DNA of 55,322 nucleotides from positions 1 through 55,322 of the forward strand of contig DAHXMV010000006.1 in the NCBI GenBank assembly GCA_027371535.1, written 5' to 3'. The stretch is from Candidatus Amesbacteria bacterium. GTDB lineage: Bacteria > Patescibacteriota > Microgenomatia > CAZETR01 > Amesbacteraceae. Position 1 is the first letter of the stretch. Every line of letters begins with the position of its first letter. Below are positions 1 to 55,322 of this stretch, one piece after another. The position numbers and the translations under genes were made by a program. Below the pieces are notes generated by a model. That model was not told where the DNA came from and ran no database searches. It saw only the letters and a list, made by a program, of their open reading frames with translations.

Positions 1-77
1 CCGGAGGAGTGGGAGCCACGGGCTGCACTGTCACCAACTCAAACGGCAACCTGGCCTGTACCGGGACTATCACCAGC
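1..77 (+). repeat. 77-bp perfect direct repeat, copy 1
   Basis: Bases 1-77 are identical to bases 523-599, an offset of 522 bp (174 codons), so the repeat is in frame and encodes the same Gly/Cys/Thr-rich segment twice. The window starts on the first base of the unit, as expected if an assembly broke at a tandem coding repeat. Confidence 0.95.
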
Positions 78-3000
78 AACGGGATTGCTTTAAACCAATA
101 CTGGTCAAAGAGCGGCAATACGTTATCACCCATTAATCCCACCGACGGGGTGACCTTAAACGGTTTGTTAACTGCCACAGCCGGAGCCACCTTAACCGGA
201 ACCACGGCCATCAATACTACCGGAACGGCCAGTACCAGTATCGGCAATTCCACCGGTACCTTAGCTTTGACCTCATCCGGCTTAAACGTATCGACTGCCG
301 GAGTCATGTCCGGAATCACCGGCTATACCCAGACTTCCGGCAACTTTGCCCTGACTTCCACCGGCTTAAACGTGACCACCGGCGGAGCCCTGACCGGCGT
401 GGCTTCCATGGATACAATTACGACTGATGCCACCCACCTGACTTTTGCCGGCGGCGGAACTCTGGCTGCCACCAGCTCAACCCTGAATCTGCAGGGAGAC
501 GGAACTGTGGATGTGAACATTGCCGGAGGAGTGGGAGCCACGGGCTGCACTGTCACCAACTCAAACGGCAACCTGGCCTGTACCGGGACTATCACCAGCG
601 GTGGTTATACTTTGTCTAACTTCTGGCAAGAAAACAACGGTACAGTTGCTCCTAAAAATATCACTGATGATTTATTAATCGGAGGTACTTCAACATCATC
701 AGCTAAATTTGCTGTAGTTTCAGGTACAGGAAATATAACTGCCGGTGCGGCCTCACTTTCGGGTAACCTGACATTTGTGAATGCGGGAGTGATAGCTACT
801 ACCGCCAGCCAGACCCTGAGTATCGGCGATACCAATACGGGAATTATTAAAATCGGCAACCAGGGATTGGGATATTCGGGAGGCGCAACTGTCAGCGGAA
901 CATTGCATTTAGATGGTGTTTACGGGATTGACGGAGGCGGTTTGTCTGATTGTCAAGCAGGTAACAAAAAGCTGGTCTATGATGCAACAGCACGTAGATT
1001 CAGATGTGATGCAAATGCATCTTTAGTAAGGCCCTTTACTAATACGAGCAATGTAGCTCTGGTCGGAGCCACCGGTACAAATTATTGGCAGTGGATTGGC
1101 CATACTCCCTCTTCTCCTTCAGCGGCTTTGGTAACTTCGACCGATTCAATATTGGTTTCCGGTACGGTAAATTTCCAGAATCTTAGTCAGACGAACAAAA
1201 ACTTGTCTATTGAGTTGTGGGCAAATAACAGTTCTACTTCAACAATTCCTACTTGTGGCGGTACGGGAAACAACTACATAGTGGGTGCAGTTTTGGGTGT
1301 ACTTGCATCTTCTGCAGGTGGTAATTCGGTTATAACCTTCTCATTGGTAGATACGCCAAATTCAGCGAATGTCCAATATACCATCTGTTCTAATTTAAGT
1401 AATCAACAGATAGGAAACATTGTACGTACGGATATTCAGCTGCAGGAAATTACAACCTCCGATTTGGCTGAGATATATCCAACAAACCAGCTGAATATCC
1501 AGGCAGGAGATGTAGTGACTTCAGACCCGACGCTCAAAAACGGAGTAATTAAATCCCAAACTACTGGTGATGCAAACGTGATGGGAATAATTTCTACCAA
1601 ACCGGCCCAGGTGATAGGAGGTGCGGATATTCCCAGTGGCAGCATGGCGACTTTAGTTGCTCTGACCGGCCGGGTTCCGGTAAAGGTGTCCAGCATAAAC
1701 GGACCCATAAATTCAGGTGATGCGATCACCTCCAGTATTATTCCGGGTGTTGGCATAAAACAAATTCAACCGGGTACTATTGTGGGTAAAGTAATAGAGC
1801 CGGTAGCGAATTGGAATTCGGATACATGTAAAAAAGTCAGCAGCCTGAATGAGGCTAATGCCAGATGGCCGATAGATCCCAACGGCGCAAATAACAATCC
1901 GATATGTTTCGCTGTCCCGGCGAATCAGGTGGACAATTTACCGGCTAGTTATACCGATCCGTATGTTTATATAGGAAAAGTGATGGTGATGGCCCAAAAG
2001 CAATTTACTATCCCGGCAGATTTTATAGCAGAAAATTCAGACTTGCATATTTTAGATCAGAATCCAACCGTTGATCCCGATTTATCTCAAATGTCATCGT
2101 ATTCATTAGTCAATGCCGACAACCAAACAGTCACAAATGCCCAATCGTTTTCAGATTTAACAGCCGCTAATGCTAATTTTGGCGAAGTAATTGCAGACTC
2201 GGTCAAGACAAGCCAGATTTCTGCCAAATATTTCAAATTAAACGGCACAACTTTGGTAGCCGACAATAACCTGGCATTAAAAGTTATCAGCAATACAAAA
2301 AACACGCTCTTGGGTATAGATAACTCCGGGAATATGCAACTGGCCGGGAGTTTGGTTACCCAGTCGGGCAACTTTGACGTAACCCAGGATTACGCCGCGT
2401 CTGATTCGGCTTTAGAAAGCGGTGACGTCATGGCTATAGATACTAACAATTCCGGAATGGTGGTAAAAACGGGCCAAGCTTATGATCAAAATATACTGGG
2501 TGTTTATTCAGATAAACCAGGAATTAGGATGTCAGGTCTGAGTAATGATGCGAAAAATAGCATTCCCGTGGCCACCAGCGGAAAACTACCGGTGAAGGTG
2601 TCAGATGTCAACGGTCGGGTAAAAGCCGGGGATTTTCTGACTGCATCGGATATTCCGGGTGTTGCTATGAAGGCCACGCAGCCGGGAGAAGTTTTGGGCA
2701 AGGCTCTGGAAAATATGGTTTGCCCGGCAGATCCGACAACCGACACCTGTACGGTAAAGATAATGGCGGCTGTAAACGTGGCTTTTACCGACCCCAATAA
2801 TAGTCTTGCTGATATAGCCAAAACAACGATTTCAACTGATAAACTTCTACTGGATAAACCGCTGACTATCGGCAGTCAGGAAGTCAATGGATCACTGACC
2901 AACGCTCTGGTAGCCATAAGCGATAGCCTGAACGATACAGCCCAAAGCGTTAGTAATTTACAGACAACCCTGTTTACCTTATCGGAAAAAACAAATGTAT

Positions 3001-4106
3001 TGGATAAAAGAGTCAGCAGTTTAGAAACGCAGTCAGCCACAATTTCTTCATTGATTGTAACCAATACAGAGAATACACGAAGCCTGGCGGATCAAGTCAA
3101 AAATCTGATTTCCGGATTGAGCTCCAGAAATACCCAAAATAATCTGATTTCACCGGAAATGATTATGGCTACACAATCAGCAAATATTAATAGTATTTCA
3201 GTTGCATCAGAAGCATCCATTTCCGGGGAATTATCGGCTGACAATGCGGTTGTAACCGATACGTTTAAATCTTTCGGCCGGACATACCTGTTTGACACCA
3301 CAATTGCCGGTGCCTTTGATATCATGAACACTTTAGATATGACTCAGAATTCAATCAGCGTGACCGGGACTTCGTTATCACCCAGCGGCAACCTGGCTGA
3401 CGGAGTGATGTACTTGCAAAGTGCTGCCGGAGCCAGCCTGATCGATTTGTTTAATGGCCAGGTGACTATCGGCAAAGACGGTACAATTGAAACTAAAGGC
3501 AACCTCAAACTGGCCGGCAACCTGGATGTGGAAGGGGCCATTACCACCAGCGCCGTTGCCGGTGAAGATCTGAAAGCCAGGGATATACTGTATGTTTCCG
3601 ATACCGGAACGGTGAAGAAAGTTGGTCAGGCCGATTTGGCAGCGGTAAATATCATCGGAATTGCCGCAGCTGATGCAAATACGGGCGAGACGGTACAAGT
3701 TATTATCGGAGGCAAAGTAAAAGGTTATGCGGATTTGGTTCCGGGCAAGAAATACTATGTCGATGTGAACGCCGATCAAATTACGGCTGCGCCGGTAAAT
3801 CCCGAAAAGGCGGTACCCGTAGGAGTGGCTCTGACCGGTGACGAACTGATTATCCAGATGGCCAGGACAGTCAACGATATAACCAATGCCAGCAGCTCGG
3901 CTACCTCTCAAATTATGTCGGTACCGACGGTGACCCCGTCTCCGACATTTGTACCATTGCCGACAGAGACACCGGTACCTACATTGACACCTACCGATAC
4001 ACCGGCGGCAACAAGCTCTGCCACTATTTTTCCCTCTGCAACTCCGGCTCCTACGGGGATAAATCTGGTTGTACCAAATAACCAAATCCTCAGCCCGGTA
4101 AATTAA
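3..4106 (+). CDS. Giant repeat-rich surface protein, 5' partial
   Basis: The frame is open to the left edge of the window; the GTG at position 9 lies inside a repeat unit, so the true start is upstream. The N-terminal ~230 residues are Gly/Thr/Ser-rich beta-type repeats (units with TLALTSSGLNV and NFALTSTGLNV). Three related modules follow at about residues 483-660, 800-930 and 1185-1285, each with a GDVV/GDVM/RDIL..SD pattern followed by a V.G.V-type ending, recalling tail-fibre or adhesin head modules. Residues ~974-1040 look like a coiled coil. The C-terminal ~60 residues are a Thr/Pro-rich stalk without a clear membrane anchor. Probably a secreted filamentous surface protein; binding partner unknown. 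Codons in the first 600 bp are noticeably more GC-rich than the rest. Confidence 0.85.
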   Translation, partial: GGVGATGCTVTNSNGNLACTGTITSNGIALNQYWSKSGNTLSPINPTDGVTLNGLLTATAGATLTGTTAINTTGTASTSIGNSTGTLALTSSGLNVSTAGVMSGITGYTQTSGNFALTSTGLNVTTGGALTGVASMDTITTDATHLTFAGGGTLAATSSTLNLQGDGTVDVNIAGGVGATGCTVTNSNGNLACTGTITSGGYTLSNFWQENNGTVAPKNITDDLLIGGTSTSSAKFAVVSGTGNITAGAASLSGNLTFVNAGVIATTASQTLSIGDTNTGIIKIGNQGLGYSGGATVSGTLHLDGVYGIDGGGLSDCQAGNKKLVYDATARRFRCDANASLVRPFTNTSNVALVGATGTNYWQWIGHTPSSPSAALVTSTDSILVSGTVNFQNLSQTNKNLSIELWANNSSTSTIPTCGGTGNNYIVGAVLGVLASSAGGNSVITFSLVDTPNSANVQYTICSNLSNQQIGNIVRTDIQLQEITTSDLAEIYPTNQLNIQAGDVVTSDPTLKNGVIKSQTTGDANVMGIISTKPAQVIGGADIPSGSMATLVALTGRVPVKVSSINGPINSGDAITSSIIPGVGIKQIQPGTIVGKVIEPVANWNSDTCKKVSSLNEANARWPIDPNGANNNPICFAVPANQVDNLPASYTDPYVYIGKVMVMAQKQFTIPADFIAENSDLHILDQNPTVDPDLSQMSSYSLVNADNQTVTNAQSFSDLTAANANFGEVIADSVKTSQISAKYFKLNGTTLVADNNLALKVISNTKNTLLGIDNSGNMQLAGSLVTQSGNFDVTQDYAASDSALESGDVMAIDTNNSGMVVKTGQAYDQNILGVYSDKPGIRMSGLSNDAKNSIPVATSGKLPVKVSDVNGRVKAGDFLTASDIPGVAMKATQPGEVLGKALENMVCPADPTTDTCTVKIMAAVNVAFTDPNNSLADIAKTTISTDKLLLDKPLTIGSQEVNGSLTNALVAISDSLNDTAQSVSNLQTTLFTLSEKTNVLDKRVSSLETQSATISSLIVTNTENTRSLADQVKNLISGLSSRNTQNNLISPEMIMATQSANINSISVASEASISGELSADNAVVTDTFKSFGRTYLFDTTIAGAFDIMNTLDMTQNSISVTGTSLSPSGNLADGVMYLQSAAGASLIDLFNGQVTIGKDGTIETKGNLKLAGNLDVEGAITTSAVAGEDLKARDILYVSDTGTVKKVGQADLAAVNIIGIAAADANTGETVQVIIGGKVKGYADLVPGKKYYVDVNADQITAAPVNPEKAVPVGVALTGDELIIQMARTVNDITNASSSATSQIMSVPTVTPSPTFVPLPTETPVPTLTPTDTPAATSSATIFPSATPAPTGINLVVPNNQILSPVN
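523..599 (+). repeat. 77-bp perfect direct repeat, copy 2
   Basis: Second copy of the unit at 1-77. The sequences diverge immediately after base 599, and composition changes from GC-rich repetitive to more ordinary coding sequence, so this copy marks the end of the repeat zone. Confidence 0.95.
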
Positions 4107-4127
4107 GAATGGATATTTAAATGGTGA

Positions 4128-4313
4128 TATAGCCCCGGATTAGCAGCTAAGGCAGAAAAGAAAGAAGAAGCTTTTAACAAGATAAAGGAAATAAAAGAGA
4201 CTGATGCTTTACAGACGGACGGAAATATACAAAAGCTGAGATTCGAAGGACATGACAGGGATGAAATAGCCAAAGCCTTCAGGAAAATATTCCCAAAAGC
4301 AATGTTTTATTAA
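4128..4313 (+). pseudogene. Gene remnant, Lys/Glu-rich C-terminal fragment
   Basis: A 61-codon frame with protein-like content (Lys/Glu-rich, with a segment KAFRKIFPKAMFY before the stop) is open from just after a TGA at 4125 to TAA at 4311. It has no usable ATG, GTG or TTG near its beginning, and the only ATG lies three codons from the end. It looks like the 3' tail of a decayed gene between two convergent genes. Identity unknown. The rest of 4107-4397 shows nothing recognisable. Confidence 0.4.
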
Positions 4314-4397
4314 ATATCGGGTCAATTCAGCCACGGTCGAATAATCCGGAATTAACCAGTGAGAATTTATAGAAACACTGAGATAAGTCAGAGATCG

Positions 4398-6689
4398 TTA
4401 GGGAGCGGGAGTAGTCTGGAGAACCAAAGGTGTAGGTGTAGGAAGCAGTTTCTTGGTGACTGCGGCGGGAGTTGACACTTCGGGAGGATTATTCATATCA
4501 GCGACGTTGAGTTTGGGTAAATTTGGGTTGGCCAGGGCACTATTGATATTAGAGGCGGAGGTCTGACCGGCACTGGCTGTGTTTTTGGTCTGGGCGTCCA
4601 GTTTAACAGTTAAATCGGCAAGCAAGGCGGAAGCTGTCTTGTAATTGGGATTGGTGGTGTCGGACTGCAACAAGCCCACGGTTTTTTGGGCTGCCAACTG
4701 CGCATTTTTCAGATCACCCTGATCCCTTAAAGCCAGAGCCAGGTTGTAGTAGGCGTTGGCATAATCTGCCTTGATGCTGACGGCGTCGTTAAAGAACCTG
4801 ACAGCCATAGCATAATTTTTGGCCGTATAGTAAATTCCACCGACATTGACCCTCAACACCGGATTTAAAGGATCACGCTGAATTGCCCGGCCGTAAGCGT
4901 CCAGGGAGAATGTAAGGGCATTTTGGGCCACTCCGGTAATGTTCCTGTAGATGGAGGCTAAAACTTCCCAGTCACGGGATGACCGGGGGCTTAAAGCAAC
5001 AGCAGCCTTGCCTTCATTGATGCTCTGGGAGAGTAATGTCTGGATAGTCTGCTTGTCCTTGTCGGAGAGAGTCACCGGTTTATTATTTGAGGCGGCAGAA
5101 TTTCCTGCTGCCAAGGCATTGGCCAGGGCAAAATTAATTTGCGACAAATCCACCCGGTAAAGATCTATATACGGGTTTAATCTCTCAGTCTTTTGGAGGT
5201 ATTGATAAGTCAGATTACCACTTTTATTAACCTGGTTTAGTGCGAGACGGTGGTAAACATCTGCTGCAATGACATTATAAATCTGGAAGGAGAGCAGCAA
5301 GGACCCAGCTAGATAAAGTATGAATACAAATGAAGGAATAATATTAATTTTCTGATCACTGGAGGTAGAAGCATGAATGCCGATTGCCAACTCGGATTCT
5401 TTTTCGCGGATTTGAGGCTGCATCAGCATCAAGGCAGCACCGACCAAAAAACTGATGAAAGTGGATGTCACTGTGCTGGCATGGATAAAGAAAATAAGGA
5501 CTATCACAAAACCACTGAGGCTTAATGAGGAAAGAATCAGCTGTTCGTAGTTTTCCTGGGAATAATTCTTTAGGGAGATGTTTTTGAAACTATTGGAGAG
5601 GATAACATAGCAGAAGTAAACCAGGCCGATAATCCCGAAAAGTCCCAATGTGGCTATAACCTGGAAGAATTCGTTAAAGGCTGTATCAAAGGAATAGTTC
5701 CAAAATAATAAGGAGTTAAATTCGACGGGTTTATAGGCAGTGAAATTAAACAAATAGCTACCGGGCCCGGTACCGATAAAGGGGGCATCGCGGAAGGCAG
5801 AAGCGGAAATTTTCCAGGAAATATCCATGGGGAGCTGGATTTCTTTGGGAAAGCCGGCTTCGATATGCTGGATCACGTTACCGGAAAAAGGTAAAAGGGC
5901 CAGGAAAAGGGTTAAAAGGGAAACCACAGCCGGGATGGCAAAAAAGGTCAGAGTTTTGGGTGTATGGCGGGATTTGGGGAGCAAAATGCTGACCAAATAA
6001 TCAAAACCCAATAATACATAAGTGGGTATTGAACCAATAATTATGATGGTAACTGAAAACAAAACCGATAAAGACATGGCAGCCCAGACTGGCAAAAATT
6101 TATTGGGATTTAGAAGGGAAATCAAAGGGAGGGGCAGCATAATCAGCAAGAAGGCAAGTGTGGAAAACGTAGAACCGGTAGTGGTAAAGTTGACCCCCTG
6201 TGAAAAAGAAAAGGGCAAATTTATGCCGATAAACGATAACAAACTGATGACAGCTACTACAACAGCGCTGCCGTAGAGCACATATAGGAAATTTTTAAGT
6301 TTGGGCAGTGATTTCAGGTTAGAAACTATGACAAAGTATAAAAGGATGTATGTTATCCAGGCGTAAGCTGAACTATGGATGTTTGGAAAGTTACCAAATA
6401 CGGCCGTATATCTGGAAGTACTGAAATAGGTGGAGGCGAGGATCGTTGCCATGGTGATTAATAGCGGCACATCAAGCGGGGTACGGGTATAAGTTATTTT
6501 ACCTTTAGCAACCCAGGACAGGATCCATAAACCGAGTAGCAGAACAGTAGCTATAACCAAAAAAGAAATTTTTGGAAAATCATAATATTCGGTAGTGAAA
6601 TTAACGACCAAAAGAGGAGTAAAAGCAGTGACCAACAGAATGATATATGTAATGATTTTATCTAAATATTCGGAGAAGTTTTGTCTCAT
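4398..6689 (-). CDS. O-antigen ligase/Wzy-like membrane protein with TPR domain
   Basis: A 763-residue protein whose first ~460 residues contain about eleven hydrophobic segments. A GTGPGSYLF stretch near residue 300 in an extracytoplasmic loop resembles the Wzy_C/O-antigen-ligase signature. After the last membrane segment come TPR-like helical repeats (about 575-690, including YANAYYNLALALRDQGD) and a Thr/Pro-rich tail. Proteins of this build ligate or polymerise surface glycans at the outer face of the membrane; the substrate cannot be told from sequence. Start ATG at 6689 gives a charged N-terminus directly before the first membrane segment. Family is fairly certain, exact reaction is not. 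Confidence 0.8.
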   Translation of the reverse strand: MRQNFSEYLDKIITYIILLVTAFTPLLVVNFTTEYYDFPKISFLVIATVLLLGLWILSWVAKGKITYTRTPLDVPLLITMATILASTYFSTSRYTAVFGNFPNIHSSAYAWITYILLYFVIVSNLKSLPKLKNFLYVLYGSAVVVAVISLLSFIGINLPFSFSQGVNFTTTGSTFSTLAFLLIMLPLPLISLLNPNKFLPVWAAMSLSVLFSVTIIIIGSIPTYVLLGFDYLVSILLPKSRHTPKTLTFFAIPAVVSLLTLFLALLPFSGNVIQHIEAGFPKEIQLPMDISWKISASAFRDAPFIGTGPGSYLFNFTAYKPVEFNSLLFWNYSFDTAFNEFFQVIATLGLFGIIGLVYFCYVILSNSFKNISLKNYSQENYEQLILSSLSLSGFVIVLIFFIHASTVTSTFISFLVGAALMLMQPQIREKESELAIGIHASTSSDQKINIIPSFVFILYLAGSLLLSFQIYNVIAADVYHRLALNQVNKSGNLTYQYLQKTERLNPYIDLYRVDLSQINFALANALAAGNSAASNNKPVTLSDKDKQTIQTLLSQSINEGKAAVALSPRSSRDWEVLASIYRNITGVAQNALTFSLDAYGRAIQRDPLNPVLRVNVGGIYYTAKNYAMAVRFFNDAVSIKADYANAYYNLALALRDQGDLKNAQLAAQKTVGLLQSDTTNPNYKTASALLADLTVKLDAQTKNTASAGQTSASNINSALANPNLPKLNVADMNNPPEVSTPAAVTKKLLPTPTPLVLQTTPAP

Positions 6690-6773
6690 ATCAAGTGAAA
6701 AACAATGTATGTAATATAAGAAAATGAAATCCGGTAGTCAATAGGCAATATTTAGGGGTAAAATCAATATAAA

Positions 6774-6845
6774 CGGGGTGTAATTCACCGGTAGAATGCT
6801 CGGTTTGGGACCGAGATGCACAGGGTTCAATTCCCTGCACCCCGA
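6774..6845 (+). tRNA. tRNA-Pro (TGG)
   Basis: Full cloverleaf: acceptor CGGGGTG/CACCCCG, D arm ATTC/GAAT, anticodon stem CTCGG/CCGAG around loop TTTGGGA (anticodon TGG), T loop TTCAATT. The C1-G72 pair is typical of bacterial tRNA-Pro. CCA is not encoded. A TAAAAT box lies just upstream. A protein start codon follows the discriminator base after only 5 nt. Confidence 0.95.
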
Positions 6846-6850
6846 CTGAA

Positions 6851-7750
6851 ATGGTTAATCAACAACTGACCGATTATATTCTTCAACAGACGGCTAACGG
6901 CTATTCACATGATGTGATCAGGGACAGGTTGTTGGAAAGCGGCTGGAATGCAGAAGAAATAAATGAAGCTTTTATAAACATTAATCAGGAAGCCAAACCT
7001 GTTTATGAAGCTGCACCGGCAACTGAGACTGTCAAAAAAGATATTATAGAAACTCCCGTACAAAAAACCGGTAGCGGAATAAAACCGGTTGAAAAAAGAC
7101 AAATGAGAAGCCCGAATACTTTGGCTATCCTGATAGTTATTGCAGTGATGGCAGGATTATTGGGGCTGGGAACGCTATTTATATATAGAACGGCAAAAGA
7201 AAATATCATGGGGGAGAAAAATACCGGGCAGAATGTGTTTAATCCCTCCGTAGAAACGAGCGAGCCGGTAGGGAAAACAATAAATAGTCAAGATAAATCA
7301 CTTTATACAAGTATCAATAATGATTTTCATATTCAAAAACCGACCGACTGGGTAATGGATATTAGCAGTAATTCGGGAATACTTGTCAGTTTTAAGAACC
7401 GGACACCAGATGGAGGAGAAGCTGACAGGCTGACAGCCACAATTGATGTAGTCAGGGAAAAAATACCCAACATTACCCTGGAATCATACGTCAGCAAGAG
7501 TAAGGACGTTTTGAAAAGCAGTTTTGATAATATGATTTTTATCAAACAGGATTATGTGAGTATAAATAATAAACCGGGATATTTATTGGAAAGTACCTAT
7601 GACAGGGGGGCCTACCATCTGCATATACTTCAACTGATAGCAGAAAATAACGGTATGGGATATGTAGTAACGGCAACATCACTGGATTCAGTCTGGAGCA
7701 AATACAAAGATTTATTCAGATCAACTTTGTTAAGTTTTGAAACAATTTAA
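6851..7750 (+). CDS. Single-pass membrane protein with extracytoplasmic PsbP-like domain
   Basis: 299 residues. Residues 1-45 form a short helical UBA/SHOCT-like module (VIRDRLLESGWNAEEINEAF), then a charged linker, one membrane segment at about 93-117, and an extracytoplasmic region from ~150 resembling PsbP/Mog1-like domains (NDFHIQKPTDWVM). No catalytic motif is visible and the function is unknown; a related extracytoplasmic domain appears in the protein at 10345. There is no Shine-Dalgarno: the ATG sits 5 nt after the tRNA-Pro discriminator, so the message is probably released by tRNA 3' processing. Confidence 0.75.
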   Translation: MVNQQLTDYILQQTANGYSHDVIRDRLLESGWNAEEINEAFININQEAKPVYEAAPATETVKKDIIETPVQKTGSGIKPVEKRQMRSPNTLAILIVIAVMAGLLGLGTLFIYRTAKENIMGEKNTGQNVFNPSVETSEPVGKTINSQDKSLYTSINNDFHIQKPTDWVMDISSNSGILVSFKNRTPDGGEADRLTATIDVVREKIPNITLESYVSKSKDVLKSSFDNMIFIKQDYVSINNKPGYLLESTYDRGAYHLHILQLIAENNGMGYVVTATSLDSVWSKYKDLFRSTLLSFETI

Positions 7751-7802
7751 AGATTGGTATAATTGATCAGCAAGTTTTGCGGTTAAGCGGGCCGAAGCCC
7801 TA

Positions 7803-7833
7803 ATACCCGCAATATGCGCCAATTTGCGGGTAT
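7803..7833 (+). repeat. Inverted repeat overlapping the tRNA-Gly 5' end
   Basis: Arms ATACCCGCAA (7803-7812) and TTGCGGGTAT (7824-7833) are perfect 10-bp complements separated by 11 nt. The right arm includes the 5' acceptor strand of tRNA-Gly, so the precursor leader could compete with acceptor-stem folding. Just upstream, GGGC-CGAA-GCCC forms another small hairpin. Confidence 0.7.
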
Positions 7834-7899
7834 CGCTCAATGGCAGGGCATCAGTTTTCCAAACTGATTACAGGGGTCCGATTCCCCTTACCCGCTCCA
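7826..7899 (+). tRNA. tRNA-Gly (TCC), CCA encoded
   Basis: Acceptor GCGGGTA/TACCCGC, D arm GCTC/GGGC, anticodon stem TCAGT/ACTGA with loop TTTCCAA (anticodon TCC), T arm AGGGG/CCCCT. Discriminator T is followed by an encoded CCA. It is the only tRNA in the window with a complete encoded CCA. Confidence 0.95.
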
Positions 7900-7994
7900 A
7901 ATAAAAGGATTAAAATATATTCTTCGATATTTAGAGCTATACTAGACCTCTTTTTCTTTGAATATTTGGTTCGCGCAGCTTTGAGTATGATTCG

Positions 7995-8273
7995 TTAAAC
8001 TGTTCTTTTTACGCCATTAATAGGGTGACATTTTCCGCACATCACCTTTTCTATATCGCTATTATTAATCTTAATCGGAAGATTCCACCCTTTTACAATT
8101 GCCGTGATTTGCGAGGGATTTGGCAAAGGTTTAGTGCAAGTGGCATCATACATTACCCCTTTAAGCAAAATGCCTTTCATAAATGTACAGATTGTCGGAT
8201 TCTGGTCACAGCTTTCTAACGTTGGAGGGAAAGTGGAGTTTGATGTTGGGGTTGTGAACTGCTCTTTGGCCAT
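7995..8273 (-). CDS. Small Cys-containing hypothetical protein (weak)
   Basis: A 92-codon frame with five cysteines, including a CGKC pair near the C-terminus, in AT-rich DNA between tRNA-Gly and a second copy of that tRNA's 3' end. No signal peptide, membrane segment or recognisable fold, and no clear ribosome site. Overlapping frames on the other strand are also open, so this may be chance. It would be cargo if the flanking repeats bound a small insertion. Confidence 0.25.
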   Translation of the reverse strand: MAKEQFTTPTSNSTFPPTLESCDQNPTICTFMKGILLKGVMYDATCTKPLPNPSQITAIVKGWNLPIKINNSDIEKVMCGKCHPINGVKRTV

Positions 8274-8448
8274 TTGTGTCTATATTATCAAATAATTTGT
8301 AATATTCAACAAATCTGAAGCAGGTAAAGTTGGAGGCTTTGGTATCTTAGTTGGCCAAGGCCAAATGACAATGAAGTTGAACAAGTTGAAATGCAATCGT
8401 TATGAGCTCGTCAATGCTATTATTTATTAGCTGGTTTAGTTCGCGCGA

Positions 8449-8466
8449 AATCCGCTTACCCGCTCA
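8449..8466 (+). repeat. Partial copy of the tRNA-Gly 3' end (att-like)
   Basis: The segment ending CTTACCCGCTC repeats the 3' end of tRNA-Gly (7883-7897) with one mismatch over 16 bases. The two copies bracket about 550 bp that has no counterpart elsewhere in the window, as after integration into a tRNA 3' end or a tRNA duplication followed by decay. No integrase is present. Confidence 0.45.
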
Positions 8467-8471
8467 AGAAT

Positions 8472-8639
8472 ATGGATTTTCAGAAAATGGTTCAAAGGTC
8501 ATCAGATATCAGAAATAAATATTCCATATTGGAAAAGAAAAAATATGGAAAAGAATGGACTAAATAACAGATAATAGAAGAGGTATTTATAAAATCCACA
8601 AATATACCGGAGGAGCGGATAGCAACAGAAACAGTTTAG
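8472..8639 (+). pseudogene. MazG-like pyrophosphohydrolase remnant
   Basis: An ATG opens a 31-codon segment (motif EKKKYGKEWTK) resembling the N-terminus of small MazG-like NTP pyrophosphohydrolases of CPR bacteria, interrupted by TAA at 8565. The same frame continues with protein-like sequence (IIEEVFIKSTNIPEERI) to TAG at 8637. The metal-binding core expected in MazG is absent, so it is a truncated, stop-interrupted remnant. The family assignment comes from memory of N-terminal similarity and is tentative. Confidence 0.45.
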
Positions 8640-8821
8640 GGTAAATTCCTGATGACAGATTCTTTCAGGGATTTGAGTTTACCGAGACTGATAGGACGGT
8701 TATGTTTGTGATGGCGGCTGTTTTTGAGTAGCAGCATCTGGAGTTTAACGCCCAGGCGTTTGGCCGTTTTGTGAGAATGGATGTTTTTCTGATTGGTGAC
8801 ACCGGTAGGTCTCTTGGCCAT
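8636..8821 (-). CDS. Small basic protein, possibly bL28-like ribosomal protein
   Basis: 61 residues, strongly basic. The segment GVTNQKNIHSHKTAKRLGVKL loosely recalls the bL28 pattern (G..V.H...KTKR...NL), and the C-terminal GKLKSLKESV recalls the end of that family. No Cys pair is present. A TATACT box lies 7 nt before the ATG, consistent with a leaderless transcript. A ribosomal identity is plausible from length and charge but not proven; another nucleic-acid-binding protein is possible. Confidence 0.55.
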   Translation of the reverse strand: MAKRPTGVTNQKNIHSHKTAKRLGVKLQMLLLKNSRHHKHNRPISLGKLKSLKESVIRNLP

Positions 8822-8903
8822 TGGCTACAGTATACACTGCAGATAGCCTTTTTGTTACCGGAAACGGGTGTTTTTTAAAGTGGCAACAAAAATAGACCAG
8901 CTG

Positions 8904-9653
8904 TCAAATACCCGGGGTGGCTGACGGAGTAGCGGTTGATGAAGGTACAAGAGTAGTTTTTACGGGGGGCAATTTCTTTTCAATAATTTCAACGGAAAGA
9001 ATTTTTACCGGATTAACCGGTTTGCTGTTTTCCCCGGAAGGACCGGCTTCTACAGGCGCGGTGGCGATTTTATCCACGACATCCAGACCAGCAGTGACGT
9101 GGCCGAATATAACATAATTGGGGGGCAAACCATAATCCTGGTGCATAATAAAAAACTGACTGCCGTTGGTATTCGGACCGGAATTGGCCATGGCTACCGT
9201 ACCACGGGTATAAGAGCCGGAAAACGGTTCGTCGGCAAAGGTATAACCGGGACCCCCGGTACCGTTCCCGCTGGGATCCCCGCCCTGAATCATAAAACCA
9301 CTGATAACGCGGTGAAATATAGTATTGTTATAAAAATTTTTCCTGGCCAGATAAACAAAATTGTTTGCGGTAATCGGGGTATGCATATTGTCAAGAAGGA
9401 TGGAGATTTTTCCCGCCGAAGTGACCAAAACGGCGGTATACTGCGTCTGGGAATTAATAATCATAGTGGGTAAATTTGACGAGGTTGGTGTGGGCATGTT
9501 TGTGGGTGTTCTATAAGACTGAACCGGATTTAAATTATTGGCAATCTGCTGACTGTCGTCCCGCGGACTTTTGGAAGAGATAACGAATATCAGCCCGATG
9601 ATTATACCTGCAAAAATAAATACTGAAAAGATAATCATCCATGAGCGGTGCAT
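8904..9653 (-). CDS. Membrane-anchored cyclophilin-type peptidyl-prolyl isomerase
   Basis: 249 residues: N-terminal membrane anchor (about 6-26), Thr/Pro-rich linker (about 45-65), then a cyclophilin domain (about 72-230) with FHRV near residue 113, GGDP, FADE and NGSQFF motifs in order, covering the catalytic Arg and substrate-groove residues. It should isomerise Xaa-Pro bonds of exported proteins outside the cytoplasmic membrane, matching the abundance of Thr/Pro linkers in this genome. A second Thr/Pro-rich tail ends the protein. TATACT lies 9 nt before the ATG. Confidence 0.92.
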   Translation of the reverse strand: MHRSWMIIFSVFIFAGIIIGLIFVISSKSPRDDSQQIANNLNPVQSYRTPTNMPTPTSSNLPTMIINSQTQYTAVLVTSAGKISILLDNMHTPITANNFVYLARKNFYNNTIFHRVISGFMIQGGDPSGNGTGGPGYTFADEPFSGSYTRGTVAMANSGPNTNGSQFFIMHQDYGLPPNYVIFGHVTAGLDVVDKIATAPVEAGPSGENSKPVNPVKILSVEIIEKKLPPVKTTLVPSSTATPSATPGI

Positions 9654-9675
9654 AAGGCCTTTAGTATATCAGATT

Positions 9676-10272
9676 TCAAAAAGAATGGGATTTGTAAAGA
9701 TTGATCTGATTTTGCAGATCGGAAAGCATTGCCCGATCGGGGTTTAGTAATTGATTAACAACCATATCGGAAGGAAAGATATCCTTCAGATCGGATTGAT
9801 AGTTTACGCCTGCCCTGGGAATACGATGGGAGATAATTTGTAATCCGGAATTATTCCAGGTAACCACCAGGGTAAGAGGTACAGAGATGCCCGAGCCGGG
9901 TATGATATTTCCCTGGTTTGAATAATATTCCTGACATATGGCCCAAAGATAAATAACCCGGGGCCGGGAAATACCGGAGTTTAAAATTTTATAAGCGCAA
10001 TAAACCCGGCCCAAATTATGCGTTTTTATACCCAGTGAGGCTACCAAAAAAGAATTTATGGTCTGAGAATCCGCCGTATCCAATTTCAGCGATGGCGTGG
10101 GTGACGGGGTAACCGCGGGAGTGGAAGTGACAGCCGGCATGGTCTGCGAAACCAGTTTGGTGATTTGGGTAGAAGCGAGCTGGGATTTGATAAACGGCAG
10201 GCTTTTATAACCGGCATATCCCGCCAGAACCAAAAGCAGCAGGAAGATTAACAACAGTAAGAACTTCCCCAT
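9676..10272 (-). CDS. Membrane-anchored hypothetical protein
   Basis: 198 residues with an N-terminal membrane segment (about 3-20), a short Thr/Pro stretch (about 45-62) and a ~130-residue extracytoplasmic domain containing one CAYKI and one WAICQEY segment, so two cysteines could pair. No recognisable family. It lies 22 bp upstream of the cyclophilin gene on the same strand, so the two may be cotranscribed. Confidence 0.7.
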   Translation of the reverse strand: MGKFLLLLIFLLLLVLAGYAGYKSLPFIKSQLASTQITKLVSQTMPAVTSTPAVTPSPTPSLKLDTADSQTINSFLVASLGIKTHNLGRVYCAYKILNSGISRPRVIYLWAICQEYYSNQGNIIPGSGISVPLTLVVTWNNSGLQIISHRIPRAGVNYQSDLKDIFPSDMVVNQLLNPDRAMLSDLQNQINLYKSHSF

Positions 10273-10331
10273 ATGATGATATATTTATTATTTTACACCC
10301 CGGGATGATTTAAGTAAAAAATCAAATCGGA

Positions 10332-10337
10332 TATAAT
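10332..10337 (+). promoter_or_regulatory. -10 box for a leaderless transcript
   Basis: Perfect TATAAT. Counting 6-7 nt to the transcription start places the first transcribed base at or next to the A of the ATG at 10345. An ATG at 10336 overlaps the box and so cannot be the start. Confidence 0.65.
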
Positions 10338-10344
10338 GGGGATA

Positions 10345-10911
10345 ATGAAGAAGAAACTGATACTTGCCGGAATAATAATTAGTATAATAGCTGCGGGATG
10401 GATATTAAAAGACAGGTATCTGAAAGTGAGAGTCGCATTGCACAGTAATAAGGCTGGTATATCCATTAAATTTCCCTACGGGTGGCAGATTACCTACCCG
10501 GCAAATACAGACGCCAATCTCTTCCGGATACAGGCGGATGCCAGTTCAAAAGGAGAAATTACCGGTAATATTAAGGAAATTTCAGTGACTCTGAACAAAA
10601 ACAGCGGAGCTGGCCAGTTAATTGCCACCCAAGAGGATTTTGACCGCTATTATATGGTTAAAAATAACGATACGGCCACAGATACCGGAATTATCAAAGT
10701 TCAAAACGAAACGGTGGGCGGAGTTAAAGCAGTCAGACTGGCAGAAATGGATGTTTTTAAAACTTCGTCGGAATACGGTTTTTTCTCGGAAACGGTGTGG
10801 GCCAGAAAAAACAACACCAATTATTATATTAATATGATGGGCAACGGGAGTATAAGCAAAACGGATATCGAAAAATTTGACGAAATTCTGAAGAGCTTTA
10901 AATTTGATTGA
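10345..10911 (+). CDS. Membrane-anchored hypothetical protein, PsbP-like domain
   Basis: 188 residues from the ATG at 10345 (MKKKLILAG), preferred to the ATG at 10336 because that codon overlaps the TATAAT box. One N-terminal membrane anchor, then a ~150-residue extracytoplasmic domain with the sequence style GISIKFPYGWQIT seen also in the protein at 6851. Unknown role. It ends 7 bp before the converging tRNA-Arg. Confidence 0.7.
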   Translation: MKKKLILAGIIISIIAAGWILKDRYLKVRVALHSNKAGISIKFPYGWQITYPANTDANLFRIQADASSKGEITGNIKEISVTLNKNSGAGQLIATQEDFDRYYMVKNNDTATDTGIIKVQNETVGGVKAVRLAEMDVFKTSSEYGFFSETVWARKNNTNYYINMMGNGSISKTDIEKFDEILKSFKFD

Positions 10912-10917
10912 TTTTTG

Positions 10918-10989
10918 CGCCCCCGGGAGGAATCGGACCTCCATCATCTGTTCCGAAGACAGACACTCTATCCATTGAGCTACGAGGGC
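10918..10989 (-). tRNA. tRNA-Arg (TCG)
   Basis: On the minus strand: acceptor GCCCTCG/CGGGGGC (one G-U), anticodon stem TCTGT/ACAGA with loop CTTCGGA (anticodon TCG), T arm GGAGG/CCTCC perfectly paired. CCA is not encoded. Confidence 0.93.
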
Positions 10990-11054
10990 AAACAACATAA
11001 TTTTAACCCAAAATAAGGTAAAATGAATGTGATTTGGTAGGTATTACCAAATAT

Positions 11055-11129
11055 GGTGGGTGTAGCTCAGTTGGTTAGAGCGCCTCGCTGTGGACGAGGA
11101 GGCCGGCGGTTCAAGTCCGCTCACTCACC
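11055..11129 (+). tRNA. tRNA-His (GTG)
   Basis: Acceptor GTGGGTG/CACTCAC with an encoded extra G-1 opposite discriminator C73, the hallmark of tRNA-His. The anticodon loop CTGTGGA carries GTG. T loop TTCAAGT. CCA is not encoded. Confidence 0.95.
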
Positions 11130-11201
11130 CAAGTTTTTCCAGCCTCAAGCAAATATATCAAACAACTGCACCCCAAGACGGGATTAGAAGTATATTGATT
11201 G

Positions 11202-11894
11202 TTATTTAACTCTCTTTGTTACAACCATATCTCTGATTACCATTGTGTCATCCTGCTCTACCATAAACAAAATGATATTTGCGATTTTATCAGTATTCAT
11301 CCACTTTTGATTGTCTCTTAAAGTACCAAATTTTTCGAAAAGCCGGGTTTTCATGCCGCCTGGGTAAAAACCACTAACTTTAATATTACTGCCAGCAAAG
11401 TCATCCTTGAGTGTTTCCGTAAAGCCTCTTAATCCCATTTTGGAAGAGACATAAACTGACTGTTTGGCAACTCCCTTTAAACCGGAAGTGGAAGAAACGT
11501 TTATGATGTGTGCTTCAGGAGAGCTTTTCAGCTTAGGCAATAGGGCTTTAGTGACATAAATTGGACCTTTTAGGTTTACATCTATGACCTTTGATATATC
11601 TTCATACTTGTTCTCGTCTAGCAAACCTTCAAGCCATATGCCTGCATTATTAATTAATACATCAACCCCCCGTATTCCAGAGCAGGCTTTTACAACCTTA
11701 TTAAAATCACTGACATCAGCAGTGTATACGTGAAGCGAATTATTATTTATTTCCTTTTCCATCGCGTTTAACTTTTCCGGGTCTTTGCTTATTACATGCA
11801 CAATCGCTGATTTGGTTAAAAATAGTTTTACCAATGACAATCCTAACCCGTCAGTTCCTCCAGTTATGACAACGTTCTTATTTTTGATGTCCAT
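11202..11894 (-). CDS. Short-chain dehydrogenase/reductase
   Basis: 230 residues of classical SDR form: TGGTDGLG cofactor loop at residues 11-18, NNAG at 82-85, catalytic Ser in INVSSTSG near 134, and Y148-x3-K152. It uses NAD(P)H on an unidentified carbonyl or alcohol. A TATAAT box lies 9 nt before the ATG. It follows the aldo/keto-reductase-like gene and an unknown gene on the same strand but probably has its own promoter. Confidence 0.92.
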   Translation of the reverse strand: MDIKNKNVVITGGTDGLGLSLVKLFLTKSAIVHVISKDPEKLNAMEKEINNNSLHVYTADVSDFNKVVKACSGIRGVDVLINNAGIWLEGLLDENKYEDISKVIDVNLKGPIYVTKALLPKLKSSPEAHIINVSSTSGLKGVAKQSVYVSSKMGLRGFTETLKDDFAGSNIKVSGFYPGGMKTRLFEKFGTLRDNQKWMNTDKIANIILFMVEQDDTMVIRDMVVTKRVK

Positions 11895-11949
11895 ACTTCG
11901 TTTATTATATCAAAACTTTAATGAGTTCTGACTTGTACCCAAGACGGGA

Positions 11950-12477
11950 TCAGGACTCTTTAACATTTTCATTCATAAATTTCGTAGTTATATACGGCAA
12001 TGCGTCAGTATCGTCTGCTGCTAATCTAATCATGTTTAAATCCGGGCGGTAAAATAGCTCTACCCCATTTACAACCTTTTTTTTCTGAACTTCCACCCTT
12101 AACTTATCAAATTCATATTTATCCAAAACCAAATCAATATCGCCAACCTGAGGCTTGTCCGGGTCCGGTCTTCGTATATATAAATATTTATAGGTAGTTT
12201 CGGGGAAATCTCCCCTTTTATCGTCAATTTTAACCGGCCGGTATAAAAGGTAATATTTCTGATTCCAATTAATATTTATATCGGTCATTTCCTCACGAAG
12301 TTTGGTAAGGAAAGCAAATTCGTCATCAAAATGGGTAAAAATTCCCAAATTGCCGGATGCAGGCAAGTATTTGCCAAAAAATCTATAGCACAGTTTGAAA
12401 CAGGCAAAGTGAACATGCGTAATTGCTTTTATCAACTCTTCATGAGTCCCGATCGGACTAAATCTAAATGACGTCAT
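11950..12477 (-). CDS. Unknown protein coupled to AKR-like gene
   Basis: 175 residues, soluble, no signal or membrane segment, one CFKLC pair near the N-terminus. Not recognised. Its start overlaps the last 4 bases of the upstream AKR-like gene, so translation is coupled and the two products probably act together. Confidence 0.75.
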   Translation of the reverse strand: MTSFRFSPIGTHEELIKAITHVHFACFKLCYRFFGKYLPASGNLGIFTHFDDEFAFLTKLREEMTDININWNQKYYLLYRPVKIDDKRGDFPETTYKYLYIRRPDPDKPQVGDIDLVLDKYEFDKLRVEVQKKKVVNGVELFYRPDLNMIRLAADDTDALPYITTKFMNENVKES

Positions 12478-13367
12478 TTTGTTAGTTTAGGCTTTCTGGG
12501 CGGGGAACAGTCACTGAGCAATATTTTAATGGGATAATCCCTGTCCAGTCTTTCCATGTCTTCTTTGCTTAGTTCAAAATCAAAAATTCCGATATCTTCC
12601 AGAATATGTTTTGGGTCAAAGGCTTTAACCAGAGCCGCCACCCCATTTTTTTGAACGAGCCATTTTAAGGCTATCTGGGACTGGCTTTGATGATATTTTT
12701 GAGCCAATTCATCCACAACCACGATTCCGGGTTTTGAAAGCTGTCCAAGCTGTAACGGCCGATATGCCGACAATAATATGTGGTTATGTAAACAATAATC
12801 GTAAACGCCGGAAACCAACGGTTCCCGGATTGCCAAATTAAAATGCATCTCGTTACAGACGATTTTTCCGCCGGTATATTGGTCTATGAATATCAGCTCT
12901 TCCAGCCGGTAATTACTGACACCGATATATTTGGTCAATTTATTATCCAGCAGGTACATTAAACCGTCTGCAACTTCGGAAACGGGAACATCGGGATTAA
13001 CCGCACCTATCATGTATAAATCAAAATAGTCAGTTTGTAGTCTTTCAAGGGATCTTTTAGCTTCGTCAATCAAATCCTGTTTACTTTTGGCGAAATTCTG
13101 ATTAATGGCTTCAGACAAAAACAGACTCTTTCTGGCAAAACTTTTCATGGCCTCCCCTACCAGAATGTGACAATAACCCTCGGCATAATTCTGGGCGGTC
13201 CTAAGCCATCTGAACCCGGAGTTTAAAGCTTTCTCCATGGCCTTTATCTGGCCGGCGTCATCATTTCTCGGATCATGTTTCATCCCCCCGCCAACCATAT
13301 AAGTGCCCAGACCCAATTTGGGAATTGTACCACCCGTTCTTAAATCAATTTCCGGTATTTTACCCAT
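12474..13367 (-). CDS. Aldo/keto reductase fold protein lacking the catalytic tetrad
   Basis: 297 residues with AKR landmarks in order: GLGTYMVGGG at the N-terminus, the GFRW..TAQNY segment, a DYFDLYMI strand, IGVSNYRLEEL, and C-terminal ALKWLVQ. In AKRs the tetrad is Asp-Tyr-Lys-His. Here Asp aligns with Arg56, Tyr61 is kept, Lys aligns with Ala87 (LFLSEA) and His aligns with Gly121 (LYMIGA). Hydride transfer by the usual mechanism is therefore unlikely; a binding or regulatory role is inferred. A TACAAT box 7 nt before the ATG suggests a leaderless transcript. Confidence 0.88.
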   Translation of the reverse strand: MGKIPEIDLRTGGTIPKLGLGTYMVGGGMKHDPRNDDAGQIKAMEKALNSGFRWLRTAQNYAEGYCHILVGEAMKSFARKSLFLSEAINQNFAKSKQDLIDEAKRSLERLQTDYFDLYMIGAVNPDVPVSEVADGLMYLLDNKLTKYIGVSNYRLEELIFIDQYTGGKIVCNEMHFNLAIREPLVSGVYDYCLHNHILLSAYRPLQLGQLSKPGIVVVDELAQKYHQSQSQIALKWLVQKNGVAALVKAFDPKHILEDIGIFDFELSKEDMERLDRDYPIKILLSDCSPPRKPKLTK

Positions 13368-13515
13368 TTTTTTAATTGTAACATCGAAATACCATAGGGT
13401 TCAAAATGGTAATCCGCCTTTAAAAAGAGTTTCAGTGAATCTCCGGTCTTTGACCCAATAATTACGATTTGGGCTTGAAAATCTCCATAGTACATGATAT
13501 AGAAATATTAAAAAT

Positions 13516-13743
13516 ATGGCGGTTAAACGCGTAAAACCTAAAAAAACCCTGGAAGAAAAACTGGAGGAGGTGCAGTTGGATGCCGCACTGATCCAAAATT
13601 CACGGGCCCAGAAATGGGAAGAAGTCCGCAAACCCTATGAGGATTTTGTCTTCAAGGAGAAAAGAAACGGTTTCGCTTTCGGGTTGGTAATAGGGGCTAT
13701 TTTAACTTTCATCATTTTGCTTTCAATTGCCTCGACACTGTAA
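13516..13743 (+). CDS. Small C-tail-anchored membrane protein
   Basis: 75 residues: Lys-rich N-terminus, an amphipathic helical middle (about 12-50), and one C-terminal membrane segment (about 53-72), so most of it faces the cytoplasm. No known family. Its first residues (MAVKR) match those of the SurA-like protein at 16462, likely coincidence. It precedes a large membrane protein by 37 bp on the same strand, suggesting a shared transcript. Confidence 0.65.
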   Translation: MAVKRVKPKKTLEEKLEEVQLDAALIQNSRAQKWEEVRKPYEDFVFKEKRNGFAFGLVIGAILTFIILLSIASTL

Positions 13744-13780
13744 TTTGATAAGGCCGAAGTGATAAAATAGGAACTTGAAC

Positions 13781-15307
13781 ATGAATGACATAGCGGCGAA
13801 TTTTCTATCTACCCTGAGCATGGGTAAAGGCGAAAAGGACAGCAATGAAAATGAAAGCAATGACCCGGTCAGAGTGCTGGCCAAGGCTTATGAAGTTGCC
13901 CGTAATGCCCTGGAATACAGGGCCGACCATCTGGTGAGAAGAGCGGCTATTGAAAGAATTATCAAAAGGCAGATTGTTTTTGAACAGGATACCACCAAAG
14001 TTGCCGAAGCCCTCCTGCAGGAGCTGGAATGGGCGAGATATGTCAGCGGGGCAAAAGAAGAGTCATTGTTGATTGCGGATACAGCTTCGATAATAAGCAA
14101 ATACCGGCATGCGCTGAAAAATTTCGGCGATAATAAGTGGCTTTTGGGGCTGATATCAGCCGAGATCGAGGAAAGGTTAAATCCGACCACGGACTACCAA
14201 AAATTTACTACCTTTGCTTTCAACATAATAAAGTCAAAAATCAGGCTGAACGATATCGATAATCTGGACCTGATTTTATATGTGGTGGTGGATAAGGTTT
14301 TCTCGCAATCCGATAACGAACAGGTTTCTTATCATATTCTGAAGCTGATCCGCGGGCAAACAGAAGATTCCGGGACAGTGACTACGGATAGGCTCCTGGC
14401 GGAGACTTTGAAATATTATAATCTGGCTACGAACAGCCCTACAGCCAACAGACTGGCCGTATTTGTGCGTAAACAAATCGGACCGCTGGTCCTTATCCGG
14501 GATATGTACTTTGCCATTCCGGAGGAATTTGAGAAATTGACGACCGACAGGGATTTATTCAACCAATCGGCGGAAAAAGTTCTGAGGGAACAATTGCACC
14601 GGATGCGCAGCCGCTTAAACCGGGCCACCATCAGGAGCCTGATTTATGTGTTTTTGACCAAAATGCTGTTGATTATCGTGGTGGAAGTCCCGGTAGAAAA
14701 GTTTTTGCGGGGATCCGGAAATATGTTAACGCTATTAATAAATGTGATTTTCCCGGTGGCTTTTATGTGGATACTGACAGCCAGGATCAAACTGCCGGTG
14801 AGAAAAGACCAGGAAACTTTAATCCAGGCCGCCGGGGAAACAATTTTCGGGAACCCGGATGAGGTGCCCGAGGACCAGATACTGGCTACCCTGGACCAGA
14901 AAAGCTCGAAGATCATGCTCTTTATTTATTACCTGTTTTACGGCCTGTTGTTTTTATTAATATTTGCCGGAATAGTGATGCTTTTAACCTGGATCGGTTA
15001 CAGCATTGTGTCCCAGATTATCTTTATCTTCTTTTTATCACTGGTAACCTTTTTTGCTTTCAGAATCAAACAAACAGCCATGGTATATTCTTACCGGCCG
15101 AGGGTAAGATCCAGCTATTCGTTTTCAGAAAACCTGATGCTGCCGATTGTGACCCTGGGAGGAATGCTGTCGCAGGGAGTTTCACGGCTGAATTTTTTGG
15201 TGTTCGTTTTTGATTTTGTCCTCGAGTCGCCGTTTAAAATCATTCTTCACTTTCTGGATAAATGGTTTGCCTTTCTATCGATAAAGAAGGACGAGGTAGT
15301 AGGTTGA
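13781..15307 (+). CDS. Multi-pass membrane protein with large cytoplasmic N-domain
   Basis: 508 residues from the ATG at 13781 (a TTG six bases earlier is a poorer start; AGGA lies upstream). The first ~285 residues are soluble and helical; about four membrane segments follow (around 290-310, 318-338, 385-410, 415-435), with a charged cytoplasmic loop at 345-380, and a hydrophobic C-terminal stretch. Not recognised. Its last 68 bp overlap the 3' end of the converging HD-domain gene. Confidence 0.75.
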   Translation: MNDIAANFLSTLSMGKGEKDSNENESNDPVRVLAKAYEVARNALEYRADHLVRRAAIERIIKRQIVFEQDTTKVAEALLQELEWARYVSGAKEESLLIADTASIISKYRHALKNFGDNKWLLGLISAEIEERLNPTTDYQKFTTFAFNIIKSKIRLNDIDNLDLILYVVVDKVFSQSDNEQVSYHILKLIRGQTEDSGTVTTDRLLAETLKYYNLATNSPTANRLAVFVRKQIGPLVLIRDMYFAIPEEFEKLTTDRDLFNQSAEKVLREQLHRMRSRLNRATIRSLIYVFLTKMLLIIVVEVPVEKFLRGSGNMLTLLINVIFPVAFMWILTARIKLPVRKDQETLIQAAGETIFGNPDEVPEDQILATLDQKSSKIMLFIYYLFYGLLFLLIFAGIVMLLTWIGYSIVSQIIFIFFLSLVTFFAFRIKQTAMVYSYRPRVRSSYSFSENLMLPIVTLGGMLSQGVSRLNFLVFVFDFVLESPFKIILHFLDKWFAFLSIKKDEVVG

Positions 15308-16007
15308 AATTTTTCCGGGCAAATTCGTGCAATAAACGGCGGACTTCACGGCTATATGCCGGTTTTTTGAAATTAATCCGACCGGTGGTCCATTGAAAAT
15401 AGTTCTTTTTGGTATGGCGGGGCAGCATCCAGTGCTCAAAATAGAATTTACCGACATTAACCAGACGGGGGGACATGGTATGCCAATCAGAAATGGCCCC
15501 GAGGGCCCACCTGAGCCGGGGAATGGACCATTCTTCCAGCCGGTCCAGATCTTTTAAGATTTTAGTTTCGGTATTCCGGGTCGGCAAAAACTGAAACATG
15601 GAATGTTTTCTGATGGAATATTTGACCTTACGAACGAGCTTTTTATCCAAAGAATGATATTTGGTAAGTTTGCCGAAAACCCGCATGGAACCCAAACCTT
15701 CATAAAACTGATGATAAAGCGCCTTGTGGCCGCTGTTTAATACCCGGCCGGATTTCCAGACATCATGCCAGCAGATTGAAAGCAGCAGCAATTCGTAGTT
15801 AATTTTAGACCAGTTTATTTCCCGGCTTTCATCCATAAATTTACCCAGGTTTTTTAATATGCCCAGGACATGCCTGTCATCGTGCATCTGATCACGGCTT
15901 TTGCGCATGATTTTGAGGCCTTCCAGGCAGGAGTGTTTTACCTCGGGGGAAATCCGAATATTGTGGCCGGTTAAAAATGAATTAAAAGTAAATTTCCCCG
16001 GGTTCAT
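15240..16007 (-). CDS. HD-domain metal-dependent phosphohydrolase-like protein
   Basis: 255 residues. HD-superfamily landmarks: His46 in MHDDRHVLGIL, His81-Asp82 in CWHDVWKSGR, a further His in SIRKHSMF, and Asp in DLDRLEEW, together enough for a metal site. Many HD proteins hydrolyse phosphoesters or nucleotides; the substrate is unknown. It is rich in basic and aromatic residues. It converges with and overlaps the preceding gene by 68 bp. Confidence 0.7.
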   Translation of the reverse strand: MNPGKFTFNSFLTGHNIRISPEVKHSCLEGLKIMRKSRDQMHDDRHVLGILKNLGKFMDESREINWSKINYELLLLSICWHDVWKSGRVLNSGHKALYHQFYEGLGSMRVFGKLTKYHSLDKKLVRKVKYSIRKHSMFQFLPTRNTETKILKDLDRLEEWSIPRLRWALGAISDWHTMSPRLVNVGKFYFEHWMLPRHTKKNYFQWTTGRINFKKPAYSREVRRLLHEFARKNFNLLPRPSLSIERQTIYPESEE

Positions 16008-16022
16008 AAAGGAATGATAGGG

Positions 16023-16418
16023 TTATTTTAACTGATCGGAGGAAGAATTGCTGTCGGGCAAAGCAGCCAGATATTGCCTGTCATACGGGGTAATACAGAT
16101 ATTATCACCCATGGCCAGGGTTTTTCCGGAAGATTTTTTTTCATCAATGAGCGGACTGACAGTTTCCAATACCGTAAAGGCGGGCTGGATATCGCTTTTG
16201 ATTTTAAGGGTTTTGACAAGTCCCAGATAGCGGAATTTGGAACCGGGTTTCAAATAAACAAAATCCATAAGTTCCCAGTGGGGTATGACATCAGGGAGCC
16301 GGTGCATAATTGCCACACTGAGAGTATTTATAGTCTGGCAATACTGGCCCGGATACAAATACTTCGGGTAAATTTTAAGTGACAGGCGGTCCCAAATATT
16401 CGGATGATCACTATTCAT
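16023..16418 (-). CDS. Hypothetical protein
   Basis: 131 residues from the ATG at 16418. A longer in-frame start at 16487 would overlap the divergent SurA-like gene and adds a non-conserved-looking stretch. No membrane segment or signal; mixed alpha/beta sequence ending in a Ser-rich tail. Not recognised. Shares a 43-bp divergent promoter region with the SurA-like gene. Confidence 0.6.
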   Translation of the reverse strand: MNSDHPNIWDRLSLKIYPKYLYPGQYCQTINTLSVAIMHRLPDVIPHWELMDFVYLKPGSKFRYLGLVKTLKIKSDIQPAFTVLETVSPLIDEKKSSGKTLAMGDNICITPYDRQYLAALPDSNSSSDQLK

Positions 16419-16461
16419 TTGAATATTGCAATTATTCTGGATTGAATATAACATGTTAGAC

Positions 16462-17133
16462 ATGGCTGTGAAAAGAATCAGGACCAAAAAAACGGTTTTA
16501 CCAGAACCAATGGAAGTTACGGAAACACCACCGGAAGTTCAAGAAGCTCCCAAAAAGAAAGTCAGCGGGTGGGTGATTGGAGTTATCCTGGCAGTAATAC
16601 TGGTAGGGTTTTTCTGGTACAAAACAAATTCCTGGCCGATTGTGGCGATGGTAGGCATGAGACCGATTACAAGATTTGAAGTAGATCAGGCTTTATTCAA
16701 GCAGGGAGGTAAGACACAGGTTGAAGATATAATTACGCAGACTTTAATTGAAAACGAACTGAAGAAAAATAATATAAACATCAGCAGCGCGGAAGTTGAA
16801 AGTAAAATAAATGATATAAAAGCCCAGCTGGGAAAAACTACCAAGATTGAGGATGTGCTGGCCCAGAGAGGCATGACCATGGATGACTTTAAAAAACAAC
16901 TGGCTTTGCAGATGGGCATAGAACAATTGTTGAAGAATAAAGTGACAGTAACCGACCAGGAAATTGCAGACTATATTACGCAGAATAAACAGTATATGAG
17001 CTCGGCTACCCCAGAAGCCCAGAAAGCCGAAGCGACACAGGCAGTGCAAATGAACAAGCTGCAGACTGAAGTAAATAACTGGATAACCCAGTTAAGGAAT
17101 GCCAGCAAAATCTGGAGAGCTCCGGGGGTTTAA
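16462..17133 (+). CDS. Membrane-anchored SurA-N-like chaperone
   Basis: 223 residues from the ATG at 16462, with TATAAC just upstream; a TTG-started longer frame from 16426 is less likely. One membrane anchor at about 35-53, then a helical domain matching the N-terminal chaperone region of SurA/PrsA proteins (ITRFEVDQALF, then DVLAQRGMTMDDFKKQLALQ, then VTDQEIADYI). The parvulin isomerase domain is absent, so it should hold exported proteins without isomerising them. Ends with a 4-bp convergent overlap. Confidence 0.8.
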   Translation: MAVKRIRTKKTVLPEPMEVTETPPEVQEAPKKKVSGWVIGVILAVILVGFFWYKTNSWPIVAMVGMRPITRFEVDQALFKQGGKTQVEDIITQTLIENELKKNNINISSAEVESKINDIKAQLGKTTKIEDVLAQRGMTMDDFKKQLALQMGIEQLLKNKVTVTDQEIADYITQNKQYMSSATPEAQKAEATQAVQMNKLQTEVNNWITQLRNASKIWRAPGV

Positions 17134-19298
17134 GACAATTTCAGAGAGTAACGTTCGCGGGAAGAGCGGAGAATTTTGTCAAGATTCTGATTAGATGATT
17201 TGTGCGGAGGCAGAGTGGTAGCCAGAAACGGCGGCGAAACCGCCCCGTCGATGGTCATTTTGACGGCAATCTGGTGTTTTTGCAGGGAAACCAGATTGGC
17301 GGCGGTAAACGCCCCGCCAAATTCGGCTTCCATGACCCGGGCATCTTCGGAGCCCAGGACAAAACAGACGGTGGTGCCGGCGTTGCCGAAAATGGCCTTT
17401 TGGATGGGTTCGGTAATCTGGGCGATATACTGGTTGGCCAGAATCAGGCCGAGCTTAAATTTGCGGGCCTCGGAAAGAATTTTAATAAAGCTTTCGGTGG
17501 CGAAATTCTGAAACTCATCGACGTAGAGGAAAAATTCACGCCGGGCATCTTTTGGCTGGTCCACCCGGTTCATGGCGGCCAGCTGCAGCTTGGTGATAAA
17601 CATGGCACCCAGAAGAGCCGAATTATCCTCCCCCAATTTACCCTGGGACAGGTTGGCAATTAAGATTTTGCCCTGATTTAGAATCTGATCCAGGTCGATG
17701 GATGAAGCCGAATGGGAAATCAGATTATGAATCAGGGGGGAATTGACGAACTGGCCGACTTTATTCAGGATACTGGAAATCTGCTCCGCGCGGGTCTTTT
17801 CGTCCAATTTATCGTATTCGTTTTTCCAGAAGGAAATCAGCTGATCGTTTTTAATCCGGGAATAAATAGTCTTTCTGAATGCGGAATCGGTGAGCATTTT
17901 AATGACATCGGGCAGGGTGGAGCCGGGAATCTGGGTCAGCGTCAATAAAGTATTGCGCAAAATGTATTCCAGACGGGGGCCCCAGGAATGTCCGTAGAGT
18001 TTATGGAAAATGGCCACGATGCCGGAGGTAACCAGCTCCGACTGGTCGGGATTGGCCACTTCCAGAATATTTAAGGAAATGGGGTGCTCCTTGTCCGCCG
18101 GATTGAAATAAACCACATCGTTGATGCGGTGGGAAGGCACATAATTTAACAAGGCTTCGGCGCTGTCGCCATGGGGATCGATGAAGGCTACTCCCCTGCC
18201 CTTTTTAAAATCGTCGACGGCCATATTTTCCAGCAAGGTGGATTTGCCGGTGCCGGACTTACCCAGGATATACATATGTCGTAAGCGGTCTTCGGTTTTA
18301 ATGCCGAAATTGAGCTGCTGGTTGTGAAAGGTGGTATTGGCAAAGAAGTTGATATCACGGTTGGGATCGGGGGCGTTTTCGGCAGGTTTTGTGTAAACCG
18401 GCAGGTTTTCCGGGGCTTCGGAGAAGGAAGCGGAGACGGACCAGGCAACGTTGGGGATTTTGGTGTAGATGCCGGGAAGATGCCAAAGGGATGATAATTC
18501 CATGACATTTAAGACCGTAGGAGGCACCAGGAGGCTTTTGAAGGGTTTACGGCCCATAATACAACCAAGGAGAGTACTTTTATCCCAGGGAAGGATTTGA
18601 GCAGCCTGGAGGCTGTTGCCGTCGGGGCGGTTTAAAACGGAAATAGCTCCCCGCAAGTCGTAAAGCAGGCGCTGACTGGTGGCGGCAAAGTGAATGCTGA
18701 CACCGACTAACGGGTAGGACAATTTGTCTTCGACGATCTTTTTTTGGGGAATGGGCGGGTCTTTGACCAGATGCCCGGCTTCGTCGTAATGCTGGGTGGG
18801 CTGGATATAGGTATAGGCTTTTCTGACAAGGGATCTGGCAGCCGGGGTCAGCACAAACTGGACCAGGATCCGGTCATCAGGACCGGCTTTACTGAGGACG
18901 CCCATCAAGGGCAGCATGGGGTCGACTTCCTTGTAATCGGCATAATCCCTCAACGGATAAAAAGCGGCAAAGGACTGGCGGATGAGCATGGTATACGGCC
19001 TGAAATTCCAGGTGGCCAGATAATCTTTGATTTCGGACATGACTACGTCGGGATAGGTGGCCAGAAGCTGGGACTGGACAAAGGTGGTCAGGTGGTCGGG
19101 AAAGACGATGGCAAAGACGACCTGGCCGTTGACGATACTCACCTCCAGAGAAATATAAACAGGCTCAATGTGGGATAAACGGCCCAAAAAGTCATCGGCT
19201 TTGGTGATTTTGGCCAGGGAGGCGAGAACCTGGGACATCTGTTCGGGGGTGTTGTCCGATTCACGGGGAACCCTCAATGAAAGGACTTTAAGAGCCAT
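17130..19298 (-). CDS. HerA/VirD4-type hexameric ATPase
   Basis: 722 residues. A ~330-residue N-terminal region precedes a P-loop ATPase with Walker A GKSGTGKST near residue 345, IDPHGD shortly after, and Walker B FLYVDEFQNF near 589, followed by a sensor-like segment LILANQYIAQI. This order matches TraG/VirD4/HerA-type DNA pumps. No other conjugation gene is nearby, so a role in DNA transfer, uptake or segregation is open. High GC and codon use typical of the housekeeping genes. Confidence 0.85.
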   Translation of the reverse strand: MALKVLSLRVPRESDNTPEQMSQVLASLAKITKADDFLGRLSHIEPVYISLEVSIVNGQVVFAIVFPDHLTTFVQSQLLATYPDVVMSEIKDYLATWNFRPYTMLIRQSFAAFYPLRDYADYKEVDPMLPLMGVLSKAGPDDRILVQFVLTPAARSLVRKAYTYIQPTQHYDEAGHLVKDPPIPQKKIVEDKLSYPLVGVSIHFAATSQRLLYDLRGAISVLNRPDGNSLQAAQILPWDKSTLLGCIMGRKPFKSLLVPPTVLNVMELSSLWHLPGIYTKIPNVAWSVSASFSEAPENLPVYTKPAENAPDPNRDINFFANTTFHNQQLNFGIKTEDRLRHMYILGKSGTGKSTLLENMAVDDFKKGRGVAFIDPHGDSAEALLNYVPSHRINDVVYFNPADKEHPISLNILEVANPDQSELVTSGIVAIFHKLYGHSWGPRLEYILRNTLLTLTQIPGSTLPDVIKMLTDSAFRKTIYSRIKNDQLISFWKNEYDKLDEKTRAEQISSILNKVGQFVNSPLIHNLISHSASSIDLDQILNQGKILIANLSQGKLGEDNSALLGAMFITKLQLAAMNRVDQPKDARREFFLYVDEFQNFATESFIKILSEARKFKLGLILANQYIAQITEPIQKAIFGNAGTTVCFVLGSEDARVMEAEFGGAFTAANLVSLQKHQIAVKMTIDGAVSPPFLATTLPPHKSSNQNLDKILRSSRERYSLKLS

Positions 19299-19388
19299 AA
19301 TTCTAGTCTAGCATAAAGTATGGGAAATCTGACGGATCCAAATAATATTTACGGCAGGGTGAAGAGAACAGTAATAAGCCTATAACTA

Positions 19389-19417
19389 TTGACATTAGCC
19401 CTATAGTATGATATACA
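19389..19417 (+). promoter_or_regulatory. Consensus sigma-70-like promoter
   Basis: TTGACA (19389-19394), a 17-bp spacer, and TATACA (19412-19417) preceded by TG. This is a clear two-element promoter; most other genes here show only the -10 box. The start site would be near 19424, giving a leader of about 440 nt for the gene at 19863. Confidence 0.6.
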
Positions 19418-19423
19418 TTATGC

Positions 19424-19862
19424 AGACTTTAAGTTTAACTTCAAAAGCGAAGATATTAACTTAGTAAGTCTTTCTAGTTTTACTAGCACTAAATCTAGCA
19501 CTTTAAAAACAGAGAGAAAAGAGAGTATTCTATTACCTGAAATTTGCGTGGCGTATCGAGTCCCGCCGGCTACGGCTTTTGTCGTTGTGCTAGGCGACAG
19601 GGGCTTTAAATCAATAAGACCGACGGGATTCAATACGTCACGTAAATTTTGGGAGAGAGTTTTTTAGGGATTATTACAATAACCCATCAGGGTTATTGAT
19701 AAATATTGGTAGAAACGGGGACGCGCTTTTTTTATTACCCAGGAGTTCATGCCGGACGGCAATCTTGGATGTCCTAAAACTTATTTAGGGATTGACTGAA
19801 ATCACCATAGTGATTACAGGACCTAGAAAAAGATTAGGAAATAAAAAACGGAGATAAGAAAA
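19424..19862 (+). promoter_or_regulatory. Long hairpin-rich 5' leader
   Basis: Successive helices: CTAGT/ACTAG; a rod with 30-nt arms 19540-19569 and 19620-19649 (25 Watson-Crick, 3 G-U, 2 mismatches) capped by an inner stem 19574-19584/19595-19605 (11 pairs, 4 G-U); CAATAACCC/GGGTTATTG (19677-19698); TGCC/GGCA near 19750; CCTAAA/TTTAGG (19773-19789); AATCAC/GTGATT (19800-19815); CCTAG/TTAGG (19822-19838). GGAG sits before the ATG. CTAGCACT occurs at 19483 and 19495, and its complement GTGCTAGG fills the inner loop at 19587-19594. No known riboswitch class was recognised. Confidence 0.6.
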
Positions 19863-20648
19863 ATGAAGACTAAGAAGTTTGTTTTGTTGATGGCTTTGGT
19901 TATAGCCCTTTCGAGCGCATTTGCCCTCCCAGCGGCTATTAATCATTTGCCAGGTATTGTGCAAACCCCTATCGCCAACGTTATAAACGTTGTCGCAAAC
20001 GCCTGTTCTATGAACTGTACATCTTGGGATGGTACAGCTTCCTGGGGCGCGGGCGATTATCGCATGATGTTGGATGGTAACTCAGTTTGGAGTGGGACGT
20101 TGACAGACAATGAAAAGAAAGAAGGAACGTTCACTTTGAACTGTGGTTGGCACGAATGGTCATGGGAAATGAAGGTAAAGGATAAAGAAGGAAATGAGAA
20201 ATGGGAGAGTAAGGCCGGTGGAAAATTTGAATGCAAGTGCGCGTCAGCTACGCCGACAAACACAATGCCTCCTACCGAGACTTTACCCCCTACCTCAACC
20301 TCTACTACTAAACCTTCCATTACCCCGTCCTTAACAAGCTCACCAACAATCACTTTAACCTTTACTCCAACCTTAACGGTTACTCCATCAATCACCGCTA
20401 CACCTACCAACACAAGCACTGCTACACCAACACTACCTGGACCGACCCCTGTATCTACCACACCTGCGCCCACCACTGTGGTTACTACTGTTGTAGTTCC
20501 TACTACCCCCGTGGTTACCACTCCGGCGCCGACGACTCCTCCACATCCCCGAATCACCCCAAACCCTGGCTCCAGTAATGGTGCAAGTGACCAACCAAAG
20601 AATATATTGGATTGGCTCAGGTTCTTTTGGAACTTGATTTTCGGATAA
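19863..20648 (+). CDS. Secreted Cys-containing protein with Thr/Pro stalk
   Basis: 261 residues: signal peptide (1-22), a small extracellular domain (about 45-127) with Cys at 48, 52, 94, 124 and 126 and an Ig-like or carbohydrate-binding-like strand pattern (GTFTLNCGWHEWSWEM), a Thr/Pro-rich mucin-like stalk (128-232), and an aromatic amphipathic C-terminus (WLRFFWNLIFG) that could seat in a membrane. Translation uses a Shine-Dalgarno (GGAG 10 nt upstream), unlike its leaderless neighbours. It is embedded between heavily folded leader and trailer RNA. Function unknown; adhesin or cargo of an RNA element are both possible. Confidence 0.8.
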   Translation: MKTKKFVLLMALVIALSSAFALPAAINHLPGIVQTPIANVINVVANACSMNCTSWDGTASWGAGDYRMMLDGNSVWSGTLTDNEKKEGTFTLNCGWHEWSWEMKVKDKEGNEKWESKAGGKFECKCASATPTNTMPPTETLPPTSTSTTKPSITPSLTSSPTITLTFTPTLTVTPSITATPTNTSTATPTLPGPTPVSTTPAPTTVVTTVVVPTTPVVTTPAPTTPPHPRITPNPGSSNGASDQPKNILDWLRFFWNLIFG

Positions 20649-20660
20649 AACCTATCTAGA

Positions 20661-20723
20661 CCACGACCGGAGGGCATAACCCTACCTAGCACTTCCCAAA
20701 CGGGAAACTGCCCTCCGGTCTGG
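20661..20723 (+). ncRNA. Long 3'-UTR hairpin with inner stem
   Basis: Starts 12 nt after the stop codon. Arms GACCGGAGGGCA (20665-20676) and TGCCCTCCGGTC (20709-20720) are perfect complements, extended by CCA/TGG past one bulged C. Inside are TTCCC/GGGAA (20693-20706) and the exposed octamer CCTAGCAC (20685-20692), complementary to the leader loop at 19587-19594. Confidence 0.75.
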
Positions 20724-20770
20724 ATGAATAACTTTCTTTCTCTCCCTACGTGACGCAAGTCATTAGGACG

Positions 20771-20794
20771 ATACCTAGAACTTTTAGGTATTTT
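20771..20794 (+). terminator. Hairpin plus short U run
   Basis: ATACCTA (20771-20777) and TAGGTAT (20785-20791) pair around a 7-nt loop and are followed by TTT. It could act as an intrinsic terminator, but the stem is AT-rich and the U tract short. Confidence 0.4.
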
Positions 20795-20797
20795 GCA

Positions 20798-20819
20798 GGT
20801 AACATTCGCTGTTATTTTT
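20798..20819 (+). terminator. Hairpin plus U run
   Basis: GGTAACA and TGTTATT pair around TTCGC (20798-20816) with T residues continuing to 20819. Together with the preceding hairpin it may end part of the transcription, in which case the downstream ribozyme would be made only by read-through or from another promoter. Confidence 0.4.
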
Positions 20820-20849
20820 GCGGATTGCCTGATGTTTTATGGTATTAAG

Positions 20850-20997
20850 AGGGAGATGTGTGTTTTGTTTTGTGTGTTTTGTTGATTTTGGGATTTTTCT
20901 GGGGAATTAGCTTTTTTTGCAATTATTGATTTTTGATCATTTTTTTAAACCCCCCCAGCCCAATCAGCAACAACCCGCATTACAGCACCATCTCCCT
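20850..20997 (+). ncRNA. Nested rod-like RNA helix
   Basis: Nested complementary blocks: AGGGAGATG (20850-20858) with CATCTCCCT (20989-20997), GTG (20860-20862) with CAC (20986-20988), GTTG (20881) with CAAC (20968), TTGGG (20888) with CCCAA (20959), CTGGGG (20899) with CCCCAG (20953). The left arm is G/T-rich and the right arm C/A-rich, as expected for a long rod. It abuts the hammerhead. Confidence 0.55.
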
Positions 20998-21077
20998 AAG
21001 TTTTTTACAGATGAAGTCTGTACTGATGAGGCGGCCCCACTACGCTGAAGCTACGCGGGGTAAACCGAAAAAACTTA
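20997..21077 (+). ncRNA. Candidate type III hammerhead ribozyme
   Basis: All core elements are present in order. Stem III: TAAGTTTT (20997-21004) with AAAACTTA (21070-21077), 8 bp. Cleavage triplet UUU ending at 21005. Stem I: TACAGA/TCTGTA (21006-21022) with loop TGAAG. Core CTGATGA (21023-21029). Stem II: GG/CC, an internal loop, then CCCC/GGGG (21030-21066). GAAA at 21067-21070. Predicted cleavage is between 21005 and 21006. UUU obeys the NUH rule but is a weak triplet, so activity is less certain than structure. Confidence 0.72.
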
Positions 21078-21083
21078 ACAATA

Positions 21084-21146
21084 AAGTTAACTTATACAAA
21101 ATATAAATATTTTGTATATCCATGAGTTTTAAAGCAGAACTCATGG
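21084..21146 (+). repeat. Palindromes between ribozyme and CHAP gene
   Basis: AAGTTAACTT (21084-21093) is a 10-bp palindrome. TATACAAAATAT and its complement form a 12-bp stem at 21093-21118 with a 2-nt centre. CCATGAGTT (21120-21128) and AACTCATGG (21138-21146) form a 9-bp stem. They may terminate the upstream transcript or bind a regulator at the next promoter. Confidence 0.6.
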
Positions 21147-21154
21147 CTATAGGT

Positions 21155-21160
21155 TATAAT
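21155..21160 (+). promoter_or_regulatory. -10 box for a leaderless transcript
   Basis: Perfect TATAAT with an 8-nt gap to the ATG at 21169 and no Shine-Dalgarno, so the CHAP-like gene probably starts a new transcript independent of the ribozyme-bearing one. Confidence 0.6.
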
Positions 21161-21168
21161 AAACGACC

Positions 21169-23430
21169 ATGAATAATGTTGAACACGGACAATACCAATA
21201 TTTAAAGCGGCAGGAAAAACTGACCGCGGTTCCGCAGGTCGAGGACAAATACTCTGACGAGGCTAAAAAGGCCTGGATGAGAAAGGCGGCTGCACAACAT
21301 AAACTGGAGATGTTTTCAGATGTAAATGTGGACCCGGACAAAAAGACTGTAAGTGCCGAAGAGATGATGAACGCCACCCTGGAAGGTTTAAAAGAAGCTG
21401 AAATTAAGAGACAACATTCTAATACCGATAAAGGGAAAGCCTATTGGAAGAATGTAGAAAGAGGCCTGAAAATCAAAAAGACATGGCTGGAAAAAAGCAT
21501 GCCCAAGAACCAATTTACTAATGAAGAACTAAGGCAACCTTTAATTGTAGAAACCGAAAAACAAACAGAAACCTTATTACTGCCTAAAAGTATTCCGGAA
21601 CCGATAGCTGAAAATAAACCTGTTTTGACCAGATTCCAGATGTTAGTTAAGGGAATCAGGCAAAAAGGCGACGAAATATTGCAAAAATTAAGAGTAGAAC
21701 CGGATATTGTTGACAGCGATTCTGTATTAGAAAGCTGGAGAGCAAGTGAAATTTCAGAAAAGAAACAAAAGAAAAACATTTTAAAGGAAATTGCTTATGG
21801 TACTGGTATTGTCACTACGATTGCAACTGCGGCATTAGGTATTTATGCGTGGTTAAACAGAAAATCCGCAGTATCTCCAGTTGAGATTGCCAAAGCTTTA
21901 AATACTCCTATACCATTGGAAACAACCATAAATACTCCTGTCCCGGCAAATACGATTACGGTGACCCCTTCTGTGATACCATCTGCCACGGAGACCGTAA
22001 CGCCAAAGCCATCTGTGACTCCCGAGAAGCCCACTAATTCTTATGAAATATCAGTTGACGGTAAAACTATTGATCTGACCAAATCACTAGCTATAGTTTT
22101 TTCCCAGAATCTGTTAAATGCTGCAAGTGTAAAATCTCAGATTCCTATATTTACCCAACCTTTTGTTATCAATACAGAAGCCGATTATTTGAAAGCGCCT
22201 AATACAATGGGGGTGAATGAAAAATCAATAAATACAAACCACTGGAAAGAATATCCGTGGCAGGCTTCCGTGATGAAATCCTTTTACAACAGTGATTTTG
22301 TAATGAGTCTGGAGAGCGGGCATTTAAATCAAACAGTTCCAAAAACAATGAATTCCGATTGGCAGAAAGCCTTTAATGAAACTTTTCCCAAGGCCAGTTT
22401 GGATAAACCGCAAGCATTTGATATGCCGGCCCAGCCTTTGGTTGATCTGGCCAATACACTACCAAACCATATTGAAAGAATATCAGTAAATGGAAAATCG
22501 AGCGATATGACTGTATATGAATTACCAAACCAGCAATTTAAAATACAAGTGGACGGAACTCCGTGGACTATAAAAAGTATGAGAAAAGTAAGTCTGGATG
22601 TGTGGAATCAAACCTGCGGGAATACCGATAAAGGCTGGTATTGTGCGTTGGATCAGGTAAATATTCCGCAACCTGCAGAGACCACAATCACTATTCCCAC
22701 ATGCATGGATTTTAAAAACGGTGAATACGCAAACCGATTAATAGTTGAAATAACTCCGGATAAATCAATAAGTCTCGACAAGTTTGCACCTGAAGTTATA
22801 AATGATCCTATTTTTAATAAAGGAGTGCGTCAGGCAGTGTTAATTAACGGCTACCAATTTACCGGCAATAAAAGTGGCTTTGTAAATTATTTGAAAAGTT
22901 CAAATCTGTTTGATGAATGGGATAAGCTGGTAATAGATAATTTAATTACTAATAATACAAATAATTTTCCTGATGGGAAAATGACCGGTATTCAGTGTGT
23001 AGGTTGGGCCGGATTGAGAACCGGACCAGAAAGCCCGATGTATTTTGGCGGAGATATAAAGGCAGACGGTACTAAAATAAAAGGACCCGGAGAGGCTGTT
23101 CCGGATAGCGTTAAGAAAGCTGCAAATCAAAATTATTTGTACACGGAGACTGAAGGTAACAGAAAATGGATAACGGGAAATGTTGATCTGCACATGGTGA
23201 AAAAGGGAGATGTAATTGTGGAATGGAGCGATGACCCCAATTTTTCAGCCGGTCATATTATCTATGTTGAAAATATTATTTCTGATAGCAAAGGCAATGT
23301 GATGGTAATTTTATCCGAAGCTAATAATAAAAATAATCCCGGTCAGGTGTCTTATTCCGTAATTAGTGGAATTTCGTTAGAAAGTTCCCTGAATAATAAG
23401 AGTTTGGCTTTGGTGACTAATCGTGGATAA
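21169..23430 (+). CDS. Membrane-anchored protein with C-terminal CHAP-like domain
   Basis: 753 residues. About 205 cytoplasmic, charged helical residues; one membrane segment near 210-230; a Thr/Pro linker (about 245-290); a long extracytoplasmic middle region; and a C-terminal domain with Cys near 609 (IQCVGWAG) and His near 694 (AGHIIYVEN), the Cys-His pair and spacing of CHAP/NlpC-type peptidoglycan amidases. It would act on or bind the cell wall. The amidase call is an inference from those two motifs. Confidence 0.7.
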   Translation: MNNVEHGQYQYLKRQEKLTAVPQVEDKYSDEAKKAWMRKAAAQHKLEMFSDVNVDPDKKTVSAEEMMNATLEGLKEAEIKRQHSNTDKGKAYWKNVERGLKIKKTWLEKSMPKNQFTNEELRQPLIVETEKQTETLLLPKSIPEPIAENKPVLTRFQMLVKGIRQKGDEILQKLRVEPDIVDSDSVLESWRASEISEKKQKKNILKEIAYGTGIVTTIATAALGIYAWLNRKSAVSPVEIAKALNTPIPLETTINTPVPANTITVTPSVIPSATETVTPKPSVTPEKPTNSYEISVDGKTIDLTKSLAIVFSQNLLNAASVKSQIPIFTQPFVINTEADYLKAPNTMGVNEKSINTNHWKEYPWQASVMKSFYNSDFVMSLESGHLNQTVPKTMNSDWQKAFNETFPKASLDKPQAFDMPAQPLVDLANTLPNHIERISVNGKSSDMTVYELPNQQFKIQVDGTPWTIKSMRKVSLDVWNQTCGNTDKGWYCALDQVNIPQPAETTITIPTCMDFKNGEYANRLIVEITPDKSISLDKFAPEVINDPIFNKGVRQAVLINGYQFTGNKSGFVNYLKSSNLFDEWDKLVIDNLITNNTNNFPDGKMTGIQCVGWAGLRTGPESPMYFGGDIKADGTKIKGPGEAVPDSVKKAANQNYLYTETEGNRKWITGNVDLHMVKKGDVIVEWSDDPNFSAGHIIYVENIISDSKGNVMVILSEANNKNNPGQVSYSVISGISLESSLNNKSLALVTNRG

Positions 23431-23464
23431 ATAATTAATTGGGAAGTAAAATTGGAAGTAAATC

Positions 23465-23536
23465 GCCCTTGTAGCTCAATGGACAGAGCAAATCCCTTCT
23501 AAGGATAAGATGGAGGTTCGATTCCCCCCAGGGGCA
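23465..23536 (+). tRNA. tRNA-Arg (TCT), slightly degenerate
   Basis: Acceptor GCCCTTG/CAGGGGC, D arm GCTC/GAGC, anticodon loop CTTCTAA (anticodon TCT). Two mismatches are visible: A27-A43 at the top of the anticodon stem and A51-C63 in the T stem (GGAGG against CCCCC). No CCA. A second, clearly broken copy follows at once. Confidence 0.8.
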
Positions 23537-23540
23537 CAGT

Positions 23541-23694
23541 TATGTAGCTCAATGCGGAGCAATCCCGACTAAGTCGGGAAAGATATCAGAAGATAAATCT
23601 TCCTCTATCCCTCACATAGTTCGTGATGAAGGTTCCCCTCCTTCGTCCCTCTACGCGGGACTACGGCGGGCAAGAATTCCCCCCAGGAGCACAA
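23541..23694 (+). pseudogene. Decayed tRNA-Arg copy with palindromic inserts
   Basis: TATGTAGCTCAATG and later ATTCCCCCCAGGAGCACA match the 5' and 3' parts of the preceding tRNA-Arg, but the middle is expanded to twice the tRNA length. Inserts include a perfect stem TCCCGAC/GTCGGGA (23563-23579) and a second GC-rich block with CTACGCGGGACTACGGCGGG near 23650. Confidence 0.6.
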
Positions 23695-23711
23695 GTTAGG
23701 TGAAGCTAAAA

Positions 23712-24008
23712 CTAGGAAATATTTAAAACTTTTTCTATCCGATCAGTCCGTTTTGTGACCGACATCAGATCATTATCCAGGGAATTGATGATATAGGACA
23801 TATTTTTCTCCAATTTTTGAAGAGATCTTTTTATGGGTGCTAATTCTTTTTGTATGAGTATGGGGACCTCAGCTTGAATGGCATTGTTTACAAGAGGCGG
23901 AACCTGCGTCTGAATGGCATGATTAATCAATGGCGGAACCTGGGTTTGAATAGAATTAGAAATTATATTTGAAATGTCTGATAAGTCAGTTTTTGACAAC
24001 ATTAACAA
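23712..24008 (-). CDS. Small coiled-coil protein with 12-residue repeats
   Basis: 98 residues. Three tandem repeats of about 12 residues (IQTQVPPLINHA, IQTQVPPLVNNA, IQAEVPILIQKE) at roughly 20-55 are followed by a heptad-like helix. No membrane segment. Resembles small scaffold or tail-fibre-like coiled-coil proteins common in CPR genomes; function unknown. A TTGACA lies upstream on the minus strand. Confidence 0.7.
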   Translation of the reverse strand: MLMLSKTDLSDISNIISNSIQTQVPPLINHAIQTQVPPLVNNAIQAEVPILIQKELAPIKRSLQKLEKNMSYIINSLDNDLMSVTKRTDRIEKVLNIS

Positions 24009-24057
24009 AACCTAATCCGTGTAAACTTGGCTGTCAATAAGGTAAAATAGGCATGCC

Positions 24058-24129
24058 GGGTTCGTAGCTCAATGGCAGAGCAGCTCCCTCTTAAGGAGAC
24101 GGTTGTGGGTTCGACTCCCACCGGACCCA
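24058..24129 (+). tRNA. tRNA-Lys (CTT)
   Basis: Acceptor GGGTTCG/CGGACCC, D arm GCTC/GAGC, anticodon loop CTCTTAA (anticodon CTT), T arm GTGGG/CCCAC with TTCGACT. The 27-43 pair is G-A. No CCA. An ATG follows after 6 nt. Confidence 0.92.
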
Positions 24130-24135
24130 CAGCAT

Positions 24136-24918
24136 ATGCCAGGTATATATTTTGAAACAGATATTGCTAAATCCAGGGAAACTGCGGCTAAACGGCTGGA
24201 AAATGCCGGCGATGTGATTTTGAATAAAGAAGAAGTGGAAGCTAAACTTAAGGATATTCTGGATCAGAATAAAGGCGTAGTTTTCCTGGGTAATCATTAT
24301 CATTATATAAACGGCCCGAAAGACGCGGTGATGATTGCCGGACTGAAAGAGGTCGCCGATCTGAGATTTTATATGCCGGTGACTGACTATTTATTATTGT
24401 TGGCAAGAATCGCCAATTTTGTACTGAATACCCACATTGAAACTTCCGGGATTGTTACACCGGCAATAGCCCGGAGAAAAGGGATTTTGGGTTTGATTTA
24501 CGGTAGGAGGCAAGGCGAGGGGGTCATTAAATATATGCGAAAAACCAGAGAAATATTATCCCCGTTCGGAGATAATAAACCAGGTATTATGGTTGCCTAC
24601 CCTAAATTTAGCAGAGGGGACGGGAAGATGGGACAGCTGGACCCCGAAGAAAAGCAGATGATAGAAGGACTGGCCTCTTCTTTAAAAAATAACAAGCCTT
24701 ATTTCTGGCCTTATGCCTCTATTGCACTGGACAATGATGGAAGAATTATTATCCCCAAGAATATGAAGGAATTCAAAAACTACCGTATTATATATATGTT
24801 CGGAGAACCAATTAATTTTAATGATTTACCGGATATGAAACATAACGGAAGATATGAAGGGACGGCCAAACTGATCCATGAGAAGATTAAACAAAAGCTT
24901 CCGGAAGGCTACAGATAG
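24136..24918 (+). CDS. PlsC-like acyltransferase-fold protein (tentative)
   Basis: 260 residues from the ATG at 24136; longer frames reach into the tRNA. Landmarks of glycerolipid acyltransferases appear in degenerate form: GNHYHYINGPKD in place of the H-x4-D motif, a mid-region stretch MVAYPKFSRGDGK where FPEGTRS is usual, and GEPINFND near the end. H and D are six apart instead of four, so catalysis is uncertain. Its start lies 6 nt after tRNA-Lys with no Shine-Dalgarno. Confidence 0.6.
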   Translation: MPGIYFETDIAKSRETAAKRLENAGDVILNKEEVEAKLKDILDQNKGVVFLGNHYHYINGPKDAVMIAGLKEVADLRFYMPVTDYLLLLARIANFVLNTHIETSGIVTPAIARRKGILGLIYGRRQGEGVIKYMRKTREILSPFGDNKPGIMVAYPKFSRGDGKMGQLDPEEKQMIEGLASSLKNNKPYFWPYASIALDNDGRIIIPKNMKEFKNYRIIYMFGEPINFNDLPDMKHNGRYEGTAKLIHEKIKQKLPEGYR

Positions 24919-24935
24919 AGTAAAATTAACGGTAT

Positions 24936-25007
24936 TGCGGGGTCGTCTTAGCCGAACGAAGCGAGGCGGAAACGGGAGAGCGTAAGCTCGACCATCATGG
25001 TAGGACC
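24936..25007 (+). pseudogene. tRNA-Gln fragment split by a 46-nt insert
   Basis: TGCGGGGTCGTCT (24936-24948) and ATGGTAGGAC (24997-25006) match the 5' half of the intact tRNA-Gln at 25047, split in the D loop by about 46 nt that contains GAGC-GTAA-GCTC. The anticodon and 3' half are missing. Confidence 0.65.
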
Positions 25008-25046
25008 TTAAAATATATCGTCTAATGGGACGTAAAAATACAGGAC

Positions 25047-25118
25047 TGCGGGGTCGTCTAATGGTAGGACTCCAGACTTTGGATCTGGCTATTCTTGGTT
25101 CGAATCCAAGCCCCGCAG
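25047..25118 (+). tRNA. tRNA-Gln (TTG)
   Basis: Acceptor TGCGGGG/CCCCGCA, anticodon stem CCAGA/TCTGG with loop CTTTGGA (anticodon TTG), T loop TTCGAAT. No CCA. The leader GTAAAAATAC (25032-25041) and trailer GTATTTTTAC (25123-25132) are complementary, extending the acceptor helix. Confidence 0.95.
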
Positions 25119-25151
25119 CCGTGTATTTTTACTTAACTGTTCGCTTCACTC

Positions 25152-25226
25152 ACTAAGGACTCCAGACTTTGGATATGGCTATTCCAGCTAATATGCGCTC
25201 AGGAGAACGAATCCTAGCCCCGCAGC
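25152..25226 (+). pseudogene. tRNA-Gln copy with missing 5' end and T-arm insert
   Basis: Matches the intact tRNA-Gln from the D arm through the anticodon arm (GGACTCCAGACTTTGGAT), then is interrupted near 25185-25203 by an insert, and resumes with CGAATCC and AGCCCCGCAGCC. The 5' acceptor strand is absent, so it cannot fold as a tRNA. Confidence 0.65.
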
Positions 25227-25244
25227 CGATGAATTGACTTTGCC

Positions 25245-25297
25245 GTCCCGATGTAGCATCGGGACTAAGGACTCCCGAACGAATCCCAGCCCCGGAT
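25245..25297 (+). pseudogene. Palindrome plus fourth tRNA-Gln remnant
   Basis: A perfect stem GTCCCGAT/ATCGGGAC (25245-25265, 5-nt loop) runs into CTAAGGACTCC and CGAATCCCAGCCCCG, which are tRNA-Gln D-arm and 3' segments with the anticodon arm deleted. No gene is seen between this and the next CDS apart from a promoter box. Confidence 0.55.
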
Positions 25298-25333
25298 TCT
25301 GAACGAAAAATATATTATTGATATAATATGCCG

Positions 25334-25618
25334 ATGAATAGATATAAAGAACATCATGCTATTTATAGTATGGTTTGGGCTTTAAAAATCGGGACTCCCA
25401 TGACCGTAGCTAAGAATTTAATTTCGGAGTGGAATTCCAATCTGAGGGATGGAGAAAAGCCTTATCCTAATTCAAACCGATTTATACTGGCTCTGGGAAT
25501 CTTAATATACAATGTCAGGAATAATATTAAATTTGAGACATTTACCAGCGAGGAGAGTTATTTGTCACCCGATCCCCTGTGTTTTGCATGGGGAGCTTGT
25601 CTGGGGGAAAAATCCTAG
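25334..25618 (+). CDS. Hypothetical protein
   Basis: 94 residues from the ATG at 25334; an ATG at 25328 is immediately after TATAAT, so a transcript starting 6-7 nt downstream would begin at the second ATG. Soluble, with a helical N-terminal half (MVWALKIGTPMTVAKNL) and no known motif. Overlaps the converging DUF1189-like gene by 4 bp. Confidence 0.55.
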   Translation: MNRYKEHHAIYSMVWALKIGTPMTVAKNLISEWNSNLRDGEKPYPNSNRFILALGILIYNVRNNIKFETFTSEESYLSPDPLCFAWGACLGEKS

Positions 25619-26535
25619 ACTGAGGAAGCAGTTTCAGCCATTGGAGTTGCAGGCGGCGATACGGCAATGGGCGGACCGGTTTTTTTAAGGTGGGCGAGGA
25701 TAAAGTAGCTGTAAATTAAAAGCAGGATGGTTTGAAGAAACGGAAATGAAAGATTAATCCTGGCCAGGGTTAACAGGGAAAAAAGAGTTATGGTAATGGT
25801 GCATAAATGCATACCCAAGCGGAAGCTCTGGGAATAAGTCAGCTGAGGTTTGACTATTTTGGAAAACAGCCATAACGCAAAGGCAAAAAACAGTAGATAT
25901 AACTGGAAGTATGAAGCCGGAATTAACAATAAAAACAGAAATATCCCTGCGATCATGATGGGAACGACATATTTGATATAAGGGGTAATTTTGGAAGTAA
26001 TCCGGGAAACCAAAGCCTGATTGATAACAAAATTCATATTAGATTCAAACGGATAAACCTTCAGTTGCCCCTGCTTGTTTTGAGAGATAAGACTGGTTTT
26101 GGTCAAGAGGGCCGCGGTCTGATAGGATTTGAAATTTTCCGCACTGCCGGAGGCCGTATCGATTACCAAAAGATTCATAATATCACCGGGAGTAGCCGCA
26201 GCCAGGACCTTTTGTGAAAAAGCATCTTCAAGACGGGAAAACGGGATGGCATACGGCTGCCGGACATTGGCGGAAGCCTCTCCGTTTTTAAAATAGATTT
26301 CCAGTTCGGGCGGATATAAAGAGGCAATCTTTTGCGGTAAAACACGGAGAAAAGCGGAAACCGGAGGAACAGCCGATATGGATAATAATGCCGTACCGAT
26401 CAGACTGTAGAATAAGAAAAAGACTAAAAAATATTTAAGAGAGAAGGAAAATTTAGCTTTTAATATTTCGGTATAATATGCCGGAGAAAAAAAGGATTTG
26501 TAAAGGGTAATAAAGAAAGTCCTGAATTTACCCAT
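25615..26535 (-). CDS. DUF1189-like membrane protein
   Basis: 306 residues with an N-terminal amphipathic stretch (FFITLYKSFFSPAYYTEIL), a first membrane segment near 33-55, a ~120-residue extracytoplasmic domain, and four membrane segments from about 185 to 285. The order matches DUF1189 proteins, whose role is unknown. A Thr/Pro/Ala tail ends it. Divergent from rubrerythrin. Confidence 0.65.
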   Translation of the reverse strand: MGKFRTFFITLYKSFFSPAYYTEILKAKFSFSLKYFLVFFLFYSLIGTALLSISAVPPVSAFLRVLPQKIASLYPPELEIYFKNGEASANVRQPYAIPFSRLEDAFSQKVLAAATPGDIMNLLVIDTASGSAENFKSYQTAALLTKTSLISQNKQGQLKVYPFESNMNFVINQALVSRITSKITPYIKYVVPIMIAGIFLFLLLIPASYFQLYLLFFAFALWLFSKIVKPQLTYSQSFRLGMHLCTITITLFSLLTLARINLSFPFLQTILLLIYSYFILAHLKKTGPPIAVSPPATPMAETASSV

Positions 26536-26597
26536 ATATTAATATTGTGAATTACAAAAGTGCTTGTCAATCAGAACAATTTAGCTTATATTCTAAT

Positions 26598-27164
26598 ATG
26601 TTTATGTCTTTACAAACCCAACAGAACCTGGTAAAAGCTTTTACCGGAGAGAGCGCGGCCAGAAATAAATATACCCAGTTTGCCAAAATAGCCAGAAAAG
26701 AAGATCTGGAGTGGGTGGCCAGGGTCTTTGAGGAAACAGCTGAAAATGAAAGAGTGCATGCGGCTGAAGAGTTTGAAATGATTAAAGATGTAGTTAAAAC
26801 CCCGCTGGAAATGGAAATTAAAGCCTTTTCCGGCACTTCCGATAATCTGAAAATGGCGGCCGAAGGAGAAAGATACGAATGGACTTCGATGTACCCGGAT
26901 TTTGAAAAAACAGCGATTGCGGAAAAAGAGCCGGAACCGGCAAGATTATTCGGAAATCTGAAAAAAGTGGAAGAAAAACACGAAGAAAGATACATCATAA
27001 TCGCCAAAAAGCTGGACAGCAAGACTCTTTATTCAGCAGATGCGGAATTGGAATGGAAATGCGTCAACTGCGGATTTATATATAAAGGCAAAGCCCCGCC
27101 GGCAAAATGCCCTGTCTGCCTGAAGCCGTTTACATGGTATATGCCGTTGGGATTGGTGAAATAA
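26598..27164 (+). CDS. Rubrerythrin
   Basis: 188 residues from the ATG at 26598; the longer frame from 26547 adds a segment not expected in the family, and TATATT lies 5 nt before this ATG. Four-helix di-iron domain with GESAARNKY, ETAENERVHAAEE, EGERYEW and EEKHEERY, supplying the ExxH-type ligands, followed by a rubredoxin-like domain with CVNC and CPVC. It reduces hydrogen peroxide in anaerobes using iron. Its 3' 136 bp overlap the converging gene. Confidence 0.93.
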   Translation: MFMSLQTQQNLVKAFTGESAARNKYTQFAKIARKEDLEWVARVFEETAENERVHAAEEFEMIKDVVKTPLEMEIKAFSGTSDNLKMAAEGERYEWTSMYPDFEKTAIAEKEPEPARLFGNLKKVEEKHEERYIIIAKKLDSKTLYSADAELEWKCVNCGFIYKGKAPPAKCPVCLKPFTWYMPLGLVK

Positions 27165-28231
27165 TATTCCGAAATTTTATCCGCAATATACCTGATATCT
27201 GAAGCGGTAATGTGGTGTCCCAGAGGCAGAAATAAGACCGAACGATCCATGCTCCAGGGACAATCCGTAAATTTGAACCAGACAATAATCCCCTGCCTGT
27301 GAAGATGATCGATCAGTTTCTGATCCGGGGAATGGGAAAATACCAAAGGATAAACGTGCATAAATGGAAAATCCGTGGCAGGAATATTTAAACGGGATAC
27401 GGTAGGGAAACGGCAATTCCGGAAGAGAACCCGATCGTATAATTTTATCTGGGCAGATTTTAAACGATACAGGCGTTGATAATTCAGACGGTTTATAAAA
27501 GGCAAAAATATTTTCGGACCGGAATGCGGGAGATTATGGGTACCGATTATGTCGTCGTGTTTTTTTAGTAACCGGGTATGCGAAGCGGATACCAAAGAAC
27601 CCAGGCCCAAAACCATGCCCAGACGAAAGATAATACGAAACGAAGAGAATAGCAGACAGGATTTCAGAGAATAGGATGAAAAAAATGAATTACGGGGCGG
27701 ACAAAAATCCAAAGCAGAGGAATCACCGATCAAACGGCTGCCCGGGAAGGGAGATACTTTTCGTAAACTGTCTATGAAAAAATGGCGGTTATTAATTAAA
27801 TTAACCGCCGGGGGATGTATCAGTTGGTGGACACCATCTTCGATCAATAAACTTTTTTTAGGAAAACTCTGTAACCAGGAGAAATCGGAAAAAAGTCCTG
27901 ATTTGATACCGCAGGCATTAAAAACTATCACTATATCAGGTTCATAAAGCCAGAGATATTTTTTGAATGCCGATGAGTTAATCTGAAAACCGGAATCCAA
28001 AGGATAGTAAATGTATTTTAGGCCGTGCTTTTTCCAATTATCCAGAACATTCGTACAATAAAAATCAGGAACCAAAACAGTCAGGTGTTTTTTGTGAGGA
28101 AATTTATGCCGGATGAGATCCAAAAAAGCATCCTCAAATGATAAGTAATACAGGACCTTTATTTTTCGCGGAATTAAGTCGGGGTGAAGTTTCAAGAATT
28201 TTAACCAGCCGGTCTGATAATAATTGATCAT
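27029..28231 (-). CDS. PLP-dependent aminotransferase-fold protein (DegT-like)
   Basis: 400 residues. Fold-type-I aminotransferase pattern: VPDFYCTNVLDNW near 54, LLIEDGVHQL with Asp131 to face the cofactor ring, and a candidate Schiff-base Lys158 in SLRKVSPFPG. Similar to DegT/DnrJ sugar aminotransferases, but the N-terminal glycine loop is poor. The last ~45 residues have low complexity and run 136 bp into the rubrerythrin gene, suggesting a lost original stop codon. Starts within the stop of the M23 gene (4-bp overlap). Confidence 0.65.
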   Translation of the reverse strand: MINYYQTGWLKFLKLHPDLIPRKIKVLYYLSFEDAFLDLIRHKFPHKKHLTVLVPDFYCTNVLDNWKKHGLKYIYYPLDSGFQINSSAFKKYLWLYEPDIVIVFNACGIKSGLFSDFSWLQSFPKKSLLIEDGVHQLIHPPAVNLINNRHFFIDSLRKVSPFPGSRLIGDSSALDFCPPRNSFFSSYSLKSCLLFSSFRIIFRLGMVLGLGSLVSASHTRLLKKHDDIIGTHNLPHSGPKIFLPFINRLNYQRLYRLKSAQIKLYDRVLFRNCRFPTVSRLNIPATDFPFMHVYPLVFSHSPDQKLIDHLHRQGIIVWFKFTDCPWSMDRSVLFLPLGHHITASDIRYIADKISEYYFTNPNGIYHVNGFRQTGHFAGGALPLYINPQLTHFHSNSASAE

Positions 28232-28860
28232 GGTTCAATTGCCTGACGGGATTTAAGAAAAGCCAGAGGATCGATCCAGTAGGAGTTTAAAGCCGAAAGT
28301 GAGGGTTCATAGCCTCTGAAATATAAACCGTTTTTGGTATATAAACCCAAATGCAAATGCTGACGTTCACCGCCGGTCTGTGAAGAAAAAGCCCGGCCCA
28401 AATATGCCAAGAGACGGCCCGGAGGAACCCGGGCATGATTCAGTAACTTTACCTGACTCAGGTCCAAATGCCCGTACAGGGCCGTGTAGGGCGCCTGAAA
28501 GAGTTTTTCCAATATCAGACCACCATAACCCTGTACCTGGCCAATAAAAACTATCTCCCCGCCGGAGACGGCATAAACCGGAACCCGGGAATCAATTTCA
28601 CCGGGCAATAATTCAAAATCCGTACCGGCGTGGTACCCCAGATAGTGATTGGGGAAAACAGCATCCTTTCCGATATATGAACCGGCATCAAAATACTGGC
28701 CAAAAGTTTTCAGACTGCTCCTACCCCGGGTATTGATGAGAGGATAATACCAATTGCTGACATACGGAGTGACTGTGGGCAGAATCTTCACCGGAGGCGG
28801 AGCTTTTTGAACATGGGTAAACAGATGCAAAAATACCAAAATGGCCAGAATAAATTTCAT
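28228..28860 (-). CDS. M23-family (LytM) metallopeptidase
   Basis: 210 residues with an N-terminal hydrophobic signal or anchor and a lysostaphin-type domain: His77-x3-Asp81 zinc ligands in YHAGTDFE, His131 in YGHLD, and His168-x-His170 in HLHLG. All catalytic positions are present, so it should cleave peptidoglycan cross-links outside the membrane. TATAAT lies 6 nt before the ATG. Confidence 0.9.
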   Translation of the reverse strand: MKFILAILVFLHLFTHVQKAPPPVKILPTVTPYVSNWYYPLINTRGRSSLKTFGQYFDAGSYIGKDAVFPNHYLGYHAGTDFELLPGEIDSRVPVYAVSGGEIVFIGQVQGYGGLILEKLFQAPYTALYGHLDLSQVKLLNHARVPPGRLLAYLGRAFSSQTGGERQHLHLGLYTKNGLYFRGYEPSLSALNSYWIDPLAFLKSRQAIEP

Positions 28861-28881
28861 GGAGATATTATATTAAAAAGC

Positions 28882-29262
28882 CTATTTGGAAGCAGGCAGT
28901 TTACAGCCGGCAAAATCAGCCAGTTTCTGAAGGCTGGTTTCACCATCAAGACGTTCAATGCCGTTTTTTATAAATGTGGGATAACCCTTGACGTTGTTGT
29001 CCGTACATTTTTTTGTTTCAACGGTGCATTCTACGTAATTTACATATTTAAATGAAGCTCCGAATTCAGCCTTGACAGCCTGGCAATGGGGACACCAGTA
29101 AGCACCATACATAATCACATTATTATGGGTCAGACACCTGGAAAAATCATCCAGGCCCGTTACTTTGGGAGTCTGACCGCGGGTAGCCAGAACTACTCCC
29201 CCACCGATCAAAAAGACGGTAATCAAAGTTATAATAACTACTATTTTGGTATTCATAATCAT
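28882..29262 (-). CDS. Membrane-anchored thioredoxin-like protein
   Basis: 126 residues: one N-terminal anchor (about 6-26) and a short thioredoxin fold with the active site CPHC at 57-60, a cis-Pro loop GYPTF and a further Cys pair. Translation is coupled to the preceding gene (4-bp overlap) and it lies two genes from a CcdA-like protein, which would pass electrons to it across the membrane. Likely an extracytoplasmic thiol-disulfide oxidoreductase. Confidence 0.88.
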   Translation of the reverse strand: MIMNTKIVVIITLITVFLIGGGVVLATRGQTPKVTGLDDFSRCLTHNNVIMYGAYWCPHCQAVKAEFGASFKYVNYVECTVETKKCTDNNVKGYPTFIKNGIERLDGETSLQKLADFAGCKLPASK

Positions 29263-29795
29263 TCTTTACAGCAATCAACAAGTTTGGTGACTATATCCGA
29301 CATGGACCAGGGAGTATCAGATTTGGATTTGGTATTGATATTGAGCTGATTGTCGGGTATTTTTTTAACATTTTTGGCCGAGATGAGTTTTAAACGCAAT
29401 GCCCAAAACAGTGAATAGACCTGATAGCTCATGGAAAACATCTCCGCAGCTTCTTTGGCTTTTTTCTGCGTCTGCAGCTTGGTGGCCACTTCCATGATCC
29501 GCATGCTGGCGGCCAAGAGGTGTTTGGAAATACACCAGGTTTCCCCTTCGTGACTGTCGATCATTTTACCGAGAAGTTTTTTGCGGATTTCACGGGTCTG
29601 ACTTAGAAGATCCAGGTAAGAATCACTGCCTGTTTTTTGGGATGTAAAAAAGAAATGTTCCTCAAGGCTGATGAGGTTCATGACGGCAATACTCAGATCC
29701 TCTTCAAGAGAGAGATCGAAGTCAGAAGATTTTTTAAGCTCCTCAACCCGGCTTAATAATTTTTGAAAATCAGAATTGTCAGACATAAATTTCAC
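29259..29795 (-). CDS. Helical hypothetical protein in thiol-redox operon
   Basis: 178 residues, soluble and almost wholly helical, ending in a Cys-Cys pair near the C-terminus. Not recognised. It overlaps both neighbours by 4 bp, between the ccdA-like and thioredoxin-like genes, so a role with them is inferred from context only. Confidence 0.75.
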   Translation of the reverse strand: MKFMSDNSDFQKLLSRVEELKKSSDFDLSLEEDLSIAVMNLISLEEHFFFTSQKTGSDSYLDLLSQTREIRKKLLGKMIDSHEGETWCISKHLLAASMRIMEVATKLQTQKKAKEAAEMFSMSYQVYSLFWALRLKLISAKNVKKIPDNQLNINTKSKSDTPWSMSDIVTKLVDCCKE

Positions 29796-30460
29796 AAGAA
29801 GAATATCACAATTCCCAAAATAATCGTAGTCAGAGCATAAAATACGGAGATAAGCTTGGATTTGGATTTTCGCCAGCTGTCAAATTTGGACATGACTTTC
29901 GGACCGGTGGTAAAAATGAGTAAAACTATCAGGGGAGATACGAAAAGAAAGTTATAGTAAATCAGATAAAAAGTACCCTCGATAACGGTGGATTTGTCAT
30001 GCAGCAAACTCAGAATTAATAGATACGGGCCGCCGGTACAGGGAAACTCAAACAAACCGACAAGAATGCCCAGAATAAAGGCGGAGATATATGAAGCCTG
30101 ATAAATAAGTTTTGCTATTTGGGGCTTGATAAACCGGGGAATGACCAGCCTGACGGGAAAATTCGGGATAAAGGCTTCCCCAAGATTTAAGAACCCAAAG
30201 ATAATCAAAATCGTAGCACCTATTTTGGACATGATATGAGGAATGCCGAAGAAAACCAAAGCGCTTAAAATTCCGATTCCGATAGAAATATAAGTTAAAT
30301 ATATACCGAAAATATATAGTCCACCGACGGTCAGAATATGTTTCCGGGCGGAATTTATACTCAGCAGGAAACCGATAGTCAGAAGTAAAACCGAAATGGC
30401 ACAGGGATTTAAACTGTCAAGAAGGGCTGTTCCTGTAACCAGCGGAAGCGATAAAGTCAT
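29792..30460 (-). CDS. CcdA/DsbD-like transmembrane thiol transporter
   Basis: 222 residues with six membrane segments. The paired redox cysteines are visible as NPCA (Cys20) and FPCTGGPY in the fourth helix. It carries electrons from cytoplasmic thioredoxin to outer-face thiol proteins, presumably the thioredoxin-like protein two genes downstream. TATTAT lies 6 nt before the ATG. Confidence 0.9.
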   Translation of the reverse strand: MTLSLPLVTGTALLDSLNPCAISVLLLTIGFLLSINSARKHILTVGGLYIFGIYLTYISIGIGILSALVFFGIPHIMSKIGATILIIFGFLNLGEAFIPNFPVRLVIPRFIKPQIAKLIYQASYISAFILGILVGLFEFPCTGGPYLLILSLLHDKSTVIEGTFYLIYYNFLFVSPLIVLLIFTTGPKVMSKFDSWRKSKSKLISVFYALTTIILGIVIFFL

Positions 30461-30481
30461 GGTTAAATAATAAAATAAATA

Positions 30482-31849
30482 TCATTTTTTATAAACAGTG
30501 TAAATCGGCGGATAGAAAAGAAAAACAGCTGGATCTTCCTCAACCAGATATTTCTGAAAGTCCTGATAAATTTTCTGACGGGCATTTTGGTCATAGGTTT
30601 TCCGGCCGTCTTCCAGTAATTTATCTATCCGGGGATTATTCAAATGAGTCAGATTAGTGATGTCCTGCGTGGAATGCCAGAGATTATACTGATCCGGGTC
30701 CAGGGGGATGGCCTGGGCTACCAGGAGGATCTGGAAATTGGAAGGGATATCCGGAGAGACGGAAATTTCAGTTTTTATATTCAGCTTCGACCAATCGTTT
30801 TTGACCTGATCAGCTATATCAAAATAAGAGGGAACGGTGGAAAGTCTGAGAGTAGACGGCAGTTTACCGACTTTTTTAACGAGATCAACGGCTTTCGTCA
30901 GATCATAATCATATTTTTTGATGTCCGGATTGAATGCCCATGAATCGGGATTAATAGGACCTATGGCCCGGTTCGGCCAGCGGGATTTATCGATGGCATA
31001 AGTCAGGGCCAGGCGAAGATTTTTTCCGTCGGCACCGGACAGATACGGGTCCTGGGTGTTAAAAAATACTCCTATATACCGGTTATGCAGAACTTCAGCT
31101 ACGATCTGTGCATCCGGCCAGCTATTCAAATCGGCAGGATCAACCCCGATATCCTCGATTTCATCCAACAAGCCTAATTTGAAAGAAGTCTTGATCTGAG
31201 AGACTGAAGGATAAAAGAAATATTTAAGGATTGGTAGATCAGACTTCATATCAACAGGATATAAATCCATAGTATCAAGCTGGTCACCGTTGGTTTTGAA
31301 ACCGTGGATAGTATAATTACCGGCACCTATAAGTTTTGTTCCGGAAAGAAATCGGGAATTGATGACTTTTAATACCGGATGGGACAGCAGCACCGGCAAC
31401 GGAGAAAAGGCGTCTTTCAAAGCCACGGATATCGTCTGATCATCGGGGTAGGAAAAAACGGCATCGTGAAACTGATATTTGATATCGCGGCTAATTAACC
31501 GGGAGCCGTCCTGCCAATGAAGACCGGGTTTTAAATGAAAAAGAAAAGTTTTACCGTCCGGGGAGATTGACCAGTATGCGGCCAGGCCGGCCGAGGCTGA
31601 TCCGTTGGCATCAATGGCAGTCAGACCAAGGCTGATTTTGAACAATATTGCCGCAGGCAAATCAGAAAGGGTATACCTGCCGATAAGGCCGATATTTTTT
31701 ACGGAATGAAAACGCGGTAAATAAGGTATCAGACGGGGAGTAACCAGAGAAGTGATACCCGAGAGTACCATTCCCAAGACGATAAGCAGAAGGTACTTTG
31801 AGGTAAAAGCGACCAGTAAGCGACTATAAAATCGGATTTTTTTATACAT
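30482..31849 (-). CDS. Peptide-type ABC substrate-binding protein
   Basis: 455 residues with one N-terminal membrane anchor and the SBP_bac_5 (oligopeptide/nickel-binding) plan: GLAAYWSISPDGKTFLFHLKPGLHW at about 95-120, NTQDPYLSG and LALTYAIDKSRW near 270-290, and a C-terminal peptide-binding lobe. No permease or ATPase genes are adjacent, so the cognate transporter must be elsewhere or the protein has another role. It follows secG by 9 bp. Confidence 0.85.
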   Translation of the reverse strand: MYKKIRFYSRLLVAFTSKYLLLIVLGMVLSGITSLVTPRLIPYLPRFHSVKNIGLIGRYTLSDLPAAILFKISLGLTAIDANGSASAGLAAYWSISPDGKTFLFHLKPGLHWQDGSRLISRDIKYQFHDAVFSYPDDQTISVALKDAFSPLPVLLSHPVLKVINSRFLSGTKLIGAGNYTIHGFKTNGDQLDTMDLYPVDMKSDLPILKYFFYPSVSQIKTSFKLGLLDEIEDIGVDPADLNSWPDAQIVAEVLHNRYIGVFFNTQDPYLSGADGKNLRLALTYAIDKSRWPNRAIGPINPDSWAFNPDIKKYDYDLTKAVDLVKKVGKLPSTLRLSTVPSYFDIADQVKNDWSKLNIKTEISVSPDIPSNFQILLVAQAIPLDPDQYNLWHSTQDITNLTHLNNPRIDKLLEDGRKTYDQNARQKIYQDFQKYLVEEDPAVFLFYPPIYTVYKK

Positions 31850-31858
31850 GAAGTTGGA

Positions 31859-32071
31859 TCAGGGCAGGAGCTGGTTGACAACTGAGATGATGACAAACAA
31901 CACCGATAAAAATATTGTGGCACGAAAGACGATAAATTCGACTCCCCTTTTGGAATGATAAGTAGCCTGACCAAAAGTCCGGCCCAATCCGGTCCCCTTG
32001 GCCTGAATCATAATCAGGGCAGAAACGATCACGGCAGTAACAATCTGAATTACAGTGACCAGGTTTTTCAT
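31859..32071 (-). CDS. secG: Preprotein translocase subunit SecG
   Basis: 70 residues with two membrane segments and the SecG pattern: VIQIVTAVIVSALIMIQ, the loop GTGLGRTFG, then FRATIFLSVLFVII. It assists SecYE in protein export. Usual length for the family. Its operon position before an exported binding protein fits. Confidence 0.9.
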   Translation of the reverse strand: MKNLVTVIQIVTAVIVSALIMIQAKGTGLGRTFGQATYHSKRGVEFIVFRATIFLSVLFVIISVVNQLLP

Positions 32072-32104
32072 AGCTTTTAATAATTATAGCTTATTTGATA
32101 AATT

Positions 32105-32524
32105 TCAGTCCTGTAAAAGCCAATATAGGCTTTGAAAAACCAAAGTAATAATCAGGGCAGAAACGACAAAAGCCCCAAAAGCGGAAAAATGGATAGAGGG
32201 AATGATCAGATATTGAAGATCAAATCTGGAAGAAACAAAACCGTGAATTTTTATAGTAGGAATAAATAAAGTTGCCAGATATAAGGTGACCAGATTAGCT
32301 ACCCAGCGGAAAAGCCCCATGGTTACCAGGTGAATAGGCAGAAGGAGAAGATTAACAACCGGACGGACAATCAGATTAGCCACAGAAATAAAGAAAGCGG
32401 CCAGAATAAGAGTGGTAAAGCCACCATAAAATATGATAACCCCATTCAGAATCTGAGCTGAGATGTAAATACTGGCCAGATTGACTGCCAATGATCTGAA
32501 AATAAGACGCAGCATATTTATCAA
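32105..32524 (-). CDS. Phage holin 4-2-like (DUF360) membrane protein
   Basis: 139 residues with four membrane segments and the family's central motif NLIVRPVVNLLLLPIHLVT. Despite the family name these are chromosomal membrane proteins of unknown function in many bacteria; no phage genes surround it. Confidence 0.8.
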   Translation of the reverse strand: MINMLRLIFRSLAVNLASIYISAQILNGVIIFYGGFTTLILAAFFISVANLIVRPVVNLLLLPIHLVTMGLFRWVANLVTLYLATLFIPTIKIHGFVSSRFDLQYLIIPSIHFSAFGAFVVSALIITLVFQSLYWLLQD

Positions 32525-32539
32525 TTTACTATTTTTGGG

Positions 32540-33844
32540 TCAGGCAGTCAAAGATTTTGAACGGCGGAGATGATGAAGGCGGCGGCTGAAACGATGGGCC
32601 TCGTCTCTTAATTGTTCCAGAAGCATCAGGCCGTGATGATTTGAAGGCAGGCTGATTTCCCGATACCCGTCCCGAACCGGTATAACCAGGTTTTCAAATT
32701 TTTTAGCCAAAGCAATTATGGGAATCTCTGATTCATGATTTATGAAGTAAGTTTTACGAGATAAGACAGACAGTTGAGGTTTGCCCCCATCAAGAACAAT
32801 TAAATCAGGCTTGGGCCAATCAGAGCGTTTTAAACGCCTCTCCAAAACTTCTGCGATCATATCGACATCACTGTCGGTGGGAGCCGATCTGATATTAAAA
32901 TGGCGGTATTGACGATGGGTAAGCTGGCCGTCCAGAGCAACCACCAGACTGCCGGAGGCGGACTGCCCTGCCAAATGGGCGATATCTATCATTTCCATCC
33001 GGTGCAGAACCAGCTGCGGAAAGTAAGGCTTTAAGACAAGATGCAAATTGTTCAGGGCCATTTGGCGGCGATCGGAAATAAGATTGGGATTTTCCAAATA
33101 CTCATCAGGGGTGACAGGGGTTTCTAAAAGACGTGACAATGCATTCATATAATCCCTGTATCGGGCTGCTTTTTCATAATCCAAATCTTTGGAGTAATGA
33201 TCCATGGAGGTTTGAAGCTGGATTTTGACCCGGGTGAAATTACCGCTAAGAAGATTTTTAAGACGGCGGATATTTTGGAGATAGGCTTTTTGAGAATCCG
33301 GATCCGAAGAAATTCCTGGACATGGCTGACAAAGACCCAAATGAGAATAAAAACAGGGTTTTTTAACCGGCCTTTTAGCCTGGCAGTATGAGGCAATATG
33401 GCGCAGATGCAGCAAAATTCTCCGGGGAATCAGATGGTTTAAAAAAGGTCCGGCAACGGCTCCCTTTGCCAGATGATTAATTTCAGGCCTGGGATATGCT
33501 TCCCCGGTAATATGTATATAATACGGAGATTTGTCATCCTTGGCGGCAATATTGAAAAACGGTTTGAATTTTTTAATCAGCCGGCTTTCCAATAAGAGGG
33601 CTTCCAATTCAGAATTGACTTCTATATATTCCAGAGAGGAGATATTGTGGACCAAAAGGGAGGTTTTGGGTCCGAGACCGATGGGAGGCCGGAAGTAAGA
33701 GGATACCCGATTTTTGAGATTTTTAGCCTTACCGATGTAGATGACCTGGCCGGTAGAGTTTTTGAAGATATATACCCCAGGAACGGTGGGTAAGCGCCGC
33801 CAGGCCGAAGAAAGCGAGGGAGAGGACGAAGGTAATGCAGCCAT
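32540..33844 (-). CDS. uvrC: Excinuclease ABC subunit C, C-terminally short
   Basis: 434 residues against about 600 in most bacteria. GIY-YIG nuclease domain (VPGVYIFKN...VIYIGKAKNL), Cys-rich segment (CQPCPG), UvrB-binding UVR motif (about 215-235), and the RNase-H-like 5'-incision domain (MIDIAHLAGQ, LIVLDGGKPQL, RDEAHRF). The terminal helix-hairpin-helix pair is missing. The ATG at 33844 is the only usable start, which puts the first 116 bp inside the upstream gene. Confidence 0.93.
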   Translation of the reverse strand: MAALPSSSPSLSSAWRRLPTVPGVYIFKNSTGQVIYIGKAKNLKNRVSSYFRPPIGLGPKTSLLVHNISSLEYIEVNSELEALLLESRLIKKFKPFFNIAAKDDKSPYYIHITGEAYPRPEINHLAKGAVAGPFLNHLIPRRILLHLRHIASYCQAKRPVKKPCFYSHLGLCQPCPGISSDPDSQKAYLQNIRRLKNLLSGNFTRVKIQLQTSMDHYSKDLDYEKAARYRDYMNALSRLLETPVTPDEYLENPNLISDRRQMALNNLHLVLKPYFPQLVLHRMEMIDIAHLAGQSASGSLVVALDGQLTHRQYRHFNIRSAPTDSDVDMIAEVLERRLKRSDWPKPDLIVLDGGKPQLSVLSRKTYFINHESEIPIIALAKKFENLVIPVRDGYREISLPSNHHGLMLLEQLRDEAHRFSRRLHHLRRSKSLTA

Positions 33845-35105
33845 ATATAAAATAAAAAAGGTATCCGGGAAGATTATATGTCACTATGGTTTTTCCTGCG
33901 CTGATCTGAAGATATTTGTCCGAAAAATATTGGGGAAGAGTTATTGAAAATGTCAGAGGGATGCGGACGTATCCCCCGGGTAAAATTACCGGAATGTCCA
34001 CCGAAGGAAATCCGGTATTAATGCCTGCGGATGTGACAGAGACCTGAGGTGAATAAACAGCGTTGATACCATTGTTTTTTATTACCAGAGTTCCCTGATT
34101 GTCATGAAAAGGCCAAATCTGCAAAGGCAAATCTAAAGTGAGAGACAGATTTTCTTTGGGAAGAATATATTTATCCGGGGAAAGAAAAGTTTTAGCGGGC
34201 ATAATCCCCGATGCGGATAATGCGGAACCGGGTAATCCGTATTTAAGCCGGTCGGTGTTTAGCAACAGCCTGGCCTGGCCGGTAATTACGATATTCCCGT
34301 TCGTATGGGCCGGTATGCTATAAACTGCCGCCCAGGTGCCAAAAGCGTCGGGAGATACCTGTAAAGGGGGCGGTGAGAAAGAAGACAATAATATTTGCTG
34401 GCCCGCCATTTCGGTGGGTAACAAAAGGGAAACTTCTGAAGGATCCGGGCCGGAATTTACGGGAAAATACTGCAGAACAAACTTCAGAATCTGTAAATTA
34501 CCGAATAGGACGGAAATCCCCCGGTACATTTCGGGATTATCTGAGAATGTATAAATATAATTATTCTTATCTACCTGCGGATTAATACCCGACGGATCAA
34601 CAGACGAATAGGCCAGCAGGCCAAATTCCCTGGGGGTTACCAGCCTGACTGTATACCTGTTCAGAACGTCCGGATCGACAATTTTGGGAATCGCGATATT
34701 CCAAACATCCTGGTCTTTTATTGCCGGCGAACCGGCATGGGAAAGACTGAAGTTCATAGTCTGATCCTTACCGGCGATTACCGTATTGAAAATGACTCTG
34801 ACCAGAGTGTGGCCATTAGACAACTTCTGGGTCTGGATATCCAAAGGTCCGCGGTCATCTTTACCCGAAAGGCGGGCCGGAAGATCCCCCGGAATTTCAT
34901 ATTCGTAATTGGATATCAAATACCGGGATGTCAGGTTGGTAACCGAAAACTGTTCATTTATTTCGGCTTCTCCCCTGGAATTATAGGTATAGGTAATCGA
35001 GAGATCGGTACTGAAATTAACGGCAGCGTGAGCAGGAATTACAAATATAAAATGTAAAATGCAAAATGTACCAATTAAAAAAAGAAATTTTCTGAGCGGG
35101 TTCAC
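33729..35105 (-). CDS. Secreted beta-rich protein with C-terminal membrane anchor
   Basis: 458 residues: signal peptide, about 390 residues of beta-sandwich-like extracytoplasmic sequence, and a membrane segment near 425-447 with a basic cytoplasmic tail, i.e. a type I membrane protein. Not recognised. The anchor and tail are encoded by DNA that in another frame encodes the start of UvrC (116-bp same-strand overlap). Sits between uvrA and uvrC without evident link to repair. Confidence 0.72.
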   Translation of the reverse strand: MNPLRKFLFLIGTFCILHFIFVIPAHAAVNFSTDLSITYTYNSRGEAEINEQFSVTNLTSRYLISNYEYEIPGDLPARLSGKDDRGPLDIQTQKLSNGHTLVRVIFNTVIAGKDQTMNFSLSHAGSPAIKDQDVWNIAIPKIVDPDVLNRYTVRLVTPREFGLLAYSSVDPSGINPQVDKNNYIYTFSDNPEMYRGISVLFGNLQILKFVLQYFPVNSGPDPSEVSLLLPTEMAGQQILLSSFSPPPLQVSPDAFGTWAAVYSIPAHTNGNIVITGQARLLLNTDRLKYGLPGSALSASGIMPAKTFLSPDKYILPKENLSLTLDLPLQIWPFHDNQGTLVIKNNGINAVYSPQVSVTSAGINTGFPSVDIPVILPGGYVRIPLTFSITLPQYFSDKYLQISAGKTIVTYNLPGYLFYFIYGCITFVLSLAFFGLAALTHRSWGIYLQKLYRPGHLHR

Positions 35106-35114
35106 TGCTCCATT

Positions 35115-37961
35115 TTACTTTAAATAGAAACCGGTGGGAGAATCTTTTATAGCGGCAATCTGAGCGGGAGGACCGCAGCCGATCACCCGGCCGCCATTAT
35201 CCCCTCCTTCAGGGCCCAGTTCGATTATCCAATCCGCGTTTTTAATGACGTCCAAATTATGTTCAATGACGACAACCGTATTGCCGGATGAAACAAGCCG
35301 TTTAAGGACGTTCAACAGTTTTTCCAAATCGGCAAAATGCAAACCCGACGTGGGTTCATCAAGAATATAAAAGGTTTTTCCCGTCGACCGCTTGCTAAGT
35401 TCCGTAGCCAATTTAACCCGCTGGGCTTCGCCGCCCGACAGGCTGGGAGCTGGCTGGCCAAGGTGCATATAACCCAGCCCCACGTCACTTAATGTCTGCA
35501 GTTTTTCCATGGCCACGGGAATAGATTTGAAAAATTCCAGGGATTCTTCCACAGTCAGATTTAAGACATCGGCGATATTTTTACCTTTGTAGTGGACTTC
35601 CAGGGTTTCAGAATTATAACGGGTACCTTTACAGACCTCGCAATTGACATAGACATCGGCCAGGAACTGCATTTCTATCTTTATTTGGCCTTCACCCTGG
35701 CAATTTTCGCAGCGGCCACCACGGATATTAAAGGAAAACCTCCCCGGTTTGTAACCCCTGACCCGGGCTTCCGGAGTCAGGGAAAATAAGTCCCTGATGG
35801 CGGTAAAAAGCCCGGTATAAGTAGCCGGATTTGAACGAGGGGTCCGGCCGATGGGCGACTGGTCTACCAATATGACCCGATTTAGATTTTCCATCCCGGT
35901 GAGAGCTTCATAAGCTCCGGGTTTTTCCCTGTGTTCGGGGTTAAAATTTCTCGACAGAGCATGATAAATAATATCTATTAAAAGGGTGGATTTACCGGAA
36001 CCGGAGACTCCGGCGATGACAATAAATTTTCCCAGGGGGAAATCTACGGAAATATTTTTCAGATTGTGGGCAGCCGCTTTTTTAACGGAAAGATATTTGT
36101 TATTTAACGACGTCTGAAATCCGCTTTTGGCGATCTGAATGTTCTTTTTGTCAGACAGGTACAGGCCGGTCAGAGAATCCGGATTTTTCAGAATCTCCTG
36201 CGGTTTCCCCTCGGCTACCACCCGGCCTCCATGATCGCCGGCTCCGGGACCAAAATCCAGAATATAATCGGAAGACAGCATCATATCCCGATCGTGTTCA
36301 ACCACAATAACGGTATTCCCCAAATCCCGAAGCCGTTTGAGAGTGGATATCAGACGGTCATTATCCCGCTGATGCAAACCGATGGAAGGTTCATCAAGGA
36401 CATAAAGGACTCCGGACAGCCCTGACCCAATCTGGCTGGCAAGACGTATACGCTGGGACTCCCCACCGGCCAAGGTGACAGCCGAACGATCCAAAGTCAG
36501 GTAATCAAGACCTACGGATTTGAGAAAGTTGAGGCGGTTTAAAATTTCTTTTAATATAGGGGTGGCAATTATATTTTCGCGGTCACTTAAATTGCCCAAA
36601 GATGAGAAATAATTCACTGCGTCGACAATGGACCATGAAGTAATATCCATAATGGATTTGGACTCAATAGTGACACTTAAGGCCTCCGGTTTAAGCCGTT
36701 TTCCAAGGCAGTCGGGACATATTTCGGAGCGCATGTATTTTTCTATTTCCATCCTGATAAATTCCGAATCGGTTTGTTTGTAGCGTCTTTCCAGATTGGG
36801 AATGATACCCTCAAAAGACCCAACCTCACCCCCATCATTTTTGTTCCCATACAATAAAGTATGTTTTTGATCTTTGGTTAATTCGCCAATGGGGACGCGG
36901 ATGGGTACAAATCCGGCCACTTTCTGGGCAAACCAGGAATCATAAGCAAAGGTATTGGCATAGGGCAGAATCCCGCCTTCCGATATAGTCAGACGGGGAT
37001 TTAATATCAATTGTTCATCGATTTTTAATAAACTGCCCAGCCCCGTACATGTAGGACAGGCGCCCTGGGGGGAATTAAAGGAAAATAACCGGGGTTCAAT
37101 ATCACCAATAGCAAGATTGTCGACCGGACAGGCAAATTTTTCAGAAAATAGCCGGTCTTCCAAATTTTGCGGTTTGGAAGGCAGATCAAAAGATTTATCT
37201 TTAACTTCCGAAAGAATCATCAAGCCTTCGGACAATTTGGTGGCACTTTCCACCCCGTCAAACAGCCTGGTACGGAGAGGATTGCGATCTTCCTGAAAAG
37301 TTTTTTTGTCCACTATAATCCGGTCGACAACAACATCTATGGAATGTTTATTGTTTTTTAACAGGAGAATGTCTTCATCGAGGCCGATAATGCGGTGATC
37401 GACACGGACCTGGGTAAAACCTTTTTGCCTCAGAGACGTAAATAATTCCGTATATTCGCCCTTTCTTTCACGAATGATGGGGGATAGCAATAAAAAGCGA
37501 TAATTTTTGGAAGTTTTTAAAGCTTCCTCTGCCCCGGACAGTATCTGATCCACTATCTGCTGAACGGAAAATTGGGCAATTTCCCGGCCACATATCGGAC
37601 AATGAGGGTGGCCAATGCGTGCAAAAAGCAATCTTAAATAATCGTAAATTTCCGTTACGGTACCCACAGTAGACCGCGGATTGTGGGAAGCAGATTTCTG
37701 GTCTATGGAGATGGCAGGCGACAAACCTTCGATGTGATCAACATCGGGTTTATCCATGACACCCAGAAACTGGCGGGCATAGGAACTTAAAGATTCCACG
37801 TAGCGGCGCTGTCCTTCGGCGTAAATCGTGTCAAAAGCCAGGGAACTTTTACCGGAACCGGATAATCCGGTAAAGACCACCAGTTTATTTTTGGGGATGG
37901 AAACATTGATGTTTTTGAGATTATGTTCCCGTGCCCCGCGGATAATAATCTGATCATTCAT
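35115..37961 (-). CDS. uvrA: Excinuclease ABC subunit A
   Basis: 948 residues, normal length. Two ABC ATPase modules: Walker [10 protein letters not shown] and GVSGSGKST, signatures LAGGESQRI and LSGGEAQRV, Walker [12 protein letters not shown] and [11 protein letters not shown]. The C-terminal zinc module is intact (CENC...CEVC). In the N-terminal one the first pair reads Cys278-Pro-Val-Asp281, with the second pair Cys302/Cys305 kept, so one ligand is Asp. It finds DNA damage with UvrB. Confidence 0.97.
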
Positions 37962-38053
37962 AGAACAGCCATCCTTCGTTTCACTCAGGATAAACTAAAG
38001 TTTAAATTTTAGGCCAGTTTCGGGTTTTGTTCAAGAGACGGTAAAAGTCGAAT

Positions 38054-38197
38054 CTACTTCTTTTCCTGCTGACGATGCTGTTTGAGGCAAGGATTTTCAA
38101 CTTGTGGCGGTGGACGGATGGGGATTTTTGGTTTTTCAGGTATTTTATCAGCAATTTTTTTAGGATCGCGCGGACTTTCGATTATGCTTGGAGCCAT
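38054..38197 (-). CDS. 47-residue Pro/Lys-rich small protein
   Basis: A complete small frame (ATG at 38197, TAG at 38054) in the 280-bp gap between uvrB and uvrA. Content is Pro- and Lys-rich (PKIPIRPPPQVEN) with one Cys. A TATATA box lies just upstream of the ATG, as for many genes here. Function unknown; it could be a spurious frame. Confidence 0.4.
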   Translation of the reverse strand: MAPSIIESPRDPKKIADKIPEKPKIPIRPPPQVENPCLKQHRQQEKK

Positions 38198-38241
38198 ATT
38201 TCTTATATAAACCTGCCGGGCAACTTAATCAAGTGGAATTT

Positions 38242-40308
38242 TCAGGCTATCTGCTTTATTTCCATAATCCGGTCGCGGATTTTGGCAGCCAATTCAAAGT
38301 CCAACTCCTTGGCAGCTTTATGCATTTGGGTGACCATCATGTTGATCAGCTTCCGGGTATCAAACGGGGTCAGCTGCCGGACTAATTTCATATCCAGATC
38401 AGCCACCGAATCGGACTTGCCCCGGAGAATTTGTCCGGGGTCCAGCTGAACAGGCGACTCCGGCAGAATTTCCACAATCCTGTCCCTCAGGGGTTTGGTA
38501 ATGGAAACGGGAGTAATATGATGGGAAAGATTATATTTGATCTGGATTTCGCGGCGCCTCTGAACTTCTTCAATGGCATTTTTCATGGAATCGGTGAACC
38601 TGTCGGCATACATAATCACCTGACCGTCAATATGCCTGGCCGCCCGGCCCATAGTCTGAATCAGACTGGTTCTGGAGCGTAAAAAACCTTCCTTATCGGC
38701 ATCCAGAATCGCTACCAGGGAAACTTCCGGGAGGTCCAAACCTTCGCGTAACAGATTGATACCCACGATCACATCGTAAGTGCCCGATCTGAGATCGGAA
38801 AGAATATCCAGCCTTTCCAAAGTCACTATTTCAGAATGCAGGTAATGGACGCGGATATCTTTTTCCTGAAGAAATACAGATAAATCTTCAGCCATCCTTT
38901 TGGTGAGAGTGGTCACCAAAACGCGTTGTTTTTTTGCCACCCGGGCGGCAATCTCGCGGATCAAATCATCAATCTGGCCGGCGGTGGGACGGACGGAGAC
39001 ATCCGGATCGACCAAACCGGTCGGCCGGATGAGCTGCTCGACAACATGGGTTTCAGAAAGGGAGATCTCCCAGTCATCCGGAGTAGCGGATGTATATATG
39101 GTATTGCCCATACGGCGCTGAAATTCTTCAAATTTCAGCGGCCGGTTATCCAGGGCGCTGGGGAGGCGGAAACCGAAATCAATCAGGGTTCTTTTCCTGG
39201 CCTGATCGCCGTTATACATACCCCGGATTTGGGGAACGGTGATGTGGGATTCGTCGATAATCAACAAATAGTCTTTAGGAAAATAGTCCATCAGAGAATA
39301 AGGAGCTTCGCCGGGTTTGCGGCCGTCAAAGTAACGGGAATAATTTTCTATGCCGTTGACATAACCCAGTTCCTGAATCATTTCCAGGTCATAATTAACC
39401 CGCTGATTTAATCTGTGGGCTTCCAGGATTTTATTCTGAGAAGTTAATAAACCGACCTGATTTTTCAGATCGCGGCGGATTTGGTCAAAACTGACGGCAT
39501 AGCTGGCCCGGTCCGAGATATAATGCTTGGCCGGAAAGACGGTCAGACTTTTATAAGATCCCGGCGGGGGATGAAGAAGACAGGTATCCGGGGACGGAGA
39601 AAGAATATCTCCGGTGAGGGCGTTTATTTTTTCAAGTTTGGTAACCCGGTCCAGATGATAATGGATCCGGACAGCCGTATCTTCATAAGCCGGGTAGATA
39701 TCGATAATATCGCCCCTGACCCGATAGGTGCCCCGATGAAAGTCATAATCGGACCGGACGTACTGTAAATCATTTAAACGCATGACAATTTGATTGCGGG
39801 TGACTTTTAAGCCCTCGGCCAGTTCCAGTACGGATTTTCCATATTCCACCGGCGAACCCAGATTATAAATGCAGGAAACCGATGCCACGACGATAGTATC
39901 TTTACGGGTCAGCAAATTGGTAGTGGCAGCCAGACGGAGCTTGTCGATTTCGTCGTTGATATCCGTTTCCTTTTCGATGTATGTGTCCGTCTGGGGAATA
40001 TAAGCTTCCGGTTGGTAATAATCGTAATATGAGACAAAATAGGAAACGGCGTTATCAGGAAAATAATCCCTGAATTCCTGATAGAGCTGGGCGGCGAGGG
40101 TTTTGTTATGGGAGATGATCAGAGTGGGTTTTTGGATAGCCTGGATGACATTGGCCATGGTAAATGTTTTACCGGAACCGGTAACCCCAAGTAAAACCTG
40201 ATGCTTTTGGCCGGCTTTTATGCCATCCACAAGTTTGACGATGGCATGCGGCTGATCGCCTGTCGGCTGGTATGATGAAACCAGATGAAAATTATCAGGA
40301 CTTGACAT
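38242..40308 (-). CDS. uvrB: Excinuclease ABC subunit B
   Basis: 688 residues, normal length. Helicase-like domain with Walker A GVTGSGKT, the damage-probing beta-hairpin segment YYDYYQPEAYIP, DEAH-box DESH, motif VI region QTMGRAARH, and a C-terminal UVR motif that binds UvrC. Divergent from lexA, consistent with SOS control, though no LexA box was identified. Confidence 0.97.
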   Translation of the reverse strand: MSSPDNFHLVSSYQPTGDQPHAIVKLVDGIKAGQKHQVLLGVTGSGKTFTMANVIQAIQKPTLIISHNKTLAAQLYQEFRDYFPDNAVSYFVSYYDYYQPEAYIPQTDTYIEKETDINDEIDKLRLAATTNLLTRKDTIVVASVSCIYNLGSPVEYGKSVLELAEGLKVTRNQIVMRLNDLQYVRSDYDFHRGTYRVRGDIIDIYPAYEDTAVRIHYHLDRVTKLEKINALTGDILSPSPDTCLLHPPPGSYKSLTVFPAKHYISDRASYAVSFDQIRRDLKNQVGLLTSQNKILEAHRLNQRVNYDLEMIQELGYVNGIENYSRYFDGRKPGEAPYSLMDYFPKDYLLIIDESHITVPQIRGMYNGDQARKRTLIDFGFRLPSALDNRPLKFEEFQRRMGNTIYTSATPDDWEISLSETHVVEQLIRPTGLVDPDVSVRPTAGQIDDLIREIAARVAKKQRVLVTTLTKRMAEDLSVFLQEKDIRVHYLHSEIVTLERLDILSDLRSGTYDVIVGINLLREGLDLPEVSLVAILDADKEGFLRSRTSLIQTMGRAARHIDGQVIMYADRFTDSMKNAIEEVQRRREIQIKYNLSHHITPVSITKPLRDRIVEILPESPVQLDPGQILRGKSDSVADLDMKLVRQLTPFDTRKLINMMVTQMHKAAKELDFELAAKIRDRIMEIKQIA

Positions 40309-40337
40309 TTGGGTATTATTCGGGTTAGATTATAACT

Positions 40338-40979
40338 ATGCCGGTAACGCTGTACAACAGGCAAAGACAGATTTTGGATTTTATCTCCCAGTACATCCAG
40401 GCCAATGGTTATTCCCCCACCCTGCAGGAAATTGCCAGAGCTCTGGGAGTAAGTTCGCTGGCCACAGTCCATGAACACCTGCAGGCAATGGAAAAAAAAG
40501 GCATCATTAAAAAGTATGAAGGCTCAGTAAGGGGAATAGAAATTCTGGATAAAAAAACGGCTCAAAGAAGCCAAAGCGAGACGGCTATTGAACTGCCGGT
40601 ATTGGGGTTTATTGCCGCCGGCCAGCCAATCGAACCGTACACTGATCCAAATGCCACTTACGGGGTTCCGCCGTCGATGATAAATACCAAAAAACGCTGT
40701 TTCGTCCTCCAGGTAAAAGGTGATTCGATGATTGAGGCGGGTATTTATGATAAGGATTATGTGGTTATAGAGCAGACGGAAACGGCCAATAACGGGGATG
40801 TGGTGGTCGCCCTGCTGGATAACGGATTTGCGACCTTAAAAAGATTTTTTAAGGAAGCCACCAGGGTGAGGCTGGAGCCGGCCAATTCAACCATGTCCCC
40901 GATCTTTGTGTCGGGAGACAAAGTCAGAATTCAGGGAAGGTGTGTGGGAGTGATCAGAAAATTCGGATACAGCAACTAA
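40338..40979 (+). CDS. lexA: LexA SOS repressor
   Basis: 213 residues: winged helix-turn-helix (SPTLQEIARALGVSS, TVHEHLQAMEKKGII), cleavage site Ala94-Gly95, and the catalytic pair Ser130 (GDSMIEAG) and Lys168 (GFATLKRF). All self-cleavage residues are present. The divergent arrangement with uvrB over a 29-bp gap suggests LexA controls both, but the 29 bp contain neither the Gram-negative nor the Gram-positive consensus box. Confidence 0.95.
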   Translation: MPVTLYNRQRQILDFISQYIQANGYSPTLQEIARALGVSSLATVHEHLQAMEKKGIIKKYEGSVRGIEILDKKTAQRSQSETAIELPVLGFIAAGQPIEPYTDPNATYGVPPSMINTKKRCFVLQVKGDSMIEAGIYDKDYVVIEQTETANNGDVVVALLDNGFATLKRFFKEATRVRLEPANSTMSPIFVSGDKVRIQGRCVGVIRKFGYSN

Positions 40980-40984
40980 AATAT

Positions 40985-41623
40985 TTAAGGAGATTTCCGG
41001 TGCTGCCTGACCGATTCCAAAATTGCCGGAATAACTGAAATTATGATTATGACAAGGATAACCAAGGAAAAATTATGCTTGACGAAAGACACATTGCCGA
41101 AAAAGTAACCCAGAAAAGTAAATAAACCCACCCAGCACAGGCCGCCGGCCAGGTTATAGAAGATAAATTTGCCGTAGTGCATCCTGCCGATGCCAGCGAC
41201 AAAAGGGGCAAAAGTGCGGATAAACGGTACGAAACGGGCCAGAAATATGGTTTTACCGCCGTGCTTTTCAAAAAAGGCGTTGGTTTGGGCAATGTGCTCC
41301 TTTTTAAGGGGAATTTTGGGGTTGGCAATGATTTTTTCACCGAAAAAATGGCCTATCCAATAATTGGCCGTGTCACCCAGGACGGCCGCAGCTGCCAAAA
41401 TGATAAATATTAAAAATGGATTCAAAGAACCAACAGCAGCCAGTGCCCCGGCGGCAAATATCAGACTGTCGCCCGGCAGAAACGGGGTGACAACCAGACC
41501 GGTTTCAATAAAAATAATCAGGAACATGAAAGCGTAGACCAGATAACCATAATGTCCGATTAAATCCGAAAGATGAATATCTATGTGGAGTATAAAATCG
41601 AATAAATACCTTATAATCTGCAT
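40985..41623 (-). CDS. DedA-family membrane protein
   Basis: 212 residues with about five membrane segments and the DedA pattern: ETGLVVTPFLPGDSLIFAAGALA, ARFVPFIRTFAPFVAGIGRM, FYNLAGGLCWV. Family members flip lipids such as undecaprenyl phosphate. Starts back-to-back with rsmI, sharing the base at 41623/41624. Confidence 0.9.
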   Translation of the reverse strand: MQIIRYLFDFILHIDIHLSDLIGHYGYLVYAFMFLIIFIETGLVVTPFLPGDSLIFAAGALAAVGSLNPFLIFIILAAAAVLGDTANYWIGHFFGEKIIANPKIPLKKEHIAQTNAFFEKHGGKTIFLARFVPFIRTFAPFVAGIGRMHYGKFIFYNLAGGLCWVGLFTFLGYFFGNVSFVKHNFSLVILVIIIISVIPAILESVRQHRKSP

Positions 41624-42277
41624 ATGGGAAGATTATATGTGGTAGCCACACCGATTGGCAACCTGGAAGATATCACCATCAGGGCGATAAAAACCCTGTT
41701 AACAGTCCCGGTAATTGCCTGCGAAGATACACGCCGGACAGGACAACTTATAAAAATACTGCAAGATAAATTTAATTTTCTAATTGACCTAATTGACCTA
41801 AATCACAAGAAATTTATTTCCGTCAGGGACTGGAATGAGGAAAGGCAGGTAGCGGAAGTCATGCAACTTTTAAAAACCGGGGATGCGGCTTTGGTTTCCG
41901 ATGCCGGCACTCCCCTATTATCAGATCCGGGTTTTAAAATAGTCCGGCAAGCCAGGGAAGAAGGGATTCAGGTGATTCCGGTTCCGGGTCCGTTTGCCGG
42001 TGCGACGGCCGTATCGGCCTCGGGACTGCCGACAAACAAAATAATGTTTTGGGGGTTTTTACCGAAGAAATATGATTTGATTCCGAATTCCACAAATATT
42101 ATTTACGAATCCCCATACAGATCAAATAAGCTGATGGCAGATATCAGGAGCAGATATCCGGATGCCCGGATAGTAATAGGACGCGAATTAACTAAAATTT
42201 ACGAGTATATCGGTCCCGATGACGGCAAGACATCCAAGGGGGAAATAACAATATTAGTTTATTTACCCCAGGTGTGA
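41624..42277 (+). CDS. rsmI: 16S rRNA 2'-O-methyltransferase RsmI
   Basis: 217 residues (usual ~280). Tetrapyrrole-methylase fold with LYVVATPIGNLEDIT, ACEDTRRTGQL, VSDAGTPLLSDPG, VPGPFAGATAVSASGLP and YESPYR. Shorter after GFLPKK and lacking the C-terminal extension, so a minimal version. It methylates C1402 of 16S rRNA with S-adenosylmethionine. TATAAT with a 6-nt gap to the ATG implies a leaderless message. Confidence 0.93.
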   Translation: MGRLYVVATPIGNLEDITIRAIKTLLTVPVIACEDTRRTGQLIKILQDKFNFLIDLIDLNHKKFISVRDWNEERQVAEVMQLLKTGDAALVSDAGTPLLSDPGFKIVRQAREEGIQVIPVPGPFAGATAVSASGLPTNKIMFWGFLPKKYDLIPNSTNIIYESPYRSNKLMADIRSRYPDARIVIGRELTKIYEYIGPDDGKTSKGEITILVYLPQV

Positions 42278-43915
42278 GGTGAGAAGAAGATTCCGCCCGT
42301 TCATAGAAAGCGGCAGGGGGATTTGCATGATGGAAAGGAGAGTGGGAGAAATATCGGCGGAAATTCCCTGGGGGATCTGCTGGCCGGTCTGGTAATCATT
42401 ACCGACGATGATAAACGGGACCGGATTGGCGTTGTGTTCGGTATCCACTTCATGAGTGGACATATTGATCATTTCCTCGGCATTTCCGTGGTCGGCCGTG
42501 ATGACCAACACCCCGCCGACTTCCAGGAGAACCGGATAGACCTGGCCAATACAGGTATCGACCACTTCCACGGCTTTAATTGCCGCCTGAAGATTACCGG
42601 TATGGGCAACCATATCCGGATTGGCATAATTGATGACGATAAAATCATATCTCCCTGACCGGATTTCGGAAATCAGACGGGGGGTGGTTTCGAAAGCCGA
42701 CATTTCAGGCTTTTTGTCATAGGTGGACACTTTGGGGGAAGGGATGATAATCCGGGTTTCATGGGGAAAAGGATCTTCCCTGAGACCATTAAAATAATAG
42801 GTGACAAACCTTTCTTTTTCCGATTCTGCCATACGAAGCTGCATCAAACCCTGATCGGAGATTACCTTACCGATGGGTGTTTCCACCCCCAGCGGAGGAA
42901 AGGCGATGTGAACCGGGAGATTTTTTTCATATTCGGTCATGGTAACGAAAAATAAATCGGGAATTTTAACGCCCCTGGTAAAGGGTTTCTGTTTACTTAT
43001 CTGATTGGCATCAATTTCGTGTTTTTTCGTAAATTCAATAGCGTAGGGATCGAAACCAATTATATTGGCCGTATTTTTAAAGTCGTCCAGGGTAAAAGCC
43101 TTGGTTAATTCTCGGGGGCGATCGATTCGAAAATTAACAAACACTACAGAATCTCCAGCTTTTACGACTGCGGTTGGCTGACTTGAATTGCCGGTAATGA
43201 CAGTCGGTTCCACGAATTCATCGGTATGCCCGGCGGCATATGACTGGGATATGGCAGTATCGATATTCGGAGCCGTCAGACCTGCCCCTTCAGTAAGGCA
43301 GCGATAGGCTTTTTGTATCCGGTCCCAGCGAAAATCCCTGTCCATGGCATAGTATCTGCCCATAACCGTTGCAATCAGACCGACGCCTTCGCGGGACATG
43401 ACAGTTTCCAGCTGATGAATGTAAGTCAAGGAAGATGTAGGCGGACTATCGCGGCCGTCGGTGAAGAGATGTAAAAAAACCTGAGTCAGTTGCTGTTCAT
43501 GACAAAAACGCAGCAGAGCATAAAAATGAGATAGATCAGAATGAACTCCGCCTCCGCCGATCAAACCAAGGATATGGAATTGAGAAGAGTGCTCTTTAAC
43601 ATGCTTGGCGGCCTGAACAAGGGAAAGATTTTGGAAAAAACTGCCGTCGGCAATGGACATGTTTATTCTGGGCAGATCCTGATAGACAATACTGCCAGCA
43701 CCAATATTCAGATGTCCGGTTTCGGTATTTCCCGGTTCACGCTTGGGCAAACCCACAGATTCACCATGGGCTATCAGCTGGGTATGAACATATTTTTGCC
43801 AGAGGTAAGACATTACCGGAGTTTTGGCCAGGGTAATGGCATTACCGGGACCCGGAGGAGCTATCCCCCATCCGTCTAAAATTGCCAATACTACCGGTTT
43901 TGGTCTGACTGACAT
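42263..43915 (-). CDS. gpmI: Cofactor-independent phosphoglycerate mutase, Thr nucleophile
   Basis: 550 residues. Alkaline-phosphatase-fold metalloenzyme with LAILDGWGI, TDGRDSPPTS, HSDLSHFYALL, NYANPDMVAHTG and ITADHGNAE. The motif that normally reads GNSEVGH, with the phosphorylated Ser, reads GNTETGH, so the nucleophile is Thr64. It interconverts 3- and 2-phosphoglycerate using two metal ions. Downstream member of the enolase/PEP synthase run. Confidence 0.95.
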   Translation of the reverse strand: MSVRPKPVVLAILDGWGIAPPGPGNAITLAKTPVMSYLWQKYVHTQLIAHGESVGLPKREPGNTETGHLNIGAGSIVYQDLPRINMSIADGSFFQNLSLVQAAKHVKEHSSQFHILGLIGGGGVHSDLSHFYALLRFCHEQQLTQVFLHLFTDGRDSPPTSSLTYIHQLETVMSREGVGLIATVMGRYYAMDRDFRWDRIQKAYRCLTEGAGLTAPNIDTAISQSYAAGHTDEFVEPTVITGNSSQPTAVVKAGDSVVFVNFRIDRPRELTKAFTLDDFKNTANIIGFDPYAIEFTKKHEIDANQISKQKPFTRGVKIPDLFFVTMTEYEKNLPVHIAFPPLGVETPIGKVISDQGLMQLRMAESEKERFVTYYFNGLREDPFPHETRIIIPSPKVSTYDKKPEMSAFETTPRLISEIRSGRYDFIVINYANPDMVAHTGNLQAAIKAVEVVDTCIGQVYPVLLEVGGVLVITADHGNAEEMINMSTHEVDTEHNANPVPFIIVGNDYQTGQQIPQGISADISPTLLSIMQIPLPLSMNGRNLLLTSHLG

Positions 43916-43924
43916 ACAGTTTGA

Positions 43925-45181
43925 TCAGACGATACCCAATTCGTTTTCGATAGCCAAAAATCGATTATATTTAACCACTCTTTCACCCCTGGCAGGAGCC
44001 CCGAACTTGGCATAATCAGATCCGACCCCGACGGCAAAATCAGCAATAAAAGTATCGACCGTTTCTCCCGAACGATGAGACACATTAATTTTCCAATTAG
44101 CTGCCCTGGCCTGCTTGACCACGGCTATAGTTTCGGAAACCGTGCCAATCTGATTGGGTTTTATAATTATCCCATTACAGCTTTTCTCATTGATGGCTTT
44201 GACCACACGGTCTTTATTGGTAACCAATAAATCGTCACCGACTATGGTGGTGTTGGCACCCAATTCCTGAGTGAGATTAGACCAATTTTTCCAATCATCT
44301 TCGGTTAAAGGGTCTTCCAGCAACCGGAGGTGATATTGGCTGTTTAAATCTCTGAGGTAGTCAATAAAATCCCCGGCGTCCATGGGACTTGAACGGTCTT
44401 TGATGGTGTATTTACCATCATTAAAAAAAGAATTGGCAGCGACGTCCAATCCCAGTTCCACGTCCACAGTCGGTTTTTTATGGCATTCTGTAATCGATTC
44501 AACCAGGATTTCCAGAGCATCGAGATTGGTAAACAAATTCGGGGCAAACCCACCCTCGTCACCGACGCTGTGAATGGCCCCGCGGCGGGACAGTAATTTT
44601 TTGATCGTCTGATAGATCTCCACTCCGGTTTCCAGCATGGAAGCAAATGTACCTTTCCGGGAAGGCATGACATGAAATTCCTGGAAATCCAAATTGCCGG
44701 CACCATGTTTTCCGCCATTGATCATATTAAACACCGGTATAGGTATGAACAGTTTATTTTTATTGTCTGACAGCATGGCAATATATTTATACAAAGGGAG
44801 TTTCGAAGATAAAGCTAAAGCTTTGGTAAAAGCCATGGAAACCCCAAGGATAGCGTTGGCACCCAGATTGGCTTTGTTGGGCGTACCGTCCAGCCTGATC
44901 AGGAACTGATCCAAATCCAAGGTACTGTTGAAACTCTGCCCGGCAATAGCTTTGTTTATGACATTGTTTACATTTCCGGCAGCTTTCAGCATCCCCTTGC
45001 CAAAATATCTGGTGTTGTCGCCGTCTCTCAACTCGACCGCTTCCGAGGTACCGGTGGAAGTTCCCGAAGGTACGGAAGACATACCAAAACTACCATCTTC
45101 AAGTATGGCAATAACTTCCAGAGTTGGATTGGAACGGGAATCCAATATCTCCCGACCAAATATCCGATTTATTTTCGGCAT
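43925..45181 (-). CDS. eno: Enolase
   Basis: 418 residues, normal length. GREILDSRSNPT near the N-terminus, metal and catalytic residues in the SVGDEGGFAP, LLEDPLTEDDW, VGDDL and IIKPNQIGTVSE stretches, and SHRSGET near the end. Converts 2-phosphoglycerate to PEP. Nine bp separate it from gpmI and from ppsA, so the three genes form one transcription unit. Confidence 0.98.
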   Translation of the reverse strand: MPKINRIFGREILDSRSNPTLEVIAILEDGSFGMSSVPSGTSTGTSEAVELRDGDNTRYFGKGMLKAAGNVNNVINKAIAGQSFNSTLDLDQFLIRLDGTPNKANLGANAILGVSMAFTKALALSSKLPLYKYIAMLSDNKNKLFIPIPVFNMINGGKHGAGNLDFQEFHVMPSRKGTFASMLETGVEIYQTIKKLLSRRGAIHSVGDEGGFAPNLFTNLDALEILVESITECHKKPTVDVELGLDVAANSFFNDGKYTIKDRSSPMDAGDFIDYLRDLNSQYHLRLLEDPLTEDDWKNWSNLTQELGANTTIVGDDLLVTNKDRVVKAINEKSCNGIIIKPNQIGTVSETIAVVKQARAANWKINVSHRSGETVDTFIADFAVGVGSDYAKFGAPARGERVVKYNRFLAIENELGIV

Positions 45182-45190
45182 GATTATTTT

Positions 45191-47473
45191 TTATTTTGTA
45201 AATAGTTTTTGTTCACACTGGTAAACAATTTCCCGGGTGCGGCCGATGGCGTCGGGATTGACTGAAATACTTGTTATCCCCCATTTAACCAACATTTCCA
45301 CTAGTTCGGGATACTCCGACGGTGCCTGACCGCAGATGCCGCAGGTGACTCCCTTTTTAGCGCAGGTTTTGACGACTTTTTCCAATGCCCAAAGAACCGC
45401 CGGATTACGTTCATCAAAATTGGGAGCAACCTCACTATTGTCCCGGTCGATACCCAATAAAAGCATAGTCAGATCGTTGCTGCCGATAGATACCCCGTCA
45501 ATACCAACGTCGATAAAGTCGTCTAAAAGGATAACGTTGGCGGGGATTTCACACATCATAAACAGCTTAAACTGGGAGGAACGGTACAAACCACTGGCAG
45601 CTACCAACTTTTTGACCTCAATCATTTCATTGACAGTTGAGACAAAAGGAATCATGAGATTCAAATTTTTGTATCCCATCTGATTTCTGACTTTTTTAAT
45701 AGCTTCCAGTTCCAGATCAAAGACCTCGGGAGTTTTTACATAACGATAGGCTCCCCGAAACCCAAGCATTGGATTGGATTCTTCGGGTTCGTATTTTTCT
45801 CCGCCCTTTAAGGCCCGGTATTCGTTAGTTTTGAAATCAGTAGCCCGGTAAATGATCGGCCGGGGATTAAAAGCCTTGCAAAAGACGGCCAGGTCGGAAG
45901 CAAGTTTATTGATGAATTCATGCTCCTTGTGTTCGGCAATCAGCTTTTTGGGGTGAGTGCCGATACCTGCAATCATAAACTCCGCACGAAGCAAACCAAC
46001 CCCGTCGACATGGCGTTTGGCAATCTCTGCAGCCAATTCTTTTTCTGCCAGATTGACATAGACTTTGGTAGCGGTCTTAAGATTTTTATCCGGTTCGGAT
46101 TTGGCAGGCGGATGGACCTGGGCCGGAGTCATGGGCACCCCGCCCTTGAAAACTTCACCCGTATTGCCGTTGACGGTAATTATCATGCCATCTTTTAAAA
46201 CTTTGGTAGCGGTAGTAGTACCGACAACGCAGGTTACCCCCAATTCGCGGGAGACGATGGCGGCATGAGAAGTGAGGCCGCCGCGATTGGTTACAATTCC
46301 CAGAGATTTTTTCATAGCCGGGACAAAATCCGGTGTAGTCATGTCAGTAACCATTACATCTCCGGATTTAACCTTGTCCAGATGCCTGATGTCATCCACC
46401 ACCCTGACCGGGCCGGTAACAATTCCGGGTGATGCGGGAGCACCGGTGAGAATTTTTTCCAAATTAATTTTAGGTTCTTTTTCGTCGTGTTTGGCAGCTT
46501 CCTGGGCGGTCAGAGTGGTGATAGGGCGAGCCTGGGTGATATAGAGTTTTCCGCCTTCAAAAGCCCATTCGATATCCTGGGGGAAAAAATAATGATGATG
46601 TATCCGTTTGCCGATTTGCGCCAATTCCAGGATTTCCTTATCCGGAAGTTTTTGTTTTTCCTGAAGTTTATGATCAACTTTAACCTGTTTGACGCCTTCT
46701 TTCTGGCGTATTTCCATGACTTCCTGGCGGGAAATATTTTTGACGGTTATTTCCAATCCGGATTTGTTAATTTCATAGTGATCCGGCGTTACCACCCCCT
46801 GGACGATGTAATCCCCCAACCCGAAACCGGCTTCGATCACAAGCTTATTTTTATCCTGGGTAATGGGATCAACGGTAAACATGACTCCGGAGACTTCCGA
46901 CTGGATCTGTTTCTGAACAGGAACGGCGATACCGACTTTGAAATGATCAAAATGCTGCTGTTCCCTGTAAAAAATACTTCTGGCTCCGAACAGCGACATC
47001 CAGCACTCTTTGACCTTTAAAAGAACATTGGCATCACCGCTGATATTCAAATACGATTCCTGTTGACCGGCAAAGGAAGCTTCGGGAAGATCTTCTGCAG
47101 TAGCAGAAGAACGGACAGCCACCGCCAGATGGCGGCCGGTAAGCTGATCTTCGCTTTCCAGCTCGTGATATGCCAAAAATATTTCCCGGCTGATTTCTTC
47201 AGGAATATCTGCCTGTTTTAAAAATTTTTCAATCTGGGCAGAAGCTTTGTTTAGCTGATCCGAATCCTGCAAATCATAACCGGACAGAATCCGGTGAATA
47301 TGGGGACGCAATTTATTGGCCTCAAGAAAATGAAAATAAGCCGATGATAAAACCACAAATCCGGGAGGTACGGGAATCTGGGCCTGAGTCAGTTCACCCA
47401 AATTGGCCCCCTTTCCTCCGGCAATGGGGATATCCTCTTTGGATAATTCTTTAAACCATTTGACGAATTTCAT
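45191..47473 (-). CDS. ppsA: Phosphoenolpyruvate synthase
   Basis: 760 residues. N-terminal ATP-grasp domain (GGKGANLGELT, AVRSSATAEDLPEASFAGQQESYLN), central swivelling domain with phospho-His in GGLTSHAAIVSRELGV near residue 403, and a C-terminal PEP/pyruvate TIM barrel with the catalytic Cys in CGICGQAPSEYPE. It makes PEP from pyruvate and ATP or runs in reverse to make ATP. Placed before enolase and phosphoglycerate mutase, it suggests gluconeogenic flux or PEP-to-ATP recovery. Confidence 0.96.
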   Translation of the reverse strand: MKFVKWFKELSKEDIPIAGGKGANLGELTQAQIPVPPGFVVLSSAYFHFLEANKLRPHIHRILSGYDLQDSDQLNKASAQIEKFLKQADIPEEISREIFLAYHELESEDQLTGRHLAVAVRSSATAEDLPEASFAGQQESYLNISGDANVLLKVKECWMSLFGARSIFYREQQHFDHFKVGIAVPVQKQIQSEVSGVMFTVDPITQDKNKLVIEAGFGLGDYIVQGVVTPDHYEINKSGLEITVKNISRQEVMEIRQKEGVKQVKVDHKLQEKQKLPDKEILELAQIGKRIHHHYFFPQDIEWAFEGGKLYITQARPITTLTAQEAAKHDEKEPKINLEKILTGAPASPGIVTGPVRVVDDIRHLDKVKSGDVMVTDMTTPDFVPAMKKSLGIVTNRGGLTSHAAIVSRELGVTCVVGTTTATKVLKDGMIITVNGNTGEVFKGGVPMTPAQVHPPAKSEPDKNLKTATKVYVNLAEKELAAEIAKRHVDGVGLLRAEFMIAGIGTHPKKLIAEHKEHEFINKLASDLAVFCKAFNPRPIIYRATDFKTNEYRALKGGEKYEPEESNPMLGFRGAYRYVKTPEVFDLELEAIKKVRNQMGYKNLNLMIPFVSTVNEMIEVKKLVAASGLYRSSQFKLFMMCEIPANVILLDDFIDVGIDGVSIGSNDLTMLLLGIDRDNSEVAPNFDERNPAVLWALEKVVKTCAKKGVTCGICGQAPSEYPELVEMLVKWGITSISVNPDAIGRTREIVYQCEQKLFTK

Positions 47474-47499
47474 ATAGGCAGTATTTAATATTAGTATAC

Positions 47500-48501
47500 C
47501 TACTTTAAACGGTCTTTAAAATAGTCAACCCAGGGTATCGGACCGGGGTCAACATTATTTAACTGAGACAGGGAATAGGATAAAAATCCTCCGGCCTGAA
47601 TCAGTTCAAAAACTTCAAAAACCGGTGAAGGGCCGGAAACCTGAAAATCGGAGAAGCCGATGTGCTGTTTGGTTAAAACGTCTTTGGTAACAGGATATCT
47701 TTTTTGCAATTCGGGATGGTAATGCCGGGATTCAAAGAAAACAAAATGCAAATTCTGCGGGTTGGCAGCAGGAAAGGCCAGACCTTCCATCAAATGATGG
47801 TTCAGTTCCGGAAGATCAAAAGCGACACAAAAGTTTTTGGCCGTTTCGTTAATCTGATTTTTCAGGCAGTGGACGGCCCCTTTTAAATGTTCGCTGGAAA
47901 CCAAGACCGGAATTTTCCCGGTTAATGCCTGTGCCAACCGGTTACCAGCCTCAGGTTGCTGGCGGCTTTTTAAATATTTGGGCAAGTCATTAAAATCCGG
48001 AGGAGAACTCATTAATTTACCCATGACCAAAAGCCTTATGATGGCGGTTAAACTATACCCCAAACCCATACGGGGCTGGCCGGAAGGATTATTTACCGGT
48101 TTAAAAATATAACCCGGTAAATTCAGATCTGTAGCTTTTTGGGCTAATTTACCGCCGCCGGTTAAAATGAAGATCCGGGCTTGCCTTTTGATAGCCTCTT
48201 CCAGAGAAAATAAGGTTTCCGCGGTATTGCCCGAATAACTGGAAATAATAACCAGGGAGTCGTGGTTAACAAAGTTGGGCAGATAATATTCGGTGGAAAC
48301 GGTGACCGGATAATTCAATGCCTGTCTTTCCAAATAATTTAATACCCGTCCGCCCAGAGCCGAACCACCCATTCCGGAGACGACGATGTTTTTAATATCT
48401 GAAAAAACAGGGAGGTTAAGGGAATTATCCATATCAGTAATCACCTGCGCACACTGGTCAGGAAAAGCTTTTGCGGATGGCAAGATGTTCAGAGTATCCA
48501 C
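47500..48501 (-). CDS. Bifunctional phosphoglucose/phosphomannose isomerase
   Basis: 333 residues from a GTG at 48501 with AGGA 8 nt upstream; the ATG at 48543 would overlap holA and adds 14 residues not expected in the family. SIS domain with SGMGGSALGG and ISSYSGNTAETL, then LPELNHHLMEGL carrying the catalytic Glu and His typical of the bifunctional archaeal/CPR enzymes. Interconverts glucose-6-P or mannose-6-P with fructose-6-P. Confidence 0.9.
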   Translation of the reverse strand: MDTLNILPSAKAFPDQCAQVITDMDNSLNLPVFSDIKNIVVSGMGGSALGGRVLNYLERQALNYPVTVSTEYYLPNFVNHDSLVIISSYSGNTAETLFSLEEAIKRQARIFILTGGGKLAQKATDLNLPGYIFKPVNNPSGQPRMGLGYSLTAIIRLLVMGKLMSSPPDFNDLPKYLKSRQQPEAGNRLAQALTGKIPVLVSSEHLKGAVHCLKNQINETAKNFCVAFDLPELNHHLMEGLAFPAANPQNLHFVFFESRHYHPELQKRYPVTKDVLTKQHIGFSDFQVSGPSPVFEVFELIQAGGFLSYSLSQLNNVDPGPIPWVDYFKDRLK

Positions 48502-48511
48502 AAGAAATATC

Positions 48512-49162
48512 CTAAAGCTTTGATACCCAAAGTTCAAGCGCAAAGCCCAAATTAAAAGGCGATGCCGAAGTTTTCTGACGGTAATCGATATCCAGAAGCC
48601 CCAGATATGAGGTTTTTAAAATATCCAGAGAAAAATCAGCTGACTGCCGTGCAAGTTTGGCAGATTGCCAGGACGGAAAATTACCCTTCCCCAGTTTAAA
48701 CAGCAAAAGTTTTCTGATCTGGCCGACCGTAAGGGCAAAAATCTGTTCCGGTGCGGTGTATTGCAGGGATTTTGCCAAAGATTCCCGGGAAAAACTATCT
48801 AAAAACTGGTAAACATATTTGGGTAAATCAAAAACCCTGGACACTGGTGAAGAAAATGATTTAATGTGTAAAGAGACATTTTTTGATTCCCATATATAAA
48901 TTTCACAATCCTGATGAGTTACCAGGTAATCAAGAATAAGTTTTTTTTCCCGACCGGGACGGGATGAAAAGAAATTTTCTATAAATACGGCAGGAGTTTC
49001 TTGAAAAAGAGACATGGTTTGAAGAGACAGGAGAAGGTCGGTTAAAGTCAGTTTACCGCCGTCCAGAGCAATAATCTGACGGCCCAGGGATATGGTCTTG
49101 GTTCTGGTTTCAATAAAGTAATTACGGGAGGCAATCTGATCGTCACCGTGAATAACGATCAT
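48512..49162 (-). CDS. DNA polymerase III delta-subunit-like protein, short
   Basis: 216 residues against ~340 for HolA. The order of elements (IHGDDQIASRNYF at the N-terminus, FFSSRPGREKKLILDYL, then a helical C-terminal domain ending LALELW-like) fits the short HolA proteins of CPR genomes, which help load the sliding clamp. Starts inside the stop of the metallopeptidase gene (4-bp overlap). Confidence 0.7.
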   Translation of the reverse strand: MIVIHGDDQIASRNYFIETRTKTISLGRQIIALDGGKLTLTDLLLSLQTMSLFQETPAVFIENFFSSRPGREKKLILDYLVTHQDCEIYIWESKNVSLHIKSFSSPVSRVFDLPKYVYQFLDSFSRESLAKSLQYTAPEQIFALTVGQIRKLLLFKLGKGNFPSWQSAKLARQSADFSLDILKTSYLGLLDIDYRQKTSASPFNLGFALELWVSKL

Positions 49163-49554
49163 ATTTCGTATGATTTCGTGGTAAGTAAATTAAAAAGCTG
49201 ATCAACCCGGTCATGATAATGGCGGAAAGTGCGGTAACGGCCGCTGCGATGAGGGGCCAGACTGCCGGAAAATGTTTTAGGAATATGCAACAATTCATGA
49301 ATCAGGGTTTTTTCCTGCTGGGGCAGTGACTGGCGGTCGAATTTTTCAGAGATGACTTCAATACAATAACCAGGAGGAATATTTAATGCCAGCTGCCAGA
49401 TTTTGGGCAAGGACCAGATACGGGCGATGGCCAGGGACGAGGAACCCAGGCTTTTAAAACAATATATATTATCCCGGCGAATATTTTTCATGTCCAATGC
49501 CGTGATCAAAAAACTGATACGACGTTTAATTTCAGGAGAAGAAACCCATTTCAT
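49159..49554 (-). CDS. Putative zinc metallopeptidase
   Basis: 131 residues with the zinc motif His86-Glu-Leu-Leu-His90 and a possible third ligand His102. The size and motif placement fit the small 'putative metallopeptidase' family with archaeal and phage members. No signal peptide, so probably cytoplasmic; substrate unknown. One base separates it from the GH-DUF192 gene. Confidence 0.8.
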   Translation of the reverse strand: MKWVSSPEIKRRISFLITALDMKNIRRDNIYCFKSLGSSSLAIARIWSLPKIWQLALNIPPGYCIEVISEKFDRQSLPQQEKTLIHELLHIPKTFSGSLAPHRSGRYRTFRHYHDRVDQLFNLLTTKSYEI

Positions 49555-49555
49555 A

Positions 49556-51025
49556 TCAGGGGGAGTTTAACACAACCGCATCACCGATTTTAACCCCGTG
49601 CCGGGATATATAACCGGCATTGACTTCCAAAACATTATCTACAGGATACACCGAAGATAAGGTTTCAGGTTTATCAGATATATCTTTCGGCGGAGGAATA
49701 TTTTCGGATAAATTAACTACCCGGTGGTTATTAATCCAGATGAAATCCAGGGGGAAATTCATATCTTTCATCCAGAAATACTGAACCGAAGATACGGGAA
49801 ATTCAAATAGCATGCCGGAATTTTGAGAAAGGGATTTACGATAAGAAAGACCCCGTTCACGGGCGGGTTCATTATCGGCAATTTCAACTGTGACACTGTT
49901 TTCCCCAACGGTTAAAATCGGAGAAGAGGGAAAGAAAAAATGACTGAGTTTGTTGATAAAGTTTTCATTCTGCGGCGGTGACTGCGAAGAGGCGGTAGCT
50001 GACTCGGCAGGTATGAAGTTTTGATTTAAGGGATTTAAAAGCGGCGAGCCGGAAATTTTAGCCAGATTAAAGATTTCCTGATATGAGTTTTTGGGCTTAT
50101 GATTTATATCCGTTAATGAAAATGGCATAAAATTTCCCGCACCGGCAAACAAAACAAACGGTGTGATCGCCACAATATTCTTATCAAGCCAAACCTGATT
50201 AAAGGCAATTTTATAAAAATCGTTTTGACCGATATATCCTGTTTCAGTAATAAAGACGGGTTTAGGGCTATAACCCAAAGAAGTTAATAGGTTAACTTCA
50301 TAGCGGTAACTGGAAATTCCGAAGCGACCGGGGGATAGGGGGGAAGACAAAAAACCGGGATTGGGATAAGCATGAACTGCCAGTCCATCAATGGCACTGT
50401 ACCAACCGGGTACCAGACGGCTCATTTGGCGATAAAACAATAATGCATCCATGGAGGTGGGACTATTCGGAGAGGACATATCCAGCCCGGCACTTAATAT
50501 AAAAAAATCATCCGAACGGGATTTAAATATATCCCTGGCCTGTATCAATATTGAGGCATAATCTCCCGGAGAGACCGATCCTCCCCATTCCGTGGCATGA
50601 TTGGGTTCGTTAAATATGACCAGATAGCGGTTTTTGGTCGGCCAGGGCATATCGTTTAGGAAATTTGCAAAATCCACCAGGTCATAGCTGTCCGGTTCCA
50701 CCCAGGTATCACCGTTGATATAAGTGGCTAATCTGATTATCGGAATGAGATGTTTTTGGCCGGCAGTGATAAAAAAACGCTGCCACTTTGGGCGGTCCAA
50801 ATCATCACTTCTTAAGGGAATGGTAACATAACCCCAATTTCCGCCGTGACTGTTTACCAAATCCGATGCATTAAATATTTCATCGGGTTGAAATATGTGT
50901 ACCCCGACACGGTTATTGGGAACGTTTAAAGGATCAACAATGGCTTTAACGGGTGAAATTACAAATGACAAATTACATATTGCAAATAAAAACCAATATA
51001 AAAACAACAATTTAACAAGCCGCAT
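49556..51025 (-). CDS. Glycoside-hydrolase-like barrel fused to DUF192
   Basis: 489 residues: signal peptide (1-28), a TIM-barrel domain (about 35-320) with candidate acid/base Glu140 in FNEPNH and nucleophile Glu261 in ITETGY, as in clan GH-A (GH39/GH5-like), then a Ser/Pro linker and a complete DUF192 domain (about 365-485) with ERGLSYRKSL, MLFEFP and FWMKDMNFPLDFIWI. Both domains are extracytoplasmic. The fusion is unusual; the substrate is unknown. Confidence 0.82.
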   Translation of the reverse strand: MRLVKLLFLYWFLFAICNLSFVISPVKAIVDPLNVPNNRVGVHIFQPDEIFNASDLVNSHGGNWGYVTIPLRSDDLDRPKWQRFFITAGQKHLIPIIRLATYINGDTWVEPDSYDLVDFANFLNDMPWPTKNRYLVIFNEPNHATEWGGSVSPGDYASILIQARDIFKSRSDDFFILSAGLDMSSPNSPTSMDALLFYRQMSRLVPGWYSAIDGLAVHAYPNPGFLSSPLSPGRFGISSYRYEVNLLTSLGYSPKPVFITETGYIGQNDFYKIAFNQVWLDKNIVAITPFVLFAGAGNFMPFSLTDINHKPKNSYQEIFNLAKISGSPLLNPLNQNFIPAESATASSQSPPQNENFINKLSHFFFPSSPILTVGENSVTVEIADNEPARERGLSYRKSLSQNSGMLFEFPVSSVQYFWMKDMNFPLDFIWINNHRVVNLSENIPPPKDISDKPETLSSVYPVDNVLEVNAGYISRHGVKIGDAVVLNSP

Positions 51026-51049
51026 AAGAAGATTATAAATTTTTTGAAA

Positions 51050-51583
51050 TTACTTTTTGACGGAAGAGCGACGGACATGGCAGATCGCCAAAGCCAGAGC
51101 GTCAGCCGCATCGTCAAAATGAGTTTTGTTTTGCTTTTTATTGCGGGTTTTGCCATCGCGCAATTCATTTAACTTATTGCCCCTGATCCCCAACATTTTT
51201 TTGACAGACATTTTCATCAGGGTTTTATCGGCTTTTCCGGAACCACCCACATACAGTTTTACCTGCATCGGAGTGTAATCTATCACCGGGACATGATGGC
51301 GGTGGATGGCCAGTTTTATCACTCCGATAGCCTGACCGACGGAAATCGCCGTCAGGGCATTGGTAGCGAAAAAGAGCCTTTCTATAGCTACGACTTCCGG
51401 CGAATAGCGTTCCAGTATTTCAGAAACGCCATCATAGATCAGTTCCAAGCGCTGTCCGTGAGAAAGATCTTTGGAAGTACTTACCAAACCAAAATCGATT
51501 AAGGTATAGCGGTCATTTCCCAGGGAATCAATAACTCCGTAACCGGTTGTAGCCGTCCCCGGATCAATGCCTAAAATTTTCAT
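51050..51583 (-). CDS. ruvC: Holliday junction endonuclease RuvC
   Basis: 177 residues. RNase-H-like fold with acidic residues Asp7 (GIDPGTATTGYG), Glu near 68 (VVAIERLFF) and the Asp pair in HFDDAADALALA. Resolves Holliday junctions; ruvA and ruvB are not in the window. TATAAA 8 nt before the ATG overlaps the divergent promoter of the next gene. Confidence 0.96.
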   Translation of the reverse strand: MKILGIDPGTATTGYGVIDSLGNDRYTLIDFGLVSTSKDLSHGQRLELIYDGVSEILERYSPEVVAIERLFFATNALTAISVGQAIGVIKLAIHRHHVPVIDYTPMQVKLYVGGSGKADKTLMKMSVKKMLGIRGNKLNELRDGKTRNKKQNKTHFDDAADALALAICHVRRSSVKK

Positions 51584-51611
51584 ATGACAGGTTTATAATC
51601 CTTAGCAGGAA

Positions 51612-52370
51612 ATGAAATATATTATTTTAACAATCTCTATCATTGTAGCAGGTATTTTTGTTTACCAGAATTTAAAAGTAGTTACCCCGAAGGTTATATC
51701 GGATAAAATTGCAGAGACACCAACCGCAGTACCTGTTAAGACAATCACGTTTAACGAAGTGACCCGGGGATACAGCCTTGTAAATAATATAAACCCTTCC
51801 AAACTGAGGCTGGTCCCAAATTTCGGTTCCCGGATCCCCAGCCGGAAACTAATGGCGGATAATAACTGTACTTATGGCATAAACGGAGGATTTTATGATG
51901 ATAAAAACCGGCCAATCGGTTTATTTAGATATTCCGGAAAAGATATCAGCCCGCTTAAAAAAAGCCAGATTTTCAACGGAATAATCAGCCTTGTTAACGG
52001 AAAACTGAATATTGGGGATAAAGCCCTGACTGATGCACAAACATGGCTGCAAACCGGCCCGATCCTGATAAGCGAACAGAAAACGGAAGGATTGGAAATC
52101 GCAAATGATAAATCAGCCAGAAGAATGGTTTTTGCCAAAAATATATCAGGAAATGCCATGTTTATATCTATTTTTGATCCGGAAACAGAAAAAAGCGGTC
52201 CATTTTTATCCGAAATGCCAGGAATTCTGCAGAAAATATCCCTGAAGGAGAACCTGGGGATTTCGAATGCCGTCAATCTGGACGGGGGCCGGGCCTCGGC
52301 TTTTTACGGTGAAGATAAAATATTGCCGGAAACAGATACGGTCGGCAGCTGGTGGTGTGTGACAAAATAA
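51612..52370 (+). CDS. NAGPA/DUF2233-like phosphodiester glycosidase
   Basis: 252 residues: N-terminal anchor (about 3-20), then the NAGPA fold with TYGINGGFYDD near 93-103, GPILISE, and NAVNLDGGRASAFY near 220-235. Family members cleave N-acetylglucosamine phosphodiesters; here it probably modifies surface glycans outside the membrane. TATAAT lies 12 nt upstream and an AGGA gives a ribosome site. Confidence 0.85.
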   Translation: MKYIILTISIIVAGIFVYQNLKVVTPKVISDKIAETPTAVPVKTITFNEVTRGYSLVNNINPSKLRLVPNFGSRIPSRKLMADNNCTYGINGGFYDDKNRPIGLFRYSGKDISPLKKSQIFNGIISLVNGKLNIGDKALTDAQTWLQTGPILISEQKTEGLEIANDKSARRMVFAKNISGNAMFISIFDPETEKSGPFLSEMPGILQKISLKENLGISNAVNLDGGRASAFYGEDKILPETDTVGSWWCVTK

Positions 52371-52406
52371 TTTAAAATTTAATGTTTTATATGTACAATT
52401 AACGGA

Positions 52407-53489
52407 ATGGCCAGATTAACTTACGAAGAACTGATTGACAAACATCTGCAGATTTTAAAAAGCCTGGAATACCAGACCGGGTTATTTGCAGCTTCAAAAA
52501 AGGGAACCGGTGAAGGTTACGACAAATCATGGCTGAGGGACAATTTTTACGAGACGCTGGCATTCGAAGTTATCGGCGACTGGAAAACGGTGGAAAATAC
52601 CTACCGGGCGATTCTGGAAATATTTTTGCGATACGAAGACAAAATCGACTGGGCAATAAACCATAAACCCCAGGCTCCGTTTCAGTATATCCATGCCAGA
52701 TTCCACCCCGAAACTTTTGATGAATTCTGGGAGGAATGGGGCAACAAACAGAATGACGCCATCGGCTGTATCCTGTTCCGTCTGGGGGAACTGGAAATTA
52801 ATCAGAAAAGATCGATTTTAAAAACCCCGGATCACATCAGAATCGTGAATAAGCTGGTGAAATACCTGCAGTCCATTGAATACTGGCACGACCGGGATTC
52901 AGGTATGTGGGAGGAGGGGGAAGAGATGCGTTCATCATCAGTGGGAGCATGTGTGGCCGGCCTGAAATCCATATCCAGAATACCGGATATAGAAGTACCC
53001 AGGGTATTGATCCGGGAAGGAGAGAAAACCCTGAATGAATTATTACCCAGGGAATCGGTAGGCCGATTTGTGGATCTGGCCCTGCTGTCCCTGATTTGGC
53101 CCTATGAGGTGGTTACAGAAGAACAAAGAAACAGGATTCTGGAAAATGTTGAATACCATTTGCTGCGCGAACGCGGTGTCATCAGATATAAAAATGACCG
53201 TTATTTTAATAAAAACCCGGACGGATACAGCGAAGAAGCCGAATGGACTTTCGGACTGTCATGGCTGGCGATCATCTATCAGAAAAACGGCAACCAGAAA
53301 AAAGCTGAAGAACTATTAAAAAACCTGATTGCCGAAGACACTCCCCATGGACTCCCGGAATTATATTTTTCCAATTCACCCGACTACAATGAAAATACCC
53401 CTCTGGGGTGGAGCGAATCTTTGTTTATAGTGGCTTTATACGAAATGAACATGAGAATGGAAGAGGATGAAAATAAAGTAAACGCATGA
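52407..53489 (+). CDS. GH15-like glucoamylase-family protein
   Basis: 360 residues, a six-hairpin (alpha/alpha)6 toroid. GYDKSWLRDNFYETLAF near the N-terminus, a candidate general acid in MWEEGEEMR near 167, and PLGWSESLFIVALYEM near the end, as in GH15 and phosphorylase-kinase alpha proteins. No signal peptide, so it likely acts on cytoplasmic glucans or trehalose-like sugars. TACAAT with a 7-nt gap to ATG. Confidence 0.85.
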   Translation: MARLTYEELIDKHLQILKSLEYQTGLFAASKKGTGEGYDKSWLRDNFYETLAFEVIGDWKTVENTYRAILEIFLRYEDKIDWAINHKPQAPFQYIHARFHPETFDEFWEEWGNKQNDAIGCILFRLGELEINQKRSILKTPDHIRIVNKLVKYLQSIEYWHDRDSGMWEEGEEMRSSSVGACVAGLKSISRIPDIEVPRVLIREGEKTLNELLPRESVGRFVDLALLSLIWPYEVVTEEQRNRILENVEYHLLRERGVIRYKNDRYFNKNPDGYSEEAEWTFGLSWLAIIYQKNGNQKKAEELLKNLIAEDTPHGLPELYFSNSPDYNENTPLGWSESLFIVALYEMNMRMEEDENKVNA

Positions 53490-53498
53490 TTATAAGAG

Positions 53499-53963
53499 CT
53501 ACCTGAAGACTGAAAACCACAAGTTCCTGTCTACCAAACAAATGGTCAGGAAGATGATTAGAGCCACCAAGGCGAATATTAAAGAAGTGATTATCATATT
53601 GGTAAACGTGCCTAAAAACAGTTCACCTATGTCATCTTTAAGTGTCATTCCCCAGTGATTACGGCCCACGTACACCAGATAATCCATTAAGATATAAAAA
53701 ATCATCATCAAGTACTGATAATTTGCAGACAGATTTATACCTGCAAATAATAGCGATGTCTCCAAACACCAGACCGAACCTTTCAGAAAAACCAGGAAAA
53801 GCCAGGCAAGAAACGATAATTCCACAATAAACAATACGCCGCTAAAAATACCAGAGAAAAACGATTTCTTACGACCATTAAAAAAGTCGTACCTGAATAG
53901 TCGCCAGACAATCGGGAAAATTACTATCAAAACATCCAGTCCGGTAATACTGACCGCCTGCAT
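53499..53963 (-). CDS. Four-pass membrane protein, unknown
   Basis: 154 residues with four membrane segments (about 8-22, 36-60, 70-97, 118-142). No motif recognised; a cytoplasmic RNHWGMTLKDD loop lies between the third and fourth. Converges on the GH15-like gene. The 255 bp downstream of its start (53964-54218) is AT-rich and shows no gene. Confidence 0.65.
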   Translation of the reverse strand: MQAVSITGLDVLIVIFPIVWRLFRYDFFNGRKKSFFSGIFSGVLFIVELSFLAWLFLVFLKGSVWCLETSLLFAGINLSANYQYLMMIFYILMDYLVYVGRNHWGMTLKDDIGELFLGTFTNMIITSLIFALVALIIFLTICLVDRNLWFSVFR

Positions 53964-54218
53964 ATATACCTTAAATTATCTTATCAAATTTTTTATTTAT
54001 TTTATAAATGTCATCTTTCTTTTAATTCATTAATATCAGTAGTCTTAACAATTTGTAGTAAAGGGACTACGATTATTACTTTTTAGACTTATCCTTGCAC
54101 TATATCTCTGATTTATTCCTATCTCTTAAATATCCTTATTTATAAATAGTGAGCAAGAATTTAACATTTTTAAAAGCCGTTATTTTCAAAATTATGAAAG
54201 AATACTATATTATTTTGA

Positions 54219-54695
54219 GTGAACGATATATACCTTAAATACGGTTACATAATGCTTCCGGTTGATTTAAAGCTGTTTCCTGAAATAGAAATTAACAATA
54301 TAAAATTCTTTAGTAAAAGCAATTATCATGTCAGCCTAGTAAATCTTTGTGATTATTCCGAAGCGCAACAGGAAAAAATTTTTGAGTATGCGCAGATATT
54401 TACGAGGGATTACCCGATTAAAATTAAAGAATTAACACACACTTTCAGATTAGTAACCGAAAATGATCAACGATCGATCATAGTTCTGGTTGAAATGTCG
54501 GGATTAAATCAATTAATTTCTTCCATAAACAAGCATTTCGATTATGAATTTGCATATCCTCCGACCCATATCACTCTTTACACCCCAAAAGGCCAATTCG
54601 GTATTGGAATCGATACCCAAGAAAGATATCAGCAACTAACGCAGGTGATTGATTCCCAAAAAACCAAGAAACTTATAAATTCTTTTTTGAAATAA
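54219..54695 (+). CDS. 2H phosphoesterase / 2'-5' RNA ligase-like
   Basis: 158 residues from a GTG. The two H-x-S/T signatures are present: His37-Val-Ser39 (NYHVSL) and His117-Ile-Thr119 (PTHITLYT). Such enzymes act on 2'-5' or 2',3'-cyclic phosphate RNA ends; hammerhead cleavage elsewhere in the window generates 2',3'-cyclic ends, though no link is shown. TATATT lies 7 nt before the start. Confidence 0.75.
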   Translation: MNDIYLKYGYIMLPVDLKLFPEIEINNIKFFSKSNYHVSLVNLCDYSEAQQEKIFEYAQIFTRDYPIKIKELTHTFRLVTENDQRSIIVLVEMSGLNQLISSINKHFDYEFAYPPTHITLYTPKGQFGIGIDTQERYQQLTQVIDSQKTKKLINSFLK

Positions 54696-54832
54696 TAAAA
54701 ACCGGTGAGACAGAATTTAGTAAGTTCATATACTGTTGGTAATATCTTGAGAGAATATTATCTAATTTTTGAAGAGTTATTTAACTTATTGGTTGATAGT
54801 AATATAAAGGGGTATATTTTATTAAACAATTT

Positions 54833-55162
54833 ATGTTTCAAAAATTAAAAAACTTTCCTTCCACATATACAGTATTAATAGTTTTTGGGTTATATGCCAT
54901 CACGTCACTTATTCAATTTTATTCTCCTTGTGATACGGTACTTTGCTCAAATTTTACAACGACAACAACTAATTTGATAATGCTCTTATTTAGCCGACTT
55001 TTAATCATATGGGGAGCCACATTCGCTTTATTGAAGGTTATAATTAAAAATGAGGAAAAAAGAAGGATAATACGTAATGTCTCTATGTTTTTATTCGGTT
55101 TTTATTTTTGTATAATACTTTTCTTCAAAATAATACCATCGACACTAAATCTATTTTTTTAG
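54833..55162 (+). CDS. Three-pass membrane protein, unknown
   Basis: 109 residues with three hydrophobic segments (about 12-31, 46-66, 82-108), one Cys-x4-Cys in the first loop, and a basic linker before the last segment. AT-rich codons. Not recognised. The remaining bases to the window end show no supported gene. Confidence 0.6.
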   Translation: MFQKLKNFPSTYTVLIVFGLYAITSLIQFYSPCDTVLCSNFTTTTTNLIMLLFSRLLIIWGATFALLKVIIKNEEKRRIIRNVSMFLFGFYFCIILFFKIIPSTLNLFF

Positions 55163-55322
55163 TGAGCCATTTGTCCCGCAGGCGGAACCCTACCTCGAGA
55201 GCATGATTGAAATTTCATCTAAGTTGAAGGAATTAGGTTTCAGTTTGTCAAGTATCCCTTTTGGTGTACACACCTTCTAAGAACGCTGATTGTAAATGTG
55301 CTTGAATTGGATCGGTGACATT

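Follow-up and report, generated by a model that had tools for sequence, protein, structure and literature searches.

Many bacterial hammerhead ribozymes have been reported near integrase genes and prophages (PMC3088659), and what hammerheads do in bacteria has been described as an open question (PMC6155905). The closest described systems to the element analyzed here are the bacterial type III hammerheads (Perreault et al. 2011, PMC3088659), represented in Rfam by RF00008 (Hammerhead_3). The element lies on the forward strand at positions 20997-21077 of the window, the whole 55,322-nt stretch of Candidatus Amesbacteria DNA that was analyzed, and it shares with these ribozymes the core, the three helices, an open stem III and the NUH triplet; the G10.1-C11.1 and A15.1-U16.1 pairs of type III hammerheads are present as well. 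It differs in that its score against RF00008 is far below the cut-off, in that stem II has 2 bp followed by a dispersed hairpin of REP-like type, and in that it follows a chromosomal gene, unlike the integrase- and prophage-linked bacterial examples. The Clec2 hammerhead of rodents (PMC6155905) is likewise type III and likewise lies in the 3'UTR of an mRNA. Its helix I is very large, whereas in the window stem II is the unusual arm; one element is mammalian and the other bacterial, and common descent is without support.

For the hairpin in stem II, the closest described elements are the REP sequences associated with RAYT (TnpA-REP) proteins (PMC3733652, PMC8266576), which resemble it in being dispersed hairpins of 20-40 bp with variable complementary arms. 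REP elements bear a GTAG or CGTC tag (PMC3733652), whereas the repeat in this class has a YAAR flank and neither GTAG nor CGTC. Because of this flank, and because the window's own genome (G000) has no match to PF01797, we call the repeat REP-like rather than REP. In a search of open-licence papers, none mentioned hammerheads together with CPR or Patescibacteria and, judged by title or abstract, none was relevant to palindromic repeats in Microgenomates.

The hammerhead motif is complete, and every feature that the preliminary description assigned to it was found at the position given. Stem III comprises 8 bp, with 20997-21004 pairing with 21070-21077; the computed fold gives 7 of these, to which U20997-A21077 is added. 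Stem I is a 6-bp hairpin at 21006-21022 (21006-21011 with 21017-21022) whose loop, UGAAG, is similar to the loops UGGAG, UGUAA and UGAAA of hammerheads elsewhere in the class. Both conserved core segments are intact, CUGAUGA at 21023-21029 and GAAA at 21067-21070, the latter providing G12, A13 and A14 (21067-21069) and A15.1 (21070). Stem II (21030-21066) folds into a basal GG/CC helix (21030-21031 with 21065-21066), an internal loop CG/AAA and an outer helix GCCCC/GGGGU (21034-21038 with 21057-21061) of four GC pairs and one GU pair. The two basal pairs had been described before; the four outer pairs reported with them become five with the additional G-U pair, and in an alignment to R1, the class-derived covariance model described below, helices of 8, 6 and 2+5 bp close on the core, with entry through the open stem III. 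The same alignment places the predicted cut after H17 (U21005), between 21005 and 21006, where it had been predicted from the motif. The NUH requirement at this site is satisfied by UUU at 21003-21005. UUU is a weak cleavage triplet, which the preliminary description had counted as permitted and weak; it is no oddity at this locus, since UUU was also read by hand in the same-locus hammerheads of two relatives (G006 and G013), and other class hammerheads have UUA or UUC.

The AAA of the stem II internal loop could replace the usual A-rich tetraloop in the contact with the stem I loop. By nearest-neighbour energies, which leave out the tertiary contact on which hammerheads rely, the hammerhead fold reaches -14.4 kcal/mol compared to -19.3 kcal/mol for the minimum free energy (MFE) structure, which pairs two core A's with a U run. 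What most threatens the predicted activity is a stem II base of two pairs together with this competing fold.

RF00008 matches the element at 20.7 bits (E-value of 0.039), its sole match in the 1.02-Mb genome and well under the gathering cut-off of 48.5 bits. One interpretation of so low a score is that a hammerhead-like arrangement was assembled by chance around a dispersed repeat, most other copies of which have no hammerhead flanks. Two tests independent of the RF00008 score argue against this. A strict descriptor (stem III of 7 or more bp, stem I of 5 or more bp, CTGATGA, stem II of 2 or more bp, GAAA) matched once in the window and not at all in 6,293 composition-matched first-order Markov windows (696 Mb, both strands). 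The second test was R1, a model trained on 23 hammerheads from this class and excluding the window; its training members were found via RF00008 and it inherits that selection, while the window contributed nothing to it. R1 scored the element at 39.5 bits, with an E-value of 3.2e-9 that is rough owing to a short calibration, and the next best hit in the window at 12.8 bits. Given these two results, we conclude from sequence comparison that the hammerhead is not a chance arrangement. The stretch very probably codes for a self-cleaving RNA of known type. Relatives carrying hammerheads at the same locus, one of them with a nearly identical leader, leave the chance interpretation very improbable. 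Several other candidates were rejected: RUF4 (RF01582) scored 27.8 bits against a gathering cut-off of 55, with an AT-rich alignment and broken pairs, and matches to MIR395, SAM_alpha, PreQ1 and snoRNAs were all far under threshold. The possibility of a ribozyme family repeated within the genome was also discarded, a single copy having been found.

Across 374 genomes of the class, a sample of MAGs with one genome per species, RF00008 had matches at E-values of 0.5 or less in 54, many between 1e-6 and 1e-10, compared to 1 of 14 named control genomes at the same threshold. In the alignment of 23 class hammerheads, 15 of 17 pairs show covariation with two-sided changes, and 92% of paired cells are complementary, compared to 62% in shuffled and 34-45% in slid alignments. 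Judged in this way, the class members are real hammerheads that Rfam leaves unannotated; a gathering-level Rfam scan of eight of their loci reported tRNAs only. The preliminary description had counted the lack of a covariance-model score above threshold as a refutation. At 20.7 bits the element would fall under this rule, which is too strict because none of the 374 genomes passes it (the best reaches 47.6 bits), textbook covarying hammerheads included; the cut-off is a threshold and not a biological feature.

Some genomes and viral contigs contain several hammerheads. In the Amesbacteria relative G002, three lie within 2.4 kb (L096 and L097), with a fourth near a contig end, and their flanks are alike, with CCCAGCAGTTCCCA upstream; in G253 (L039), two are about 740 nt apart. 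These multiple copies suggest duplication or mobility. On IMG/VR viral contigs (L134, L181, L163, L147, L166, L139, L164), strong type III hammerheads also occur in arrays of 2-5 or more, on the same strand at a spacing of about 0.5-3 kb and with R1 scores of up to 71 bits. Most of these lie shortly before a start codon, many after a short hairpin such as GTGTCTTCAAAGACAC, and some of the contigs carry a gene that by eye is GroEL-like.

The window's hammerhead belongs to a locus shared by four genomes of its family, which is Candidatus Amesbacteria within the Microgenomates, in agreement with the earlier assignment to the CPR. The locus is marked by a TraG/TrwB-like ATPase gene on the reverse strand (17130-19298; Pfam TrwB_AAD_bind 3.3e-7, DUF87 2.5e-7), which is 69-77% identical in loci L099 and L100. 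Divergent from it on the forward strand is a gene for an exported-looking Thr/Pro-rich protein of 261 aa (19863-20648), with an ORF at the same position in L099, L100 and L098. R1 identified clear hammerheads in four relatives among the family's 14 genomes (G004, G006, G013 and G002), and in the window and the first three of these the order is the same: ATPase gene, divergent exported-looking gene, hammerhead. The hammerhead lies 317, 263 and 497 nt past the stop of the exported gene in G004, G006 and G013, respectively. In the window, the leader directly upstream of the ribozyme (20979-20995, forward strand; ATTACAGCACCAYCTCC) is identical at 16 of 17 bases in G006, by direct comparison with L100. 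The exported proteins of the locus are alike in layout, and BLASTP detected no homology among them. Immediately past the exported gene's stop, the window contains a perfect 12-bp inverted repeat with a 32-nt loop (20665-20676/20709-20720); a comparable long-loop hairpin was seen by eye after the stop in G004 (L099).

What follows the hammerhead varies among these loci and bears on which transcript it might act. The preliminary description placed the element 349 nt after a stop codon and 92 nt before the next start, and both distances hold (the stop codon ends at 20648 and the next ATG is at 21169); its term "intergenic" is better replaced by the 3'UTR of the upstream gene. The forward-strand gene that begins at this ATG (21169-23430) encodes 753 aa, and neither it nor the exported gene has a Pfam match. 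An alternative is that the ribozyme belongs to the 5' leader of this downstream gene, so that the cut would trim the leader and control expression. The co-directional start only 92 nt away would fit, as would a homologue of the 753-aa gene downstream of the G006 hammerhead (homologous in the C-terminal part) and some class hammerheads that touch a start codon (L030, L047). Against this, the same locus in G004 and G013 has a terminator-like hairpin directly after the hammerhead and nothing coding directly after it, the downstream gene is often convergent across the class, and two AT-rich palindromes separate the ribozyme from the 753-aa gene. We consider the leader interpretation improbable. 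The two palindromes, at 21093-21118 (TATACAAAATAT/ATATTTTGTATA) and 21115-21151 (TATATCCATGAGTT/AACTCATGGCTATA), make 21093-21151 a possible operator, terminator or promoter region; a scan for consensus promoters and terminators gave numbers at chance level.

Placement after genes is common across the class. By crude, mechanical ORF calls, 27 of the 30 class hammerheads with context have a co-directional ORF upstream (binomial p of 8e-6 against an expectation of 0.5 and 0.016 against 0.7), mostly 60-130 nt past the stop, and the downstream ORF is co-directional in 17 of 29 and opposite in 12 of 29. A 5'UTR role cannot be general because those 12 downstream genes point the other way. We regard the post-gene placement as a strong lead and not a census. 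Many of the upstream proteins have, by eye, signal or lipoprotein-like starts, and none of the 10 tested matched Pfam. In family f28 (L030, L047, L027, L038, L042), the stem III 3' strand lies at or near the start of an ORF that by eye is glycosyltransferase-like, and most of these start-touching hammerheads also follow a co-directional gene.

The bases that form the outer stem II (21035-21062, forward strand) make up one copy of a REP-like hairpin repeat dispersed in the CPR, a new finding that was absent from the preliminary description. It is identical at 28 of 28 positions to a copy in another class genome (G003:C7:9035-9062), which has no hammerhead flanks. In a pattern scan, the repeat family, with its fixed core CTWCGCTRAAGCTWCG, was found in 70 of 233 class genomes (G089, G065 and G150, and loci L244 and L245, are examples), and a reversed control pattern was found in none. 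Among 104 distinct copies the arms covary, with five arm positions paired in 81-94% of copies, compared to shuffle means of 52, 41, 63, 85 and 72%, and column counts show a YAAR tail conserved on one side. Y1 transposases are commoner in repeat-bearing genomes (63 of 70 compared to 98 of 163; p of 2.5e-6). The same core occupies stem II of two other intact hammerheads, L097 from the same family with the repeat in the same orientation and L046 from another family with the opposite orientation. Long stem II arms without the repeat core occur in L039, L042 and L054. Three other pattern matches (L240-L242) are not hammerheads. We rejected the idea that all 81 nt move as one unit, since elsewhere the stem II repeat occurs without hammerhead flanks. 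Either the hairpin was inserted three times into a stem II loop, or the repeat and the tips of stem II attract each other because both are hairpins.

The repeat also raises the possibility that the hammerhead has decayed from an active ancestor and that the stem II repeat, the two-pair base and UUU have left the ribozyme slow or dead. The low RF00008 score, the short basal stem II, the competing MFE fold and the absence of the element from some TraG-linked relatives are all in keeping with decay. Decay would not long spare the core bases and stems I and III, which are respectively intact and perfect, and two intact hammerheads, L046 and L097, likewise carry the repeat in stem II. We judge decay to be unlikely, though less so than the leader interpretation.

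We consider it likely that the element is a genuine type III hammerhead at the transcript end of the exported Thr/Pro-rich gene, and a self-cleaving 3'UTR element is the best reading. It is preferred because of the 39.5-bit R1 score, the covariation, the relatives with a hammerhead at this locus, the terminator-like hairpins, the post-gene placement of 27 of 30 class members and the absence of chance matches. Arguing against it are the sub-cut-off Rfam score, the weak UUU triplet, the two basal pairs of stem II and the less stable hammerhead fold, as well as the lack of a hammerhead at the locus in two TraG-linked family genomes (L104, L106) and in G009, and upstream proteins that are not detectably homologous. 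Under the preferred reading, once RNA polymerase had passed 21077, the RNA would fold and cut itself co-transcriptionally between 21005 and 21006. The upstream mRNA would carry a 2',3'-cyclic phosphate at the end of a short 3' tail, and the ribozyme, the downstream sequence and any terminator hairpin would become a separate 5'-OH fragment. Cleavage would thus set the 3' end of the upstream mRNA, and hence its lifetime, and would uncouple it from the downstream gene. Of a normal hammerhead stem II, the ribozyme has only the two basal pairs; the rest is a REP-like hairpin that would have landed or been retained there.

The failure of every class genome to reach the Rfam cut-off suggests that CPR hammerheads are under-counted. 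We tentatively speculate that in the Microgenomates unannotated type III hammerheads act as 3'-end processors of a set of mRNAs, many of which apparently encode exported proteins, and that mobile hairpins of the REP-like kind can be exchanged as modules of stem II, such that a working ribozyme has incorporated a mobile repeat. Class hammerheads recur 3' of genes, and one such locus is retained in four genera, which makes a part in 3'-end formation directly testable. The stem II repeat would be an example of how a ribozyme arm can absorb mobile hairpins.
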